Positions 1 to 64,000 of a stretch of 64,000 bases of DNA are shown one piece after another. Position 1 is the stretch's first letter, and each line of letters starts with the position of its first letter. The position numbers and the translations under genes were made by a program. The notes under the pieces were generated by a model. That model worked only from the letters and a program-made list of their open reading frames with translations. It was not told where the DNA came from and did no database searches. This DNA is from Haploplasma modicum ATCC 29102 (GTDB lineage: Bacteria; Bacillota_I; Bacilli_A; Acholeplasmatales; Acholeplasmataceae), in assembly GCF_000687835.1 (NCBI RefSeq), contig NZ_JHYB01000005.1:62001-126000 (forward strand). Reading direction: 5' to 3'.

Positions 1-1
1 T

Positions 2-946
2 GAAGGTGATGATATTGGCGTTGTTTTTCCGATTCTTTCTAGAAACAGATTTTCTATTATCTTAAAGGCGATTGCTCGCGCTAAAAAGGATATTACAATT
101 ATGCTTAGTTATCCTAATGATGAAGTGGGTAATCCTGTCTTAGATTTAAAAGTATTAAAAGATATAAACTCAAACTTTGATTTAATTAGTGAAGAAGATT
201 ATTTGAAAAACTTTTCTAATTTTAAACATCCTTGGACAAATGTTAATATAGTTGATTATTATAGAAATATTTGTCTTGATGAAAAAAGCAGTGTTAAATT
301 TGTCTTTTCAAACAATCCGGAAGATATTTTAAAATATACTAAAAATGTTTTAGTATCAGATATTCACACAAGATTTGAAACTAAAGAAAAAATAAGAAAT
401 AAAGATAAGTTTAGCAAGGTATATGGTCTTGATGACATATCTACTGAAAGTATTAATGAAAGTGGCTTTAATAAAAAATACGGCCTACTTGGATCTAATC
501 TAGCAACTAAAGATAGTTTAAAATTATTTCCTAATGAAAACTATGAGTTACTAGAAAATATTCAAAATATTATTTATGAACAAACAAACAAAAAGCTTGA
601 AATTTTAATTTATGGGGACGGAGCATTCAAAGATCCAGTAAGCAAGATTTGGGAATTAGCAGATCCTGTTGTATCACCCTTTTATACAAAAGGCTTAATG
701 GGTAGTCCAGTTGAGTTTAAGCTTAAATACTTATCAGAAAATGAGTTTAAGAATTTAAGTAAAGATGAACTAGAAAAAGCAATTGAAAGTTTAAGAAAAG
801 ATAAGAAAAATAACACCTTATCACAAGACAGCATGCTTGGAACAACTCCAAGAAGATATGTTGATTTAATAGGTTCACTATGTGATTTAGTAAGTGGTAG
901 TGGGGATAAAGGCACACCGGTTGTTTTAATCCAAAATTACTTTTAA
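2..946 (+). CDS. Coenzyme F420-0:L-glutamate ligase-like protein (5' truncated)
   Basis: The reading frame is open from base 2, so the true start lies left of the window; the ATG at 101 is internal. The visible 314 residues resemble the COG1478-type F420-0:glutamate ligase-like proteins of Firmicutes. I recognise the segment VFPILSRNRFS near the left edge, then IFSNNP-like, DIHTR, KKYGLLGSN, YGDGAFKDPVSKIWELADP and a terminal TTPRRYVDLIGSLCDL...GSGDKGTP. In true F420 producers CofE adds glutamate to F420-0 using GTP. Firmicutes and Mollicutes carrying this longer homologue are not known to make F420, and no other F420 gene is in this window, so the substrate is unknown. No terminator is visible before satP, which has its own promoter. 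Family assignment is confident; function is not. Confidence 0.8.
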   Translation, partial: EGDDIGVVFPILSRNRFSIILKAIARAKKDITIMLSYPNDEVGNPVLDLKVLKDINSNFDLISEEDYLKNFSNFKHPWTNVNIVDYYRNICLDEKSSVKFVFSNNPEDILKYTKNVLVSDIHTRFETKEKIRNKDKFSKVYGLDDISTESINESGFNKKYGLLGSNLATKDSLKLFPNENYELLENIQNIIYEQTNKKLEILIYGDGAFKDPVSKIWELADPVVSPFYTKGLMGSPVEFKLKYLSENEFKNLSKDELEKAIESLRKDKKNNTLSQDSMLGTTPRRYVDLIGSLCDLVSGSGDKGTPVVLIQNYF

Positions 947-951
947 AATGC

Positions 952-979
952 TTGCTAAATAAATTATATTTGCTATCAT
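952..979 (+). promoter_or_regulatory. Sigma-A-type promoter for satP
   Basis: TTGCTA at 952-957 and TATCAT at 974-979 are separated by 16 bases, about 30 bases before the ATG at 1011. A ribosome binding site (AAGAGGAGAG) follows. This suggests that satP is transcribed independently of the gene before it. Confidence 0.5.
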
Positions 980-1010
980 ATTATTTGGAGAAAGAAGAGG
1001 AGAGATTATT

Positions 1011-1559
1011 ATGGAACAAAATAAAATAGCTAATCCAGCACCACTAGGGTTAATTGGATTTGGAATGACAACAATTTTATTAAACCTTCATAATGCAGGA
1101 ATCATACAATTATCAGTTGTGATAGTTGCAATGGGAATTGCACTGGGTGGTCTTGCACAAGTTGTTGCAGGTTTATTAGAATATAAAAGAGGTAATACAT
1201 TTGGAGGAACAGCATTTACTGCATTTGGTTTCTTCTGGTTAAGTTTAGTTACAATTTGGTTAGTAGGGCCAAAACATGTTGTAGCTGATAAAACATCAAT
1301 GGGCTTTTATTTATTATTATGGGGAATTTTCACAACAGCAATGTTTGTGGGAACATTAAAACATAATACAATTTCAAAATTAGTATTTGGTAGTCTTGCA
1401 TTATTATTTTACTTACTTGCAATTGGTGATTTTGCAAACTCACAAACAATAACAACAATTGCTGGTGTTGTAGGAATTATTTCTGGATCACTTGCATTAT
1501 ATGATGCAATGGGTCAAATTATTAATACAGAGTTTGGGAAAGATATTTTTCCTTTATAA
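1011..1559 (+). CDS. satP: Acetate uptake transporter (AceTr/SatP/YaaH family)
   Basis: This 182-residue protein is a membrane protein of about six transmembrane segments. It begins with the family signature NPAPLGLIGFGMT (residues 8-20), the NPAPLGL motif of the GPR1/FUN34/YaaH acetate/succinate permeases. A second conserved segment, GNTFGGTAFTAFGFFW, lies near residues 62-77. Members of the family move acetate or succinate with protons. Length fits the family. The start has a strong upstream purine-rich ribosome binding site. The next gene begins two bases after the stop, so the two are probably co-transcribed. Confidence 0.9.
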   Translation: MEQNKIANPAPLGLIGFGMTTILLNLHNAGIIQLSVVIVAMGIALGGLAQVVAGLLEYKRGNTFGGTAFTAFGFFWLSLVTIWLVGPKHVVADKTSMGFYLLLWGIFTTAMFVGTLKHNTISKLVFGSLALLFYLLAIGDFANSQTITTIAGVVGIISGSLALYDAMGQIINTEFGKDIFPL

Positions 1560-1561
1560 TA

Positions 1562-2077
1562 ATGGAAGATCTAAAGATAAGTTTATTAGATAAAAAACTA
1601 CTGGGCGTTAAAAAATTATATAATAGAGAAGCTTTATTCTTTTATATAATAGATTATAATGAAACATTTTATTTTGGTGTTGAAGAGTTTGATTTTAAAC
1701 TAGAAGGATATCAAATTAGATTGGTTCATGATATTGAAGAAACAAAAATAATTGATAATTTCTCAAGTAAAATAAATGAAAAAGAAGGATTAATCGAAAA
1801 GATTAAACCTTATAAAATTAATTTAGAATCATTTGAGACAATCTTTAATGATTTATATAAAATGGATAAAATTATTTCAATTGAAAGAGAATACCATGAT
1901 GACGATAATTTTTTCTTAATAGGTAAAATAGTTAGTGTAACTTTTGATAGTATTTGGTTTAAAGACTTTAGTGTTGATGGAATTTGGAATGAAGAAATAA
2001 GTATTATTCCCTTTGAACTAATAACTACAGTAAGGTTTGATTCAAACTATATAAACATATGGGAGAAATATATATGA
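1562..2077 (+). CDS. Hypothetical protein, 171 aa
   Basis: I do not recognise this protein with certainty. It is soluble, acidic and has no signal peptide or membrane segment. The last third (residues about 120-170) has a beta-rich run ending GIWNEEISIIPFELITTVRFDSNYINIWEKY. It resembles a short conserved tail seen in several uncharacterised Firmicute proteins, but I cannot name the family. It starts two bases after satP and its stop overlaps the start of the YccF-like gene (ATGA), so translation of the three genes is probably coupled. Confidence 0.6.
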   Translation: MEDLKISLLDKKLLGVKKLYNREALFFYIIDYNETFYFGVEEFDFKLEGYQIRLVHDIEETKIIDNFSSKINEKEGLIEKIKPYKINLESFETIFNDLYKMDKIISIEREYHDDDNFFLIGKIVSVTFDSIWFKDFSVDGIWNEEISIIPFELITTVRFDSNYINIWEKYI

Positions 2078-2430
2078 GATTAATAGGAAATATTTTATGG
2101 ATTATCTTCGGTGGCCTATTTACGGCACTTGGTTGGTTTTTACTAGGACTAATACTTTGTATAACAATTATTTTCATACCTTTTGGTAAACAATGCTTCA
2201 AGTATGCAAAGTTATCACTTGCTCCATTTGGTAAAACCATTGATTTAAATTTTGGGAAACATCCAATAGCTAATGTTATTTGGGTAATATTTGTTGGTTG
2301 GGGAATGTTTCTAACATATATTGGTTCAGGAATTGTACTTTGTATAACAATTATCGGAATACCATTTGGTCTTCAATCATTTAAAATGGCAACACTTGGA
2401 TTATTTCCATTTGGTGCTAAAGTAAGATAA
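2074..2430 (+). CDS. YccF-family (DUF307) membrane protein
   Basis: The protein has 118 residues from the ATG at 2074. I prefer this start to the ATG at 2059 because GGGAG at 2061-2065 sits at proper spacing and because the ATG overlaps the preceding stop (ATGA). The sequence is an internal duplication typical of YccF: RLIGNILWIIFGGLFTALGW...LCITIIFIPFGKQCFK...LAPFG and a second copy NVIWVIFVGWGMFLTYI...LCITIIGIPFGLQSFK...LFPFG. Two hydrophobic hairpins are predicted. Function of the family is unknown. A strong terminator follows. Confidence 0.85.
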   Translation: MRLIGNILWIIFGGLFTALGWFLLGLILCITIIFIPFGKQCFKYAKLSLAPFGKTIDLNFGKHPIANVIWVIFVGWGMFLTYIGSGIVLCITIIGIPFGLQSFKMATLGLFPFGAKVR

Positions 2431-2445
2431 GTTTAATAAACATAG

Positions 2446-2482
2446 ACACTAACTCTATTTATAGAAGAGTTAGTGTTTTTTT
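2446..2482 (+). terminator. Rho-independent terminator after the satP operon
   Basis: ACACTAACTCT (2446-2456) pairs perfectly with AGAGTTAGTGT (2466-2476) around a nine-base loop and runs into seven T residues. Confidence 0.9.
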
Positions 2483-2512
2483 GTATATTGATTGTAGTAT
2501 TTAAAGATAAAT

Positions 2513-2547
2513 AAAAAGATATCAAGTAAATAATACTTAATATCTTT
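2513..2547 (-). terminator. Terminator of the lysine ABC operon
   Basis: On the minus strand AAAGATATTAAGTA (2547-2534) pairs with TACTTGATATCTTT (2528-2515) with one U-G wobble, then a T-rich tail. The wobble only works as RNA on the minus strand, supporting this orientation. Confidence 0.75.
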
Positions 2548-2553
2548 AGTTAA

Positions 2554-3288
2554 TTAGCTATTAAATCTTTTCAAGAACTCTTTTGTTCTTTGTTCTTTTG
2601 GATTATTAAATAATTGTTCAGGACTTCCCTCTTCAGCAATGACGCCACTATCCATAAAAATTATTCTATCTGATATTTCTTTAGCAAAAGCCATTTCATG
2701 AGTTACAATAATCATTGTCATACCAAGCTTTGTTAAGTCTTTAATAACATTTAAAACTTCCCCAACCATCTCTGGATCAAGTGCACTAGTTGGCTCATCA
2801 AAGAGAAGTACTCTTGGCTCCATTGAAAGACTTCTTGCTATTGCGACTCTTTGTTTTTGCCCACCTGATAATGTTTTAACGTCTTGGTGAATAAATTCAC
2901 CCATTCCAACTTTCTTTAAGTTGTTAATAGCAATCTCTGTTGCTTCTTCACGGCTTCTTTTTAAGACTTTCATTTGACTTAAAGTACAGTTGTCTAAAAC
3001 ATTTTTGTTATTAAAAAGGTTAAAGTTTTGAAAAACCATTCCAACTTCACTTCTAAGTAAATTAACATTTCTCATGTTGTTTAAGATTGATAAGTTATTA
3101 TAAATAATTTCTCCACTATTTGGATACTCTAAAAGATTTAAACATCTAAGTAGTGTTGATTTACCACTACCAGAAGAACCAATAATTGAGATAATTTCTC
3201 CTTCAGTAACATCAAAGTTTATGTCTTTTAATACATCATTATTTCCAAAACTTTTTTTCAAATTTTTTATTTTAAATATATTTTTCAT
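2554..3288 (-). CDS. Amino-acid ABC transporter, ATP-binding protein (probable lysine importer)
   Basis: This 244-residue protein is a polar-amino-acid-type ATPase of the GlnQ/HisP class. Walker [10 protein letters not shown] lies near residues 37-45, the Q-loop in VFQNFNLF, the signature LSGGQKQR near 140, Walker [15 protein letters not shown], and the H-loop in TMIIVTHEM. It energises the permease encoded just upstream. It is the last gene of a three-gene minus-strand operon (binding protein, permease, ATPase) behind a lysine riboswitch, which makes lysine the likely substrate. That assignment rests on the riboswitch, not on the ATPase sequence. Confidence 0.92.
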
Positions 3289-3296
3289 AATACCAC

Positions 3297-4304
3297 CTAA
3301 TTTGCACTTGGAAGTTTAACTTCAGGAACTTCAAGGACTTTAGATAAACGTTTTAAGATTGCTGTTATTGTAGAAGTTAAAATTAGATAAATTACAGCAA
3401 CAATAATAAATGGTGGGAATGGGTTTAAATATTTAGCTTGTGCAAGTTGTGCAACCCTAAATAAATCAACAACTAGAATAACAGATAATACTGATGTATC
3501 TTTAATGTTAATAACAAACTCATTACCTATTGATGCCATTGAGTTTTTAATTGCTTGTGGGAAAACAATTGTCATCATTGTTTGGAAATTAGATAATCCA
3601 AGTGATAAACCACCTTCTTGTTGCCCTTTATCAATTGATTCAATACCACCTCTTAATACCTCTGTTAAGTAAGCAGTAGTATTTAGTGAGACAACAACGA
3701 GTGCGGCTACTAAATGGTCCCAATCAACAAATGTCTTACCTCCCCAATATATGATCATCGCTTGAACCATCATTGGAGTACCACGAATAACTGTTACATA
3801 AGTTTTAACAAACCACTTACCAATACTTTTAAAAGTCTTTTTAATAACTCCGTCTTCTGGATAACGTTTTAAAGTAACAATTAAGCTTAAGAAAATAGCA
3901 AAGATAAAACCAATTGTTGTTCCAATTAGTGACAAGTAGAGAGTTGTTCCAATACCTTCTGAGAATTTATGGCCATACTCAATTAATATTTTGCCATAAA
4001 TACTTGTCTCTTTAAATAAAGTACCAATCCATGTAATAAAACTACCAATAACTTGACCAATTGTATAGTAATAAATTTCATTGAAACTAAATATTAATAA
4101 AAGTAAAACTAATATTTGTAAAACAAATCTAACTTTATACCAAACTTTGTCTTTATCTAAGGCTTTATTATAACCATTAAATTTTTTACTAAAGATAAGA
4201 CCTATTGTATTATCTAATAAAAATAAAAATAATCTATATAAACTGACAAATAGGAAGGCAATTGCCTTCCCTATTTGCTTAAATACATTCTTTAAACCAG
4301 GCAT
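3297..4304 (-). CDS. Amino-acid ABC transporter permease (probable lysine importer)
   Basis: The protein has 335 residues. The HisM/GlnP-type permease core is in the C-terminal two thirds: [18 protein letters not shown], then [17 protein letters not shown], and the ATPase-docking EAA-like loop [24 protein letters not shown]. The first about 110 residues form an N-terminal extension with two hydrophobic segments, longer than in most HisM-like permeases. Its ATG overlaps the stop of the binding-protein gene by one base (TAATG), and the ATPase gene starts eight bases after it. Located in the cytoplasmic membrane. Confidence 0.9.
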
Positions 4305-5122
4305 TAATTACCAGCTCTTTCTACTGCAGTATCCATCCAACTATTTCTCATTTCTTGTGTAATAGTTGCTAGTATATTATTAATATCTTCTTTTAGTTCA
4401 TATTCTTTTCTAATACCAATTGAAATTTCGCGGTCTTCATCTAAGACATTAAAGATATTTTCTGTAACGTCTAAAACAATTTTTAATCTACTATCAGCAG
4501 TAACCATTCCTAAAGCAACAGGTTTTTCAACTATTGTAAAATCAGTTCCCCCATTTAAGATACTTGTTGTTATTAGTGGAACTGTATCAGCAACAGGTTG
4601 AACAGTAGCACCATGATTTTCACCTACAAACTCAACTAATTTAGCATATAGTGTACCTTTTTGTCCCATACCTTTAGAACCTCTTAAACCTTCTAAGCCA
4701 GTGATGTTTGCATATTTACCATTAGCTAATACTACAGCAACGTGGTTTGAAGTATAATATGGGTTTGTAAAATCAATTGTTAATTTACGTTCTTCAGTTG
4801 GACTCATACCAGCAATGATTAAATCAATTTCACCTGTTGTAAGTGCTGGAGATAATGAATCCCAAGCAATCATTTTAATTCTTAATTCTTTACCAAGTTT
4901 TTCAGCAACAAACTTAGCAACTTCAACATCATAACCTGCAACATAGGCGTTTCTTTGTCCATGTATTGGGTGGTTATAATCATTTTTTGATGTTTCATAC
5001 CAGTTAAATGGTGGATAATCAGCTTCTAGTCCAACAGTGATATAATCACCACTATTTTTCTTACATCCTACTAGCGTAATTGCTAGTATTATTACCACAA
5101 TTAATGAAAATATTTTTTTCAT
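4304..5122 (-). CDS. Amino-acid-binding lipoprotein of ABC importer (probable lysine)
   Basis: The 272-residue protein starts at 5122 rather than at the further upstream ATG at 5212. The 5122 ATG is followed by a lipoprotein signal MKKIFSLIVVIILAITLVGC with the lipid-modified Cys at residue 20, and AGGAAG sits just upstream. The mature part is a type-II periplasmic binding fold: ITVGLEADYPPFNW, AGYDVEVAKFVAEKLGKEL, LTTGEIDLIIAGMSPTEERK, IDFTNPYY. These are standard polar amino-acid receptor motifs. It captures substrate outside the membrane. The lysine riboswitch directly upstream indicates lysine as ligand and repression when lysine is plentiful. Confidence 0.9.
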   Translation of the reverse strand: MKKIFSLIVVIILAITLVGCKKNSGDYITVGLEADYPPFNWYETSKNDYNHPIHGQRNAYVAGYDVEVAKFVAEKLGKELRIKMIAWDSLSPALTTGEIDLIIAGMSPTEERKLTIDFTNPYYTSNHVAVVLANGKYANITGLEGLRGSKGMGQKGTLYAKLVEFVGENHGATVQPVADTVPLITTSILNGGTDFTIVEKPVALGMVTADSRLKIVLDVTENIFNVLDEDREISIGIRKEYELKEDINNILATITQEMRNSWMDTAVERAGN

Positions 5123-5160
5123 TTTTACTTCCTCTTTTCCTATTTTTATTTTACTGAAAA

Positions 5161-5362
5161 AATAAAAAGCATCCAAGAGGACGCTTAAAATCATAAATGT
5201 TAATTTATGCAAGCGCCTCTACCAAAGTAGGAGTATTAAAAGTATTCCCTTTAACACCATATATATTTACTGCCATAAATATATATTCGGCGATGACTAC
5301 CTTTCAAGTGTTTCACAGAATGCCTTCTCCACACTTTACTAATTTGCATCGCTACCTCATGC
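5161..5362 (-). promoter_or_regulatory. Lysine riboswitch (L-box) with terminator
   Basis: Read on the minus strand, this leader carries the L-box landmarks in order: GAGGTAG near 5358-5352, AGTA, GGAGAAGG, the conserved ATTCTGTGAAA, GAAAGG and CATCGCCGAA. A 3' strand (CTACTT) can close P1 with AGGTAG. It ends in a terminator: AAGCGTCC (5186-5179) with GGATGCTT (5174-5167) and T residues. An alternative pairing of AGAGGCGCTT (about 5220-5211) with the 5' arm of that terminator would act as antiterminator. Lysine binding would therefore stop transcription of the importer. Confidence 0.88.
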
Positions 5363-5384
5363 TATATTTTTTAGTTTCATTCAT

Positions 5385-5411
5385 TTTATAACATATTTAG
5401 AGTGTTGTCAA
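5385..5411 (-). promoter_or_regulatory. Promoter of the lysine importer operon
   Basis: On the minus strand TTGACA (5411-5406) is followed after 15 bases by TATAAA (5390-5385), which is preceded by TG to make an extended -10. It lies just upstream of the riboswitch. Confidence 0.65.
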
Positions 5412-5529
5412 ATGAAATATGTAAATATGTCTTATATAACTATCTTATTATGAAAAATAATGTACAAAACAAGTGTTTTATCAATTATAAGATATAATAT
5501 AACTAATATAAAAAAGGCAAGGTGATAAA

Positions 5530-8151
5530 TTGTTAGTACTAAAGAAAATTAAAAAAGAATATAAAGTTGCAGATACTAAGTTTTTAGCTCTAAAAGGAAT
5601 TAATTTAGACTTTAGAGAAAATGAGTTTGTATCAATCCTTGGTCCTAGTGGTAGTGGTAAGACAACACTTTTAAATATTATAGGTGGACTTGATCATTAT
5701 AGTGAAGGTCAACTAATTATTAATGGTAGAGAAACAAGTGAGTTTAAAGAAAAAGATTGGAATGTTTATAGAAACCACCGAATTGGTTTTATCTTTCAAA
5801 GTTATAATTTAATTCCTCATCAAACTGTTATCTCAAACGTTGAGTTGGCATTAACCATTGCAGGATTAAGTAAAGAAGAAAGAACAAAAAAAGCAAAAGA
5901 AGCACTAGATAAAGTTGGGCTAAGTGATCAGTATTATAAAAAGCCTAATCAATTATCTGGGGGACAAAGTCAGAGAGTTGCTATTGCTAGAGCATTAGTT
6001 AATGATCCGGAAATCTTACTTGCTGATGAACCAACAGGTGCGCTAGATACTAAAACATCAGTGCAAATTATGGATTTAATCAAAGAAGTAGCAAAAGATA
6101 GATTAGTTATTATGGTTACCCATAATCCAAATTTAGCAGAGAAATACTCAACAAGAATAATTAACTTACTAGATGGTAATGTGTTAGATGATTCAAATCC
6201 TCTAACTAATAAAGAGAAAGAATCACTCTATAATAAAAAACCTTCAAACAAAAAAGAACAAGCTAAAATGACTTGGTGGACTACATTTAAACTATCAATT
6301 CAAAATTTACTTAATAAAAGAAATAGAAGTATTTTAACAAGTATTGCTAGTTCAATTGGTATTATTGGTATTTCGCTAGTATTATCACTATCTTTTGGTG
6401 TTCGGTCATTTATTACTAAAACACAAGAAGATATGTTATCAGGTAATCCTATTACGATAACAAAAAGTGCTCTTGATTTAGAAAGTATGATGAGTGGAAT
6501 GACTGTTGGCGAAAAAGTTGAAGTCTTTAAAGAGATTGGTTATGTTGGTGTTGAAAAAGTAGTTGAAATGATTGCTAAGAGAAGTCAACAATCAAGCAGC
6601 ATGTTTATTGAAAATGATATTACTGAAGAGTATATAAATTATGTATTAGATATGCCAAAAGAAGATTATGCAGCAATCTACTTAGACCGAGAAATAGATA
6701 TAACAAATAACCTATATTTTGATTTTTATGAAAATGACACAGAGTTTGAAAATATCTCAGTAAGTGCACTTAAAACTATTTATACTTCAATTTTAAAAGA
6801 AAATGAAGCAACCAGTTCTTATGCAAATCTAATTAGTAACTTTACTAATATTTTAGCAGAAGCACCAAATAATTCTAGTTATATTTTAGAACAATATGAT
6901 ATCTTAGAAGGTAAGGTTGCAGAAAGTAAAAATGAAATTATGCTAGTTCTAAACAGTGATGGTTTAATTTCAGACTTAACTTTAGCACAGCTTGGATATT
7001 ATAATCAAGAACAGTTTATAAATATGATCTTAAAGGCATTAGATGATCCAAAATATGATCCAAGTATTGTTGATATAGAAAAATTTAGTTATGAAGAATT
7101 AATGAATAAGAAATTTGTTTGGTATCCAAATGATATAGTATTTAAGGAAAATAATTTACCAAACAAAGAATTTAATCCATTTTACTACAATGCATATAGT
7201 AAAGACTTTGAAACTAATGATCAAGGTATTGAGTTAAAAGTTGTAGGTATTTTAGAGCCTAAAGAACATATTAATTATGGTAGTCTTACAAGTGGTTTTT
7301 ACTATACTAACGAACTTACAAACCATATAATTGAAAATAGTAGTGAATCAAAAATAGTAAAATATTTTAATGAAAAAGGCGATAACTACATTATCAACAG
7401 TGGAAAAATTAATGGCGGTGGTGAAATAGGAATTACATTTAAGTATTCATATAATTACTTAGGCGAAGATAGATTAAACTTAACTGGATTTGTTGGTAAG
7501 ACAAATCAAATGGCTGATATGATTGGCGCTATAAACCCAAATATCCAAAGTTTATATTCACTTACAAAAAGAGATGTAGGTGGACAATCACTAGCAAGTA
7601 AAATCTCAATCTATCCTGTTAACTTAAAACATAAAGATAAAGTAACAGAATATTTAGATAATTGGAATAATATGGATGATGATAGAGCAAAAATTGTTTA
7701 TTCAGATAACCTATCAATTGTGTTTGCTATGATTCAAAATATCATTAACGTAATAACAATAGCACTAATTGGATTTACAACACTAGCTTTAGTTGTATCA
7801 TGTGTGATGATTGCAATTATTACTTACGTATCAGTTGTAGAGAGAGTTAAAGAGATTGGTGTTATTAGATCTCTTGGTGGAAGTAAGAAAGACGTATCAA
7901 ATCTATTTGTTGCAGAAACTGTAATTATTGGCTTATCTGCAGGAATAATTGCAATTGGCTTTACCTATTTAGCAACATTTATCATAAACTTAATTGTTGT
8001 TAAATCACTAGGTTCAAACATTGCAGGATTCCCAGCACACTACGCAATCATTATGATTTCAATAAGTGTTTTACTAACAGTTATTTCAGGATTAATCCCA
8101 TCTAGATCGGCTGCTAAGAAAGATCCAGTTGAAGCACTAAGAACTGAATAA
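5530..8151 (+). CDS. MacB-like ABC transporter, fused ATPase and FtsX-type permease
   Basis: This 873-residue protein starts with TTG at 5530 behind AAGGTGA. Residues 1-225 are a LolD/MacB-type ATPase: Walker A GPSGSGKTT near 38-46, Q-loop FQSYNLIPHQ, LSGGQSQR, Walker B ILLADEPTGALDT, VTHNP. After a linker, a membrane segment near 265-285 precedes a large outer domain of about 430 residues. Three more segments near 735-865 form the FtsX permease core, ending PSRSAAKKDPVEALR. ATPase-permease fusions of this kind export peptides or lipids or act mechanically on the surface. No partner gene is adjacent, so the cargo is unknown. A TATAAT at 5493-5498 may serve as the -10. Confidence 0.88.
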   Translation: MLVLKKIKKEYKVADTKFLALKGINLDFRENEFVSILGPSGSGKTTLLNIIGGLDHYSEGQLIINGRETSEFKEKDWNVYRNHRIGFIFQSYNLIPHQTVISNVELALTIAGLSKEERTKKAKEALDKVGLSDQYYKKPNQLSGGQSQRVAIARALVNDPEILLADEPTGALDTKTSVQIMDLIKEVAKDRLVIMVTHNPNLAEKYSTRIINLLDGNVLDDSNPLTNKEKESLYNKKPSNKKEQAKMTWWTTFKLSIQNLLNKRNRSILTSIASSIGIIGISLVLSLSFGVRSFITKTQEDMLSGNPITITKSALDLESMMSGMTVGEKVEVFKEIGYVGVEKVVEMIAKRSQQSSSMFIENDITEEYINYVLDMPKEDYAAIYLDREIDITNNLYFDFYENDTEFENISVSALKTIYTSILKENEATSSYANLISNFTNILAEAPNNSSYILEQYDILEGKVAESKNEIMLVLNSDGLISDLTLAQLGYYNQEQFINMILKALDDPKYDPSIVDIEKFSYEELMNKKFVWYPNDIVFKENNLPNKEFNPFYYNAYSKDFETNDQGIELKVVGILEPKEHINYGSLTSGFYYTNELTNHIIENSSESKIVKYFNEKGDNYIINSGKINGGGEIGITFKYSYNYLGEDRLNLTGFVGKTNQMADMIGAINPNIQSLYSLTKRDVGGQSLASKISIYPVNLKHKDKVTEYLDNWNNMDDDRAKIVYSDNLSIVFAMIQNIINVITIALIGFTTLALVVSCVMIAIITYVSVVERVKEIGVIRSLGGSKKDVSNLFVAETVIIGLSAGIIAIGFTYLATFIINLIVVKSLGSNIAGFPAHYAIIMISISVLLTVISGLIPSRSAAKKDPVEALRTE

Positions 8152-8162
8152 TCTAATTAGGA

Positions 8163-8191
8163 TTGACAAGATTAGCTAATAATTATATAAT
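8163..8191 (+). promoter_or_regulatory. Promoter of the asnS T-box transcript
   Basis: Perfect consensus: TTGACA at 8163-8168, 17-base spacer, TATAAT at 8186-8191, directly ahead of the T-box leader. Confidence 0.88.
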
Positions 8192-8200
8192 AAAATAAAT

Positions 8201-8417
8201 CGTTGAAGAAAAGAGTAATTAATAAATTATTTTAAAGAGAGTTAGGGCTTGGTGAAACCTAATAAGTACTTATTAATGAAGAACATTTCTGAGAGCTGGA
8301 AGAAATTAAGTAGAACCAGACGTTACTCGCGTTAAGAGATAAGAGTGCTAGGAAACTAGAACTAAGGTGGTACCGCGTAAATTTACGTCCTTAGACAATA
8401 TTGTCTAGGGACTTTTT
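8201..8417 (+). promoter_or_regulatory. T-box leader (Asn specifier) controlling asnS
   Basis: The leader has the T-box sequence AAGGTGGTACCGCG at 8364-8377, which reads the uncharged tRNA acceptor end. Stem I is closed by AATTAATAA and TTATTAAT. AAC at 8282-8284 occupies the specifier position, which matches asparagine and the downstream asnS. The terminator is GTCCTTAGACAA (8387-8398) with TTGTCTAGGGAC (8401-8412), then T residues. Uncharged tRNA-Asn would favour readthrough into asnS. Confidence 0.92.
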
Positions 8418-8441
8418 TATATATTAAAAGGAGGAAATAAA

Positions 8442-9827
8442 ATGGTATTAGTAAAAGAGATATATGACAAAAAAGAAATGTTTGAAAATAAAGAAATTCT
8501 TGTTAAGGGTTGGGTTAGAAATAATAGAGCTCAAAAAGAATTTGGTTTTATTGATTTTCATGATGGTTCTTTTTTTAACGGAGTTCAGGTTGTTTATGAA
8601 AGTGAATTAGAAAACTTTAAAGATATTCAAAAAATAAGAGTAGGTAGTTCAATTAGTATAAAAGGAATTTTAGTTCTTACCCCAAATGCGAAACAACCAT
8701 TTGAAATAAAAGCGAGTGAAGTAGTTTTACTTGGTGGGTCTAAAGAAGATTATCCAATTCAACCAAAAAGACACACAAGAGAATTTTTAAGAGAAGTAGC
8801 TCATCTTAGAAGTAGAACAAACCTATTCCAAGCAGTATTTAGATTAAGAAGTGTTGCTGCTCATGCAATTCATACATTCTTCCAAGAAAAAGGATTTGTG
8901 TATACCCATAGTCCAATCATAACAGGCAATGATGGTGAAGGTGCAGGTCAAATGTTCAACGTAACAACTCTACCACTAAAAGATATTCCAAAAGATAAAG
9001 ATGGTAAAGTTTATTATGAAGATGATTTCTTCGGTAAAGAAGCCCACTTAACTGTAACAGGACAATTAGAAGGTGAAGCTTTTGCTATGGCATTTAGAAA
9101 TATTTATACCTTTGGCCCAACTTTTAGAGCGGAAAATTCAAACACACAACGTCATGCTAGTGAATTTTGGATGATTGAACCAGAAATGGCATTTGCAGAC
9201 ATTAATGATAATATGGATATGGCAGAAGAAATGGTTAAGTATGTTATTAAATATGTATTTGATAAACTACCTGAAGAAATGGATTTTTTCAACAAATTTG
9301 TTGATACAAAATTAAAAGATAGACTTGAAAATGTATTATCTAAAAAGTTTGAAAGAATAACACATGAAGAAGCAGTAAATATCTTATTAAAGGCAAATAA
9401 AAAGTGGAATGTCTTACCAAAACAAGGTGAAGATTTATCAACAGAACATGAAAGATATTTAACTGAAGAACATTTTGATTGTCCGGTCTTTGTAACAGAC
9501 TGGCCAAAAGATATCAAAGCATTTTACATGAAATTAAATAGTGATGGAAAAACTGTTGCTGCAATGGACTTACTTGTTCCTGGATCTGGTGAATTAATTG
9601 GTGGTTCACAAAGAGAAGAAGACGAAGAAAGACTAATTGAACGAATGAACCAAATGAATGTTCCAGTAGAATCACTTGACTGGTATGTAGATTTAAGAAG
9701 ATATGGTGGATGTGTTCACTCAGGATTTGGTTTAGGATTTGAAAGACTTATTATGTATTTAACAGGTGTTGAAAACATTAGAGACGTAATACCTTTCCCA
9801 AGAACACCGAAAAACTTAGAATTTTAA
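8442..9827 (+). CDS. asnS: Asparaginyl-tRNA synthetase
   Basis: This 461-residue class II synthetase joins asparagine to tRNA-Asn. The N-terminal OB fold (residues about 15-110, VKGWVRNNRAQKEFGFIDFHDG) binds the anticodon. The catalytic domain carries motif 2 (FGPTFRAENSNTQRHASEFWMIEPE) and motif 3 (GFGLGFERLIMYLTG). The segment VTGQLEGEAFAMAF before motif 2 is typical of AsnRS. Length is normal for the family. Expression is controlled by the T-box leader, and a terminator follows the stop closely. The ribosome binding site AAGGAGG lies at 8430-8436. Confidence 0.97.
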   Translation: MVLVKEIYDKKEMFENKEILVKGWVRNNRAQKEFGFIDFHDGSFFNGVQVVYESELENFKDIQKIRVGSSISIKGILVLTPNAKQPFEIKASEVVLLGGSKEDYPIQPKRHTREFLREVAHLRSRTNLFQAVFRLRSVAAHAIHTFFQEKGFVYTHSPIITGNDGEGAGQMFNVTTLPLKDIPKDKDGKVYYEDDFFGKEAHLTVTGQLEGEAFAMAFRNIYTFGPTFRAENSNTQRHASEFWMIEPEMAFADINDNMDMAEEMVKYVIKYVFDKLPEEMDFFNKFVDTKLKDRLENVLSKKFERITHEEAVNILLKANKKWNVLPKQGEDLSTEHERYLTEEHFDCPVFVTDWPKDIKAFYMKLNSDGKTVAAMDLLVPGSGELIGGSQREEDEERLIERMNQMNVPVESLDWYVDLRRYGGCVHSGFGLGFERLIMYLTGVENIRDVIPFPRTPKNLEF

Positions 9828-9833
9828 TTAATT

Positions 9834-9860
9834 AGACTTGATTTATTCAAGTCTTTTTTT
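9834..9860 (+). terminator. Terminator of asnS
   Basis: AGACTTGA (9834-9841) pairs with TCAAGTCT (9847-9854), followed by T residues. Confidence 0.88.
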
Positions 9861-9863
9861 ATG

Positions 9864-9890
9864 CATAAAAAAATCCTCATAAGAGGATTT
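9864..9890 (-). terminator. Terminator of the SNase lipoprotein operon
   Basis: On the minus strand AAATCCTC (9890-9883) pairs with GAGGATTT (9878-9871), with a T-rich tail on that strand. It converges with the asnS terminator. Confidence 0.85.
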
Positions 9891-9898
9891 AATATTTA

Positions 9899-11122
9899 TT
9901 ATTCAAAAATAATTGTATTATGTGGTTCCCACACTGGTTTTGTTGTTAGTAATTTATTTGCTACATAATCCCAGTCTGGTGATTTTTCTCCATCTGGCTT
10001 ATTTGGATAACCATATAAACCCCATCCCTTTAAGACTGCATTTCTTTCTGCAAATCTAAGGAATGTTAAATATGGAACTTCTTTATATGTAAGTAAAATA
10101 TCATTTTCTGTATATTTATCTGGCATTCTTTCACTTAAACCTTCAGCAACAGTTAAAAACTGGGATAACTGATTATTAATCCAAACAAGTCCTAGGTTTC
10201 TACCATATGTTTCTGTTGTTTGTGTATTCGGGAATGATTGAACATATAATTCTTTTGATGAGTGTTGATTTAAGATATATTCTTTATTTAATTTACTTGC
10301 AACATAACCCCAAGGTTCAGCACTTACTTTAGAACCATCAACTTCAGGAGTATTAATATAATAATATCTAACTGAGTTTCCATTTGAGTATCCAGGTGTA
10401 TTAACTACAGGTTGGAAAGTAGCAGTATCACCATCAGCAATAGATCTAAGTGTTACTTTAATTGCTCCCCCAGTACCAATATTAACAGTTCCTGTTGTAC
10501 CAGCTTTTGCATAATCCATCTCTTTATAACGTTGTTCAAGTCTTGGGCCTTTTAATAAATCTTCGAAAGTTTTAATTTCATAATCATCATTTTTCAAATA
10601 CTTGAATAGATCTGGAATATAAGCTATATAATCATATGAATCATAAGTTTTTGTTGCTTTAAAATCTTCCTTATTACCTAATTTAATTAAGGTTAAGTTA
10701 GCTGAAAATGTAAGATCAACCCCAATAGTACCAATAACATCAACTATCTTTCCTTTATTTGATAATGCAATAGCATCATCACCATTAAATGACAATCTAT
10801 CATCTAAAACTAAATCAATTTTACCTTTAATTTCATCTTCAACATCTGGTCCAGCAATAGCGTAAAAACTGTTTGCTTTAATAACGCCACTTAATGCATA
10901 ATCGTTTTGAATTGTTGCTTCCCCATTATTATAAATATCAATTGAAAATGATTTTAAATCAATATCTTTATCTGTATTATTATAAAGTTCAATAGTGTTA
11001 TTGTCAGAGTTTGATGCAGTATATAACTTTGATATTACAAGATTTAACTCTTTATTGCCACCACAAGCAACTAATCCAAGAATAATAATAGCAGGTAAGA
11101 TTATGTATAATATTTTTTTCAT
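9899..11122 (-). CDS. Extracellular nuclease lipoprotein: lamin-tail domain plus thermonuclease (SNase)
   Basis: This is a 407-residue surface protein. The signal MKKILYIILPAIIILGLVAC has its lipidated Cys at residue 20. Residues about 28-135 fit a lamin-tail domain (IELYNNTDKDIDLKSFSIDI, ...YALSGVIKANSFYAIAG, FNGDDAIALSNKGKIVDVIG), a fold often attached to secreted nucleases. Residues about 212-395 are a staphylococcal-nuclease domain with IADGDTATF, VRYYYINTPE (catalytic Arg and Glu), EPWG and TYGRNLGLVWI (second catalytic Arg). It would cut DNA or RNA at the cell surface with calcium. It is translated from a start that overlaps the upstream gene by four bases. All catalytic residues I know for SNase appear present. 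Confidence 0.88.
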   Translation of the reverse strand: MKKILYIILPAIIILGLVACGGNKELNLVISKLYTASNSDNNTIELYNNTDKDIDLKSFSIDIYNNGEATIQNDYALSGVIKANSFYAIAGPDVEDEIKGKIDLVLDDRLSFNGDDAIALSNKGKIVDVIGTIGVDLTFSANLTLIKLGNKEDFKATKTYDSYDYIAYIPDLFKYLKNDDYEIKTFEDLLKGPRLEQRYKEMDYAKAGTTGTVNIGTGGAIKVTLRSIADGDTATFQPVVNTPGYSNGNSVRYYYINTPEVDGSKVSAEPWGYVASKLNKEYILNQHSSKELYVQSFPNTQTTETYGRNLGLVWINNQLSQFLTVAEGLSERMPDKYTENDILLTYKEVPYLTFLRFAERNAVLKGWGLYGYPNKPDGEKSPDWDYVANKLLTTKPVWEPHNTIIFE

Positions 11123-12078
11123 TTTTTCTCCTCTTCTTTCTTAACTAATTCTTCTTTAATTGTAGAAATTCTTTTATTTTCCTGATCTTTTTTTCTTTCT
11201 CTTATTAACATTACTTCTTTATGGAAAAATAAGAAGTAAGTTAATGGAATTACAAATAATAGCTCAAGTAAAATATTTTTAACATATTCAGTGTTATAGC
11301 TACTTAGTTTCTTTTTAAGGGTATTATTATAGTAATACTTTGAATCACTTTTTATTTCATTTAAATCGATAGTAGGTAGTGTTATTTTATCACTAGTTAT
11401 TGTATTTAGTTCTCTATTAACTTCGTTTCCAAGAGAATCTTTTATAACGATATCTGATATATCACTATTTAATAAAGTAAGCATTGTAACATATGAATCA
11501 CCTTTTACTAAATATTTAAAGGTAATATCTTTAATGTTAATATAGCTGACACTATCTTTTAGATACTCATAATTAAATAGTAGAAGCGATTTTCCAGTCC
11601 CAACATAGTGTTGAAATCTTTCTTTTGATGAACTAAATTCCTTACCATTTATCATAAATGATCTCTCATAGTTCATATCAATATCAATTATTGGATTAGT
11701 TGTATCATCCAACACCTTATTTTCATCAAAAACCATTAAATTGTTTAAGATGATTGCCAGTGAATTATTTGTTTTCTTTCCTTCAACTTCGATGTAGCGG
11801 TACATTACTAAGTTAAAAGAATAAACAATTTCTCCCTCACTATCCCTTAGTTCGTATTTTTCATTAAACAGAGGGTCTTCATATGTATATGAATCGTTCT
11901 TTTTATTGCTGTATGTAAGCGCAACAGTTTGAATTAAATCAAGATCAGATTCTCTCGAACTATTTGTCTGACTTATTAAAAATTTTTCTATTTTATTTGC
12001 CTCACTATAAGATATTATGAGGAATGTTGAAAGGACAATTAAGATAAAATAGAGGATTTTTGGAATTAGTTTAGCCAT
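11119..12078 (-). CDS. Hypothetical membrane-anchored protein co-expressed with SNase lipoprotein
   Basis: I do not recognise the family. The 319-residue protein has an N-terminal membrane segment (residues about 7-25), an outer domain of about 235 residues rich in beta-like and polar stretches, and a second segment (about 268-285, ILLELLFVIPLTYFLFF). A highly charged cytoplasmic tail with many Lys and Glu follows. The stop overlaps the start of the SNase lipoprotein gene by four bases, so the two proteins are probably made together and may act together at the surface. A good sigma-A promoter lies upstream. Confidence 0.65.
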   Translation of the reverse strand: MAKLIPKILYFILIVLSTFLIISYSEANKIEKFLISQTNSSRESDLDLIQTVALTYSNKKNDSYTYEDPLFNEKYELRDSEGEIVYSFNLVMYRYIEVEGKKTNNSLAIILNNLMVFDENKVLDDTTNPIIDIDMNYERSFMINGKEFSSSKERFQHYVGTGKSLLLFNYEYLKDSVSYINIKDITFKYLVKGDSYVTMLTLLNSDISDIVIKDSLGNEVNRELNTITSDKITLPTIDLNEIKSDSKYYYNNTLKKKLSSYNTEYVKNILLELLFVIPLTYFLFFHKEVMLIRERKKDQENKRISTIKEELVKKEEEKK

Positions 12079-12156
12079 TTTACTTCCTTTCTAGTTTCAA
12101 CTTAACTTTACTAACCAAGTGTTTATAGTTTTTATGGTTGAAAAATATACACAACT

Positions 12157-12184
12157 ATTATATAATAACAATGTGATTTGTCAA
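12157..12184 (-). promoter_or_regulatory. Promoter of the SNase lipoprotein operon
   Basis: On the minus strand TTGACA (12184-12179), 16-base spacer and TATAAT (12162-12157). The rest of the divergent gap (12079-12384) is AT-rich. Apart from the ribosome binding site for the ABC ATPase at 12373-12378 I see no strong plus-strand promoter or other element in it. Confidence 0.8.
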
Positions 12185-12384
12185 AGTTTTAATATAATTA
12201 ATCATAATTGATAAATAATTAAAAATGAAGAAGATTAATGGAGGTAATTTTACGTTTATTTAAAGAAGTGTAGAAATAAGGAGTTAATTTTATTCATTTT
12301 TATTTTTATTTAAAAATCAATTAAAATATAAAAATTGGTTATGAGTTATTACTAAGTCGAATATAAATTAAAAAGGAGATATAT

Positions 12385-14037
12385 ATGAAAGAGACAAACA
12401 AGAGTCAAACTTCAGGAATAGCAATTAAGCTAGAAAATCTTACAAAAATCTTTTATGATAAAAAAGATGGTAGAGAAACAAAAGCTGTTAATGATTTTGA
12501 CGTTTTAATTCCAGAAGGAAAATTAGTGGGCCTTTTAGGACCATCAGGGTGTGGTAAATCAACAACACTTTACATGATTGCGGGACTACATGCACCGACA
12601 AGAGGAAAGATTTTCTTTGGTGATGAAGATGTTACTGAATTATCACCAGAAAAAAGAGGAATTGGTCTAGTATTTCAAAACTATGCCTTATATCCACATA
12701 TGACAATTAGAAAGAATATCATGTTTCCTTTAGAAAACATGAATATTAAGAAAAATGCCATTAAACAAGCATATAAGGAAGCGTACCTATTAGATAGTAA
12801 TAAAGAAGCAACACTTTATTATGAATATAATGATAAATTAGAAAATATAAATTATAAGTATGCAAGATTAGAAAGTGAAGCGAAAACAATTTATAAAGGT
12901 GATATCTTCACTGCAGAATCAGAATTTAAACAAATCAAAAAAACAAAAGACAAAGAACAAATTGAAAAAGCAAAATTAGTTTTAAAGGAAAAACGTGAAA
13001 AAGCACTTGCAGAATTAAATAATTCGGTAAAAGGATTTGAACAAGAATACTTAAAACTAAAAAATGATTTACGTCCAGAAAACTATGAAACTTTATTAAA
13101 AACAATGAAAGAAAATCACAAACTTGTTGTTGATAAGTTTGAATTAGCTAAAAAAGAATATATTGCTAATGCAAATTTTGATAAAACAAATGCAACAGAA
13201 GAACAAAAAGCAAAATTTGCATTAGGGTTAGATAAAATAACACCAGAAAGTATTAAATTAATTAATGAAGCTAAATCACGTAACTATAAACTTGAAATGG
13301 AAGACGCAGTTGTTGAAATGGCAAAACTAGTTGGTATTGAAGATCAATTAGAAAAGAAACCAGCACAATTATCAGGTGGACAACAACAAAGGGTTGCTAT
13401 TGCACGTGCTTTAGTTAAAAAACCTAAAGTTTTATTACTTGACGAACCACTATCAAACTTAGATGCAAGACTTAGACTTCAAACAAGAGAAGAAATTAAA
13501 CGTATTCAAAGAGAAACAGGAATTACAACAATCTTTGTTACACATGATCAAGAAGAAGCTATGTCAATCTCCGATGAAATTATCTTAATGGATTATGGTG
13601 TTGAACAACAAAAAGGTGCACCACAATCAGTTTATGATAAACCAGAAAACTTATTTGTTGCTAAATTCTTAGGAACTCCACCAATTAGTGCATTTGAAGC
13701 AGAATTAAAAGATGGTAAAGTGTATTTAGATGGTAAAGCAGTTTATGAATCAGAAGTTCTTAAAAATGAAAAAAATCGTCCGGTTACACTTGGAATTAGA
13801 CCAGAAGGTTATGAACCAAATCCAAACGGTCCAGTTACATTAAATAATCAATTTACAGAAACAATTGGCCGTGATATCTCAATTGTAGCAAATCACAGCA
13901 AAGCAGAAAAAGAATCTTTCCGAGTAATTATTTCATCAAAAAATAGTGAATTAGGAAATCAAAAAGTAGTAAACTTTGATTTAATTCCTAATAAGGTGTA
14001 CGTTTTTGATAAAGAAAGCGGAAGGAGAATTAATTAA
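12385..14037 (+). CDS. Carbohydrate-type ABC transporter ATPase (MsmK/UgpC class) with large insertion
   Basis: The 550-residue protein is a sugar-importer ATPase: Walker [10 protein letters not shown] at residues 52-60, Q-loop [12 protein letters not shown], signature LSGGQQQR near 328, Walker [26 protein letters not shown]. The C-terminal regulatory TOBE-like part contains [11 protein letters not shown]. Between the Q-loop and the signature there is an extra stretch of about 185 residues (about 125-310), rich in Lys and Glu, probably helical or coiled. It makes the protein far longer than the usual 360-370 residues. Similar insertions are known in MsmK-like ATPases of mycoplasmas. The gene overlaps the next by one base (TAATG) and leads a five-gene set of ATPase, two permeases, binding protein and OB-fold lipoprotein. 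Confidence 0.9.
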
Positions 14038-14963
14038 TGTTAGAGTATAAAAAGGATTACAAAGCTTGGGCTTACATGGCAATCCCGCTACTCCTACTAT
14101 CGATATTTACATTTTTCCCATTATTAAAAACAATTGGAATTTCACTTTTTAGTCAATTTGACTCAACAACAAATACATTTGGTACATATTTTGACTTTGC
14201 TGCATATGTAGCAGTGTTTAAAGATCCTATTTTTCTAAATTCCATTGTTAATACATTAATTATTGTGTTTATATCTGTACCACTATCGACAGGTTTAGCA
14301 TTATTGATTGCTGTTGGTTTAAATTCAATTAAACCACTACAAAAAATATTCCAAACAATCTTCTTTATTCCATACGTTACTAACGTTCTTGCGATTGGGA
14401 TGGTATTTAATTTAATATTCTTCCACTCAGCAACACCAGGAATTTTACCAGAAGGATTAGTTAACTCATTATTTAACTTATCAAGAGATTGGGTTGGAAC
14501 AACAGCAACTAGAAGTAGTTGGATGGTTGTAGTTTTAATTTATGTTGTATGGAATGGACTTCCATTCAAAATATTAGTATTTATTGGAGGTTTACAAAAT
14601 ATCTCAAATCAATATTATGATGCAGCAAAAATTGACTCAGCAACACCAGCTAAAACTTTATGGAGAATTACAGTACCATTACTATCTCCAACTATTAGTT
14701 ATCTTTTAATTACTTCGTTTATTGGGGCGTTTAAGTCTTATGAGGCTGTCTTGTCTGTTGCTGGTGGAACCGGAACAGCACTTGATCGCGATAGATGGAC
14801 AATCGTTGCTTATGTATATGATAAGATTGGTATTCCTGGATTAGATGGAAAATATATTTCCTTCTATTCAAGAGGGGCAGCAGCGGCTGTTATACTATTC
14901 CTTATTATTCTAGTATTTACGTTTATTAACTTACAAGTAAGTAAACGTAGAGTCCATTATTGA
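14037..14963 (+). CDS. Carbohydrate-type ABC transporter permease (MalF/UgpA class)
   Basis: This 308-residue membrane protein has about six segments. The ATPase-docking loop reads YYDAAKIDSATPAKTLWRIT, followed by VPLLSPTISY, matching the EAA motif of MalF/UgpA permeases. The first segment starts near residue 12. It pairs with the following permease to form the membrane channel. Substrate is not determined by sequence; sugars or glycerol phosphates are usual for this class, but its place between nuclease lipoprotein genes leaves nucleosides or sugar phosphates open. The gene ends in TGA, showing that TGA is a stop here. Confidence 0.9.
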   Translation: MLEYKKDYKAWAYMAIPLLLLSIFTFFPLLKTIGISLFSQFDSTTNTFGTYFDFAAYVAVFKDPIFLNSIVNTLIIVFISVPLSTGLALLIAVGLNSIKPLQKIFQTIFFIPYVTNVLAIGMVFNLIFFHSATPGILPEGLVNSLFNLSRDWVGTTATRSSWMVVVLIYVVWNGLPFKILVFIGGLQNISNQYYDAAKIDSATPAKTLWRITVPLLSPTISYLLITSFIGAFKSYEAVLSVAGGTGTALDRDRWTIVAYVYDKIGIPGLDGKYISFYSRGAAAAVILFLIILVFTFINLQVSKRRVHY

Positions 14964-14973
14964 GGTGAATTAA

Positions 14974-15897
14974 ATGACAAATAATAAAATAGACTACAGA
15001 CAAAATAAAAGACTAGTAGTTCAAAAAACAAATAAAATTATAGGTAAAACAATTACTTACTCATTCTTAACAATTATGGCACTATTTGTTTTGATTCCAT
15101 TCTACTGGATGTTCAACGTATCACTTCAAAGTAATAATGAAGTTTTAAACTCAATTAGTATTAGTTATTTTCCAAAAGAGTTTAGTCCAGATAACTATAT
15201 AAAAGTATTCTTGTACTCATCAACATCACAAGGTAATATTACTTTTATGGATTACTTAAAAAATACATTAATTGTAGCATTCTTCTCAACAGCAGCAGGA
15301 ACAATATTCTCAATCTTAGTTGCTTTTGCACTTGCAAGATTAAATTTTAAAGGTAAAGACTTAATCTTCACATTATTATTAGCAACAATGATGATTCCTG
15401 GGGAAATGATGGTTTTATCAAACTATGTTACTGTATCTAGATTAGGATGGGTTAATGATGATGGAATTGGTTCGTATCTCGCGATGATTGTTCCATTTAC
15501 GGTATCAATCTTCCATATTTATCTACTTAGACAAAATTTCAAACAAATTCCAGATGAGCTATATTATGCAGCTAAAATCGATGGAAGTACAGACTTTAAA
15601 TATCTCTGGCAAATTATGGTTCCAATGGCAAAATCAAGTATTATTACAATTACTATTTTAAAATTAATGGGATCATGGAACGCATATATTTGGCCAAACC
15701 TAGTAGCTAATAGTAAATATAAATTAGTTACTTCATGGTTAAGATCATCATTCGTTGATGAAGCTGAGGGCGGTAGAGTTTTAATGAACTACCAAATGGC
15801 AGCTACAGTTATTGTTACAGTGCCACTTTTAATTTTCTTTGTTGTCTTTAGAAAATATATTATGAGTGGTGTTTCTAGAAGTGGAGTTAAAGGCTAG
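14974..15897 (+). CDS. Carbohydrate-type ABC transporter permease (MalG/UgpE class)
   Basis: This 307-residue protein has six predicted membrane segments and the EAA loop ELYYAAKIDGSTDFKYLWQI followed by MVPMAKSSI. The end (VFRKYIMSGVSRSGVKG) is typical of MalG/UgpE-type permeases, whose last residues sit in the ATPase. It starts ten bases after the first permease behind GAGGTGA. Its partner is the permease at 14037-14963. Confidence 0.9.
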   Translation: MTNNKIDYRQNKRLVVQKTNKIIGKTITYSFLTIMALFVLIPFYWMFNVSLQSNNEVLNSISISYFPKEFSPDNYIKVFLYSSTSQGNITFMDYLKNTLIVAFFSTAAGTIFSILVAFALARLNFKGKDLIFTLLLATMMIPGEMMVLSNYVTVSRLGWVNDDGIGSYLAMIVPFTVSIFHIYLLRQNFKQIPDELYYAAKIDGSTDFKYLWQIMVPMAKSSIITITILKLMGSWNAYIWPNLVANSKYKLVTSWLRSSFVDEAEGGRVLMNYQMAATVIVTVPLLIFFVVFRKYIMSGVSRSGVKG

Positions 15898-15934
15898 TAA
15901 TTAGCATTAACATAATAGGAAAAGGAGAAAAAAA

Positions 15935-17359
15935 ATGAAAAAGAGAATTATGTTTGTTCTAATGTTAGTATTATCATTAACATTAGTTGCATGTAATAAA
16001 GACCGTGGCGGCGAAACTGGCGAAAAGTTCGTTGAATGGTATGAATTATCAGAAGATGCAAAATATGATGGATCAGAAGTAACAGTCGATTTCTGGCATA
16101 CAATGGGTTCTGCTAACCAAACAATTTTACAAAAATGGATTGGTGAGTTTAATAAAACATACCCAAACATTACAATCAAAGAAGAAAAAGTAGCAGATGA
16201 TTATAATGCATTAGCAGAAAAAATTGCTCTTGCAATTCCAGCTGGTAACCAACCAAATATTTCACAAAGTTATCCAGATCATATTGCAAGATATGGTAAA
16301 GCAGTACTTGCTTTAAATAACTTTATTGGACATAAAACACTAGGTTATACTGAAGAAGAACAAAAAGACTTCTTATCAGGTTTATGGAAAGAAGGAACAA
16401 GTTATGATGGTGCTGGAACAGTATTATCATTACCATTTACAAAATCAAGTGAAGCTTTATACTACAACAAAACATATTTTGATTTACACAGTTATGAAGC
16501 ACCAAAAACATGGGATGAAGTATTTGAAATAGCAGCAGACATTAAGAAAAGAGAACCAGATGCATATCCATTTGGTTATGACTCATCAGATAACTTCTTC
16601 ATTGCAGCTTCAGAACAATTCAAAGCTCCATATACAGGATTTGATGCAGAAACAGGTAGAGGTAAAGTTTTATTTAATAATGATGAATCAAAAGAAATGA
16701 TTAAGTATTTCAAAGACAAAGTTGATAAAGGTTTAATGTTAACTAGAGACTTAAATGGTGGGGCTTACACATCAGATATCATGAAAACAAATAAAAAATT
16801 ATATATGTATGTAGGTTCAACAGGTGGTGCTAGATATTCATATGAAGGTGCTCAAGCAGCATTTGATGCTGGATATAGAGTAGGTGTTTCAACAGTTCCT
16901 GTTAAAACATTAGAACATAGAAAACAAATTCAACAAGGACCAAATATTAACCTTTTCAAAACAAAAAATGAACAACAAATGATTGCTTCATGGTTATTTA
17001 CTAAATTTATGTTAGAAGCTGAAAGAACTGCAGAATTCTCATTACAATCAGGATATGCACCAATTAGAACTTCTGCATATGAAACAGAAACATGGAAAAA
17101 CTATGTTGCTGGAGTTAAAGAAAACCCAACAACTCTTGCTGAAGCAAATGCTAAAGTTATTAAAGATTCAATTGAAATGTTCAGAGATAACGAATCAATC
17201 TTCTTTACATCAGCAGTATTTAACTTAAGTTCAAAAACAAGAAGTGAAGTAGGTTCATTAACAAATAAGATTTTTGCATACAAAGGTGCAACACAAGAAG
17301 ATCTAGATAAATATATCAACACACAATATAAATCTTCTTATGATTTTATTGTAAATTAA
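15935..17359 (+). CDS. Extracellular solute-binding lipoprotein (family 1, UgpB-like)
   Basis: The 474-residue protein has the signal MKKRIMFVLMLVLSLTLVAC, Cys at residue 20. The mature part is a family-1 binding protein: VTVDFWHTMGSANQTILQKW, FNKTYPNITIKEE, NQPNISQSYPDHIARYG, LPFTKSSEALYYNKTYF. FWHTMG near the start recalls glycerol-3-phosphate/sugar receptors such as UgpB. It would deliver ligand to the permeases encoded just upstream. A ribosome binding site (AAAGGAG) is at 15920-15926. The exact ligand cannot be read from sequence. Confidence 0.9.
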   Translation: MKKRIMFVLMLVLSLTLVACNKDRGGETGEKFVEWYELSEDAKYDGSEVTVDFWHTMGSANQTILQKWIGEFNKTYPNITIKEEKVADDYNALAEKIALAIPAGNQPNISQSYPDHIARYGKAVLALNNFIGHKTLGYTEEEQKDFLSGLWKEGTSYDGAGTVLSLPFTKSSEALYYNKTYFDLHSYEAPKTWDEVFEIAADIKKREPDAYPFGYDSSDNFFIAASEQFKAPYTGFDAETGRGKVLFNNDESKEMIKYFKDKVDKGLMLTRDLNGGAYTSDIMKTNKKLYMYVGSTGGARYSYEGAQAAFDAGYRVGVSTVPVKTLEHRKQIQQGPNINLFKTKNEQQMIASWLFTKFMLEAERTAEFSLQSGYAPIRTSAYETETWKNYVAGVKENPTTLAEANAKVIKDSIEMFRDNESIFFTSAVFNLSSKTRSEVGSLTNKIFAYKGATQEDLDKYINTQYKSSYDFIVN

Positions 17360-17422
17360 TTGAGGGTATTAAACTAAACATATAAATGCTTAGATAATAT
17401 AAAAAAAAGAAGGGATAGAAAA

Positions 17423-20221
17423 ATGAAAAAAATATTTTCCGCTTTATTGATATTTGTTTTAGCTCTTACAGTTGTTGGCTGTAAGAAAAAAGAAGATCCA
17501 GCAGTTGCTATCTTAGATGAAGCAATTGAAAATCTACAAGGGGTTATTAATGACCCATCAAGTATAGTTGCAAGTTTTAACGTTCCAACTAAATTAGCTA
17601 ATGATGTTACAGCATCATGGGTTAGTGGAAATACTGACCACATCCAAGTTGGACAAGCTAATGAACAAGGATTAGTTATTATTACTGTTATTAGACCGGA
17701 ATTTGGTGCTAGTGAAGTAGTAGTTAACTTAACTGTTACTGTTTCTGTAAAGTCAGAAAAAACAGGTGAAATGGTTGAAAAACCATATACATTCAAGCTT
17801 ACAGTTAAACCTGAAACAGTTGAAAAGTTAGAAATCAATAATATTAAAGATATTCTTAATATTAAAGATGATAAGTATGATCCAAAAGATGAAAAAGATA
17901 AAGTTTCAGTAGCACTTAAAAATGTAACAGTTATTGCTGTTGGTTCAGATGCTTCATTTATCTATGATGGAACAGGTACAACAATGGTTTATGGTGGCGA
18001 TGCATCAAAAATGAAAGTTGGATCAGTTTATAACGTAAACGGACTATTAGAATGGTACTTTGGTATGTGGGAAATTATTAAACCAACATTCGAAGAAGTA
18101 TCAGGTCAAACACCTAAATATCCAGAAAAACAAGTTGTAACAAGTATTGATGCATATATTGCAGAATTAGTTGAAGCAAAAGAACATCACGCAGCATTTG
18201 GTAGTGCAAAAGATGGAAACTTCGAACCAGTATTAGCAAACATAACTGCAAAAGTATTCATGATTGATAAAGATACATCAAACTATAATACATTTTTAAT
18301 TGACAAAACAAAAGATACATTAATCCCAGGTAAAGCAGCTGAAAATGCAGGAGATCCTTCAACACCAGCAAGTGGTTTAATGGCATATTATCCAACAAAT
18401 GATTTTGCATACCTAAGATCATTTAATGGATTTGAAGTAAACTTAGACGTTGTAGTTCACACATATAGATCAAACAATAACGCATTTGCATTCTACTATG
18501 TAGGTGGAAAAGATGGTATTGAGTTAGGTGAATTAACAGACGAGCAAGCAGTTGAATTAGATGTTAAAGGTATTTCATTACCAACATATATCTTTGAAGA
18601 CACAACATTAAAAACATTTGTAGCAGAAGGTAAACAAGGTTCAACATTTGAATGGACAGTTGATAAACCAGCAATTATTAACTTAGAAACAGGTAAAGTT
18701 GATGCAACAGCAGCAAATGAACCAGTTAAAGTTACTCTAAAAGCAACAAAAGGTGAAGCAACACAAACCAAAACATATACAATTAACGTTGGTACTTTAG
18801 AAGTAGTTGAAATTGATAAGTTATTAAAAGGTAATAACGGACAAGCATTTAGAATCGAAGGTGTTGTTACATCATTTGGACCATACAACTCATTTACAGT
18901 TGAAGATGCATCAGGTGCAGCAGCATTTAGAATTAGTGGTTTAAATGCAACATCAGAAGAATTAACATTCAAAGTTGGTGATACAATTAATGCTATTGTA
19001 ACAAAAGCAGTGTTTAACGGTTTAGTTCAAGGTGAATTATTCGGTGGTAAAGCTTCAATTGGTAAAGTTAAAGTAACAGAAAATGCTACATTACCAGCAG
19101 CAGTTAGCCTACAAACTGAAGCATTAACAAAAGAAAACTTACTAAAATTCCAATCAAAACTTGTAAACTTAAATAATATGTTAGTAGTTAAACACGAAGT
19201 TGATCAATATGACAACGTAGTTATGACATTATTAAGACAAGATGGTCAAGAAATTGAATTCAAATGGGATTCAAGACTTGCAGTTAAAGATAATACTTTA
19301 GCAACACTAAAAGTAAATGATGTCATAAATATTGTTGGAGCACCATTAACATGGAATAATGGTCCAGTTATTATGTATGATAATATTGCTCAAGTTGTAA
19401 AAGCAGAAGCATTAACAGATGAAGCTAAATTAGCATTTGACGTAGCTAAATTTGAACCAACAACTGATTATGCAGTAGTGGGTGATTTAAAATTACCTGC
19501 AAAAGGTTTATTATTTGAATCAGCAATTACATATACATTCAAAAATACAGATGATACAAATAATACATTAGTTGATTTAGCAACAATGAAAATTTTATCA
19601 GTTCCAACTGAAGGACAAGTTAATGTGACATTAATCGCAACAATCAAGTTAGGTGAATTAACTGAAGTTAGAGAAGTTAAGTTATTAGTTGGAAAAGCAG
19701 GAAATGTTGTTACATTCCATGAAACATTTGAAACTGCAGAATTATCAACAAATCCAAGCGTCTATAATGACGTAACATTTACAGGATTAAATGGTGTGGT
19801 TTGGAACTTTGTACACTCAATGAGTTCAAATGTTAATGATTCAGCAAACGGAATCTTAGAAAGTGGGCAAGGAATTATACTTAGAAGAAGTAATGATCCA
19901 TCACCTTCATCAATTACAGCAACATTTGCAAATGGTTTAGTTGACTTTTCATTTGATTATAGAAAAGCATTTACTGGTGGTACTTCTAGAAAGTATAGTG
20001 TTGACATTACAAACAATGGTGAAACAACAACTATTGTAATACCTGAATTTGGTGCAGGATCAGGAGATCAACCACAAGTATACACATTTAAATCAGAATT
20101 ATTAAATCTAACAGGTGAAGTTGTAATTAAGATATATGCAACTGGTGCAGACGGCAATCAACAAGCAACATTTGATAACTTTAAATGGACAGAAAAAGCT
20201 CCAGTAACACCTGCGGCATAA
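17423..20221 (+). CDS. Large surface lipoprotein with OB-fold-like and Ig-like domains
   Basis: The 932-residue lipoprotein has its Cys at residue 20 (MKKIFSALLIFVLALTVVGC). What I see in order: an Ig-like segment to about 133; an OB-like segment at about 135-235 (VALKNVTVIAVGSDASFIYDG...); a middle part; an Ig-like segment at about 385-455; a clearer OB-like segment at about 460-550 (FRIEGVVTSFGPYNSFTVED). The last about 160 residues (from FHETFETAELS) look like a jelly-roll. OB domains of this pattern accompany secreted nucleases such as YhcR and may bind nucleic acid, but I see no nuclease active site. It lies 63 bases after the binding-protein gene and is followed by a terminator, so it probably ends the ABC operon. 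DNA binding is inference. Confidence 0.7.
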   Translation: MKKIFSALLIFVLALTVVGCKKKEDPAVAILDEAIENLQGVINDPSSIVASFNVPTKLANDVTASWVSGNTDHIQVGQANEQGLVIITVIRPEFGASEVVVNLTVTVSVKSEKTGEMVEKPYTFKLTVKPETVEKLEINNIKDILNIKDDKYDPKDEKDKVSVALKNVTVIAVGSDASFIYDGTGTTMVYGGDASKMKVGSVYNVNGLLEWYFGMWEIIKPTFEEVSGQTPKYPEKQVVTSIDAYIAELVEAKEHHAAFGSAKDGNFEPVLANITAKVFMIDKDTSNYNTFLIDKTKDTLIPGKAAENAGDPSTPASGLMAYYPTNDFAYLRSFNGFEVNLDVVVHTYRSNNNAFAFYYVGGKDGIELGELTDEQAVELDVKGISLPTYIFEDTTLKTFVAEGKQGSTFEWTVDKPAIINLETGKVDATAANEPVKVTLKATKGEATQTKTYTINVGTLEVVEIDKLLKGNNGQAFRIEGVVTSFGPYNSFTVEDASGAAAFRISGLNATSEELTFKVGDTINAIVTKAVFNGLVQGELFGGKASIGKVKVTENATLPAAVSLQTEALTKENLLKFQSKLVNLNNMLVVKHEVDQYDNVVMTLLRQDGQEIEFKWDSRLAVKDNTLATLKVNDVINIVGAPLTWNNGPVIMYDNIAQVVKAEALTDEAKLAFDVAKFEPTTDYAVVGDLKLPAKGLLFESAITYTFKNTDDTNNTLVDLATMKILSVPTEGQVNVTLIATIKLGELTEVREVKLLVGKAGNVVTFHETFETAELSTNPSVYNDVTFTGLNGVVWNFVHSMSSNVNDSANGILESGQGIILRRSNDPSPSSITATFANGLVDFSFDYRKAFTGGTSRKYSVDITNNGETTTIVIPEFGAGSGDQPQVYTFKSELLNLTGEVVIKIYATGADGNQQATFDNFKWTEKAPVTPAA

Positions 20222-20283
20222 TTAAGAATATATAATGGTTGAATGTCAAGGATAGGGATTCAACAAAATAAATTTAAAATAAG

Positions 20284-20319
20284 ACTTGGTTGTCACATTG
20301 TGATAATCAAGTTTTTTTT
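20284..20319 (+). terminator. Terminator after the OB-fold lipoprotein gene
   Basis: ACTTGGTTGTCACA (20284-20297) pairs with TGTGATAATCAAGT (20299-20312) with two G-U pairs, followed by eight T residues. Confidence 0.88.
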
Positions 20320-20407
20320 AATGTATTAATATTTGAAAAAAATAATCCATATTTAAAAAATAAATAAATAGTGTTACCATATTTATATGAGAATAGGGGA
20401 GGTTTAT

Positions 20408-22490
20408 ATGAAAAAGTTTGCAGTTGTAGTACTATTTTTAACCACCTTTATATTTACAGGATGTTCAAAGAATAACACATACTTGATTAGTACAAACAAC
20501 TTTGAAAGTTTTTATGATGTTAAAGTATCAGTAAGTTCAGAAAAAAGATCTTTTCAATAATAAATAGAGTTTACTGAAAAAGATCATTTAAAGTATCTAA
20601 TTTTAATGTTTCTTATGAAGTTTATTTTAGGGTTCAAAAAATGATGGTTCTATTGTTTTTAAATCATCTAAAGTATCTGATTTAAAGGAAGAAATATTTG
20701 TGGAAGATATTAAAGAAGATGCAATATACAAGGTTGAGTTTTATTACTTTTACTTAAATGATTCAAGTGGTAAAATTAAAACTAAAAATGATATCACAAT
20801 CAAAGAAAAAGAATATGTGCATTTAGATAAAGTAGAAAGAGAAAAAAATCTTGTTAAAGAAGATGAGATAGAAGAAAACGAAAACAATTTTTTAATATTT
20901 AATGATCTGATAAGTAAATATGATATAAAGAATGAAAATTAACTAAAAATAAAATATTATGAATACAAAAACATAAATCAAGATGGAACTTTTAGAGAAA
21001 AAATCGAATCTTCTACAAACTATAATTTTCAAGCAGAATCATTCTATTTTCATAAAAGTAATTTGTCTGAAAATACAATTATAACAAAAGAACAGGATAC
21101 ATTTATAGTACAAAAATTTGATAGTAAATTAACTTATGAAGATAAATTTATTACATCAACTGAATACGTAGATGAAATGAAAAAATATAATACTTTATAT
21201 TTTGATTATGAAATTGATGCTAGCAAGATGAAAATTGAAATATCTGATAATACATATAAGGTTAGCTCATATATCAATGATATTATGGATGAAGAAACTT
21301 ATAAAGCTGTAGTAAGAGAGTTTATTAATTATAGAGTAGAGGCCATTGAAAATACCATTGTTAATGTAATATATACATTTAAAGATAATGAAATGGTAGT
21401 AGAAACTAATATTTTAATTGAAGATAAATATGTTGATATTCTATTTAAGAAAATCATAACAATCAATATGGATGGATTTGAGTTAATTGATACATCTAAT
21501 GAAGATGTTTTCATTATAAAACCACCAAGTAACAGAAATCCCATTATGCAGTTTTCAAATTTAGATCAAATTTATAGTAGTCCATTTAATTCAAGTGATA
21601 GTCCACTCTTTTATAAATTTAGACTTGAAAGGGGACAATATGATTTACTGAATTTATCTAATAGTTATATTGAATATACTATATATGGTGAAGATGATGT
21701 TTCAAGGTGGTCAAGACTTTTTTATGGTTTTGGTCGTGGTGAGGATTTTGATTTAACTTTCTTAATTTATAGGACTGGTGTTTACTATCTTTCTTATGAA
21801 GCTAGAAACTATTCTAGACCAAATGAATTTAAGTTATCAAAATTAGATTATAAAACTGTTTTTGACTCTTCAAATTTACCAGAACTTACAACAGGAATTC
21901 ATGAAATTGAGCTTGAGGGATATAGAGATATAGTAGGATATAAAGTAAAAGCAACTAAAAATGCTTTATTTAAAATAAGCAAACCGCAAGATGAAGAAGT
22001 AAGTCCATTATCATTATTTTATTTTTTCAATGCAAGATATGTCGTAAAAGAACTCAAGTTTGAAACTGATTATTATCAATCTTTATTAGATGGAATGGAA
22101 ATATATTTTTATAGCCCCAACCATAAAGAAACAGATAAATACAAATTTGAAGTAGAAATATTTACAAGTGATGCATATTTAAATAGTGATTATGATAGCA
22201 TGGAAGTATTAACATATGAATACACTAAAACTCCAATTATATCTGGGGAAGGATTAAAGCGAAATTATTTAAAGTTTTCAATTGATGAAAAAGGGTTGTA
22301 TTGGTTTGATTTTGATATAACAAAAGGAATGCCTATGTTTAATTTGTATCCAAAAGATGGAAAAAAGATTAGTACATACTATGGTTTTGAAAGAGGTCCA
22401 GTTGAATTTGATGTAGGTGACTATTACATTGAGCTTTATAGTCAGGACCAAGCTCCTACTTTATTTAATATAGCTTTAAAGAAAATATAG
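20408..22490 (+). pseudogene. Decayed lipoprotein gene (frameshifts plus in-frame stop)
   Basis: A lipoprotein signal starts at 20408 (MKKFAVVVLFLTTFIFTGC, lipobox Cys 19) and stops at 20560. The sequence then continues in other frames (VSYEVYF in one, from about 20578; GSKNDGSIVF in another, from 20631). That last frame runs to a TAA at 20940-20942 and continues past it in the same frame without interruption to 22490. The 475-residue open stretch from 21063 begins with TTG and has no ribosome binding site. Taken together this is one gene for a lipoprotein of roughly 690 residues, broken by at least two frameshifts and one nonsense codon. The remaining protein is acidic with aromatic-rich beta-like segments, and I do not recognise it. 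GGGGAGG precedes the original start. Confidence 0.75.
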
Positions 22491-22495
22491 ATAAT

Positions 22496-22536
22496 AAAAA
22501 GAGGTAGTAAGCAAAATATATTTGCTACTACCTCTT
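22496..22536 (-). terminator. Terminator of the endonuclease I lipoprotein gene
   Basis: AAGAGGTAGTA (22536-22526 on the minus strand) and the following GCAAA pair with TTTGC and TACTACCTCTT, ending in TTTTTATT on the minus strand. It may also stop plus-strand transcripts weakly. Confidence 0.8.
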
Positions 22537-22545
22537 AATCTTTAT

Positions 22546-24660
22546 TTAATTATAGACTCTATTTAATAATTCTGGATAATCAATATATGGATTTCTATTG
22601 TTTTGATACTTATATATTACTTCATTTCTTATAATCTCAAAACTATCGACAGGATCTAGATTGTGCCAGTTAACTAACATATCTATATCTTCTCTTAATA
22701 ATAAACCATATAAGGTGTTCATATAAAGAAGTATTCGTGCTACATCACCACGGTGATTATCTCCTGGATAAAATGCAGTAGTAGTTGTTTTAGTGTCACC
22801 AGGAGTATAAGGATTTAATGGTCTACTACTTATATTAACAATACCAAATTCAATATTAGAACTACCCTTATCAGCAAACATTAAGTTAGAATGGGTACTA
22901 TTTACACTAGGGTTAATAGCTCTTAAGTTATGTAAGTCAGAACCAATGTTTCTTTCATTGTTGCCAATTGTACTAATTGAATAAACTTTACCATTAGAAT
23001 CACTACCAAATGCACTCTTTGCCCAAACGTGTTCTTTAGCCCAGTTTGTTGAATTCCAGCCGCCTCTTATTGATGCTCCACTATAAATTAGCATTACATT
23101 GTTAAAGTTATACGGATCTCTATCAGATATTTCCATTGAAAGATTTCCAGTTCCATAAGTTACTAATTTAATGGTATTATTTAATAACGTTTGTAAATCA
23201 TTTTTTAAAGGCTCTTTTTCTTTAGTTGTATCAATAGGTTTATAGTAGTTTTCTAGTTGATTTACTTCTCTAACAATAACTGTGATATAAGCATCAGATC
23301 TATTACCATCACTATCTACGGCAAAGAAGAAGGCATAATAGATTCCGTAATTACTAATATTAATAGTATCCCTATCAAACTCAACTAAAACATTACCATC
23401 TTCTTGATCTGTTGCTGTTAGGGTTGGTTTAACCCAAATATCACCGATTTCTAGAATAATTACTTGATTATTTTTAATATCTATTTTTGGTCTATTAATA
23501 TCATCTTCCTTAATAACGTCAGGTCCTATTTGATAATATGAAATTTCAATTGACTTAATATATACGCGTTCTGCGGTAACACTCGATAAGTTTTCAATTG
23601 AGAATGTTGATGTTTCAATATTATCAAATGTCTTTGTTAGGTCATTGTGGTTAGTTAATTTATGAGACTCTGTTCCAAGTTTAATTTCTGTTTCACCAAT
23701 CGTATTATTGTATTTACCAAAGTTAATAGTTACCTTGTTAATAATAAACGAATCATGAATTGAAAATGAAACTTTCCCTTTAATATAAATTCTTATTTCA
23801 TTGTTATAAATTCCTGGTGCAGTTGATCCACCTTTATATGCACTAACATTAAAGTAATTAGGATCTAGGCTTAGTCGCTCTGCACTATTTACACTTTCAT
23901 GAGTATCAAAGCTACTGTTAGAACCTGATTGTTTAGTTGTATCAGTGAAGATATCACTCCATCTTGCATAAAGAGTAGTATGTTCTAAGACTATATCTTT
24001 AGTAAAATCCCATTTATCACCTGTAAAGTCTTCTTCTGTAAACCATCCACTAAATATTTTATTCCCGTTTGTAAGACCGTTTGGTTCTTCAATTAGACTT
24101 GAGACTGGATAGTTTAAAATCAAGTCTTCTTGTTCATTGTTTAAAACAAAGGTAACTGTTACTGAGTCGCTCTCACTTACAAATTTTGCAGTAAGTTCAA
24201 TATCAGCAGTAATTAAAGTGTTAAAATCAAATCTTATATTATCCAAATACCATCCAACAAAAATATAACCTGCTTTTGTAGGATCAATTGGTTTGTCTAA
24301 TGTGGTATTAGTTGTTATTTCTTTGGTTTCAATATTTCCATCAACAATAAAAGTAACTAGATGTTTTATTTCTTCTATATCTTTATTCCACTTCGCATAA
24401 AGTGTAATATTATTTTTAACACGGTCTACTTCAAAGTTCCAAGAAGTACCTGTAAAATCACTATTTAAGTACCAACCTTCTAATGTATGGTTTTCATACT
24501 CTAAAACTATTTGATCTAGCTTAGAATTTTTTAATACCTCAATTGATTCAAGGTTACTACCTTCAATATTTGTCTCAAATGAAACAGTATATATTTTCAG
24601 ACATGAAGATAAGATAACTGTAAAAATTAAGATATTTAAAATTAATAATATTTTTTTCAT
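22546..24660 (-). CDS. Endonuclease I (EndA/NucM-type) surface lipoprotein with InlB-type repeats
   Basis: The 704-residue lipoprotein has its Cys at residue 20 (MKKILLILNILIFTVILSSC). Three Listeria-Bacteroides (InlB B) repeats lie at about 26-92, 98-163 and 168-232, each ending like LEGWY...ITLYAKW. A beta-rich domain (about 236-385) and a DUF5011-like Ig domain (about 385-470, ending DSDGNRSDAYITVIV) follow. The C-terminal domain (about 475-704) is endonuclease I: WAKEHVWAKS with the catalytic His, GSDLHNLRAINPSVNSTHSN, RGDVARILLYMNTLYG, and WHNLDPVDSFEI...NRNPYIDYPELL. Such enzymes cut DNA non-specifically outside the cell. It has no operon partner and its own terminator. Confidence 0.9.
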   Translation of the reverse strand: MKKILLILNILIFTVILSSCLKIYTVSFETNIEGSNLESIEVLKNSKLDQIVLEYENHTLEGWYLNSDFTGTSWNFEVDRVKNNITLYAKWNKDIEEIKHLVTFIVDGNIETKEITTNTTLDKPIDPTKAGYIFVGWYLDNIRFDFNTLITADIELTAKFVSESDSVTVTFVLNNEQEDLILNYPVSSLIEEPNGLTNGNKIFSGWFTEEDFTGDKWDFTKDIVLEHTTLYARWSDIFTDTTKQSGSNSSFDTHESVNSAERLSLDPNYFNVSAYKGGSTAPGIYNNEIRIYIKGKVSFSIHDSFIINKVTINFGKYNNTIGETEIKLGTESHKLTNHNDLTKTFDNIETSTFSIENLSSVTAERVYIKSIEISYYQIGPDVIKEDDINRPKIDIKNNQVIILEIGDIWVKPTLTATDQEDGNVLVEFDRDTINISNYGIYYAFFFAVDSDGNRSDAYITVIVREVNQLENYYKPIDTTKEKEPLKNDLQTLLNNTIKLVTYGTGNLSMEISDRDPYNFNNVMLIYSGASIRGGWNSTNWAKEHVWAKSAFGSDSNGKVYSISTIGNNERNIGSDLHNLRAINPSVNSTHSNLMFADKGSSNIEFGIVNISSRPLNPYTPGDTKTTTTAFYPGDNHRGDVARILLYMNTLYGLLLREDIDMLVNWHNLDPVDSFEIIRNEVIYKYQNNRNPYIDYPELLNRVYN

Positions 24661-24785
24661 ATGTCCCTCCCTTTTTAGTCATTTATACTTTACCATAATT
24701 TATTAAAATATGAAGTAAATATTAACTAACTTGTTGATTTAAGTAGATTAACAGGTTAATAAAAATAGATAAGAGACACAAAATA

Positions 24786-24794
24786 TGGTATAAT
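24786..24794 (+). promoter_or_regulatory. Extended -10 promoter for the nrnA pair
   Basis: TGGTATAAT (TGn plus TATAAT) about 26 bases before the start at 24820; no good -35 is visible, as is usual for extended -10 promoters. Confidence 0.6.
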
Positions 24795-24819
24795 AATATA
24801 GATTTAAAGGAGGCTTAAT

Positions 24820-25773
24820 ATGACAAGTCAAGTGTTAGATTTAATAAAAAAATATGATAAGATTATAATCCATCGTCATACAAGACCAGATATGGACGCA
24901 ATAGGTTCACAGATGGGGCTATATCACTTAATTAAAGATAATTTTAAAGATAAAATGGTCTATAAGGTTGGTGATACAAATAATCTTGTATATAAAACTA
25001 CAATGGACGAAATTAGTGATAGCACCTTTTCTAATGCTTTATCAATTATAATTGACGTTGCAGTTAGTGAATTAGTTAGTGATTCTAGATATTTATTAGC
25101 TAGTGAAGTGTTAGTCATTGATCATCATAAAAATGATACAAATATTGAAAATAGTTTGTTTTTCCAGCAAAGTGACTACACCTCAGCATGTGAGATGTTA
25201 GCTAATTTAGCTAGGGTAGAAAAACTTGAAGTATCTAGTGAGGCTTCAACTTACATTTATGGTGGAATGGTAACAGATACCGGAAGATTTCAGTATATTG
25301 ATGCATCTAATGCAAGTAGAGTTTTTAGTAATGCAGCATTTATCACATCATTTAATCCAGATATTAAAGATATGTATGATTTTTTATATACTGAAGATTT
25401 AGAAAAGAAGTTAGTAAAACAAATGTTTTCTAATTTTGAGTTAACAAGTAATAATGTCGCATTTAGGAAAAATACTCACGAAATGATTTTAGAAAGTAAA
25501 CTTGATGTTTTTGGTGTTAGTCGTGGAATGGTTAATTTAATGGCTGGAATCAAAGAAGTTCCAATTTGGGTAAGTTTTACTGAAGATTTAGAAAATAATA
25601 AAATTTTAGCGGAAATAAGATCAAGAAATATTATAGTAGTTGATATTGCTAAAAAATATGGTGGTGGTGGCCATAACTTTGCTTGTGGGGCATCACTTAA
25701 AGATTTTAATGAAGCAGATTTAATGTTAAAAGATTTAAACGAAAGGGTTTTGGAAAATGGAAATATTAAATAA
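24820..25773 (+). CDS. DHH/DHHA1 phosphoesterase, NrnA-like (copy 1)
   Basis: The 317-residue protein has the DHH signatures HRHTRPDMDAIGSQ (about 18-31), VIDHHKND (about 104-111) and VTDTGRFQY (about 150-158), and the DHHA1 glycine motif GGGGHNFACGAS near 286-297. NrnA-type enzymes degrade short oligoribonucleotides to mononucleotides and can dephosphorylate pAp. In this copy the acid-plus-Arg motif reads DVAVSELVSD, with Leu where copy 2 has Arg (DTATSERISD), so specificity may differ. Strong ribosome binding site AAAGGAGG. It overlaps copy 2 by 17 bases. Confidence 0.88.
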   Translation: MTSQVLDLIKKYDKIIIHRHTRPDMDAIGSQMGLYHLIKDNFKDKMVYKVGDTNNLVYKTTMDEISDSTFSNALSIIIDVAVSELVSDSRYLLASEVLVIDHHKNDTNIENSLFFQQSDYTSACEMLANLARVEKLEVSSEASTYIYGGMVTDTGRFQYIDASNASRVFSNAAFITSFNPDIKDMYDFLYTEDLEKKLVKQMFSNFELTSNNVAFRKNTHEMILESKLDVFGVSRGMVNLMAGIKEVPIWVSFTEDLENNKILAEIRSRNIIVVDIAKKYGGGGHNFACGASLKDFNEADLMLKDLNERVLENGNIK

Positions 25774-26698
25774 AATATTAAATAAAATTAAAGAATACAA
25801 TAGAATTATCATTCATGGTCATAAAAGACCAGATGGTGATTGTTATGGAGCACAGTTTGGTTTAAAAGATATTATTAAATCAAGCTTTCCTAATAAGGAA
25901 GTATATGTAGTAGGTGAAACTAGTGATTTTGTAAGCTTTGTTGGAACACCTGATATTATTAGTGATGATTTATATGAAGGATCATTAAGCATTGTTGTAG
26001 ATACAGCAACAAGTGAACGTATTAGTGATTTGAGATATACTCTTGGAAAAGAAGTAATAAAGATTGATCATCATATTCCAATTGATCAATATGGTGATTT
26101 AATTTGGGTTGATACAAACTTTCCTTCATGTGCACAAATGATTGGTTTCTTTTATCGTACATTTAAAGATGAACTTAAATTATCAAGTGTTGGTGCAAGA
26201 GCAATGTATACAGGAATTGTAACTGATACAGGAAGATTTAGATATCGTGGTGTATCTAACTTAACTCATGAAATTGCTGGGATGTTAATAGATTTAGGTG
26301 CTGATATTGAAGAAATAGATGGTAATTTATCAAAAGAAACATTAGATCAATTTAGATTTAAAGGTCACTTATTAAATAGTGTGAAATTTGATGAAGGATT
26401 TGTTTATGCAATAATTACTAAAGCTGATATTGAAAAGTTTAATATGACAGATGAAGAAGCAGCAGCAAACGTTAACTTACTTGGGGGAATAGAAGGTTAT
26501 AACTTCTGGTTCTTAGCAATTGAATATGATTATGAAATTAGATTAAGACTTAGAGCATCAGGAATTGAAATTGATAAACTAGCAAATATGTATAATGGTG
26601 GTGGCCATAAGATGGCTGCAGGTGCTAAACTTAAGAGTCTAGATGAATTAGACGGATTTTTAGCAAGTGCTAGAAAATATTTAAAAGAGTACAAATAA
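25757..26698 (+). CDS. DHH/DHHA1 phosphoesterase, NrnA-like (copy 2)
   Basis: This 313-residue paralogue of the preceding gene has HGHKRPDGDCYGAQ, IDHHIPID, VTDTGRFRY and YNGGGHKMAAGA. The Arg in DTATSERISD is retained, which is the more canonical form for NrnA. The start lies inside the end of copy 1, implying coupled translation and an origin by tandem duplication. Mollicutes commonly carry two DHH proteins of this kind. Role: recycling of nanoRNA and pAp in the cytoplasm. Confidence 0.88.
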   Translation: MEILNKILNKIKEYNRIIIHGHKRPDGDCYGAQFGLKDIIKSSFPNKEVYVVGETSDFVSFVGTPDIISDDLYEGSLSIVVDTATSERISDLRYTLGKEVIKIDHHIPIDQYGDLIWVDTNFPSCAQMIGFFYRTFKDELKLSSVGARAMYTGIVTDTGRFRYRGVSNLTHEIAGMLIDLGADIEEIDGNLSKETLDQFRFKGHLLNSVKFDEGFVYAIITKADIEKFNMTDEEAAANVNLLGGIEGYNFWFLAIEYDYEIRLRLRASGIEIDKLANMYNGGGHKMAAGAKLKSLDELDGFLASARKYLKEYK

Positions 26699-26707
26699 GG
26701 TTATAGT

Positions 26708-28051
26708 ATGTTTGAAGATACAATTTGCGCAATCGCAACCCCACATGGTACTGGTGGAATATCAGTAATTAGAGTAAGTGGAACTAATGCAATTGATATT
26801 GTTAATAAAATATTTAAAGGTAAAAACTTAAAGAAAGCTAAATCACATACAATTTCTTACGGACATATCGTTAATGAAAAAGAAGTAATTGATGAAGTTT
26901 TAGTTAGCGTATTTATTGCTCCTAAATCATTTACAGGAGAAAACACAATTGAAATATCAACCCATGGTGGTATTTTAGTAACAGAACGGGTGTTAGAAGA
27001 AGTACTTGCTGCTGGTGCTAGATTAGCAAGACCTGGTGAGTTTAGTGAAAGAGCTTATTTAAACGGGAGAATCGATTTAGTTCAAGCAGAAAGTATTATG
27101 GATATAATTCACGCTAAAAGTGAAAAAGCGCTTAAAATTGCTAATTTAGGCTTATCTAGAGAGACTAGTAAACTAGTTAATAACTTAAGAGATAAGTTAA
27201 TTAATATTATTGCTAATATTGAAGTAAATATTGATTATCCAGAATATGATCAGGCTGAAGTTATAACAAATGAAATTGTTATGCCTAAGACTAAAGAGTT
27301 AATTAAAGATATGGAATATCTACTTAAAAAATCATATCAAACAAGAATTATTAGAGAAGGTATTAAGACTGCTATTGTTGGTAAACCTAATGTGGGTAAA
27401 AGTAGTCTACTTAATACTTTAATCGATGAGGACAAAGCAATCGTTACTAACATTGCTGGAACAACGAGAGATACAATTGATGCTTTTATTAATTTAGGGG
27501 GTATTACCTTAAATTTAATTGATACCGCAGGAATTAGAGAAACAAGCGATATTGTTGAACAAATTGGTGTGGTTCGTTCTAAAAAAGCAATTAGTGAAGC
27601 AGAACTTGTCTTGCTTGTTTTAGATCAAAGTAGAGAACTAGAAAATGAAGATAAAGAATTATTAGAACTTACAAAAAATAAAAATAGAATTGTTATTTTA
27701 AATAAAAGTGATCTTGAATCAAAATTTGAAATTAAGGATTCCTTAAGTATTTCAACTCTAAACAAAGAAGGAATAAATGTTTTAGAAGATGAAATCTTAA
27801 AAAAATTAAAATTAGATAATTTAAATGATGATGATTTTAACTACTTATCTAATGTTAGACATATTAATAAAGTAAAAGAAGCTAAAAAAGCATTAGAAGA
27901 TGTTTTAGTTTCTATAGATAATTTAATGCCTGTAGATATTATTGTTGTTGATTTAACAGAAGCATGGAATATTTTAGGTGAAATTATCGGTTCAAGATAT
28001 GAAGGAGAATTGTTAGATCAGTTATTTTCTAAATTTTGTTTAGGTAAATAG
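26708..28051 (+). CDS. mnmE: tRNA modification GTPase MnmE (TrmE)
   Basis: The 447-residue enzyme works with MnmG to add the (carboxymethyl)aminomethyl group at U34 of tRNAs. It starts MFEDTICAIATPHGTGGISVIRVSG, the formyl-THF-binding domain. The G domain shows GKPNVGKSS (G1), GTTRDTIDA (G2), DTAGIRE (G3) and NKSD (G4). The end SKFCLGK is the invariant C-terminal catalytic Cys motif. Length is normal. It lies ten bases after the DHH pair. Confidence 0.97.
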   Translation: MFEDTICAIATPHGTGGISVIRVSGTNAIDIVNKIFKGKNLKKAKSHTISYGHIVNEKEVIDEVLVSVFIAPKSFTGENTIEISTHGGILVTERVLEEVLAAGARLARPGEFSERAYLNGRIDLVQAESIMDIIHAKSEKALKIANLGLSRETSKLVNNLRDKLINIIANIEVNIDYPEYDQAEVITNEIVMPKTKELIKDMEYLLKKSYQTRIIREGIKTAIVGKPNVGKSSLLNTLIDEDKAIVTNIAGTTRDTIDAFINLGGITLNLIDTAGIRETSDIVEQIGVVRSKKAISEAELVLLVLDQSRELENEDKELLELTKNKNRIVILNKSDLESKFEIKDSLSISTLNKEGINVLEDEILKKLKLDNLNDDDFNYLSNVRHINKVKEAKKALEDVLVSIDNLMPVDIIVVDLTEAWNILGEIIGSRYEGELLDQLFSKFCLGK

Positions 28052-28060
28052 TGATATAAT
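28052..28060 (+). promoter_or_regulatory. Extended -10 promoter for dnaX
   Basis: TGATATAAT immediately after the mnmE stop codon, about 40 bases before the dnaX start. Confidence 0.6.
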
Positions 28061-28099
28061 AAATATGATAATTAAAAATAGAAAGGATTATTGATAAGT

Positions 28100-29752
28100 A
28101 TGAGTTATGTTGCACTTTATAGAGCTTATAGACCAAGTAGTTTCGATGATGTATCTGGACAAGATGTAATTGTTAGAACACTTAAAAATACGGTCTTAAA
28201 CAATCAAATAGGGCATGCATACATCTTTAGTGGACCGCGAGGGACAGGAAAAACAAGTATTGCTAAAATATTTGCTAAGGCAATTAATTGTACTAATCAA
28301 GTAGATGGTAATCCTTGTAATAAATGTGAATCTTGTATAAATGCTAATTCAAATAGTGCAAGTGACATTATTGAAATAGATGGTGCAAGTAATAACGGTG
28401 TTGATGAGATTAGAGATTTACGTGATAAGGTTAAATATCTTCCAAGTAGTGGTAGATATAAAGTCTATATTATAGATGAGGTTCATATGTTAACAACCGG
28501 CGCATTTAATGCTCTACTTAAGACATTAGAAGAACCACCAGCACATGTTGTCTTCATCTTAGCAACAACAGAAGTTCATAAAATACCGGCAACTATTATT
28601 TCTCGTTGCCAAAGATTTGATTTTAAAAATATTGACTTAAACAATATGATTAAAAGACTTAACTACATTGTTCAAAAAGAAAATATTAAAATTGAACAAG
28701 AAGCAATTGATCTAATTGCCTATAATGCTAAGGGTGGACTTAGAGATGCACTTAGTATGTTAGATCAGGCAGTTAGTTATTCAGATGATATTAAAGTAAG
28801 AGATGTTAATGAAATAGTAGGTACTGTTTCAAAAGAAGACTTAATTAAACTGTTAGAACAAATTGCTGATAAAGAAATTAGTAAATCATTAAAAATGGTT
28901 AAAAGCTTCTTAGATAGTGGTAAAGAAGAAGAAAGATTAATTAATGATATTATCTTTATTTTAAGAGATATTTTATTAAATAAAGTAAACTATTACGATG
29001 AGGATAAGTTTAATTATTTAAAAAACAATTTAAGTATTAATAAAATCTATCACTTCTTAGATGTCTTAATGGAAGTACAAAGTAATATGCGCCATTCAAC
29101 ACAGAAGAGAGTTTATGTTGAGATTGCAATTATCCAAATGATTGAACATGAAGATATCAGTAAGATTGATTTATCAAGTAGTATAAGTCAACTTAGAAAA
29201 GATTTTAATGAACTTAAAGAACAAGGGGTAAAAACTCCTGTAAAAAAAATAGTTAAATCAAATAAAACACCACTTGTTAATATAGATGATTTGCTTGATT
29301 GTTTGTATGAGGCATCAAATGATAAAAATGAAGTTGATCACTCAATTAAAACTAGAAAAATAAATAACCCTAACTTAGAAATTATTGATCATCTTTTAAA
29401 ACAAACAAATGTTGTTGCTGTTTCCAATAATAATATTATATTAGCAGCAACAGATTTAATGGTAGCAACAGAATTAATGCAACCAGAAGTTAGGAAAAAA
29501 GTTCTTGATGTTTTAAATTATGATGCGATTAGATTTAAAGTTTATTCAGTTGTTTTAGAAAATGATTGGTTAGGCTTTAGAAAACAATATGTTGACTTAT
29601 TTACTAGTGGCCAAAAAAGACCAATTATCGAAAATTATGATTTTAGAATTTACGAAAAAGAAAAAGATGATATAATAAAAAATGTAGAAAAAGAATCAGT
29701 TAGATTAGCTAAAGAATATTTTGGCGAAGAAATTGTAGAAATTAAGGAGTAG
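28100..29752 (+). CDS. dnaX: DNA polymerase III gamma/tau subunit
   Basis: The 550-residue clamp-loader ATPase starts at the ATG at 28100 rather than at the TTG at 28091: MSYVALYRAYRPSSFDDV is the usual DnaX beginning, and GAAAGGA is too close to the TTG. Walker A is GPRGTGKTS (about 43-51), four zinc cysteines lie in CTNQ...CNKCESC (about 64-79), DEVHML is Walker B and SRCQRF the sensor 1 region. Domain III follows; the tau-type tail beyond about 370 is short and divergent. It loads the sliding clamp during replication. It heads dnaX-ebfC-recR, a classic Firmicute order. Confidence 0.95.
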   Translation: MSYVALYRAYRPSSFDDVSGQDVIVRTLKNTVLNNQIGHAYIFSGPRGTGKTSIAKIFAKAINCTNQVDGNPCNKCESCINANSNSASDIIEIDGASNNGVDEIRDLRDKVKYLPSSGRYKVYIIDEVHMLTTGAFNALLKTLEEPPAHVVFILATTEVHKIPATIISRCQRFDFKNIDLNNMIKRLNYIVQKENIKIEQEAIDLIAYNAKGGLRDALSMLDQAVSYSDDIKVRDVNEIVGTVSKEDLIKLLEQIADKEISKSLKMVKSFLDSGKEEERLINDIIFILRDILLNKVNYYDEDKFNYLKNNLSINKIYHFLDVLMEVQSNMRHSTQKRVYVEIAIIQMIEHEDISKIDLSSSISQLRKDFNELKEQGVKTPVKKIVKSNKTPLVNIDDLLDCLYEASNDKNEVDHSIKTRKINNPNLEIIDHLLKQTNVVAVSNNNIILAATDLMVATELMQPEVRKKVLDVLNYDAIRFKVYSVVLENDWLGFRKQYVDLFTSGQKRPIIENYDFRIYEKEKDDIIKNVEKESVRLAKEYFGEEIVEIKE

Positions 29753-29758
29753 ATATAA

Positions 29759-30049
29759 ATGAATCCAGGAATGTTAAAAAAATTAAAAAAGATGCAAGAT
29801 GAAATGATGGAAGCACAAGCAAGACTTGAAAGTAAAGAATACTTCGGTAAAGCAAGCGGTGTAACTGTTATTATGCAAGGAACAAAACAATTAATTGATG
29901 TCAAGATTAATCCAGAAATGTTAGACGAAGTTGAAATGTTACAAGATTCAATTTTAATTGCTGTTAATGATGCATTAAAACAAATTGAAGATGAACATAA
30001 TGAAACAATGGGCCAATTTGCTGGTGGTATGGGTGGATTTGGCTTTTAA
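29759..30049 (+). CDS. ebfC: YbaB/EbfC nucleoid-associated protein
   Basis: The 96-residue protein begins MNPGMLKKLKKMQDEMMEAQARLE, the usual helical start, followed by the beta part GVTVIMQGTKQLIDVKINPEML. The Met-Gly-rich end GQFAGGMGGFGF is also typical. It forms dimers that bind DNA. It sits between dnaX and recR as in many bacteria; its stop overlaps the recR start (TAATG). Confidence 0.95.
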   Translation: MNPGMLKKLKKMQDEMMEAQARLESKEYFGKASGVTVIMQGTKQLIDVKINPEMLDEVEMLQDSILIAVNDALKQIEDEHNETMGQFAGGMGGFGF

Positions 30050-30645
30050 TGTATCCAGAACCATTAAAGAATTTAATTGAATACCTGGAAAAACTCCCAG
30101 GTATAGGTGAAAAAACTGCTGAGAGGTTAGCATTATATATTGTTAGTGATTTAGATATTAATGATGCTAAAGATTTTGCAAATAGTATAATAGCTGCTAA
30201 AGAAAATATTAAACCATGTCCAGTTTCATTTGTTTTAACAGATGAAGAAGTATCCCCACTTATTAATGATAAGGCGAGAGATAATTCAACAATCATGATT
30301 TTAAGTGATAGTAAAGATGTCTTTCAAATGGAAAAGATGGATACATATAAAGGACAATACCACGTCTTAGGTGGTTTAATAGATTTTTCACGTGGTATTA
30401 CAGATAAAGATTTAAATATTGATAGTTTAATTAAGAGAATTGAAAATAATAATTTCAAAGAAATGATTATTGCTACAAATGCAACTGTTGAAGGTGAGTT
30501 AACTGCAGAGTATTTAAAATCATTATTTAGTAAAAATGATTTAAATATAACTAGACTTGCTTATGGTATTCCGGTTGGTAGTGATTTAAAATATGCTGAT
30601 ATTTTAACTTTAATTAAAGCTGTTGAAAACAGAAGGAAATTTTAG
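30049..30645 (+). CDS. recR: Recombination protein RecR lacking most zinc-finger cysteines
   Basis: The 198-residue protein has the RecR order: HhH motif LPGIGEKTAERLALYI, then the finger region, then the Toprim domain (IMILSDSKDVFQMEKMDTYKGQYHVLGG, IATNATVEGELTAEYL, RLAYGIPVGSDLKYAD). RecR normally carries a C4 zinc finger. Here the region reads KPCPVSFVLTDEEVSPLIND. By alignment to the B. subtilis pattern only the first Cys remains; the others are Ser, Ser and Ile. The rest is well conserved, so this looks like a working gene that lost its zinc site. It acts with RecO/RecF in gap repair. Confidence 0.95.
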   Translation: MYPEPLKNLIEYLEKLPGIGEKTAERLALYIVSDLDINDAKDFANSIIAAKENIKPCPVSFVLTDEEVSPLINDKARDNSTIMILSDSKDVFQMEKMDTYKGQYHVLGGLIDFSRGITDKDLNIDSLIKRIENNNFKEMIIATNATVEGELTAEYLKSLFSKNDLNITRLAYGIPVGSDLKYADILTLIKAVENRRKF

Positions 30646-30653
30646 GTGAGAAA

Positions 30654-30914
30654 ATGATGTTATTATACACAAATATATTTATGAAATTTTGGCTATGGTT
30701 AGATAATCTTTTAAAAGGATTAAAATTTGATGAGTTATTTGATAAATTAGGTAGTCTAATCAAATCACTTCCAGAGTTAGTTAAATGGGGTGGAGCAATT
30801 TTTCTAGCAATTATAATCGTAATTGGTTTAATTACCTTCATAAAATCGCTATTTAAATTTTTTCTAGTTTTAGTTGTAATTGGAGCAATTATTTTAATTG
30901 TAACAAGAGGCTAA
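30654..30914 (+). CDS. Small membrane protein, 86 aa
   Basis: Unrecognised. An amphipathic N-terminal half (FWLWLDNLLKGLKFDELFDKLG) is followed by two hydrophobic segments (about 45-60 and 66-83) and a short end VTRG. The start is supported by GGTGAG seven bases upstream. It follows recR by eight bases and is probably the last gene of the dnaX operon. Confidence 0.6.
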   Translation: MMLLYTNIFMKFWLWLDNLLKGLKFDELFDKLGSLIKSLPELVKWGGAIFLAIIIVIGLITFIKSLFKFFLVLVVIGAIILIVTRG

Positions 30915-30924
30915 AATTTTATAC

Positions 30925-30953
30925 TTGCAAAAAATACTTAAATAATATACAAT
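30925..30953 (+). promoter_or_regulatory. Promoter of rpoE
   Basis: TTGCAA (30925-30930), 17-base spacer, TACAAT (30948-30953). Confidence 0.65.
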
Positions 30954-30976
30954 ATATAAAGTCTTAGGAGGCGTTT

Positions 30977-31519
30977 ATGAGTAAAGATTTAAAAACTTTA
31001 GCAATGGTTGATATTGCTTATGAATTAATAAAACAAAGTAATAAACCAATGAAAATTCATGAATTGTTTGAAACAATTGCAGAAATCAAAGAAATATCAT
31101 TAGATGATGTAGAAAAATTAACACAATTATATATGAATATTACACAAAGTGGTAAATTTGTATACTGTGGTAATGACAGATGGGACTTAAAAGAAGGTAA
31201 CCTTGAAATCTGGGATACAGACGGTTCACAATTTATTGAAACATTGGAAGATGAGGAAGAAGAAGAATTTATCGATGACTTCGATTTAGCTGATCTAGAT
31301 GATGAATTAGAAGAAGAGTTAGATGATCTAATTGAAGATGAAGTTGATGAAATCGATGAACAAACTAGAAAAGAATTAAAAGAAGAAAAAGAATACTTAG
31401 AGGTAGAACTTCCACTTCAAACTTACGAAGAAGATGAAGAAGTTGATTTTGACGCCGATAATTATGATGAAGATGATTACAACGAAATCATGGATGATTA
31501 CGAAGATATGTACGAATAA
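30977..31519 (+). CDS. rpoE: DNA-directed RNA polymerase delta subunit
   Basis: The 180-residue protein has an N-terminal HARE-HTH-type domain (residues about 1-85, with MVDIAYELIKQSNKPMKIHEL and GNDRWDLKEG) and a very acidic, unstructured tail of Asp and Glu (about 95-180). This is the two-part structure of the Gram-positive delta subunit, which displaces nucleic acid from the polymerase and speeds recycling. It is next to pyrG, as in Bacillus. AGGAGG ribosome binding site. Confidence 0.95.
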   Translation: MSKDLKTLAMVDIAYELIKQSNKPMKIHELFETIAEIKEISLDDVEKLTQLYMNITQSGKFVYCGNDRWDLKEGNLEIWDTDGSQFIETLEDEEEEEFIDDFDLADLDDELEEELDDLIEDEVDEIDEQTRKELKEEKEYLEVELPLQTYEEDEEVDFDADNYDEDDYNEIMDDYEDMYE

Positions 31520-31521
31520 AA

Positions 31522-31545
31522 AAAATCCCTAATAGGGATTTTTAT
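31522..31545 (+). terminator. Terminator between rpoE and pyrG
   Basis: AAATCCCT (31523-31530) pairs with AGGGATTT (31534-31541), followed by TTTA. Only 20 bases separate it from the pyrG start, so it could also act as an attenuator for pyrG. Confidence 0.8.
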
Positions 31546-31565
31546 TATAGAAGAGGGAAAAGGAA

Positions 31566-33134
31566 ATGGCTAAATTTATTTTTATCACAGGTGGAGTAGT
31601 ATCAAGTTTAGGTAAAGGCATTAATGCAGCATCGATTGGACAAATCTTAAAAAGTCGCGGACTTAAAGTTTTCATGCAAAAGTTTGATCCATATATTAAC
31701 GTTGATCCAGGAACAATGAGCCCATACCAACATGGTGAAGTATATGTAACAGCTGATGGAGCAGAGACTGATTTAGACTTGGGACATTATGAGAGATTTA
31801 TTGATGTTGAGTTATCCAAAGATTCAAGTGTATCAACAGGTAAGATTTATCAAACAGTTATTGATAAAGAACGAAAAGGGTTATATGATGGAGCAACTAT
31901 TCAAGTTATACCACATATAACAGATGAAATTAAAAGTAGATTAATAAATGCAGCAAACTCTTCTGGTGCAGATATTGTTATTACAGAAATTGGTGGAACA
32001 GTTGGTGATATTGAATCCCTTCCATATCTTGAAGCAATCAGACAAGCAAGAAGAGATTTTGGCTTTAATAACACACTATACATTCATAACACTTTAGTTC
32101 CTTACATAAAAGCAGCTAGAGAAATCAAAACAAAACCAACCCAACACTCAGTAAGTGAATTAAAGAGTTTAGGGATTACACCAGACTTACTTATTTTAAG
32201 AAGTGAGGAAAAAATTGAACAAAGTGCAAAAGATAAAATAGCATCCTTCAGTGATATTGCAGTCTTAGATGTTTTTGAAGCAGTTGACGTTGAAGTAATT
32301 TATGAACCAATTTTAGCGCTTAATGAGCAAAAAATTGATGATAGAATTCTTAGTCATTTTGAAATAACTGGATTAAAGGAAGCAGATTTATCGGAATGGA
32401 AAAAACTAATTGATGATATTAAACATCTAGACGGCACAGTTAATATTGGTATTGTTGGTAAGTATGTATCACATCATGATGCTTATCTATCATTAGTTGA
32501 ATCATTAAAGCATGCTGGTTATTTCCACAAGAAAAAAATTAGTTTAAAGTGGATTGATGCAGGACTATTAACAAATGATAATGTATTAGCTGAACTTGGA
32601 AACTTAGATGGTATAGTTGTTCCAGGTGGCTTTGGTAAAAGAGCAACCGATGGTAAGATTATTGCGATAAACTATGCAAGAGTTAATAATATTCCAATGT
32701 TTGGAATTTGTTATGGTATGCAATTGACAATGGTTGAATATGCAAAAAATGTTTTAGGATTAAAAGATGCTAACTCAACTGAAATTGATGAAAATACAAA
32801 AAATCCAATTATTATTAAAAACAAAAATTTTGATACAATTATCGGAAACAAAGAAATAACATTAGAAGATAATAGTTTAATAGCTAAAATTTATGGGAAA
32901 AATAAGATTAAAGAAAGATTTAGAAATAGTTATTGCTTTAATAATGAGTATTTAGAACTTTTTAAGAAAGATAGTAATATAAAACTTACTGCAAATATTG
33001 AAAATAATACATTAGCAGCAGTTGAATTAGTAAATCATAAATGGTTTTTAAGTGTACAGTATCATCCTGAATATATTTCTCGTCCACTAAAACCACACCC
33101 ACTTTTTATAAGTTTTATTGAAAGTATGATTTAG
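31566..33134 (+). CDS. pyrG: CTP synthase
   Basis: The 522-residue enzyme makes CTP from UTP, ATP and glutamine. The synthase domain begins KFIFITGGVVSSLGKGI (P-loop) and includes QKFDPYINVDPGTMSP and GGTVGDIESLPYLEA. The glutaminase domain (about 285-522) contains GGFGKR, the catalytic Cys in GICYGMQ, and the His/Glu pair in QYHPEY. Length is near normal. The upstream hairpin could be rpoE's terminator or part of control of pyrG. Confidence 0.97.
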   Translation: MAKFIFITGGVVSSLGKGINAASIGQILKSRGLKVFMQKFDPYINVDPGTMSPYQHGEVYVTADGAETDLDLGHYERFIDVELSKDSSVSTGKIYQTVIDKERKGLYDGATIQVIPHITDEIKSRLINAANSSGADIVITEIGGTVGDIESLPYLEAIRQARRDFGFNNTLYIHNTLVPYIKAAREIKTKPTQHSVSELKSLGITPDLLILRSEEKIEQSAKDKIASFSDIAVLDVFEAVDVEVIYEPILALNEQKIDDRILSHFEITGLKEADLSEWKKLIDDIKHLDGTVNIGIVGKYVSHHDAYLSLVESLKHAGYFHKKKISLKWIDAGLLTNDNVLAELGNLDGIVVPGGFGKRATDGKIIAINYARVNNIPMFGICYGMQLTMVEYAKNVLGLKDANSTEIDENTKNPIIIKNKNFDTIIGNKEITLEDNSLIAKIYGKNKIKERFRNSYCFNNEYLELFKKDSNIKLTANIENNTLAAVELVNHKWFLSVQYHPEYISRPLKPHPLFISFIESMI

Positions 33135-33146
33135 TAAAAGTATTTA

Positions 33147-33175
33147 TTGATAAAAAACGCTAATTGCGTTATAAT
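33147..33175 (+). promoter_or_regulatory. Promoter of fba
   Basis: TTGATA (33147-33152), 17-base spacer, TATAAT (33170-33175). The spacer holds a perfect inverted repeat, AACGC at 33156-33160 with GCGTT at 33166-33170, which could be a repressor site or a short pyrG-end hairpin. Confidence 0.85.
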
Positions 33176-33207
33176 ATATAATGTGAAAAACAAAGGAGGA
33201 ATTTAAT

Positions 33208-34074
33208 ATGGCAATAGTATCAGCAAAAGAAATGTTACTAAAAGCAAGAAATGAAGGCTACGCAGTAGCACAAATAAATATTAACAACTTAGAATGGACA
33301 AAAGCAGTTTTACAAACAGTTGAAGAGTTAAAATCACCAGTTATCTTAGGTGTATCAGAAGGTGCAGCTAAATATATGGGTGGTTATAAAACAGTAGTAG
33401 GTTTAGTACAAAACTTACATGACTTCTTAAAAGTTACTGTACCAGTAGCTATTCACTTAGACCATGGTTCATATGAAGGATCATTCCAAGCATTAGAAGC
33501 AGGATTTACTTCAATTATGTTTGATGGTTCACACTATGCATTTGAAGAAAACTTAGCAAAAACAAAAGAAGTTATTGCAGCATGTCATGCAAAAGGTGTA
33601 TCAGTTGAAGCTGAAGTAGGTTCAATTGGTGGCGAAGAAGATGGTGTTATCGGTACTGGTGAATTAGCAGATCCAGAAGAATGTAGAGTAATTGCAGCAA
33701 CAGGTGTAGATATGTTTGCAGCAGGTATTGGTAACATTCATGGTAAATATCCAGCAAACTGGAAAGGTTTAAACTTTGAAGTTTTAGCTGAAATCCAAAA
33801 AGTAACAAACAATGTTCCATTAGTATTACACGGTGGTACAGGTATCCCAGGAGATATGATCCAAAAAGCAATCTCATTAGGAGTATCAAAAATTAACGTA
33901 AATACAGAATTACAATTAGCATTTGCAGATGCAACAAGAAAATATATTGAAGCTGGAAAAGATTTAGAATCAAAAGGTTTTGATCCAAGAAAATTATTAA
34001 ACCCAGGTTCAGAAGCTATGAAACAAGTAGTAAGAGACAAAATTGCATTATTTGGTTCAGCAAACAAAGCTTAA
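33208..34074 (+). CDS. fba: Class II fructose-bisphosphate aldolase
   Basis: The 288-residue zinc enzyme cleaves fructose 1,6-bisphosphate in glycolysis. Motifs: AIHLDHGSYEG with the zinc His, VEAEVGSIGGEEDG, GIGNIHGKYP, LVLHGGTGIP and the phosphate-binding INVNTELQLAF. Codons are dominated by the preferred A/T-ending forms, consistent with high expression, and the promoter is near consensus. It is the only glycolytic gene in the window. Confidence 0.97.
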   Translation: MAIVSAKEMLLKARNEGYAVAQININNLEWTKAVLQTVEELKSPVILGVSEGAAKYMGGYKTVVGLVQNLHDFLKVTVPVAIHLDHGSYEGSFQALEAGFTSIMFDGSHYAFEENLAKTKEVIAACHAKGVSVEAEVGSIGGEEDGVIGTGELADPEECRVIAATGVDMFAAGIGNIHGKYPANWKGLNFEVLAEIQKVTNNVPLVLHGGTGIPGDMIQKAISLGVSKINVNTELQLAFADATRKYIEAGKDLESKGFDPRKLLNPGSEAMKQVVRDKIALFGSANKA

Positions 34075-34092
34075 TATTTTAGGAGGTTCTTT

Positions 34093-34650
34093 ATGAAATT
34101 TGATGAATCTAATTACAACGAGTATGTTAATTGGAAGATTGAGAATGATGAACTTCTAAAAAAAATTAATAGTTATGATAATGATATTTTCTATAGACTT
34201 AAACATGTTTATGATGTTATAGAATACTATTATGACAAATTAATTGATGATAGTTCATATTCAGAGGAAGATGATGTAATCTTTCAAACAGGATTTTATT
34301 ATCTTTTTGAGCAATTCGAAGAAATTAAAGAACTTTTAAATAATGTATATAATAAAAACTATGATGAGATGATGAGCAATTCTAAAGATGTTAACTTATA
34401 CTTAAATGTTAAAGAGTTTCAAAATGAAGTGATTATGCTTGAGAGTAGTAATAAAAACACAAACTTTAGTGAACTTATGAAATTTGATCAAGAAGTGTAT
34501 GATTATTTAATAAAGAAAGAACATGCACCTGAAGAAGTTTTCTTGAAACTAGATAATATAATGAGTAATATCTATGAAGAATTAAAAACTTCATTCAATT
34601 CAGTTAATACAATTTTTTTAGAAATTGCAGATGAATTAAATATTTTATAA
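34093..34650 (+). CDS. Hypothetical acidic helical protein, 185 aa
   Basis: I do not recognise it. It is soluble, strongly acidic, and predicted to be almost all helical, with many Tyr, Asn, Glu and Asp and no signal peptide. The pattern faintly recalls YlbF/YmcA-type helical proteins, but there is no clear motif. It starts 19 bases after fba behind AGGAGG, and a terminator follows, so it probably shares the fba transcript. Confidence 0.6.
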   Translation: MKFDESNYNEYVNWKIENDELLKKINSYDNDIFYRLKHVYDVIEYYYDKLIDDSSYSEEDDVIFQTGFYYLFEQFEEIKELLNNVYNKNYDEMMSNSKDVNLYLNVKEFQNEVIMLESSNKNTNFSELMKFDQEVYDYLIKKEHAPEEVFLKLDNIMSNIYEELKTSFNSVNTIFLEIADELNIL

Positions 34651-34659
34651 TATTAATAG

Positions 34660-34692
34660 ACTGGTTGTTAATTTTTTAACAGCCAGTTTTTT
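34660..34692 (+). terminator. Terminator of the fba operon
   Basis: ACTGGTTGTTAA (34660-34671) pairs with TTAACAGCCAGT (34676-34687) with one G-U pair, then T residues. Confidence 0.88.
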
Positions 34693-34700
34693 ATCTCCCT

Positions 34701-34756
34701 TTGTATAAAAAATACAACTTGACTATACAAATTAAAAAAATCACTTGACTATACAA
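34701..34756 (+). repeat. Inverted repeat and 14-bp direct repeat, probable operator of the Lpl operon
   Basis: TTGTATAAAAAATACAA (34701-34717) is an inverted repeat (TTGTAT...ATACAA). It is followed by two identical copies of ACTTGACTATACAA at 34717-34730 and 34743-34756, 26 bases apart. The second copy covers the -35 element of the operon promoter. The shared TATACAA/TTGTAT core suggests a GntR-like repressor site, but no regulator gene is adjacent. Confidence 0.6.
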
Positions 34757-34773
34757 CATAATAATGTTATCAT
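34745..34773 (+). promoter_or_regulatory. Promoter of the Lpl-type ABC operon
   Basis: TTGACT (34745-34750), 17-base spacer, TATCAT (34768-34773). The -35 lies inside the second direct repeat. Confidence 0.75.
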
Positions 34774-34822
34774 CTTTATGTGAAACCCCTTACACATGGG
34801 ACAAAAAAAAGGAGAAGAAAAT

Positions 34823-36358
34823 ATGAAAAAAATTTTAGGCTTAATAGTAGTACTTGTTACATCTGTATTATTAGTAGCATGTGGCGACAAAAACGTTAGT
34901 GAAGATCTAAAAGAAATTAAAATTTATGGAAATTTTGATACTTTTAATCCATCTGAAGATTATGTCGGAGATTTAATTGAAGAATTAACTGGAGTAAGAG
35001 CAAAATATGACTTCTTACCACAAGATCCAGCAACAGCAGACACTAAATTGTATTTAGATATTGCAGGTAGATCACAGTATCACCTACTTAAATTATCATC
35101 AAATCAATTTAATCAACTAAGATCTGTTAATGCTTTATTAGACATTAAACCATTATTAGAAAAATATGGTCAAAACATCTTAAAATCAGTAGATCAAAAT
35201 ATTTGGAATACTTCATCATTTAATGATGGTATATATGCTGTTCCACAAAAGAATCCAACTGACAATATTAACATGGCATTATTCTTAAGAAAAGATATCT
35301 TTACAAAACATGGTTTAGAGTTACCAGAAACTTTAACAGAATTTAAAGATGTTTTAATCGCATTAAAAGAAAAAGAAGGCGCAAATTTTGTTCCATTCAG
35401 TGCAAGTTCACATGCAATTGATCCAATTAGAGGAGCTTTTGGTATTGTTAAAGATTGGGTAGAACAACCAGACGGTTCAGTTAAATATTGGGCAGAAACA
35501 AAAGAATATAATGATTATGCAAACTATATGAATGAATTAGTAAAAGCAGGAGTTATGCAAGAAGGTTACTTAACAACACCAAATTATGGTAGTTCAAGTC
35601 GTCCAGGTTTACAAAATGGTACAGTTGCTGTTACACTTGATGCATGGTGGAGTGGTAATGGTATTATCAATGGTATTGCAAGTTCAACAGGTAAAACACA
35701 AGAAGAAATTATTGCAAATGCTGGTGATTACTTACACTTTATCCCATCACTAAAAGGTGATGAAAACTATGGTGTTAAAGGTAAAGGTGAAGCAAAAATG
35801 GATTATTCAATCTCATACTTCTTTGCAATTCCACAATACATGTCAAAATATGCAGAAGCAGTAATTAAATGGATGGATAAAAAATTAGAACCAGAAATCT
35901 TTAAACAACTTACAATTGGAGTAGAAGGCATACACCATGAATATGTAAATGGTGAATACTTACCAATATTATCTAAAGAAGGTTCAGATGAAGTTCCATT
36001 CGACGTATTTGCAAAAGCTGACTATTATTTAACAGGAACAAATGCAGATGATTACTCAGAATACTGGAAAGCACGTGCTAGAAAAAATCCTCGTCAACAA
36101 TTTGTTTGGGAACAAATGAACTTAGAATCATACAAACAAGAGTTTGGGGTTTTAGATAAGCTTGGATTAGCACCTGGATTTAGTATTTATGGGGCAAATG
36201 TTGCAAAGATGAAACAAATGTCAGATAACTTCTTAATAGCAAACATCTCTGGTCAAGGAGATAAGATTACTCAGGAACAATTAATTGCAAACTTAATTAA
36301 AGATGCAAAATTAAAAGAGTCAACAACAGAAGTTAATGAATGGTATAAGAAAAATTAA
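34823..36358 (+). CDS. Extracellular solute-binding lipoprotein (LplA/YtcQ-like)
   Basis: The 511-residue protein starts at the ATG at 34823, which follows GGAGAAG and begins the lipoprotein signal MKKILGLIVVLVTSVLLVAC (Cys 20). The frame-extended ATG at 34796 has no such support. The mature part resembles Bacillus LplA/YtcQ-type sugar or oligosaccharide receptors: FDTFNPSEDYVGDLIEELTGV, LSSNQFNQLRSVNALLDIKP, FLRKDIFTKHGLELPETL. It feeds the LplB/LplC-type permeases downstream. No ATPase is in the cluster, so an ATPase encoded elsewhere (MsmK-like) would power it. The presence of nanE suggests an amino-sugar ligand (inference). Confidence 0.88.
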   Translation: MKKILGLIVVLVTSVLLVACGDKNVSEDLKEIKIYGNFDTFNPSEDYVGDLIEELTGVRAKYDFLPQDPATADTKLYLDIAGRSQYHLLKLSSNQFNQLRSVNALLDIKPLLEKYGQNILKSVDQNIWNTSSFNDGIYAVPQKNPTDNINMALFLRKDIFTKHGLELPETLTEFKDVLIALKEKEGANFVPFSASSHAIDPIRGAFGIVKDWVEQPDGSVKYWAETKEYNDYANYMNELVKAGVMQEGYLTTPNYGSSSRPGLQNGTVAVTLDAWWSGNGIINGIASSTGKTQEEIIANAGDYLHFIPSLKGDENYGVKGKGEAKMDYSISYFFAIPQYMSKYAEAVIKWMDKKLEPEIFKQLTIGVEGIHHEYVNGEYLPILSKEGSDEVPFDVFAKADYYLTGTNADDYSEYWKARARKNPRQQFVWEQMNLESYKQEFGVLDKLGLAPGFSIYGANVAKMKQMSDNFLIANISGQGDKITQEQLIANLIKDAKLKESTTEVNEWYKKN

Positions 36359-36377
36359 TTAAAGAAGGTAGTTTAAA

Positions 36378-36986
36378 ATGAATCAAAGAGTACTTGTAAA
36401 CATTGGACAATTAGTACTATTAAATATTTTGTACATTATTACAATGGTACTGAGTGTTGGAATACTAATTATTCCAGCTACAAGTACTCTTTTTCTCTTT
36501 ATAAAAGCAATTGGAGAAAAAAAACATGATCCATATTCAGTCTTTCAAACATATTTTAGAACATTAATTAATCAGACTAAAAAGATGGGATCACTTAGCT
36601 TTATAATGGTTATAATAATTGTTGTTTGTTTAATAAATCTTTCAAACATAAACTTCTTCAATTATTCACCATTTATAAAAAACATTGTTTATTATACATG
36701 GTTAATAATTATTATAGAATTAGTTTTAACAATGATTGTAAGTAGTTTTCTAATCGCATATTTTGATTTTAGTAGTAAGAAAGACTTATTAAAAATGAGT
36801 TTTTATTTAATACATAGACATATTATTCATACAATAATTGTATTAATTTTATTATTAGTATTTGGATACTTAATTGTTGGTATTAGTTATTTTCTAATAC
36901 TTTGTATGTTTAGTATCTTATTTTACTTAATAGATAAATTATATTTACCATTATGTAGCAAGTATATTGTAAAAAGAGAGGTATAA
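36378..36986 (+). CDS. YesL-like (DUF624) membrane protein
   Basis: The 202-residue protein has about five hydrophobic segments. The start IGQLVLLNILYIITMVLSVGILIIPATSTLFLF and the pattern after it match DUF624/YesL, a family usually found beside LplABC-type sugar importers. Its role is unknown. It lies 20 bases after the binding-protein gene and 2 bases before the first permease, so it is part of the operon. Confidence 0.8.
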   Translation: MNQRVLVNIGQLVLLNILYIITMVLSVGILIIPATSTLFLFIKAIGEKKHDPYSVFQTYFRTLINQTKKMGSLSFIMVIIIVVCLINLSNINFFNYSPFIKNIVYYTWLIIIIELVLTMIVSSFLIAYFDFSSKKDLLKMSFYLIHRHIIHTIIVLILLLVFGYLIVGISYFLILCMFSILFYLIDKLYLPLCSKYIVKREV

Positions 36987-36988
36987 AA

Positions 36989-37955
36989 ATGAATCAAGTA
37001 GAAAAAATAGACGAACAAAAAAGTGCAAAAAATAAAAAAATAAAAGAATTCATTGAAAGAAATTCCTTATATTTATTTTTAATACCAGCGCTACTTTTAG
37101 TTTTCGTTTTTAGTTATTTACCGATGTTAGGTACGGTAATTGCTTTTAAAGACTATCAAATCTTTGCAGGTAAAAATCCAATAGATGCTATATTTCAAAG
37201 TAAGTGGGTAGGATTTGAGCATTTTAATAAAATATTCAGTAATCCAGAATTTGGTAGAGCATTAAAAAATACATTAATAATTAGTATATATAAAATTGTA
37301 TTTTTATTCCCAATTCCAATCATAATTGCAATTATGATTACTGATATGAAATCAGCATGGTATAAAAAAAACAATTCAAACAGTAATATATTTACCACAC
37401 TTCTTATCATGGATTGTTGTTACCTCGATATTTATTCAAATATTAGGACCTTATGGTTTAATTAACAACTGGTTAAAAGGTGTTGGTTTAACAAGCAAGT
37501 CAATAGCATTCTTTGGTAATAATGCTTTTTTTAGAAGTCTTACAGTAGTTTCTGCAGGATGGAAAGAAGTAGGGTGGAATGCAATTATTTATATTGCAGC
37601 AATCACAGGGATTAATCCACAACTATATGAAGCAGCAAAAATTGATGGTGCTACAAAAATGCAGCAAGCAATTAATATAACAATACCTTCGATTACAGGA
37701 ACAATTGTTTTATTATTTATTTTAAGAATTGGAGCAATTCTTGACGCAGGATTTGACCAAATATTTAATATGTATTCATATGCCGTATACGAAAAGGGAG
37801 ACATCTTATCAACATTAGTATATCGTTTAGGGCTTGAATCACAACAATATAGCTTTGCAACTGCAGTTGGACTATTTAACTCAGTTGTCGCACTAATACT
37901 TGTTTTAGGTGGTAACTTCATAACAAGAAAAACAATGGATAAGGGGTTATGGTAA
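36989..37955 (+). pseudogene. ABC transporter permease LplB-like, frameshifted in an A8 run
   Basis: The gene encodes an LplB-type permease but is split: the first frame runs to 37465, and from 37372 on the true sequence continues in the +1-shifted frame (TIQTVIYLPHFLSW..., then GWKEVGWNAIIYIAAITGINPQLY, EAAKIDGATKMQQAINITIP) to the stop at 37955. The break is at eight A residues (37364-37371); with seven As the frame is whole and codes for 321 residues, normal for LplB. Everything else, including the EAA loop, is intact, so either this is a recent mutation, a sequencing error, or the gene is read through by slippage on the A run. All other operon members are intact. Confidence 0.9.
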
Positions 37956-37956
37956 A

Positions 37957-38823
37957 ATGTTACAAACAAAAAATGATAAAGTTTTCAGTATTATAACATA
38001 TGTTATAATGAGTATTTTTGGCTTATCAATTATACTGCCATTTTTCAATTTACTTGCAACATCCCTATCTGATCCAGTTGCTGTTTCTAACGGTAAAATC
38101 ACATTTTTCCCAGTAGGTTTTAATATTAGTGCATATAAATATGTTTTCAATAACAAGCAGTTTTGGAATGGTTTTAAATCAACATTATTTATAACAGTAG
38201 TTGGTACATTCTTAAGTTTAATTATTACAACACTAACAGCTTATCCTTTATCTATAAAGAAATTTAAAGGAAGAAAAGTATTTTTAGTTATTTTTATTGT
38301 AACTATGCTTTTTAATGGTGGTTTAATTCCAAACTATATTTTAATTACAGGATTAGGGCTTAGAGATAGTTATTTAGCACTAATATTACCAGGTTTAATA
38401 TCTGTTTATAATATGTTGTTAGTTAAAAACTTCTTTGAAACTCTTCCAGAATCATTAATGGAATCAGCAAAAATTGATGGAGCGGGTGAACTTAGAATAT
38501 TTAAAGATATTTTAATTCCACTATCACTTCCAACACTTGCAACTGTTGCATTATTTTATGCAGTAGGCTTCTGGAACTCATACTTTAACGGTATGCTTTA
38601 TATTTCATCACCAGAGAAAATGCCACTACAAACATATCTACAAACATTGTTAAACATGTCACAAATACCAGCACACGAATTACCACCTCATGTAGCAGAT
38701 AGCTTAACAACAGATTCAATTCGTGCTGCATCAATTTTCACAGCTACAGTACCAATTCTTGTTTTATATCCTTTCTTACAAAGATTCTTTGTTAAAGGAT
38801 TAGTATTAGGATCAGATAAATAA
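37957..38823 (+). CDS. ABC transporter permease LplC-like
   Basis: The 288-residue protein has six predicted membrane segments and the EAA-type loop ESLMESAKIDGAGELRIFKD followed by ILIPLSLPTLATVA. The segment KITFFPVGFNISAYKYVFNN and the end FVKGLVLGSDK are typical of LplC/YtcP. It starts two bases after the frameshifted partner permease and overlaps the next gene by one base (TAATG). Together with its partner it forms the import channel. Confidence 0.92.
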   Translation: MLQTKNDKVFSIITYVIMSIFGLSIILPFFNLLATSLSDPVAVSNGKITFFPVGFNISAYKYVFNNKQFWNGFKSTLFITVVGTFLSLIITTLTAYPLSIKKFKGRKVFLVIFIVTMLFNGGLIPNYILITGLGLRDSYLALILPGLISVYNMLLVKNFFETLPESLMESAKIDGAGELRIFKDILIPLSLPTLATVALFYAVGFWNSYFNGMLYISSPEKMPLQTYLQTLLNMSQIPAHELPPHVADSLTTDSIRAASIFTATVPILVLYPFLQRFFVKGLVLGSDK

Positions 38824-39209
38824 TGAATGAATCACTTAAGACTTTTTTCATTAAATCATGGGCGATAGGTACTGCATGTTTTGTTGTAGGATTAATGCTT
38901 GCTTTACAACATTTTATGATTGGCCTAATCTTAGGATTATTTAATACATTTATTATTTATCCACTTTGTAATACACTAAATTACAAAGAAGAAAGTGAAA
39001 AAATAAATCATAAAAATTTATTAAAATCAACAATTATTAATGTAATAGTAGCTATTACAATTAGTCTCTTAATTAGAGTTATTGATTATAATATATTGAA
39101 AGAGTTAATTATTAATTATCCAATTGAACCATTTAGATTTACAATTATGTATCAAATAATTTTCTATCTAGGATATTTCATAATTAACAAAATTACTAAA
39201 AAAGCTTAA
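38823..39209 (+). CDS. Hypothetical membrane protein, 128 aa
   Basis: Not recognised. Four hydrophobic segments are visible (about 12-28, 30-46, 65-85, 103-122) with charged loops. It is translationally coupled to the LplC-like permease by TAATG and precedes nanE, so it probably serves the same sugar pathway, but no motif tells how. Confidence 0.6.
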   Translation: MNESLKTFFIKSWAIGTACFVVGLMLALQHFMIGLILGLFNTFIIYPLCNTLNYKEESEKINHKNLLKSTIINVIVAITISLLIRVIDYNILKELIINYPIEPFRFTIMYQIIFYLGYFIINKITKKA

Positions 39210-39230
39210 GAATTAAGAGAGGTTGATAAA

Positions 39231-39932
39231 ATGAACAAAGATGAAATCTTAAATAAGCTAAAAAAAGGATTAATTGTATCCTGTCAGGCTCTTGAAAATG
39301 AACCATTATATGGATCAGATATAATGGCAAAGATGGCACTTGCTGCTAAAGAAGGTGGTGCTGTTGCTATTAGAGCAAATAGCATTTCTGATATAAAAGC
39401 AATTAAAGATGTTGTTGATTTACCAATAATTGGGCTTATTAAAATAGATTATGAAAATTCAAAAAGATATATTACCCCAACAATGAAAGAAATAGATGCT
39501 TTAATCGAGGCTAAAGTAGATATCATTGCAATGGATGCAACAAATAGAAGTCAAATAGACAATGTTTCTCTTGAAGATAAAGTTAAATATATAAAGAAAC
39601 ATAATATTTTAACAATGGCAGATATTTCAAACTTAGAAGAAGGAATAGATGCAGAAAAATATGGGTTTGACTTAATCTCAACAACACTATCTGGATATAC
39701 TGAGTATTCTAAACAACAAGAAGGTCCAGATTTTGAATTAGTTGAAGATTTAATTAATAATATTACAACCCCAGTAATTGCTGAAGGTAGAATTTCAGAT
39801 GTCATTGATTTAGCAAGAATGGCAGAAGTTTCTCCGTTTGCAATAGTTATGGGTGGAGCAATAACAAGACCTCAACAAATTACTAAAAACTATATAAATG
39901 TAATGAAAAACAAAAACTTTTCTTTTAAATAA
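39231..39932 (+). CDS. nanE: N-acetylmannosamine-6-phosphate 2-epimerase
   Basis: The 233-residue TIM-barrel enzyme converts ManNAc-6-P to GlcNAc-6-P in sialic acid and ManNAc use. Motifs: LIVSCQALENEPLYGSDIMA, GAVAIRANSISDI, LPIIGLIKIDY, DIIAMDATNR with the conserved Asp, and PVIAEGRISD / GGAITRPQQIT near the end. It closes the Lpl-type operon, which points to an amino-sugar as the imported substrate. No nanA, nanK or nagA homologue is in the window, so the rest of the pathway must lie elsewhere. Confidence 0.95.
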   Translation: MNKDEILNKLKKGLIVSCQALENEPLYGSDIMAKMALAAKEGGAVAIRANSISDIKAIKDVVDLPIIGLIKIDYENSKRYITPTMKEIDALIEAKVDIIAMDATNRSQIDNVSLEDKVKYIKKHNILTMADISNLEEGIDAEKYGFDLISTTLSGYTEYSKQQEGPDFELVEDLINNITTPVIAEGRISDVIDLARMAEVSPFAIVMGGAITRPQQITKNYINVMKNKNFSFK

Positions 39933-40004
39933 ACTAAGAGCATTTCTCTTTAACGTATATTTCTCTTTTGGTATTATTAAAATATCGTATAGAAGGAGAA
40001 ATAT

Positions 40005-40952
40005 ATGGAAAATAACTATCAAGTACTGCTTTACTATAAATACATAAAAATTGATAATCCGGATGACTTTGCAAAAAAACATTTAAACTATTGTAAAGAA
40101 CTAGGTGTTCTTGGAAGAATAATAATATCTAACGAAGGAATTAATGGTACCTTATCAGGTACTGTTGATCAAACTAGTAAATATATGAATGATTTAAGAA
40201 ATGATGATAGATTTAAGGATATCATGTTTAAAGTTGATAAATCAGATAAACATGCATTTTCAAAAATTCATGTAAGATCAAGAAAAGAAATTGTTAACTT
40301 TAGTTTAGAAGATGATGTTGATCCAGGCATTTTAACAGGTAATTATTTAAAACCAGATGAATGGTATCAAGCTATGAATGATGAAAATACAGTAATTATT
40401 GATGCTAGAAATGATTATGAGTATGATTTGGGCCACTTTAGAAATGCTATCAAACCAGAGATTAAAACTTTTAGAGATTTACCTAACTGGGTAAGAGAAA
40501 ATAAAAACTTATTTGAAAATAAAAAAATACTAACTTATTGTACTGGTGGAGTAAGATGTGAAAAGTTTTCTGGTTGGTTAAAACGTGAAGGATTTAGTGA
40601 TGTTAATCAACTTGAAGGTGGGATTCATACTTATGGAACTGATAGTAAAGTTAAGGGAAATCTTTTTGACGGGAAAATGTATGTTTTTGATGAAAGATTG
40701 AGTAGTAGAATTAATATGGTTGAAGAAGTAATTGTTGGGAAAGATTATTATACTAAGCTTCCTTGTGAGAGATATGTTAATTGTGGTAACCCAGAATGCA
40801 ATAAACAAATGATTTTAAGCTTAGAATCTGAAGAGAAATATTTACAGTCTTGCAGCAAAGAATGTATGTTAAATAAAAGAAATCGTTATGTTATAGCTAA
40901 TAATATTTCGGATGAAGATGTTTTAAAGATTGTTGGAAACTTGAAATTATAA
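40005..40952 (+). CDS. trhO: tRNA uridine(34) hydroxylase TrhO (YceA), rhodanese-type
   Basis: The 315-residue protein has an N-terminal acylphosphatase-like region (about 1-95, with [13 protein letters not shown]) and a rhodanese domain (about 115-215) with [19 protein letters not shown] and the catalytic loop [14 protein letters not shown] (Cys near 179). A C-terminal cysteine-rich part follows ([16 protein letters not shown]...CSKEC). TrhO hydroxylates U34 of some tRNAs with oxygen or, in some bacteria, prephenate-derived donors. The length and order fit the longer YceA form. An extended -10 (TGGTATTAT) at 39969-39977 may drive it. Confidence 0.94.
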
Positions 40953-40966
40953 TAAAAAATGACTTG

Positions 40967-41002
40967 AAACTTGATTTTTATAGATAAAATCAAGTTTTTT
41001 TT
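40967..41002 (+). terminator. Terminator of trhO
   Basis: AAACTTGATTTT (40967-40978) pairs with AAAATCAAGTTT (40986-40997), then T residues. Confidence 0.9.
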
Positions 41003-41022
41003 ATTAAAATACATTTTTTACC

Positions 41023-41046
41023 AACAAAAATAGTCTCTAATTCGTA
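41023..41046 (+). promoter_or_regulatory. Possible ECF-sigma promoter of the sigma/anti-sigma cassette
   Basis: AAC at 41023-41025 (in CCAACA) and CGTA at 41043-41046 are 17 bases apart, close to the -35 AAC / -10 CGT pattern of ECF-type promoters. The TATTAT overlapping CGTA has no sigma-A -35 upstream. This would allow autoregulation by the ECF factor encoded in the same operon. Inference from a short motif. Confidence 0.4.
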
Positions 41047-41077
41047 TTATATGTGAAGAAAGAAGGGAGACTTAAAA

Positions 41078-41941
41078 ATGAAAAAATATATTTTAGGTTT
41101 AATAGTAACAATTGGATTACTAGTATTAGTTGGTTGTGGAGGAACAAAGAGTAAGGTAGATGTTAGGAGTGAAGAAAATATTTATGCAATCTCAGCTGTT
41201 AGTGGTGTTGAGTCTATTTTAAGCAATAATAGTTTAATTACTTTAAATAGTAAAAATAAGGATATGGAAGATGTTGAATTTAATGATGAAAACATGGATA
41301 TCATGTTAGCATTCTTAAATGATAAGGCATTTAAAGTAGAAGTAAAAGAATCAGATAAAGAAGAATATAAGTTCTTAATTAATATTACAATAAATAATGA
41401 TCAAGTATTCGATTTTTATTATAATGAGTCATTAATTAAAGAAGAAATTGATGAAGAAGAAATTGAACAAAAATATAGTATAAATGGTATTATTTTAAAT
41501 AATGATATAATGTATACTGTAGAAGGATTTAAAGAAATTGAAATAGAAAATGAAGAAAATGAAGTAGAAGAAGAATTTTCTTTAGACTTAATAATTTCTT
41601 TAGACGAAAATAATTATACAAGATTAAAATATGAAGTTGAAACTGAAACAGAAGATAATAAAACAGAATTAGAAAAAGTTTTTAAAACTCATTTCTTTAA
41701 AGATGGTAAAATGGTTAAAAAAATTCATTTTGACTTTGAAATGGAAGATAATGATTTAGCAATTAAACTTCAAGTTTTTGAAGCAAATGAAATTAAGATT
41801 TATCGCTTAAAATTAAATGATGATAAAGAAAGTGGAGTAATTAAATTCTTTGTTAAAGGTGAAGAACTAATTAATAGAGGTGAAAGAGAATTTATTATTG
41901 TTACAGACGAATCAGGAGTAATCACATATCAGTATAAATAA
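41078..41941 (+). CDS. Lipoprotein related to the outer domain of the neighbouring anti-sigma-like protein
   Basis: The 287-residue lipoprotein has the signal MKKYILGLIVTIGLLVLVGC (Cys 20). The mature part is acidic, rich in Glu, Asp, Asn and Ile, and looks beta-rich. Several stretches line up with the C-terminal part of the protein at 42475-43422. For example, SAVSGVESILSNNSLITLNS and FDFYYNES here match YTIGGIQLASSNSNKISLSS and YVLYYNEK there, and INGIILNNDIMYTVEG matches MKGIVIYNNTIYNFYS. No known domain is recognised. It is the first gene of a three-gene operon with an ECF sigma factor, which suggests a role in envelope sensing or as a sigma target (inference). Confidence 0.75.
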   Translation: MKKYILGLIVTIGLLVLVGCGGTKSKVDVRSEENIYAISAVSGVESILSNNSLITLNSKNKDMEDVEFNDENMDIMLAFLNDKAFKVEVKESDKEEYKFLINITINNDQVFDFYYNESLIKEEIDEEEIEQKYSINGIILNNDIMYTVEGFKEIEIENEENEVEEEFSLDLIISLDENNYTRLKYEVETETEDNKTELEKVFKTHFFKDGKMVKKIHFDFEMEDNDLAIKLQVFEANEIKIYRLKLNDDKESGVIKFFVKGEELINRGEREFIIVTDESGVITYQYK

Positions 41942-41956
41942 TTAGGAGAATATTAA

Positions 41957-42478
41957 ATGGACTTAGTAGAAGCAATAGAAAAATTAAAGAAGAAAGATAA
42001 CGAAGCTTTTGAATATATTTATAACTATACTAAGTCTAGTGTATATGGAATAATAATTAATATTGTTAAAAGCAGGGATGTAACAGAAGATCTTATGCAA
42101 GATACTTACATTCAAGTTGTTAAATCAATTAATAGCTATAATAGTAATTATAAGTTTTCATCATGGGTTATTATGATTGCTAGAAATAAAGCAATTGATT
42201 ATTACAGAAAAAACAAGAAAGAGATGCTTATTGATATTACGGAAAGTGAGTATCTCTTTCCTAATGTAAAAAGTGATGTTACAAATGAGCTAAATGCCAA
42301 TTATTTTTTATCATTACTTGATGATAGCGAAAGAGAGGTAGTAATTCTTTATGCAATGGAAAATTATAAGCATAAAGAAATTGCTAAAATCTTAAATAAA
42401 CCAGTAGGAACTATAACTTGGCTATATAATAAAGCAATGAAGAAAATGAGAGATAATATGAAGGAGGAGAAATTATGA
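41957..42478 (+). CDS. ECF-family RNA polymerase sigma factor
   Basis: The 173-residue protein has only sigma regions 2 and 4, as ECF factors do. Region 2 (about 10-85) includes RDVTEDLMQDTYIQVVKSI and FSSWVIMIARNKAIDYYRK. Region 4 (about 110-165) is a helix-turn-helix: LDDSEREVVILYAMENYKHKEIAKILNKPVGTITW. It starts 15 bases after the lipoprotein gene, and its stop overlaps the next start (ATGA). The downstream single-pass membrane protein is probably its anti-sigma factor. Confidence 0.92.
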   Translation: MDLVEAIEKLKKKDNEAFEYIYNYTKSSVYGIIINIVKSRDVTEDLMQDTYIQVVKSINSYNSNYKFSSWVIMIARNKAIDYYRKNKKEMLIDITESEYLFPNVKSDVTNELNANYFLSLLDDSEREVVILYAMENYKHKEIAKILNKPVGTITWLYNKAMKKMRDNMKEEKL

Positions 42479-43422
42479 AAGATAAAGAGATATTAAAAAT
42501 AATTAAATCAGATATCGAAAAAGAAACACCTAATATTTTAAATAAAATTGATCTATCTTCTATAAAAATAGAAGAAGAAATAGTTTCGGAAAAAAGAAAA
42601 TTTAATATTTTCTTTAGCTTATCATTAATTACAACTGCCCTAATTATCGGATTTTTTGTAGGGTTATTAATATTTAAACCAAATACAGAAATTAAGAACC
42701 CTATTAATATTAGCGTAACTAAAAAGGATGAAATAGTAGTTGATTATACAATTGGTGGAATACAGCTTGCATCAAGCAATTCTAACAAAATAAGCTTATC
42801 AAGTATTAAGGTTGATGATATTGATTCATTTCATAAATATATTAACATTATTGAAGATTACATGAGCTTAAGTACTAATACAATAAAAATAACTAAAAAT
42901 CATGGTGATAACTTTAATTATATGTATAAGATGGAAGTTTCAAACACTAATGTTTTTGGAGTAGCAACATCATATGTCTTATATTATAATGAAAAACGTG
43001 AAACCGAAGATGATGAAGAAGAAAAGGAAATGAAAGGGATCGTTATTTATAATAATACCATCTATAACTTTTATTCTGAAGAAGAAATAGAAAAAGATGA
43101 AAATGAGATTAAAGTTACTATTTATCAAGATATTAAATCAAATAAAATAGTTATTAATAAAGAGTTAGAAGAAGATGAATATTCATTTTCATATAAATTA
43201 TATATAGCTAATAAATTAGTTACCAAAATTGAATTAAAAGCAGAAGAAGATGAAGTTAAGTTTAGTATAAACAAAGATAAATTAAAGACTGAATATACTT
43301 TAGAAGTTATTGATAAACTAAATTATCAAATACATTTAGATAGCGAGATGTTTTTACTTAAATTAGATTTAGAAAATAAAAAATATATTTATCTATTAGA
43401 TGATATTGAGATAATTAAATAG
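42475..43422 (+). CDS. Putative membrane anti-sigma factor with lipoprotein-like outer domain
   Basis: The 315-residue protein has a cytoplasmic N-terminus of about 43 residues (KDKEILKIIKSDIEKETPNIL...), one membrane segment (about 44-67, NIFFSLSLITTALIIGFFVG) and an outer domain of about 245 residues. The layout and the start overlapping the ECF gene by four bases fit an anti-sigma factor. The N-terminus has no zinc (ZAS) motif that I can see. The outer domain resembles the lipoprotein two genes upstream. A terminator follows. Function is inferred from context and topology. Confidence 0.72.
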   Translation: MKDKEILKIIKSDIEKETPNILNKIDLSSIKIEEEIVSEKRKFNIFFSLSLITTALIIGFFVGLLIFKPNTEIKNPINISVTKKDEIVVDYTIGGIQLASSNSNKISLSSIKVDDIDSFHKYINIIEDYMSLSTNTIKITKNHGDNFNYMYKMEVSNTNVFGVATSYVLYYNEKRETEDDEEEKEMKGIVIYNNTIYNFYSEEEIEKDENEIKVTIYQDIKSNKIVINKELEEDEYSFSYKLYIANKLVTKIELKAEEDEVKFSINKDKLKTEYTLEVIDKLNYQIHLDSEMFLLKLDLENKKYIYLLDDIEIIK

Positions 43423-43427
43423 ATATT

Positions 43428-43463
43428 ATACCAAATGAAATACTCATTTGGTATTTTATTTTA
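43428..43463 (+). terminator. Terminator of the ECF cassette
   Basis: ATACCAAATGA (43428-43438) pairs with TCATTTGGTAT (43444-43454), then a T-rich stretch. Confidence 0.88.
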
Positions 43464-43578
43464 AAAACTTCTAATTAAGCCATTATTAAGTACTATTTTT
43501 AAAATAAAGATATTAAAAACTTTAATATTTAATGTATAATAATAGATAGAATATAAAGGAGATACTGGTGAAGAAAAA

Positions 43579-44661
43579 ATGAGCAAACTTAATTTTATTG
43601 AAAAAAATATTATTGAAAATAATAATGCTGTTAAGCACTTAAAAATAAATGGTGAATCAATTAACGATATGGGAACTAGTACAATCCAAGAAGTTAATGT
43701 TATTGTTAACGAAAATGATTTAAAGATTGCAGTCTGGTCGATGTTTGATAATGGGACATATAGATTAGGTGATGTCTTAGAAACCGCAAAAAACTTTGAA
43801 GAAATAAATGAAAATGTTGAAGTAATATCAGCTATTAATGGAGATTATTTCTATATGAGAGATCTTGTTGATGTTCCTGTTAATACAAGTGTTTTATACG
43901 GAAGTAGAATATTAAATAATAAGAATCATGCTAAATATCAAGCAATCAAATTTAACAATGATTTTAAAACGTTAGAATATTTTAAACAATCAACAACTGA
44001 TGATAAACTGTACTTAAGAGTCTATGAAGAAGAAAGTGTTGTCTTAACTGAAGAAATTTTTGTAAATGAGATGAATAAAGATTTAGCCTTTATAACAAAT
44101 AGTAAAATGTTAGTTGATAAAACAGAATACTATGTAGATGTAAAAATGAAACTAATTGATAAAGAATTATTTTTTGTTGAAGGAGTTATAACAAAAACTC
44201 CAACATTTTATAAAATTGTAAGTGATAAAATTAGTTTTAAAAATGGTCAAAAAATTATGATTAGCTATTTGATTGAAGGATTAAAAGAAGATGAAATGGC
44301 ACTTGGTTTTGATGGCTATATCGTAAAAAATAATCGAGTATTAGACTTTGGTGAAATGACAGGACAAAACTTTGAACATAACGTTGTTAGACATCCGAGA
44401 ACTGCTCTTGCCCTAGATAAAGATAATAAAATAATGTTTGTAACAGTTGATGGTAGAATTCCAAGTTCAGTTGGAGTTGATAATCGTGAATTTGCAAATA
44501 TTATTAACAAGTATGGTGGAGTTTATGCCTACAACCTAGATGGTGGTGGCTCAACTCAGGTTGTTTTAAGAGATAATGATGAGTTAAAGATTGTTAATGT
44601 TCCATGTGAAATGCCACTTAGACCAGTAACGAATATCATTGTTTTATATAAAGAAAAATAA
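43579..44661 (+). CDS. Phosphodiester glycosidase (NAGPA-domain) family protein
   Basis: The 360-residue protein has the NAGPA-type C-terminal signature: NVVRHPRTALALDKDNKIMFVTVDGR, then GGVYAYNLDGGGSTQVVLRD and RPVTNIIVLY. AINGDYFY near residue 87 is also typical. Members cleave sugar-1-phosphodiesters, and most bacterial ones are exported. Here no signal peptide or membrane segment is visible, so it is probably cytoplasmic, which is odd. A five-codon reading frame (GTG at 43568 to TGA at 43582, behind GGAG) overlaps the ATG; it may be chance. Neighbours give no substrate clue. Confidence 0.85.
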   Translation: MSKLNFIEKNIIENNNAVKHLKINGESINDMGTSTIQEVNVIVNENDLKIAVWSMFDNGTYRLGDVLETAKNFEEINENVEVISAINGDYFYMRDLVDVPVNTSVLYGSRILNNKNHAKYQAIKFNNDFKTLEYFKQSTTDDKLYLRVYEEESVVLTEEIFVNEMNKDLAFITNSKMLVDKTEYYVDVKMKLIDKELFFVEGVITKTPTFYKIVSDKISFKNGQKIMISYLIEGLKEDEMALGFDGYIVKNNRVLDFGEMTGQNFEHNVVRHPRTALALDKDNKIMFVTVDGRIPSSVGVDNREFANIINKYGGVYAYNLDGGGSTQVVLRDNDELKIVNVPCEMPLRPVTNIIVLYKEK

Positions 44662-44671
44662 GAGGAAAAAA

Positions 44672-45304
44672 ATGGCTGATTATAAAGGAAGAGTATTTGA
44701 ATACGTTAGAAATGATGAAGCAAGTAAGATAAAAAATGATATTTCATTTTTAATTAGAGAGTTACAAAAAAGTCTAAAAGAGGAGGGAGTTACTTTTAAT
44801 CCTGTTTTAGTTGGTCCATCTAAGGAAAACTTTGTAACAAGAGAGGTTAATGGAACTACTGGGATTGATATTCATTATAATTTGTTACTACAAAAATATC
44901 CGGATAAAACAGCTAAACAATTAAGAATGTTATTTCTTTCAACTATTAATAACATCTTAAAAAATAAAGGATTTAAAAATACTATTAATAATTATCAATC
45001 AATTACGGTATTAATGCCAGATAGAATTGAAAAAGAAGTAATTCATAGTATAGATTTTGCTATAGTTATTGATGAAAAAGAACAACAAGATATTTTAATT
45101 TATGATCGAAAAAATAGTGAATATTTTTTTGAAACAAGAGAAAGTATAAATTTATTAGATGACTTAACTTATGATATTAAAAATAATGGATTATGGGAAG
45201 ATTTAAGAGATTTATATTTAAACATGAAAAATTATAATGATAATAAAGATATAAGAACATTTGAAATTTATAAAGAAGCAATAAATAATATTATGAAAAA
45301 ATAA
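44672..45304 (+). CDS. Hypothetical protein, possibly nucleotidyltransferase-fold
   Basis: This 210-residue protein starts at the ATG at 44672 behind AGAGGAAAA; the upstream ATG at 44639 is inside the previous gene. I cannot assign a family firmly. The stretch NPVLVGPSKENFVTREVNGTTGIDIHYNLLL resembles the GS...DxD strand-turn of nucleotidyltransferase folds, but the second acid is His (DIH), so activity is doubtful. It starts ten bases after the NAGPA-type gene. Just after it, AGTTAAAG and CTTTAACT (about 45303-45326) could form a weak terminator. Confidence 0.6.
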   Translation: MADYKGRVFEYVRNDEASKIKNDISFLIRELQKSLKEEGVTFNPVLVGPSKENFVTREVNGTTGIDIHYNLLLQKYPDKTAKQLRMLFLSTINNILKNKGFKNTINNYQSITVLMPDRIEKEVIHSIDFAIVIDEKEQQDILIYDRKNSEYFFETRESINLLDDLTYDIKNNGLWEDLRDLYLNMKNYNDNKDIRTFEIYKEAINNIMKK

Positions 45305-45377
45305 GTTAAAGATAATAACTTTAACTAATTATTAGATAAAAATTAATAGTTATTGTATAATCATATATGGTGATAAC

Positions 45378-45728
45378 ATGAAAAATGAGAAATTATTTAA
45401 AACAAGTTTTTCAGCTATCTATAATCTTTATTTAAATAAGATAATAAGAAAAAATAGAACTAAAGAAGAGTTAGATGAAGTAATAGTTTGGCTAACCGGG
45501 TATACTTTAGATGAATTGAAAGAAAAACAAAATAGTAATATAAGCTTAGAAGATTTTTTTAATATGGCCTTAAACTTTAATCCTAAAAGTAATTTAATAA
45601 AAGGTGTAGTTTGTGGTGTTAGAGTAGAAGAATTAGAAGATGGTTTAATGAAGAAAATTAGATATTTAGACAAGCTAGTTGATGAGTTAGTAAAAGGTAA
45701 GAGTCTAGATAAAGTTTTTAGGATATAA
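45378..45728 (+). CDS. DUF2200 family protein
   Basis: The 116-residue protein shows the DUF2200 pattern: IYNLYLNKIIRKNRTKEELDEVIVWLTGYT, FNMALNFNPKSNLIKGVVCG, VRVEELEDGLMKKIRYLDKLVDEL and KGKSLDKVFR. Function of the family is unknown. A TATAAT at 45356-45361 upstream may be its -10. It is followed after eleven bases by the LtaS-like gene. Confidence 0.88.
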   Translation: MKNEKLFKTSFSAIYNLYLNKIIRKNRTKEELDEVIVWLTGYTLDELKEKQNSNISLEDFFNMALNFNPKSNLIKGVVCGVRVEELEDGLMKKIRYLDKLVDELVKGKSLDKVFRI

Positions 45729-45739
45729 ATGGTGATTTT

Positions 45740-47896
45740 ATGAAAAAGGAAGTTAAAATAAAATATAGTACATTTGTAATTTTATTTTTAGTGTTAAATA
45801 TTTTAATTACATATGTAGTAACAACAGAGTTTCTAAATAAATATATAACAACATTTGAATACACATGGATAGGTGTTGTTAATTCAATTATTGGTAATTT
45901 GAGTTTTCTACTTATAATATTGTTTTTTATTCACTTGTTTGCTAGAAATATAAAAACAAGAATTATTTCCTTAATTGTCGCAAGTTTTGTTTTATCAGGA
46001 TCTCTTTTCTGGGTAAACACATTTAACAGATATTATGGAACAGCTTTTACTATTAGTGTTTTTTCAATTTTTAAAAATCCTGCTGCTGGATTTGGTTTAA
46101 CAATATTTTTTGAATCAATGCGTGAAATGATAACATATTATAGAATAATTTTATTTATTCCATTTATTGTATTACTTATTGTTTTTCTAGTTAATAGAAA
46201 AAAAATAAATGGTTTTTCAAGTTTAAAGCCAATCAACTTTGTAAAATCAATCTTAAGTGTTTCAGTTTTATTTTTAATTAATATTGTATTATTTAGTTCA
46301 AGTTTAAAAGGGACTACAATTCTAGAATCGGCTAAATCAGCTTATGCAACTCAAAACATGGGTATTTATAACTTTATATTCTTAGATGCCGTAGGATTTG
46401 ATTTTGCGGCCAAAGAAGATATTGATCAAAATGATATTATTATTGAGTTAGATAAGTTTAATAAAAATAAAGATGAGTATATTAATATATTAGATAATAA
46501 GAAATATAAAAAAGAAGTATTAAAAAAAGATGTTTCAGACTTTAGTGGGAAGTTAGTTAACAATCTCACAGATAATGACTCTATTACAGGAATATTAGAA
46601 GATTATAATTTGGTATTAGTTCATCTTGAATCATTTAATTATTTTTTACTAGAAAATCCGATTTTAAGAGATAAACTACCTAACTTAGTTGCACTACTAG
46701 ATGAATCATATGTTTTCTCAAATTTTTACACAACCGTTGGACTTGGTAATAGTTTTGATGCAGAAGTATCAGTATTAACTGGTCTTTACGCTAATGGTAT
46801 AAATACAATAGGATGGGAATTTGATAAAGACGTTGCAGTAAAAAACTATAATTTCCAGTCAATACCTAAATTATTTAATGATAAGAACTATTCAACTATT
46901 TCTTATCATGGTAATGATGAGATATTTTATAATAGAAATAATGTCCATCCAAATATGTTTGGCTTTGATGAATACAAAGCTAAAGAAACATTAATTAAAG
47001 ATTTTGGTAAAACATTAGAAGAACTACAAAATGAGTATAATCATAAGTCTGGATATTGGTTGAGTGATCGTATTACCCTTGATTATTTAAATAATGAGAT
47101 TGATAATAACTTATTAAATGATGAAAAATTTATGAAGTTTTTAATTACAATGTTACCACATACACCATATCATTATGATCCATATCATGAAGATATGAAA
47201 GATAGTGATATGTATGATTTAGAATTTATTAAAGAGTTAGATAGTTTATCAGTTAAGTATTTTAATTATTTGAAATACTATAATGAATCATTTAAATTAT
47301 TTTTTGAAGATGTTAATGCCTATGGTGATGACTATATCGAAGATACTAATAATCTCTATAATAGAAAGAAAACAGCTTACGTGTTTTATGGTGATCATGG
47401 CTCTGGGTTACAACAAAAAGATGTTAACTATTTATATGATAACGAGTTAGAGAATTTAGAGATCAAACAAAAATTATTACAAACCTTAGCGTTTATATAT
47501 GTTCCAGGTGAAGAAGTAATTACCAAAGATATAGATGGGAAGTCAATTAGTTTTAAAGAGGGATTACTTAAAGGTAATCAACCACTATTAAGAGACCAAG
47601 TTGATTTATACCGTACAATTATTGATTTATTTGGGTTAGAATTAGACGATAAAGATTATTTATTTGGAACTCATGGAATGAGCAACGAACCTTCATTTGC
47701 CCTTGATAATAAGTCTTTAAATATTATTACTGATGGTTTTATAACTAACTTTAAAAATGATAAACATTTAATTTATGATATAAACTATACAGATTTAGAT
47801 ATTGAAAGAATTAAAAAACTGATTGTAAACTTTAAAAGAGCAAGTGACTATTCATTAAATAATAATCTGTTCCAAAATTTTAAAAATCGAATATAA
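45740..47896 (+). CDS. LtaS-like phosphoglycerol transferase/sulfatase-fold membrane protein
   Basis: The 718-residue protein has five membrane segments in the first about 190 residues and an extracellular alkaline-phosphatase-fold domain. Metal-site motifs of lipoteichoic acid synthase are present: VLVHLESFNYF, the nucleophile region VGLGNSFDAEVSVLTGLY, and FYGDHGSGL. In LtaS the nucleophile is Thr (GKTSDAE); here the aligned residue is Ser (GNSFDAE), which could still act as nucleophile as in other members of the fold. It probably transfers glycerol phosphate or similar groups onto glycolipids in the membrane. A terminator follows. Confidence 0.85.
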   Translation: MKKEVKIKYSTFVILFLVLNILITYVVTTEFLNKYITTFEYTWIGVVNSIIGNLSFLLIILFFIHLFARNIKTRIISLIVASFVLSGSLFWVNTFNRYYGTAFTISVFSIFKNPAAGFGLTIFFESMREMITYYRIILFIPFIVLLIVFLVNRKKINGFSSLKPINFVKSILSVSVLFLINIVLFSSSLKGTTILESAKSAYATQNMGIYNFIFLDAVGFDFAAKEDIDQNDIIIELDKFNKNKDEYINILDNKKYKKEVLKKDVSDFSGKLVNNLTDNDSITGILEDYNLVLVHLESFNYFLLENPILRDKLPNLVALLDESYVFSNFYTTVGLGNSFDAEVSVLTGLYANGINTIGWEFDKDVAVKNYNFQSIPKLFNDKNYSTISYHGNDEIFYNRNNVHPNMFGFDEYKAKETLIKDFGKTLEELQNEYNHKSGYWLSDRITLDYLNNEIDNNLLNDEKFMKFLITMLPHTPYHYDPYHEDMKDSDMYDLEFIKELDSLSVKYFNYLKYYNESFKLFFEDVNAYGDDYIEDTNNLYNRKKTAYVFYGDHGSGLQQKDVNYLYDNELENLEIKQKLLQTLAFIYVPGEEVITKDIDGKSISFKEGLLKGNQPLLRDQVDLYRTIIDLFGLELDDKDYLFGTHGMSNEPSFALDNKSLNIITDGFITNFKNDKHLIYDINYTDLDIERIKKLIVNFKRASDYSLNNNLFQNFKNRI

Positions 47897-47905
47897 AAAT
47901 TATCG

Positions 47906-47937
47906 AAGCTATTATGTAAAAGTAATAGCTTTTTTTG
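47906..47937 (+). terminator. Terminator of the LtaS-like gene
   Basis: AAGCTATTA (47906-47914) pairs with TAATAGCTT (47923-47931), then T residues. Confidence 0.88.
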
Positions 47938-47940
47938 TAT

Positions 47941-47980
47941 AAAAAAAAACTTTTACTAGCCAATAGGTTAATAAAAGTTT
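47941..47980 (-). terminator. Terminator of lysS
   Basis: On the minus strand AAACTTTTA (47980-47972) pairs with TAAAAGTTT (47955-47947), with an inner TAACC/GGCTA stem, followed by a run of T. Confidence 0.85.
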
Positions 47981-47988
47981 ATTAATTA

Positions 47989-49485
47989 TTATTTTTCAGT
48001 TCTATGTCTTGCATGTGGGAATAAGATAACATCTCTAATATTTGGTGTGTTAGTTAATAACATTACAAATCTATCGATGCCAATTCCAATTCCACCAGCA
48101 GGTGGCATACCATATTCTAGGGCTTCAATGAAGTCTGTATCCATTTCGGTTGCTTCATCATTACCTAAGTCTTTTTCTTTTAGTTGAGCCATAAATCTTT
48201 CTTTTTGATCGATTGGATCATTTAATTCACTAAAAGCATTAGCAAACTCACTACCAACAATAAATAACTCAAATCTTTCTGTAAATCTTTCGTCATTTTT
48301 GTCTTTTTTAGCAAGTGGACTAATATCAGTTGGATGTCCATAAATCATTGTTGGTTGAATTAGTGTTTCTTCAACATATTTTTCAAAGAAAGCTTCAATA
48401 ATATGACCTAATTTAAAGTGTTTTGGCACTTGAATTTGGTGTTCTTTAGCAAGTTTAATTGCATCTTCTAATTCATAAATATCAAAGAAATTAATATTTG
48501 TTTGTTCTTTAATCGCATCTACCATATGAATTCTCTTCCATGGTTTTTGCATATGAACTATTTGTTCTTTATAAGTGATATCATAAGTACCTACAACATT
48601 TTTAGTAACTGTTGATAATGCATCTTCAACTAAGTTCATCATGCCTTTCATATCAGAATATGCAAGGTATGCTTCAATTGTTGTAAATTCTGGATTATGT
48701 TTATGACTAATACCTTCATTTCTAAAAAGTCTTCCTATTTCATAAACAGCTTCTAAACCACCAACAAGAAGTCTCTTTAATGGAAGTTCGGTTGCGATAC
48801 GTAAGTAAAAGTCCATATCTAGTGTGTTGTGATGAGTGACAAATGGTCTTGCAGCAGCACCACCTAAGATTGAATGTAAGACTGGTGTTTCAACTTCAAT
48901 AAATCCTTTTGAGTCAAAGTAGTTTTGAATTGCTCTAATAATTTTTGGTCTTGTTAAAGCAACTCTTCTAGATTCTTCATTAACAATTAAATCAACATAA
49001 CGTCTACGTCTTGCTTCTTCAACATCTTGAAGACCATGGAATTTATCAGGAAGTGGTCTAAGTGCTTTTGTAAGGTGAGTATAAGTAGTAGCTTTAATTG
49101 TTAATTCATTTGTTTTTGTTCTAAATAAAACTCCAGAAATACCAACAATATCACCTAGGTCTGAGTGTTGGAAAATGCTAAATTGTTCTTCACCAACTGC
49201 ATCTAATCTAACGTATACTTGAATTTTTGCATCTCTATCTAAGATGTGCATAAAACCAGCTTTACCTTGTCCTCTTTTAAGGACAATACGGCCTGCGATG
49301 GTAACTGCTACATTTTTTTCTTCTAATTGGTCATGATCAAATTTATCATATTCATTAATTATATCAATTATTTTATGGGTACGTTCAAAGGCTTGTCCAA
49401 ATGGGTCAATACCATTTTCTCGTAATTCATTTGCTTTGTTACGACGAACAATTTCTTGTTCGGTTAAGTTATTATTGTTATTCAT
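47989..49485 (-). CDS. lysS: Lysyl-tRNA synthetase, class II
   Basis: The 498-residue enzyme charges tRNA-Lys. The N-terminal OB fold (about 60-150, [32 protein letters not shown]) binds the anticodon. The class II core has motif 1 near [23 protein letters not shown], motif 2 [24 protein letters not shown], and motif 3 [19 protein letters not shown]. Length is typical. It follows rqcP but has a separate promoter behind the rqcP terminator. Confidence 0.97.
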
Positions 49486-49510
49486 AAGAAAACCTCCTAA
49501 TTCTTTTAAT

Positions 49511-49519
49511 ATTATATCA
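49511..49519 (-). promoter_or_regulatory. Extended -10 promoter for lysS
   Basis: TGATATAAT on the minus strand, 26 bases before the lysS start and just past the rqcP terminator. Confidence 0.6.
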
Positions 49520-49526
49520 TTTTTTT

Positions 49527-49559
49527 CAAAAAAAAGGACAAAAGTTAATTCTTTTGTCC
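49527..49559 (-). terminator. Terminator overlapping the end of rqcP
   Basis: On the minus strand GGACAAAAG (49559-49551) pairs with CTTTTGTCC (49544-49536), then eight T residues. The 5' arm contains the last codons of rqcP. Confidence 0.88.
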
Positions 49560-49799
49560 AATAAAACTCTCACTAATTAAATCATACATTAACTCATCTT
49601 TTTTAGGAATAAGTGAAGTAACTTTAACAATTATTTGTTTTGATCCTAGATTAAGAGTTATTAAGTCATTAACCTTTACTTGATAACTAGGCTTTACTAT
49701 TTTATCATTGACGATAATCAAATCTTTAGTAGCAGCACCTTTAGCAACAGTTCTACGTTTAATTAATCTAGATTGTTTTAAAAATAAATCAATTCTCAT
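49545..49799 (-). CDS. rqcP: RqcP-like S4-domain RNA-binding protein
   Basis: This 84-residue protein is one S4 domain: [47 protein letters not shown]. It matches RqcP (YabO), which binds stalled 50S subunits and supports RqcH tailing in ribosome rescue. Its start overlaps the end of ftsH by 11 bases. It ends the tilS-hpt-ftsH-rqcP operon. Confidence 0.9.
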
Positions 49800-51726
49800 T
49801 TGTTTCTTCTTTAGATTCTTCTTCCTGCTCTACAGTAGCAACTTCTTCAACAGTTTCTTTTTCAGCCCAAGCTAATTTTCCTGTTTTAACAATTTCATCA
49901 ATATCTGATTTAGTTAATGTTTCCACTTTAATTAAGTAGTTACTAATTGCATCTAATAAATCTTTGTTTTCAAGGATAATACGTTTTGCATCTGCTAAAC
50001 AACCATTGATAATATTTCTAACTTCTTTATCGATTTCATGAGCTACTTGATCTGAGAAGTTTTTCTCATTGAAGTAGTCACGACCTAAGAAGACATTTTG
50101 TCCACGTGATTCATATTGAACAGGTCCTAAATCACTCATACCATATTCAGTTACCATTGCTCTAGCAATCTTTGTTGCCATTTCAAAGTCATTATAAGCA
50201 CCAGTAGTAATTGAATCAAATTCAATTTCTTCAGCTACTCTACCACCTAAATAACCAGTAATTGTATGGAGTAATTGATTCTTTGTTTGTAAGAAAGTCT
50301 CTTCAGCAGGCATCATTAAGTTATAACCACCAGCTTGACCTCTTGGAATAATTGTTACTTTTTGAACAACGTTAGCATGTTCTAGTTTAATACCAATAAC
50401 AGCATGTCCTGCTTCGTGGTATGCAACAACTTTTTTCTCATGTTCTGAGTATTTACGACTCTTCTTAGCTGGTCCCATTCTTACACGGTCCATTGCTTCA
50501 TCTAAGTCTTTTTCTGAAATAACAACTCTATTTTCTCTAGCAGCAAGTAATGCAGCTTCATTAAGTAAGTTTTCAATATCTGCTCCTGAGAATCCAGGAA
50601 TTCTTTGTGCGATGTTTTTAAAGTTAACATCATCACCAATCTTTTTGTTTCTTGCGTGAACATATAAAATAGCTTCACGGTCTTTAACATCTGGTAAATC
50701 AATCATAATTTGACGGTCAAAACGTCCTGGTCTAAGAAGTGCTGGGTCTAATACGTCTGGTCTATTTGTTGCTGCAATAATAATAATATTTTGATTTGCA
50801 GAGAAACCATCCATTTCAACTAGTAATTGGTTAAGTGTTTGTTCACGTTCATCATGACCTCCACCTAAACCAGCACCACGTTGTCTACCAACAGCGTCAA
50901 TTTCATCAATAAAGATAATACATGGTGAACTTTCTTTTGCTATTTTAAATAAATCTCTAACTCTTGAAGCCCCAACCCCAACAAACATTTCAACAAAGTC
51001 TGAACCTGAGATTGTGTAAAATGGTACATCTGCTTCACCAGCAACAGCACGTGCTAATAAAGTTTTACCTGTACCTGGTGAACCTACAAGAAGTACACCT
51101 TTTGGAATTCTTGCTCCAATATCGTGATATTTCTTAGGATTTTTTAAGAAGTCAACAATTTCCGCTAATTCTTCTTTTTCTTCAATAGAACCCGCAACAT
51201 CTTTAAATGTTACTGATTTACCTCTTGAAAGTTTTGCTCTATTTTTACCAAAGTCAAATGCTTTATTGTTTCCACCAGATGCACTCTTAAATATAAATAT
51301 TAAGATAAGCACACTTATTATAATAGGTAATAGACTAAATAATACTGACCAGAAACTTACTCCTGATTTAACATCAACTTTAGTAGTACCACCATTTGCA
51401 GCAACAATCTTTAAAAACTCATCTGCATCATCTAATCTCATAACAATAGTAAATGAAACTTTATTTTCATATAGATTTTTAAATTCTTCTCTAAACTTAC
51501 CATTAACTCTTACAGTGTCTAGATTATCACCACCGACTGCGATATATTCAAAATACTCAATGTGATCATCTTGAACAGCAACCTCAATTTCGTTATATTG
51601 AGCTTCATAGACTGGATTCATTGCATTTCTAATAAAATAGAAAACACCAATCATCAGTAATAATGAAACTATAATAACTAAATAATCCGGTCTTCTTTTT
51701 GTTTTCTTCTGAACTGGTTTATTCAT
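49789..51726 (-). CDS. ftsH: ATP-dependent zinc metalloprotease FtsH
   Basis: The 645-residue membrane AAA+ protease has two N-terminal membrane segments (about 15-33 and about 127-147) flanking an outer domain. The AAA module carries Walker [10 protein letters not shown] (about 213-221), Walker [10 protein letters not shown], and the pore motif [10 protein letters not shown]. The SRH reads [22 protein letters not shown]. The protease domain has the zinc site HEAGHA. The tail is acidic ([11 protein letters not shown]). It degrades misfolded membrane proteins and short-lived regulators. It lies between hpt and rqcP, as in other Firmicutes. Confidence 0.97.
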
Positions 51727-51737
51727 TATCTTTCTCC

Positions 51738-52268
51738 TTATTTATCGTATAATTCTTTTTTTAATACTCCAATATATGGTAAGTTACGGTATTTTTCTTG
51801 GAAATCAAGACCATATCCGACAACAAACTTATTAGGTATTGTAAAACCAATATATTTTGGTTTTAGATTGTTATTATCAACTTTATTAAGAAGTGTAACA
51901 ACTTCGATACTTGCTGCTTTTCTATTTTTTAATAATTTGATAATTGCATTAATTGTTTGGCCTGTGTCAACAATATCTTCAACTAATAGTATGTGTTTAC
52001 CTTCAATTGGAATTTCTAAATCATATTTTATGTGAACTTCAGAAGAAGTAGTTGTTCCATGATATGAACTTGCAATCATGTACTGTGTTTCAACTGGAAG
52101 ATCAATTTCTTTTGATAAGTCAGATAAAAATGGAATACATCCTTTTAATAATCCAACTAAGACAGTATCTTTACCTTCATAATCTTTTGTTATTTGCTTT
52201 CCTAAAGTAATACATGCTTCGTTAATTTGTTCTTTTGATATTAAAATACTTTCTAAAATCTCGTTCAT
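51738..52268 (-). CDS. hpt: Hypoxanthine phosphoribosyltransferase
   Basis: The 176-residue enzyme salvages hypoxanthine and guanine with PRPP. The PRPP loop is LLVEDIVDTGQTI near residues 95-107, preceded by KGCIPFLSDL and the hood SSYHGTTTSS. The tail has FVVGYGLDFQEKYRNLPYIGVL. It sits between tilS and ftsH, a conserved arrangement, with a four-base overlap with tilS. In this window it could take up purine bases released from imported nucleic-acid breakdown products (inference). Confidence 0.96.
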   Translation of the reverse strand: MNEILESILISKEQINEACITLGKQITKDYEGKDTVLVGLLKGCIPFLSDLSKEIDLPVETQYMIASSYHGTTTSSEVHIKYDLEIPIEGKHILLVEDIVDTGQTINAIIKLLKNRKAASIEVVTLLNKVDNNNLKPKYIGFTIPNKFVVGYGLDFQEKYRNLPYIGVLKKELYDK

Positions 52269-53542
52269 TTGTCTTCTCCTATTTTGATGTAGATATTATT
52301 TTCGTTACCAAGTGTCTCATTTAAATATGCATTCTCAATATATAATATTGTATTAGAACTATCAGTTATTACAATTAAATCATCTCTTAAATGTCTTGGT
52401 ATTTTCAAATCAATTAAGAGATCTTTAACCTTTTTATGACCATATTTAAATTTAACAACGTCACCATTTTTTCTGGTTCGTGCTATAAGTGGTAACGTTA
52501 ATTCATTATAGCATATTTTAATTTTATTTATATTGTTATGTGAGATGTTATTTAATAATGTGATTTTTTTCATATTCGGCAAGGTGTTTTCCTTCATTTT
52601 AAGAGGAACTTCGAATGATATTTTATTAGTTTTTTCTTCAATAAATGCTTCATTATAAGATTTAATTAAAACATAATTACGACTTAGATTATAAGTCTGA
52701 TTTGGTTTATTATTAGATAAAATTTGATTTATCTTAATAACTAAATCATAAGTAAAATCTATTTCATATTGTTCTAAGAGATAAGCAATCATCTCATTTT
52801 TAATTGCAATATCTTGTTTGTTAAAAGTGTTAAGTTTAATTTTTAATCCATCTAAATGTTTTATTGCATTTTTTCTAATGTAGTTAAATGCGTTAGCTAC
52901 TTGATTGTGATAGTTATTAAAACTATTTAGTAAATTACTATTTTCTTGTTTCATTATTGGAATAATAGTATGGCGGTATCTGTTTCTCATGTAACTATCT
53001 TTGTAGTTAGAAGTATCTTCTAAATACTTTATCTCGTTTTTAAAAGCATAATCAATAATTTCTTGTTTAGTGTTTTCAAGAAGTGGTTTTAAGTAGATAA
53101 AATCATCTTCATTAACTATTTTATGAATTCCAGCATAGCCATAGAGATTACTACCTCTAGTTATTTTCATTAAAACTGTTTCAGCTAAATCATCAAGATG
53201 ATGTGCTGTAACAATGTACTTAGTTTTATGAGTCTTAGCAACTTCTTTTAGTTTTAAATATCGTTCATTTCTTGCTTTTTCATGAAAATTTCCTGATCTT
53301 ATTTTTAAACTATAAACAAAGTATGGAATGTTTTTGTCAATAGCATAACTAATAACAAGATCGCGCTCTTTTTCATTTTCTTTTCTGGTTTGATGATTAA
53401 AGTGTGTAATAATTACTTTATAATTGGCTTTATATAAAAGATCTATTAAAACCATTGAATCAACACCACCACTTACTGCAACTATTAATGGTTTATTTTT
53501 ATCAATCTTAAGATCATCTAAAACTTTCAGTTTTTCAATCAT
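52265..53542 (-). CDS. tilS: tRNA(Ile)-lysidine synthase
   Basis: The 425-residue enzyme makes lysidine at C34 of the minor tRNA-Ile so that AUA is read as Ile. The PP-loop is AVSGGVDSM (about 22-30), followed by ITHFNHQTRKENEKERD and VTAHHLDDLAETVLMKITRGS. The C-terminal domain (about 340-425) includes ARTRKNGDVVKFKYGHKKVKDLLIDLKIP. Its start is the first gene of the minus-strand operon behind an extended -10. Length is typical. Confidence 0.95.
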   Translation of the reverse strand: MIEKLKVLDDLKIDKNKPLIVAVSGGVDSMVLIDLLYKANYKVIITHFNHQTRKENEKERDLVISYAIDKNIPYFVYSLKIRSGNFHEKARNERYLKLKEVAKTHKTKYIVTAHHLDDLAETVLMKITRGSNLYGYAGIHKIVNEDDFIYLKPLLENTKQEIIDYAFKNEIKYLEDTSNYKDSYMRNRYRHTIIPIMKQENSNLLNSFNNYHNQVANAFNYIRKNAIKHLDGLKIKLNTFNKQDIAIKNEMIAYLLEQYEIDFTYDLVIKINQILSNNKPNQTYNLSRNYVLIKSYNEAFIEEKTNKISFEVPLKMKENTLPNMKKITLLNNISHNNINKIKICYNELTLPLIARTRKNGDVVKFKYGHKKVKDLLIDLKIPRHLRDDLIVITDSSNTILYIENAYLNETLGNENNIYIKIGEDK

Positions 53543-53565
53543 TTTACCACCTCGTTCCTTGATTT

Positions 53566-53574
53566 ATTATAACA
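53566..53574 (-). promoter_or_regulatory. Extended -10 promoter of the tilS operon
   Basis: TGTTATAAT on the minus strand, 24 bases before the tilS start; diverges from the maf promoter. Confidence 0.6.
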
Positions 53575-53601
53575 TATTTAATAATATATACTTATTTTAA
53601 A

Positions 53602-53630
53602 TTGACATTTAAGAATTTAAAATATAAAAT
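53602..53630 (+). promoter_or_regulatory. Promoter of maf
   Basis: TTGACA (53602-53607), 17-base spacer, TAAAAT (53625-53630); TATAAA at 53623-53628 is an alternative -10. Confidence 0.65.
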
Positions 53631-53658
53631 AGCATTTAAAGAGAGGTATCTATTTATA

Positions 53659-54219
53659 ATGATAATATTAGCAAGTAATTCAACTAGAAGAATTGATTTA
53701 TTAAAAGATGCAGGATTTAATTTTGAAGTTATACCAAGTAATATAGAAGAAAATATTAAAAAAGAATTGAAACCATTTGAAAATGCAATGGGATTATCAA
53801 GGGAAAAAGCACTAGATGTGTTTAGTAGAAATCCTGATAAAATCATTTTAGCAGCAGATACAATTGTTGCTTATAAAAATGAGATATTTGGAAAACCTAA
53901 GGATAAAGAAGATGCTTTTAGAATGTTAAAAACATTATCAAATAAAACTCATGATGTAATAACAGGGGTAACAATTATTAATAATGATAATGTGGATACT
54001 TTTTATTCTAAAAGTAGTGTAACTTTCAATGAACTATCTGATGACGATATCTTAAGTTATATTAACACTGGTGAGCCTATAGGAAAAGCGGGTAGTTATG
54101 CAATTCAAGGGCTAGGGAAAAACTTAATAAAGACATTTAATGGTGATTTCTTCACAATTGTAGGGTTACCATTAAAGCAAGTAGTTGATAAATTAAACTT
54201 AATTTTAAGTGATAAATAA
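53659..54219 (+). CDS. maf: Maf-type nucleoside triphosphate pyrophosphatase
   Basis: The 186-residue protein starts at the ATG at 53659 (MIILASNSTRRIDLLKDAG), the standard Maf beginning; the upstream ATG at 53602 lies in the promoter. ILAADTIVAYKNEIFGKPKD carries the conserved catalytic Asp and Lys. SYAIQGLGKNLIKTFNGDFFTIVGLP near the end is also typical. It hydrolyses dTTP, UTP or modified nucleotides. The gene faces away from tilS. Confidence 0.94.
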   Translation: MIILASNSTRRIDLLKDAGFNFEVIPSNIEENIKKELKPFENAMGLSREKALDVFSRNPDKIILAADTIVAYKNEIFGKPKDKEDAFRMLKTLSNKTHDVITGVTIINNDNVDTFYSKSSVTFNELSDDDILSYINTGEPIGKAGSYAIQGLGKNLIKTFNGDFFTIVGLPLKQVVDKLNLILSDK

Positions 54220-54277
54220 AATTTATCAACATTTTGTTATATAATTATGTAATAATTAAGGTAAAATAATATAAACC

Positions 54278-54307
54278 TTGTTAATTTTTGTGATTTTAAA
54301 GTATAAT
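54278..54307 (+). promoter_or_regulatory. Promoter of the cysS operon
   Basis: TTGTTA (54278-54283), 18-base spacer, TATAAT (54302-54307). Confidence 0.7.
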
Positions 54308-54330
54308 AAGTTAAAGAAGAGGTATAAGAA

Positions 54331-55635
54331 ATGTTTGAAATTTATAATACAATGACTAGAAAAATTGAAGAATTTAAACCAGTTAAAGATAATCATGTCT
54401 CTATTTATGTTTGTGGACCAACTGTATACTCGTATATTCACATAGGTAATGCTAGACCAGTTATCTTTTTTGATATGCTAAAAAATTATTTAACATATAA
54501 AGGTTATGATGTTAATTATGTTTCAAATATTACTGATATTGATGATAAAATTATAAATGAAGCAAAAGTTTTAAAGGTTAAAGAAGAAGAACTTACTAAT
54601 AAATTTATTGAAGAGTTTATTAAAGATACAAAAAGGATTGGTAGTAAATTACCAGATCAAATGCCTAAAGCAACTAACTACATAAGCGAAATGATCGATT
54701 ATATAGATGATTTAATTGATAAGGGTTATGCATATAAGACTAAATCTGGAGTTTACTTTAAAACAACAAAACTAGATAGTTATGGTTCATTATCAAAGCA
54801 AAATAAAGATGATTTAGAAGAATCAGTTAGAATTGAAAATAAAAGTGATAAGCTTGATTTTAGAGATTTCTCACTTTGGAAAAATACAGAAGAAGGTCTT
54901 TCATACGATAGTCCATTTGGCATAGGAAGACCAGGATGGCATACCGAGTGTGCAGTTATGAATAATGATATTTTTGGTGAAACAATTGATATTCATGGTG
55001 GTGGGACTGATTTAATATTCCCTCATCATGAAAATGAAAATGCACAGACGATTGCTCATAGTAATCATGGTCTTGCTAATTACTGGATGCATGTTGGAAG
55101 AGTAGATTTAGATAACATAAAGATGAGCAAATCACTAAACAATACGATTTTAGTTAAAGATTTAAAAGATCCAATTAGTTACAGATTATTAATTCTTGCT
55201 CATCATTACCGTAATCCAATTAATTATAGTGATGAATTATATTTAGAATTTATTTCGATGTATGATAAAATTATTAGAACACTAAAAAGAACTAGACTGA
55301 TGTTTGGTAGTAGTTTTGATCAAAATATGTTTGATCAAGAGATTTTAAATAAGTTTGAAAAAGAGATGGATCAAGATTTAAATACACCTAATGTTATTAC
55401 TCTAATTCTAGAAGTAATTAAAGAATTAAATAAGACAAATAGTGATATAATTAAAATGATAAAGCTATATAATTCATTAAAAACTATTTTAGAGGTTCTA
55501 GGTTTAATGCCAGAGATTAAATTAGAAGAAAAGACTTTAAAATCATATATGTTATGGCAACAAGCTAGGTTAGATAAAGATTATGCAAAGGCTGATTTGC
55601 TAAGAAAAGAATTGCTAGAAGAAGGTTGGATATAA
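54331..55635 (+). CDS. cysS: Cysteinyl-tRNA synthetase
   Basis: The 434-residue class I enzyme has the HIGH-equivalent CGPTVYSYIHIGNARP (the Cys is a zinc ligand), VSNITDIDDKI, the zinc ligands in GWHTECAVM and FPHHENENAQ, and KMSKSLNN near 272-279. It joins Cys to tRNA-Cys. It is slightly shorter than the usual 460-470 residues. The next gene begins immediately after the stop, giving the conserved cysS-mrnC pair. Confidence 0.97.
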   Translation: MFEIYNTMTRKIEEFKPVKDNHVSIYVCGPTVYSYIHIGNARPVIFFDMLKNYLTYKGYDVNYVSNITDIDDKIINEAKVLKVKEEELTNKFIEEFIKDTKRIGSKLPDQMPKATNYISEMIDYIDDLIDKGYAYKTKSGVYFKTTKLDSYGSLSKQNKDDLEESVRIENKSDKLDFRDFSLWKNTEEGLSYDSPFGIGRPGWHTECAVMNNDIFGETIDIHGGGTDLIFPHHENENAQTIAHSNHGLANYWMHVGRVDLDNIKMSKSLNNTILVKDLKDPISYRLLILAHHYRNPINYSDELYLEFISMYDKIIRTLKRTRLMFGSSFDQNMFDQEILNKFEKEMDQDLNTPNVITLILEVIKELNKTNSDIIKMIKLYNSLKTILEVLGLMPEIKLEEKTLKSYMLWQQARLDKDYAKADLLRKELLEEGWI

Positions 55636-56010
55636 TTGAACGGATTAACACTTGCCTATATTGGGGATGCTTATTATGAACTACAAATTAGAGATCATTT
55701 ATTAAATAAAGGGTATACCCATGTAAAACAATTGCACAGCAAAGCAATTAAATATACATCTAGTATTGCTCAAGCAAATATTGTTCAAATGATGATTGAT
55801 AATAATATTTTATTAGAAGATGAAATAAATGCCTATAAGAGAGGCAGAAATAATAGTACAAGTGGTAGAAAAAATGTAGATGGTGAAACATATGCTAAGG
55901 CTACCGGGTTTGAAAGTATTATTGGATATTTATATTTAGAAAAAAATAATAGATTAGATTTGATCGTTAATATATCAATTAACTATATCGATAAGGGGGA
56001 TTTACAATGA
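55636..56010 (+). CDS. mrnC: Mini-ribonuclease 3
   Basis: The 124-residue protein is an RNase III catalytic domain without the RNA-binding domain. It has LAYIGDAYYELQIRDHLL with the catalytic Asp, RGRNNSTSGRKNVDGETYAKATGFESIIGYLYL with the conserved Glu. It matures 23S rRNA. TTG start directly after the cysS stop; its TGA overlaps the next ATG (ATGA). Confidence 0.94.
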   Translation: MNGLTLAYIGDAYYELQIRDHLLNKGYTHVKQLHSKAIKYTSSIAQANIVQMMIDNNILLEDEINAYKRGRNNSTSGRKNVDGETYAKATGFESIIGYLYLEKNNRLDLIVNISINYIDKGDLQ

Positions 56011-58592
56011 GTGAAGAAATGGCGCATGAAGTAAAGAAAACAAAAGAGAAAAAGCAAAAAGGCCCAAAAACAATCATTTTAGAAGAGCCTATTAAGTTTA
56101 ATGGTGATCTTTTTAGTTCGCCTAAAAATGATGTAAAAACTCCTGAAGTTAATTTAAATTCCAAGATTAAATCTAAAAATGATATTATTGTTGAAAGATA
56201 TAATCCAGATATTGATAAGGGTTTAAGCCTTGCAGAAGTCGAGTCTAGAACAATGGCTGGATATCATAATGCAGTTAATATAGGTAGTAGTAAAACTATA
56301 TTTAACATTATGTTTACAAATATTTTTACATTTTTCAATATTTTAACATTCGGAATTGCTGCATGGTTAATCCAAGCGGATGCTGCAGTAAAGCAACTAG
56401 ATTTTTTAGTAGTAGTAGTTGCCAACCTGATTATAGGTATAATTCAAGAAGTAAAAGCTAAAAAAACAATTGATAATTTATCATTATTATCTGCACCAAC
56501 AGCAATTGTTATTAGAGATTCAAATCAAATGGAAATTGCAGTTAGTGCTATCGTGATTGATGATATTTTTAGATTAAATGGTGGTAAACAAATATCAGCT
56601 GATGCTGTTGTTAGAAGTGGGACTTTAGAAGTTGATGAATCATTACTAACAGGTGAATCTGATATTATTGTAAAAAGAGAAGGGGATCCGCTATATTCTG
56701 GATCTTATGTTGTATCAGGACAGGCTTATGCACAAGTAGTTGCTGTTGGGCATGATATATATGTTCAAAAACTAACAAGTCAAGCTAAGAAGTATCGTAG
56801 ACCAAAGTCAGAACTATTTAGTTCGCTTAAATTTATTATTACATTTGTGGGTATTATAATCTTACCAATGGGTGCAACATTATTTATTTTAATGAATACC
56901 AATACTGCGATGACTTATCAACAAATTGTTTTAAAGACAAGTGGTGCGGTAATTGGGATGATTCCATCTGGACTATTTTTATTAACCAGTAGTGCGCTTG
57001 CCGTTGGTGTTATTAGACTAGCGCAAAATAATACCTTAGTTCAAGAATTATATTGTATTGAAATGTTAGCAAGAATTGATGTATTGTGTTTAGATAAAAC
57101 AGGTACTATTACAGATGGTACTATGACTGTTCACTCAGTAATAGAATATGAAAATAAAACAGGACTTACCATTAAAAATGCAATCTCTGCGATGCTCAAT
57201 GCGCAAGGGGAGCGAAATTTAACAAGTCAAGCATTAGAAGATAGATTTGGAACTGCAAAAAGACTTAGAAGTGTTGCTGAAATTCCATTCTCAAGTGCTA
57301 GAAAATATAGTGCAGTAAGTTTTGATAAATTTGGTACATTAGTTTTAGGGGCACCTGAGTTTGTATTAAAGAAAACTATTCAAAATAAAGATGTATTAGA
57401 GGAAGTTGAAAAACAAGCAAAACTAGGTTATCGTGTTTTAACACTTGCACATACCGAAAATATGATTGAAGATGATAAGTTATCAGGAACAATTAGACCA
57501 CTTGGTTTAATTATGATTGAAGATACAATTAGACCTGATGCAATTGAGACAATTGATTACTTTAAAAAATCAGGTGTTGAAGTTAGAGTAATTTCTGGAG
57601 ATAATCCAGCAACAGTATCAAGAATTGCTCAAAGAGCAGGAATCTTAAATTCAAATAAATATATTAGTTTAGATGGATTATCAGACAATGAAGTAATTGC
57701 AGCAGCAAGTGAATATACTATCTTTGGTAGAGTATCTCCCAACCAAAAGAAAATTTTAGTGGAGACCTTAAAAAATCAAGGTCATACAGTTGCAATGACA
57801 GGTGATGGTGTTAATGATATATTAGCACTAAGAGAAGCAGATACATCGATTGCTCTTGCAAGTGGTAGTGAAGCTGCTAGAAACGTAGCTCACCTTGTTT
57901 TATTAGATTCTAATTTCTCATCAATGCCAAAAGTAGTTCAAGAAGGTAGAAGAGTAATTAATAACATTCAAAAACTATCAGGACTATTCCTTGCTAAGAC
58001 CTTGTTTACAATTCTCTTAGCAACTGTGGCTATTCTTAAAAAAGGTGCATATCCAATTGAACCAAGTCAGTTAATGCCAATTAACTTCCTAGTTATTGGT
58101 ATTCCAACTTTCTTCCTTGCTATGGAATCTAATAATAACCGAGTTGAGGGTAAGTTTATAGTCAATGTTATTAAAGGAGCACTCCCTGGAGCAATTGTTA
58201 TTTTAATTAACAGTCTTATTATCTTTGGATTAAGTAAAACATTAAATATGAGTGATCATGTTCAAACAACATTAATTGTTTCAACAGCAACAGTTACAAT
58301 GTTTATCTTATTAATGAAAATATCGATGCCATTTAATAAATTTAGATTCGTTATATTTATTTCAATGTTACTAATTTTTGTTGGGATAGTATTCTTAAGA
58401 CCAGATATCTTTGAATTGGTACCATTTATTAAATTAAATATATCACCGGTTGAGCCACTAACAGTTAGTCAAATTTTATTATTAATTGTTTTAATTCAAT
58501 CAACATACCCATTACTATATATTTGTTCTAATATTACAACATGGGTAAAATCAATCTTAAATAAAATCGTTAAAGTATTAACAAACTTATAA
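56007..58592 (+). CDS. Cation-translocating P-type ATPase (CtpE-like)
   Basis: The 861-residue protein has the actuator motif LLTGES, the phosphorylation motif DKTGTITDGT (about 359-368) and the hinge MTGDGVNDILALREAD. The membrane motif is IPSGLFLLTSS where many P2 pumps have PEGL; this resembles CtpE-type proteins, which move calcium. Six or more C-terminal segments follow. The first about 60 residues are a charged Lys-rich extension. The gene is inserted between mrnC and rlmB, coupled to mrnC by ATGA, an unusual neighbour in this cluster. The ion is not certain. Confidence 0.88.
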   Translation: MSEEMAHEVKKTKEKKQKGPKTIILEEPIKFNGDLFSSPKNDVKTPEVNLNSKIKSKNDIIVERYNPDIDKGLSLAEVESRTMAGYHNAVNIGSSKTIFNIMFTNIFTFFNILTFGIAAWLIQADAAVKQLDFLVVVVANLIIGIIQEVKAKKTIDNLSLLSAPTAIVIRDSNQMEIAVSAIVIDDIFRLNGGKQISADAVVRSGTLEVDESLLTGESDIIVKREGDPLYSGSYVVSGQAYAQVVAVGHDIYVQKLTSQAKKYRRPKSELFSSLKFIITFVGIIILPMGATLFILMNTNTAMTYQQIVLKTSGAVIGMIPSGLFLLTSSALAVGVIRLAQNNTLVQELYCIEMLARIDVLCLDKTGTITDGTMTVHSVIEYENKTGLTIKNAISAMLNAQGERNLTSQALEDRFGTAKRLRSVAEIPFSSARKYSAVSFDKFGTLVLGAPEFVLKKTIQNKDVLEEVEKQAKLGYRVLTLAHTENMIEDDKLSGTIRPLGLIMIEDTIRPDAIETIDYFKKSGVEVRVISGDNPATVSRIAQRAGILNSNKYISLDGLSDNEVIAAASEYTIFGRVSPNQKKILVETLKNQGHTVAMTGDGVNDILALREADTSIALASGSEAARNVAHLVLLDSNFSSMPKVVQEGRRVINNIQKLSGLFLAKTLFTILLATVAILKKGAYPIEPSQLMPINFLVIGIPTFFLAMESNNNRVEGKFIVNVIKGALPGAIVILINSLIIFGLSKTLNMSDHVQTTLIVSTATVTMFILLMKISMPFNKFRFVIFISMLLIFVGIVFLRPDIFELVPFIKLNISPVEPLTVSQILLLIVLIQSTYPLLYICSNITTWVKSILNKIVKVLTNL

Positions 58593-58593
58593 T

Positions 58594-58618
58594 AAAAGGC
58601 GTGTTATGCGCCTTTTAT
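58594..58618 (+). terminator. Terminator after the P-type ATPase gene
   Basis: AAAAGGCG (58594-58601) pairs with CGCCTTTT (58609-58616). Confidence 0.82.
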
Positions 58619-58686
58619 CTTGAATTCAAAATTAAATAGACTTTATTTTAGTAGTATATTAAAATAAGCGAAAAAGGGGTATTAAT

Positions 58687-59379
58687 ATGTATATTTACGG
58701 AAAAAACATTGTAAAAGAAGCAATAATAAACAAAAGAACAATTTATGAACTATATTTAGATAATAAGTTTAATGATAATAACTTTTTAAATTTATTAAAA
58801 GAACATAATATAAAATATAGTTTTAAAGATAAAGGAGAGTTAAATAATCTCTCAGAAAATGGTGTACATCAAGGTGTAGTTGCTGGGATCAAACCATATG
58901 AATATAAAAACTTAGAAGATATCTTAGATAGTTCAAAAAGACAAAGATTTTTAATTCTAGATGAAATAACTGATCCACATAATCTAGGAGCAATTTTAAG
59001 AACTGCAGAAGCAACAAATCTTGATGGAATTATTATGAGTAAGAAACATCAAGTTCCACTAAATGGAACGGTTGCTAAAGTATCAAGCGGAGCAATTGAA
59101 CATGTTAATGTAATCTTAGTTGGAAATATTAATCAAACAATTACCAAATTAAAAGAAAATAATGTCTTAGTAGTAGGAACAAGTGATAAAGCAACTAATA
59201 GTTATTTAGAAATACCTAAAGATTTATCGGTTGCGATAATTCTTGGAAATGAAGGGACTGGCATTCGCCATCTAGTTAAGGAAAACTGTGATATCTTAGT
59301 TAAAATACCAATGTACGGTAAAGTAAACTCATTAAATGTTAGTGTTGCAGCAGCCTTAATGTTATATGCATCGTTATAA
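58687..59379 (+). CDS. rlmB: 23S rRNA (guanosine-2'-O-)-methyltransferase RlmB
   Basis: The 230-residue SPOUT methyltransferase has the usual N-terminal rRNA-binding part (MYIYGKNIVKEAI...VHQGVVAGI) and the three motifs LDEITDPHNLGAILRTAEA, ILGNEGTGI and IPMYGKVNSLNVSVAAAL. It methylates G in the 23S peptidyl-transferase region in known homologues. It overlaps the sigH-like gene by 14 bases. Confidence 0.94.
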   Translation: MYIYGKNIVKEAIINKRTIYELYLDNKFNDNNFLNLLKEHNIKYSFKDKGELNNLSENGVHQGVVAGIKPYEYKNLEDILDSSKRQRFLILDEITDPHNLGAILRTAEATNLDGIIMSKKHQVPLNGTVAKVSSGAIEHVNVILVGNINQTITKLKENNVLVVGTSDKATNSYLEIPKDLSVAIILGNEGTGIRHLVKENCDILVKIPMYGKVNSLNVSVAAALMLYASL

Positions 59380-59854
59380 TGATTATGAACTAATTTATTT
59401 AGTTCAAAATGAAAACTGTGAAGAGGCATTTAAAAAGCTCTTAGGGAAATATAAACTAATGATCTATAAAAATATTTATCAATATAATCCTGATAAATTC
59501 TATTTTGATGATTATCTTCAAGAAGGGTTAATGTTAATGAATAAAGCAATTAACATTTTTGAAGAAAGAAGAGGCAAAACATTTACTAGATTTTTTGAAC
59601 TAATTTTAAAAAGAAAAATCTTTGAACTAAACAGAAAAAAACCATTATATGAAATATATGATGATTTTGAGATGTTTCCTGATAAAGAACAAAGTATAGA
59701 AGAGATCGACACAGAACATTTAACAAAATTTGAGAACATTGTATTTAATAAATATTTTGTTGAAAATCAAAATATTTCATATATTGCTGAAGTTGAAAAC
59801 AAATCGGTAAAACAAATATATAATGCAATTTATCGAATAAAAAATAAAATTTAA
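59366..59854 (+). CDS. sigH: SigH-like RNA polymerase sigma factor
   Basis: The 162-residue protein is a small sigma-70 factor: region 2 has YLVQNENCEEAFKKLLGKY, FDDYLQEGLMLMNKAINIF and FTRFFELILKRKIFELNRK. Region 4 near the end is a helix-turn-helix (YIAEVENKSVKQIYNAIYRIK). In Bacillus sigH lies between rlmB/yacP and rpmG-secE-nusG, exactly this place, so I call it SigH by synteny. Its role in an organism like this is unknown. Confidence 0.82.
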   Translation: MHRYNDYELIYLVQNENCEEAFKKLLGKYKLMIYKNIYQYNPDKFYFDDYLQEGLMLMNKAINIFEERRGKTFTRFFELILKRKIFELNRKKPLYEIYDDFEMFPDKEQSIEEIDTEHLTKFENIVFNKYFVENQNISYIAEVENKSVKQIYNAIYRIKNKI

Positions 59855-59861
59855 ATATTTA

Positions 59862-59870
59862 TGTTATAAT
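59862..59870 (+). promoter_or_regulatory. Extended -10 promoter of rpmG-secE-nusG
   Basis: TGTTATAAT after the sigH-like stop, with transcription expected to start near 59877, giving a leader of about 70 bases before rpmG. Confidence 0.6.
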
Positions 59871-59924
59871 ATAAAAGTATATTTGACTATGTCATTTAAA
59901 AATGTTAGAATACATTTGCGAATG

Positions 59925-59946
59925 ACCACAAAAAAGGTGGTTTTTT
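59925..59946 (+). promoter_or_regulatory. Hairpin with U-run covering the rpmG ribosome binding site
   Basis: ACCAC (59925-59929) pairs with GTGGT (59937-59941), then six T residues directly before AATG of rpmG. The GGTGG that would serve as ribosome binding site is in the 3' arm. The structure could act as a weak terminator or block translation. Confidence 0.5.
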
Positions 59947-59947
59947 A

Positions 59948-60097
59948 ATGCGTGAAAAAATAAAATTAATTTGTACTGAATGTTTAAGTAGAAATTATGA
60001 CACAACTAAAAATAAACAGACTAATCAAGAACGTCTAGAAATTAACAAGTTTTGTCCAAAATGTAACAAACATACACTACATAAAGAAAGCAAATAG
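59948..60097 (+). CDS. rpmG: 50S ribosomal protein L33
   Basis: The 49-residue protein is [20 protein letters not shown]...[20 protein letters not shown]. Two Cys pairs (CTEC and CPKC) make the zinc-binding form of L33. The gene is too short for the usual length cutoff, but its place before secE-nusG is standard. Its ribosome binding site lies inside a small hairpin. Confidence 0.95.
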
Positions 60098-60106
60098 GAG
60101 GCAGCT

Positions 60107-60532
60107 ATGGCTATTAAAGAAAAAGAAATTGAAAAAAAGAGTAAATTAAGAGAAATCTTAATGACTGAATATCGAGGAGAAAATTTAGTTCTTCTTATAT
60201 TAGCAGTTTTATCTGCAGCATTGTCACTGATCATTATTATTAATAAAGGACCAATCTCAATTGATGAATCATTCCCAATCTTAGGAAAGAGAACAAATCA
60301 ATTAATATTTGCTTGGGTACTATTTGGTATCTCAATGTTAGGTGTAGGTTTAGTTGCAGCACCATTTGTCGCTCCTGCTATTCCAGAACTTAAGAAAATT
60401 AGTTGGGCAAAATGGCCAGAGTTTTTAGATCACAGTGTTAGAGTATTAATATTTATTTTATTATTTATTTTTGTAATTTTTTCATTTGATATTATTGTAT
60501 TAAAACTTCATGACATTATAGGTATGAAATAA
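60107..60532 (+). CDS. secE: Preprotein translocase subunit SecE (long form)
   Basis: The 141-residue protein has the SecE core at its end: FVAPAIPELKKISWAKWPEFLDHSVRVLIFILLFIFVIFSFDIIVLKL, with the conserved amphipathic KKISWAKWPE helix and last membrane segment. Two more membrane segments (about 30-47 and 65-85) precede it, unlike the one-segment SecE of about 60 residues in Bacillus. It stabilises SecY. The stop overlaps the nusG start (TAATG). Confidence 0.92.
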   Translation: MAIKEKEIEKKSKLREILMTEYRGENLVLLILAVLSAALSLIIIINKGPISIDESFPILGKRTNQLIFAWVLFGISMLGVGLVAAPFVAPAIPELKKISWAKWPEFLDHSVRVLIFILLFIFVIFSFDIIVLKLHDIIGMK

Positions 60533-61074
60533 TGGCTGAAAGAAAACGTTGGTACATTGTTCAAACATATTCTGGTCAAGAAAACTCAGTTAAAAAAGAC
60601 TTATTAAGAAGAATTGACAGTATGGGTATGAATGATTTAATTTTTGAAGTTATCGTACCAGAAGAAACAATAGTTGAAACAAAAGCAGACGGGACAGAAA
60701 AAGAAAAAATTAAACAAATGTTCCCTGGATATGTTTTCGTTCAAATGATCGATAAAGAAGATTCATGGTTTGTTGTTAGAAATACACCAAAAGTTACAGG
60801 TTTCCTAGGATCATCAGGTGGTGGAACAAAACCAGTTCCGCTAGAAGATGCTGAAATGGATGCTATTTTATATAAGATAGGTGTTAAACAAAAACCAACA
60901 TTTGAACACTACTTAAACAAAGAAGTTGAAATTATTAGTGGTACATATAATGGCCAAATTGGTAAAGTATCACAAGTTAATGCTGATCAAAATATCGCGA
61001 TAGTAGAAATTCAGTTTTTTGGTAGAGCAACTCCAGTAGAAGTTGAAATCGAAAGTCTTAAAATTTTAATCTAA
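60532..61074 (+). CDS. nusG: Transcription termination/antitermination protein NusG
   Basis: The 180-residue protein has the NGN domain (KRWYIVQTYSGQENSVKKDL, MFPGYVFVQM, VRNTPKVTGFLG) and a C-terminal KOW domain (about 120-180, VEIISGTYNGQIGKVSQVN). It links RNA polymerase to the ribosome and affects pausing. Conserved neighbour of secE. Confidence 0.97.
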   Translation: MAERKRWYIVQTYSGQENSVKKDLLRRIDSMGMNDLIFEVIVPEETIVETKADGTEKEKIKQMFPGYVFVQMIDKEDSWFVVRNTPKVTGFLGSSGGGTKPVPLEDAEMDAILYKIGVKQKPTFEHYLNKEVEIISGTYNGQIGKVSQVNADQNIAIVEIQFFGRATPVEVEIESLKILI

Positions 61075-61081
61075 AAATATA

Positions 61082-61107
61082 AAAGCAGGTTTAATCTGCT
61101 TTTTTTG
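61082..61107 (+). terminator. Terminator of the secE-nusG operon
   Basis: AAAGCAG (61082-61088) pairs with CTGCTTT (61096-61102), then T residues. Confidence 0.85.
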
Positions 61108-61114
61108 TTATAAT
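61106..61114 (+). promoter_or_regulatory. Extended -10 promoter for the membrane protein gene
   Basis: TGTTATAAT adjoining the nusG terminator, 20 bases before the start at 61134. Confidence 0.55.
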
Positions 61115-61133
61115 AGTATAAAGGGGTGATTGA

Positions 61134-61853
61134 ATGAACAAACTACTTAATAGATTTTATTATATGTACTATCTTTCTTATGCACTAACAACAATCCTGA
61201 TATATAATGAAATGAATATTAAAACTACTCCTTTTCATTTTTACTCAGGATTTATAATATTACTAATTTCAACATTTATCTTATTATTTTTCGAACATAA
61301 AATAGGAAAGAAGAGTTTTATCTTTAGTTTATTTCATGTCCTTATATGTTTATTACTTCCAGTGATGATTTTAATTGATTTGGATCTTTTAAGTAAAATA
61401 ATTATATTATCAGGAATTTCAGTAATCTTACTTGCAAAATTTATCTATGCATATAAATTTAATGGTGTAAAAATGGATATTAACAATCTAAACCTAATAC
61501 CCAAATTACTAGCTTCAAACTATCTGATTGTATTTGGTATCAACTTACTATTTAAACATCTATTTTATTTAACAATTTTTTACTTACTATTTAATTTAGT
61601 AATTGAGCTAATTTTATATATTAAAATAAGACCTTATAAAAATGGTTATGAAATGAACTTAGTAATGTCTATTATAGCAATAAGTTTAGTGTTTGCCTTA
61701 ACTTATATAGGTGATTTAGATACGATAAATAGGTATAGTTTTAATATTATACTAAATCTAATAGTACCAGTTCAAGCGATTATAGTAGCGATTTACAGCA
61801 TTTATCTTAATAAGAAAAAAGTTATCGAACTAATGAGTATAATGACAGTATAA
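61134..61853 (+). CDS. Hypothetical multi-pass membrane protein, 239 aa
   Basis: Unrecognised. About seven hydrophobic segments with short polar loops fill the whole length, without a conserved motif that I know. The start is supported by AAGGGGTGA and its own promoter; a terminator follows, so it stands alone. Transport or enzyme function cannot be told. Confidence 0.65.
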   Translation: MNKLLNRFYYMYYLSYALTTILIYNEMNIKTTPFHFYSGFIILLISTFILLFFEHKIGKKSFIFSLFHVLICLLLPVMILIDLDLLSKIIILSGISVILLAKFIYAYKFNGVKMDINNLNLIPKLLASNYLIVFGINLLFKHLFYLTIFYLLFNLVIELILYIKIRPYKNGYEMNLVMSIIAISLVFALTYIGDLDTINRYSFNIILNLIVPVQAIIVAIYSIYLNKKKVIELMSIMTV

Positions 61854-61865
61854 TTTAATAATGAC

Positions 61866-61917
61866 AAAGACTATACCAAAAGAGATCTTAAGATTTCAAA
61901 AAGTATAGTCTTTTTAT
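61866..61917 (+). terminator. Terminator of the 239-aa membrane protein gene
   Basis: AAAGACTATAC (61866-61876) pairs with GTATAGTCTTT (61903-61913), then T residues; an inner AAGATCTTAA-like stem may lengthen it. Confidence 0.8.
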
Positions 61918-61973
61918 TTTTACTAAGAAATTGTAATTGAATTTTAAAAAACTCTAGATATTCATAACATAAC

Positions 61974-61995
61974 ACAAAAAACTGCAATAGCAGTT
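61974..61995 (-). terminator. Terminator after the ORF next to the IS91 remnant
   Basis: On the minus strand AACTGC (61995-61990) pairs with GCAGTT (61985-61980), then TTTTGTG. Confidence 0.65.
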
Positions 61996-62023
61996 AATTT
62001 AAAATAGATTAAGATTTAAAAGA

Positions 62024-62335
62024 TTATTTATTTAACTTTTCGTAAACTTCTTTGGGAACTAATTGACGCGCTTCGCAGTGTGGACAAAACTCAATAGGAA
62101 ATGCCAACTCACCACTAATAATAGCTGGCTTGATTAGAAAAAAGTAAATATTTACTAATTCATTATATGCCAAAGATTGCATGTTAATTATTTCAAAAAT
62201 ACCAGGGACACTAAAAAACTCATCAATAGTTGTCTTAGAATAAGGATTAGCTATATTATATTCTTTTACAATATTCATTTTTTGAGTGATAGCCATTTTT
62301 GTTTGATAGGTATTAAAGTATTTATATTTAGTCAT
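62024..62335 (-). CDS. Hypothetical protein adjacent to IS91-type remnant, 103 aa
   Basis: Unrecognised. The soluble 103-residue protein has a lone CPHC pair in EFCPHCEARQLVPKEVY near the end, which could bind zinc or be chance. It starts 11 bases after the stop of the broken transposase and has its own terminator, so it may be a passenger gene of the element or an unrelated gene. Confidence 0.45.
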   Translation of the reverse strand: MTKYKYFNTYQTKMAITQKMNIVKEYNIANPYSKTTIDEFFSVPGIFEIINMQSLAYNELVNIYFFLIKPAIISGELAFPIEFCPHCEARQLVPKEVYEKLNK

Positions 62336-62345
62336 TAAAATTTAT

Positions 62346-63155
62346 TCATTCATATTTACCCAAATATGACATGTCTAAATTTAGAATCATTACTTGACCA
62401 CAAGGACAAAGTAATGGATCATATTTATAGGTGTTCTTAATCATTATACGCCATTTATTAGAAGTTTTAGATTTAGCAAGTTCTAATTTATCAAATAGTT
62501 TTTTCTTTTTAGTTAAACTGTATGAAGACCGGTTAGCATAAAAACCGTAATATCTTAGGACATGGAAACCTTGATCTGGTATATGTCTAACAAGTTTAGC
62601 AATAAAATCATAGACGGACTCAGTAATAACAATTTGTTTTCTTGGAGCTTCATGAGGAGTGTAGGTCCAAGTAACTAATATTTAAAGTATCAAGAGCTAA
62701 TATATTAGATTGAGCAATAGGTGGATGAGAAGCATATCTGGAAATATAGTTCGCGGCATCCTTAGCAGTTTTAATATGAGAAGAATGATTCTTACTTGCA
62801 GGACCATAAACATAGAAACCATCCTTGTATTCTTTATGAATAGAATTTCTTAAGATATTAAACTGTTTATATAAAACTTTATCACCATGTTCTTTTAAAA
62901 TATCATTGGCATTAACTAAGAAACGGTACATAACGGTTTTTTTAAGTCTACTAAAAGGGAAGTAGAAAATATTTTATGTTTACCTAATTTATCAACCGTT
63001 CTTTCAACAAGTAAAATATGTAGATGTGGATGAAGGTTAAGAGATCTTCCTCTAGTATATAAAAAAGCAACATAGCCAACTCTAAAACCAGCCTTAGCAG
63101 CAAGAGCTAATGAAAGTTTATTTAGATTTAAATAATTATATCTATTTTCTAACAT
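62346..63155 (-). pseudogene. IS91-family (HUH, Y2-type) transposase remnant
   Basis: Three overlapping frames give one transposase. The first has AGFRVGYVAFLYTRGRSLNLHPHLHILL with the HUH metal motif (HLH). Then, after a frameshift near 62965, FPFSRLKKTVMYRFL and AKDAANYISRYASHPPIAQS. After a second shift near 62670, TYTPHEAPRKQIVITESVYDF, RHIPDQGFHVLRYYGFYANR and CPCGQVMI, to a TGA at 62346. The zinc-binding N-terminal part expected before residue 1 is missing. The copy is therefore truncated and doubly frameshifted and cannot transpose itself. No clear element ends were found. Confidence 0.85.
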
Positions 63156-63408
63156 ACATTAAGTATAAATATTTGGGATAAAAAACCAAAAGGCGAGAAC
63201 TCTCCACTAGTGAAAGTTATTTAACCTTTTATTTTAAGTGAATTTCAATCAAAAAGAAAAATACTTTTATAAATTAATATTTATATAGCTTATTATGAAA
63301 GAATTTAAGGATGATTATCTATATTAGATATAATATCGATATGAAATCAAGTTATAAAGATATAACAAAAAATCAAATTCGATATGAAATAGTAAAGGGA
63401 GCTTCATT
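63156..63408. other. Gene-free AT-rich stretch beside the IS remnant
   Basis: Between the transposase remnant and the next gene I see no open gene, terminator or clear element end. GGGAGC at 63398-63403 is a ribosome binding site for the gene at 63409. Confidence 0.5.
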
Positions 63409-63699
63409 ATGGAAAATATTTTTTTAGTTGAACATAAATTTTTATCCAAGGAGCAGTATGATATAAAATGTAAAATTAGATTAGGTAAAATAGTAAGTTG
63501 GATAAAGGAGTATTTAAAATGTTATGATTTTGAAAACAATACTAAAAGATATGATTTATTTATAGAATTATATATAAGTCAAAATAAAAAGAAATTATCA
63601 GATATTTGTGTTTTATTTTCAATGTCAGAAAGCAAACTTTATTTAGAAAGAAATAAATTTAGAGCCTTATTCAAAAAGTGCATTATACCACAAAATTAA
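63409..63699 (+). CDS. Hypothetical basic protein, 96 aa
   Basis: Unrecognised. It is basic and helical. The part LSDICVLFSMSESKLYLERNKFRALFKK (about 64-91) resembles a helix-turn-helix, so it may bind DNA, but this is weak. It is followed by a strong terminator. Its position next to a transposon remnant may mean it is foreign or part of an insertion. Confidence 0.5.
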   Translation: MENIFLVEHKFLSKEQYDIKCKIRLGKIVSWIKEYLKCYDFENNTKRYDLFIELYISQNKKKLSDICVLFSMSESKLYLERNKFRALFKKCIIPQN

Positions 63700-63703
63700 G
63701 ATA

Positions 63704-63733
63704 AAAATCGGTTAAAATTTAACCGATTTTTTT
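63704..63733 (+). terminator. Terminator after the 96-aa gene
   Basis: AAAATCGGTTAAA (63704-63716) pairs with TTTAACCGATTTT (63718-63730), then T residues. Confidence 0.88.
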
Positions 63734-63786
63734 AATTATATGGTGCTAAAATCAAAACATAGAGGAGTAAAAAAGGAGGTGAAAAT

Positions 63787-64000
63787 ATGAAGATTATTGG
63801 GATAAGAGGAAGTAAGGGGAAAAGCACAGTTGCTAAAATAACTATAAAATACTTATTAAATAAGAGGTATAAAATAGGATATTTTAATGGGAAAGAATTA
63901 TTAATATATAAGAAAAATAAAAAAAATATTTATGAAGTTAATAATTACAAAGATCTTTTAGTGTCAAAAGTAGAATACTTAATTGTAGAAATTCATTATG
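63787..64000 (+). CDS. Mur-ligase-like ATPase, possibly PgsB/CapB type (3' cut by window end)
   Basis: The 71 visible residues start MKIIGIRGSKGKSTVAKITI, with the P-loop GSKGKST, and continue through NGKELL to VEYLIVEIHY. A P-loop of this kind at the very N-terminus, followed by a strand ending in VE, occurs in Mur ligases and in PgsB/CapB poly-gamma-glutamate synthases (where it reads like NGTRGKS...VVEC). A perfect ribosome binding site (AAGGAGGTGA at 63772-63781) fixes the start. The rest lies outside the window, so the assignment to PgsB is tentative. Confidence 0.5.
   Translation, partial: MKIIGIRGSKGKSTVAKITIKYLLNKRYKIGYFNGKELLIYKKNKKNIYEVNNYKDLLVSKVEYLIVEIHY

Follow-up and report, generated by a model that had tools for sequence, protein, structure and literature searches.

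In Escherichia coli, the ECF sigma factor SigE is encoded together with a membrane anti-sigma factor, RseA, and an extra envelope protein, RseB, which is soluble and periplasmic, is not homologous to the RseA outer domain, and damps sigma release. Cpx is a two-component system in which CpxP, made by the response, acts back on the sensor but is no copy of the CpxA sensor domain. The sensor domain of BlaR1 resembles class D beta-lactamases, and both enzyme and sensor are well characterized. SigI-RsgI of Bacillus subtilis and Clostridium thermocellum involves an anti-sigma factor with a cytoplasmic N-terminus, a single membrane pass, and an outer domain; RsgI_M, a domain of RsgI, is reported to cleave itself (PMC12203970). 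In Streptomyces coelicolor SigE-CseA, a lipoprotein modulates an ECF sigma response, though it works via a two-component system, and neither an anti-sigma factor nor a common domain is described there (PMC8999054). More generally, a co-encoded anti-sigma factor and an autoregulated promoter of the AAC/CGT type are typical of ECF sigma factors, though not universal (PMC8103513).

The locus described here, from Haploplasma modicum, shares with SigI-RsgI a putative N-in single-pass anti-sigma factor with an outer domain, and parallel cassettes in related genomes carry RsgI_M itself, including the N-P self-cleavage motif, as RsgI does (PMC12203970). It differs in that the sigma factor is of ECF type rather than a SigI, the outer domain at this locus does not match RsgI_M, and the operon additionally encodes a lipoprotein with the same outer domain as the anti-sigma factor. 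As in SigE-RseA-RseB, an ECF sigma factor, a membrane anti-sigma factor, and an extra envelope protein are encoded together; here, however, the extra protein is a lipoprotein homologous to the anti-sigma outer domain. The likeness of CpxP to the feedback proposed below lies in a response-made extracytoplasmic protein acting on a sensor, and BlaR1 likewise has a sensor domain homologous to a class of effectors, but belongs to no sigma system, and its effector is not a lipoprotein copy encoded in a sigma operon. Autoregulation by ECF factors, RsgI_M anti-sigma factors, and lipoproteins that act on sigma responses are already known; a limited search of the open-access literature found no ECF cassette, in two domain versions, whose lipoprotein duplicates the anti-sigma sensor. 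How membrane anti-sigma factors perceive signals is poorly understood, above all in bacteria without a cell wall, and regulators of extracytoplasmic function in this lineage are hardly described in the literature searched.

The locus

The window is a 64,000-nt stretch of the 1.22 Mb genome of H. modicum ATCC 29102 (GCF_000687835.1, contig NZ_JHYB01000005.1, forward-strand positions 62,001-126,000), and the coordinates below are window positions. As the preliminary description had it, an ECF sigma gene lies between genes for a lipoprotein and an N-in single-pass membrane protein, and all three ORFs are found where they had been placed:

41021-41046, + strand: ECF promoter, with a -35-like CCAACAA (41021-41027), a 15-nt spacer, and a -10-like CGTA (41043-41046)
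41063-41069, + strand: Shine-Dalgarno-like AAGGGAG 5' of the lipoprotein start, read from the sequence
41078-41941, + strand: lipoprotein, 287 aa, with signal peptide, lipidated Cys20, and a beta-meander domain homologous to the anti-sigma outer domain (profile alignment, AlphaFold2)
41957-42478, + strand: ECF sigma factor, 173 aa (Pfam Sigma70_r2 and r4_2)
42475-43422, + strand: third gene, N-in single-pass membrane protein, 315 aa (ORF)
42475-42609, + strand: predicted cytoplasmic anti-sigma segment, residues 1-45, homologous to N-termini of RsgI_M-type anti-sigma factors in related cassettes
42613-42672, + strand: transmembrane helix, residues 47-66 (AlphaFold2 helix; hydropathy of homologues)
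42679-43419, + strand: predicted anti-sigma outer sensor domain, residues 69-315 (hhalign to the lipoprotein family)
43428-43454, + strand: intrinsic terminator-like hairpin with T tract at the operon end (terminator scan)

The start of the third gene overlaps the sigma stop codon by 4 nt. The lipoprotein signal peptide ends in LVGC, with Cys20 invariant in two family alignments. The terminator scan returned two terminator-like sites against 0.2 expected; both represent the same 43428-43454 palindrome, one per strand. Searches of Pfam and NCBIfam gave no credible match for the lipoprotein or for the membrane protein, and PADLOC gave nothing relevant.

The sigma factor and its putative anti-sigma factor

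The sigma protein matches Sigma70_r2 (3.8e-15, residues 22-88) and r4_2 (8e-11, residues 118-164); it thus contains regions 2 and 4 only, joined by a short linker, as is characteristic of ECF (group IV) sigma factors. Its nearest NCBIfam model is SigY, with a score below the model cut-off, and the nearest solved chain is annotated as SigW. A single-protein search of the genome found no second relative. The context is also typical of ECF genes: the downstream gene overlaps, an AAC-N17-CGTA element that is conserved in relatives lies 5' of the operon, and autoregulation is predicted. Elsewhere in the window, a further sigma-like ORF (59366-59854, SigH-like by eye) lies shortly upstream of SecE-like (60107-60532) and NusG-like (60532-61074) ORFs.

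The third protein has a short N-terminus, a single transmembrane helix, and a large outer domain. Class II (CnrY-like) anti-sigma domains comprise two short helices that bind sigma2 and sigma4; for the cytoplasmic segment of the third protein, which carries a conserved IK..I....P.IL.KI pattern, AlphaFold2 predicts one long, clear helix (residues 3-17) and, at 27-29, a short turn. The zinc anti-sigma motif (Hx3Cx2C, class I) is missing, as had been observed from the sequence at the outset, because the protein contains no cysteine anywhere; absence of Hx3Cx2C alone does not rule out a class I zinc anti-sigma domain (PMC7406223).

It is conceivable that this is simply a membrane protein co-transcribed with an unrelated sigma gene, as its failure to match any curated anti-sigma model would allow. 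This appears very improbable: in every cassette among the first 27 related sigma loci, the equivalent gene overlaps or abuts the sigma gene, and the protein is N-in and single-pass, with a conserved short cytoplasmic segment that it has in common with RsgI_M-type proteins at the same position. A profile of the window-type cytoplasmic segment recovers 21 RsgI-type proteins at E<0.01 among 1,208 ORFs. The initial association of the third protein with sigma control is strengthened by this homology to RsgI_M-type anti-sigma factors in the same operon position. Its identification as a putative anti-sigma factor is therefore well supported by position and homology, with anti-sigma activity as the predicted function. 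At two loci (L104, L111), related sigma genes are followed by anti-sigma-like proteins with another outer domain, which matches neither of the two versions described below.

Homology of the paired outer domains

When the two window proteins are compared directly, BLASTP returns a marginal E=0.033 at 20% identity, and homology could therefore not be established from the window alone. Acidic, beta-rich proteins of an AT-rich genome might resemble one another by composition only, and both proteins are indeed rich in D, E, K, and N. Comparison at the family level refutes this explanation. Profiles of the lipoproteins and of the outer domains, built from 28 sequences each, give a full-length, colinear alignment of 289 columns (hhalign probability 100%, E=2.5e-60). 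Among all ORFs of 35 loci, other lipoproteins included, each profile recovers members of the opposite family and nothing unrelated; the few extra matches look like stand-alone, partial, or truncated family copies. A lipoprotein profile from which the window's membrane protein was excluded finds that protein in its own genome at E=1e-11. Used as separate queries, the lipoprotein and membrane protein lead to the same cassettes, often matching each other's counterparts, and direct pairwise comparison gives E<1e-5 in 31 of 45 related cassettes, with identities of up to 44% and E down to 1e-69. The 96.5% DNA identity found in one pair of the RsgI_M version, discussed below, is equally at odds with a purely compositional likeness. 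These comparisons establish that the lipoprotein and the outer domain of the membrane protein are homologous.

The blocks previously paired by eye (ISAVSGVESILSNNSLITLNS with VDYTIGGIQLASSNSNKISLSS, FYYNE with LYYNE, and SINGIILNNDIMY with EMKGIVIYNNTIY) are the same blocks that the family alignment pairs. Of the profile and structural comparisons proposed in the preliminary description, the former was positive as given above; the structural side yielded AlphaFold2 models, built from separate alignments, in which helices at the N-terminus lead into a meander of some 14-15 strands in both proteins (about 14 in the lipoprotein model; pLDDT 83, pTM 0.76). A long beta meander evokes the RseB/LolA-like fold, an unclosed beta-barrel with a helical lid, and such a fold was considered; among the 50 best Foldseek matches listed for each model there was no RseB, LolA, or LppX. 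Foldseek found no PDB match at E<=0.001 for either model, nor did a family-profile sequence search of the PDB find one. As the models have no significant PDB relative, no ligand is suggested. A third weak match of the lipoprotein profile in the H. modicum genome, C2:470946, was rejected as an ABC-transporter lipoprotein (MetQ-like by its neighbors) matching over the first 100 positions only.

Recurrence and a second version with RsgI_M

We define here a shared-sensor ECF cassette as a sigma operon in which the lipoprotein and anti-sigma factor carry homologous domains, as they do at the window locus. Related cassettes were drawn from Acholeplasmatales, Izemoplasmatales, and neighboring lineages; this group includes wall-less bacteria (PMC10868615). 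At each of the first 27 related loci, the sigma gene is followed by an anti-sigma-like gene, with a lipoprotein gene first or last in the operon; the design, whose three-gene order was earlier proposed as something to be sought in relatives, is thus found beyond this genome. From public genomes, 80 sigma loci were retained: 25 with the order lipoprotein-sigma-anti-sigma, 11 with sigma-anti-sigma-lipoprotein, one with sigma-anti-sigma followed by two lipoproteins, one lipoprotein-sigma near a contig end, 15 with sigma-anti-sigma, and 27 without a window-type partner, many of which carry an RsgI_M-type anti-sigma factor instead. Dozens of Acholeplasmatales/Izemoplasmatales-type genomes carry the cassette. 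It is present in the complete genomes of Tenericutes bacterium MO-XQ and Mycoplasmatota strain zrk2 (L110, L118). The window-type domain was matched in 115 of 296 genomes drawn from the class, a figure that includes matches with E near 1e-4, some of which are probably signal-peptide matches. Copies of the domain with no recognized sigma gene beside them occur at L092 (5356-7146), L089 (5734-7407), and L081 (4840-5679); two of these belong to larger proteins of about 560-600 aa.

Other related sigma genes adjoin pairs in which both lipoprotein and anti-sigma factor contain RsgI_M (PF23750), for example at L108 and L123. The window's third protein does not match PF23750, and no RsgI_M was found in the H. 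modicum genome. Among 20 regions with two close RsgI_M matches, one is mixed; each of the other 19 is a cassette of lipoprotein, ECF sigma, and anti-sigma genes, in either order, in which the lipoprotein and the anti-sigma factor both carry RsgI_M. This proportion is no population estimate because the regions were picked for two adjacent domains. The RsgI_M lipoproteins keep the DINPS motif. Since the cytoplasmic segment is homologous across both versions, the outer domain was exchanged while the predicted sigma-binding part was kept.

For all cassettes examined together, both proteins are window-type in 45 and RsgI-type in 23; five combine a window-type anti-sigma factor with an RsgI_M lipoprotein (L164, L167, L170, L172, L311), and none shows the reverse. 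Of 108 sigma loci, 27 have an anti-sigma gene, window-type or RsgI-type, with no lipoprotein gene of the two types next to it. The mixed cassettes imply that strict like-with-like contact is not required everywhere and that a matched pair is not obligatory. The sigma tree holds only 2-3 independent switches of domain type, too few for a statistical proof that the types switch together.

Homogenization of the paired domains

When 26 cassettes are placed in one tree, the Acholeplasmataceae-type lipoprotein and anti-sigma domains form one clade (100/99), apart from both kinds of domain in the other lineage. The sigma genes split cleanly by lineage (100/100), yet a single lipoprotein clade is rejected (AU p=0.0026), which rules out, for this set, one ancient duplication with two clean descendant clades; if only the Acholeplasmataceae-type subset is taken, a single lipoprotein clade withstands the test (p=0.11). 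The RsgI_M tree has the same pattern, with starred branches forcing at least four changes.

One case is found at L302 (nt 1341-4508), where lipoprotein and anti-sigma ectodomains flanking an intact sigma gene are 96.5% identical in DNA over 1,049 columns. The identity begins shortly after the lipid anchor in the lipoprotein and after the membrane helix in the anti-sigma factor, an apparent recent gene conversion inside one operon. The L302 anti-sigma ectodomain is 71% identical to the L301 lipoprotein and 59% identical, over a longer stretch, to the L301 anti-sigma factor; because the L302 sensor is closer to the lipoprotein, the lipoprotein copy probably overwrote the sensor. Judging from these trees and alignments, the paired domains are homogenized within lineages in both versions, a pattern that could stem from selection to keep the domains matched or from neutral conversion between repeats lying close together.

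Promoter and targets

Regions upstream of the cassettes contain CCAAYAAAA, a spacer, and then CGTATA or CGTTTA. A scan for AAC-N15-18-CGT performed at chance level, and the fuller CCAAYAA element was then read from the upstream regions. In the form CCAAYAA-N(13-17)-CGTW, it lies within 300 nt upstream of 38/45 window-type cassettes and of 0/391 control ORFs, with a spacing of 15 in 44 of 50 cases; the AAC-17-CGTA promoter first noted at this operon is real in position and contained in this longer element. The site at 41021-41046 is the sole match within the window, where 0.04 would be expected by chance.

A wider regulon in H. modicum, which the preliminary description hoped to find through further AAC-N17-CGTA promoters, did not materialize: the strict pattern yields one further site in the genome, inside a 460-aa ORF, and the relaxed pattern yields six matches against seven in the reversed control, leaving no credible site beyond the operon. 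As the element is credibly present once in the genome, the operon is probably its own main target, and the module appears to control mainly itself in this genome. Other genera may have further targets. Across several species of one related genus, the element lies upstream of a conserved FAD oxidoreductase-like gene and of a ~750-aa protein (L227, L229, L231, L233, L238, L240; L228, L230, L235), which are possible conserved regulon members. In several genomes, it precedes short membrane proteins of about 160-174 aa (L193/L247, L213, L215, L217).

A proposed self-tuning sigma module

The architecture of the cassette—gene order, outer-domain homology, promoter and its near-uniqueness, recurrence, the RsgI_M analogue, and homogenization—is firmly supported by these sequence comparisons. 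We propose, with a probability of roughly 0.58, that the cassette is a self-contained, autoregulated ECF module in which the lipoprotein serves as a second sensor copy that damps the response through the ligand or through contact with the anti-sigma factor. The membrane protein would hold the sigma factor via its short cytoplasmic segment and sense the cell surface via its outer domain; relief would probably involve intramembrane proteolysis by an M50 protease, one of which is encoded in the genome. Freed sigma would transcribe its own operon, whose main non-regulatory product would be the lipoprotein, with its second copy of the sensor domain, anchored on the same outer face. That copy may then bind the same ligand, or the anti-sigma factor domain-to-domain, and so damp or end the signal. 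Because it would be made in proportion to sigma activity, carries the sensor domain, and resides in the same compartment, the lipoprotein seems well placed to compete for an inducer or to cap the sensor. In this model, we infer the anti-sigma activity, the proteolysis, the ligand, the physical contact, and the negative sign of the feedback. The ligand competition or feedback-loop closure suggested earlier for the lipoprotein is compatible with all observations. Against the model stand the five mixed cassettes and the 27 loci where the anti-sigma gene has no lipoprotein gene beside it; homogenization could also be neutral.

The main rival, which we consider unlikely, would make the lipoprotein an effector that captures, blocks, or repairs whatever the anti-sigma sensor detects, with feedback arising indirectly as the signal is removed; sensor and effector would then share a domain because both recognize the same thing, much as the BlaR1 sensor domain resembles class D beta-lactamases. 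In favor of this, the lipoprotein is the sole non-regulatory gene at the sole credible promoter copy in this genome; common ligand recognition would also explain homogenization, and the mixed cassettes pose less of a problem if no contact between the two proteins is needed. RsgI_M, however, is known from RsgI as a self-cleaving signaling domain and not as a binding effector (PMC12203970), the DINPS motif is kept in the lipoproteins that carry it, and Pfam, Foldseek, and the PDB profile search revealed no signature of an enzyme or of a binding function in the window-type domain.

A damping lipoprotein has also to be weighed against a co-receptor or activator that pairs with the anti-sigma ectodomain and, on stress, helps to dissociate it or expose it to proteolysis, giving positive feedback. 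RsgI is proposed to signal when its self-cleaved parts come apart (PMC12203970). A homologous partner could favor such a step through strand exchange, and the two proteins have compartment, operon, and domain type in common. This seems quite improbable, as no sequence feature favors a positive sign and cassettes without an adjacent lipoprotein exist.

The recurrence of the pairing with two unrelated domains suggests an undescribed feedback or ligand-sharing design. More broadly, and tentatively, since we put it slightly short of an even chance, Mollicutes-related Bacilli may possess a general type of ECF operon that mainly makes a lipoprotein version of its own anti-sigma sensor. Such operons would have arisen independently with two or more unrelated domains, the beta-meander and RsgI_M among them, and recurrent gene conversion would keep the lipoprotein matched to the sensor; the lipoprotein would set the gain of the switch either through contact between the domains, with strand exchange, or by sharing a ligand. 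That one design occurs with two unrelated sensor domains, with one copy apparently overwriting the other, points to a functional link between sensor and lipoprotein. It offers a testable idea, a sigma switch that adjusts its own output by releasing a second version of its sensor. The self-cleavage of RsgI_M is already under study, which makes this domain a ready experimental handle, and the promoter motif allows regulon prediction across many uncultured genomes.

Other observations in the window

Between an intact binding lipoprotein (34796-36358) and a partner permease (37957-38823), a sugar ABC permease (LplB-like by eye; 36989-37955) is broken up into two ORFs, 36989-37465 and 37659-37955, that do not share a frame, and is either a frameshifted gene or a sequencing error. 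An ABC ATPase at 12385-14037 (MalK/MsmX-like by eye) carries a charged insertion of ~170 aa between the Q-loop region and the ABC signature.
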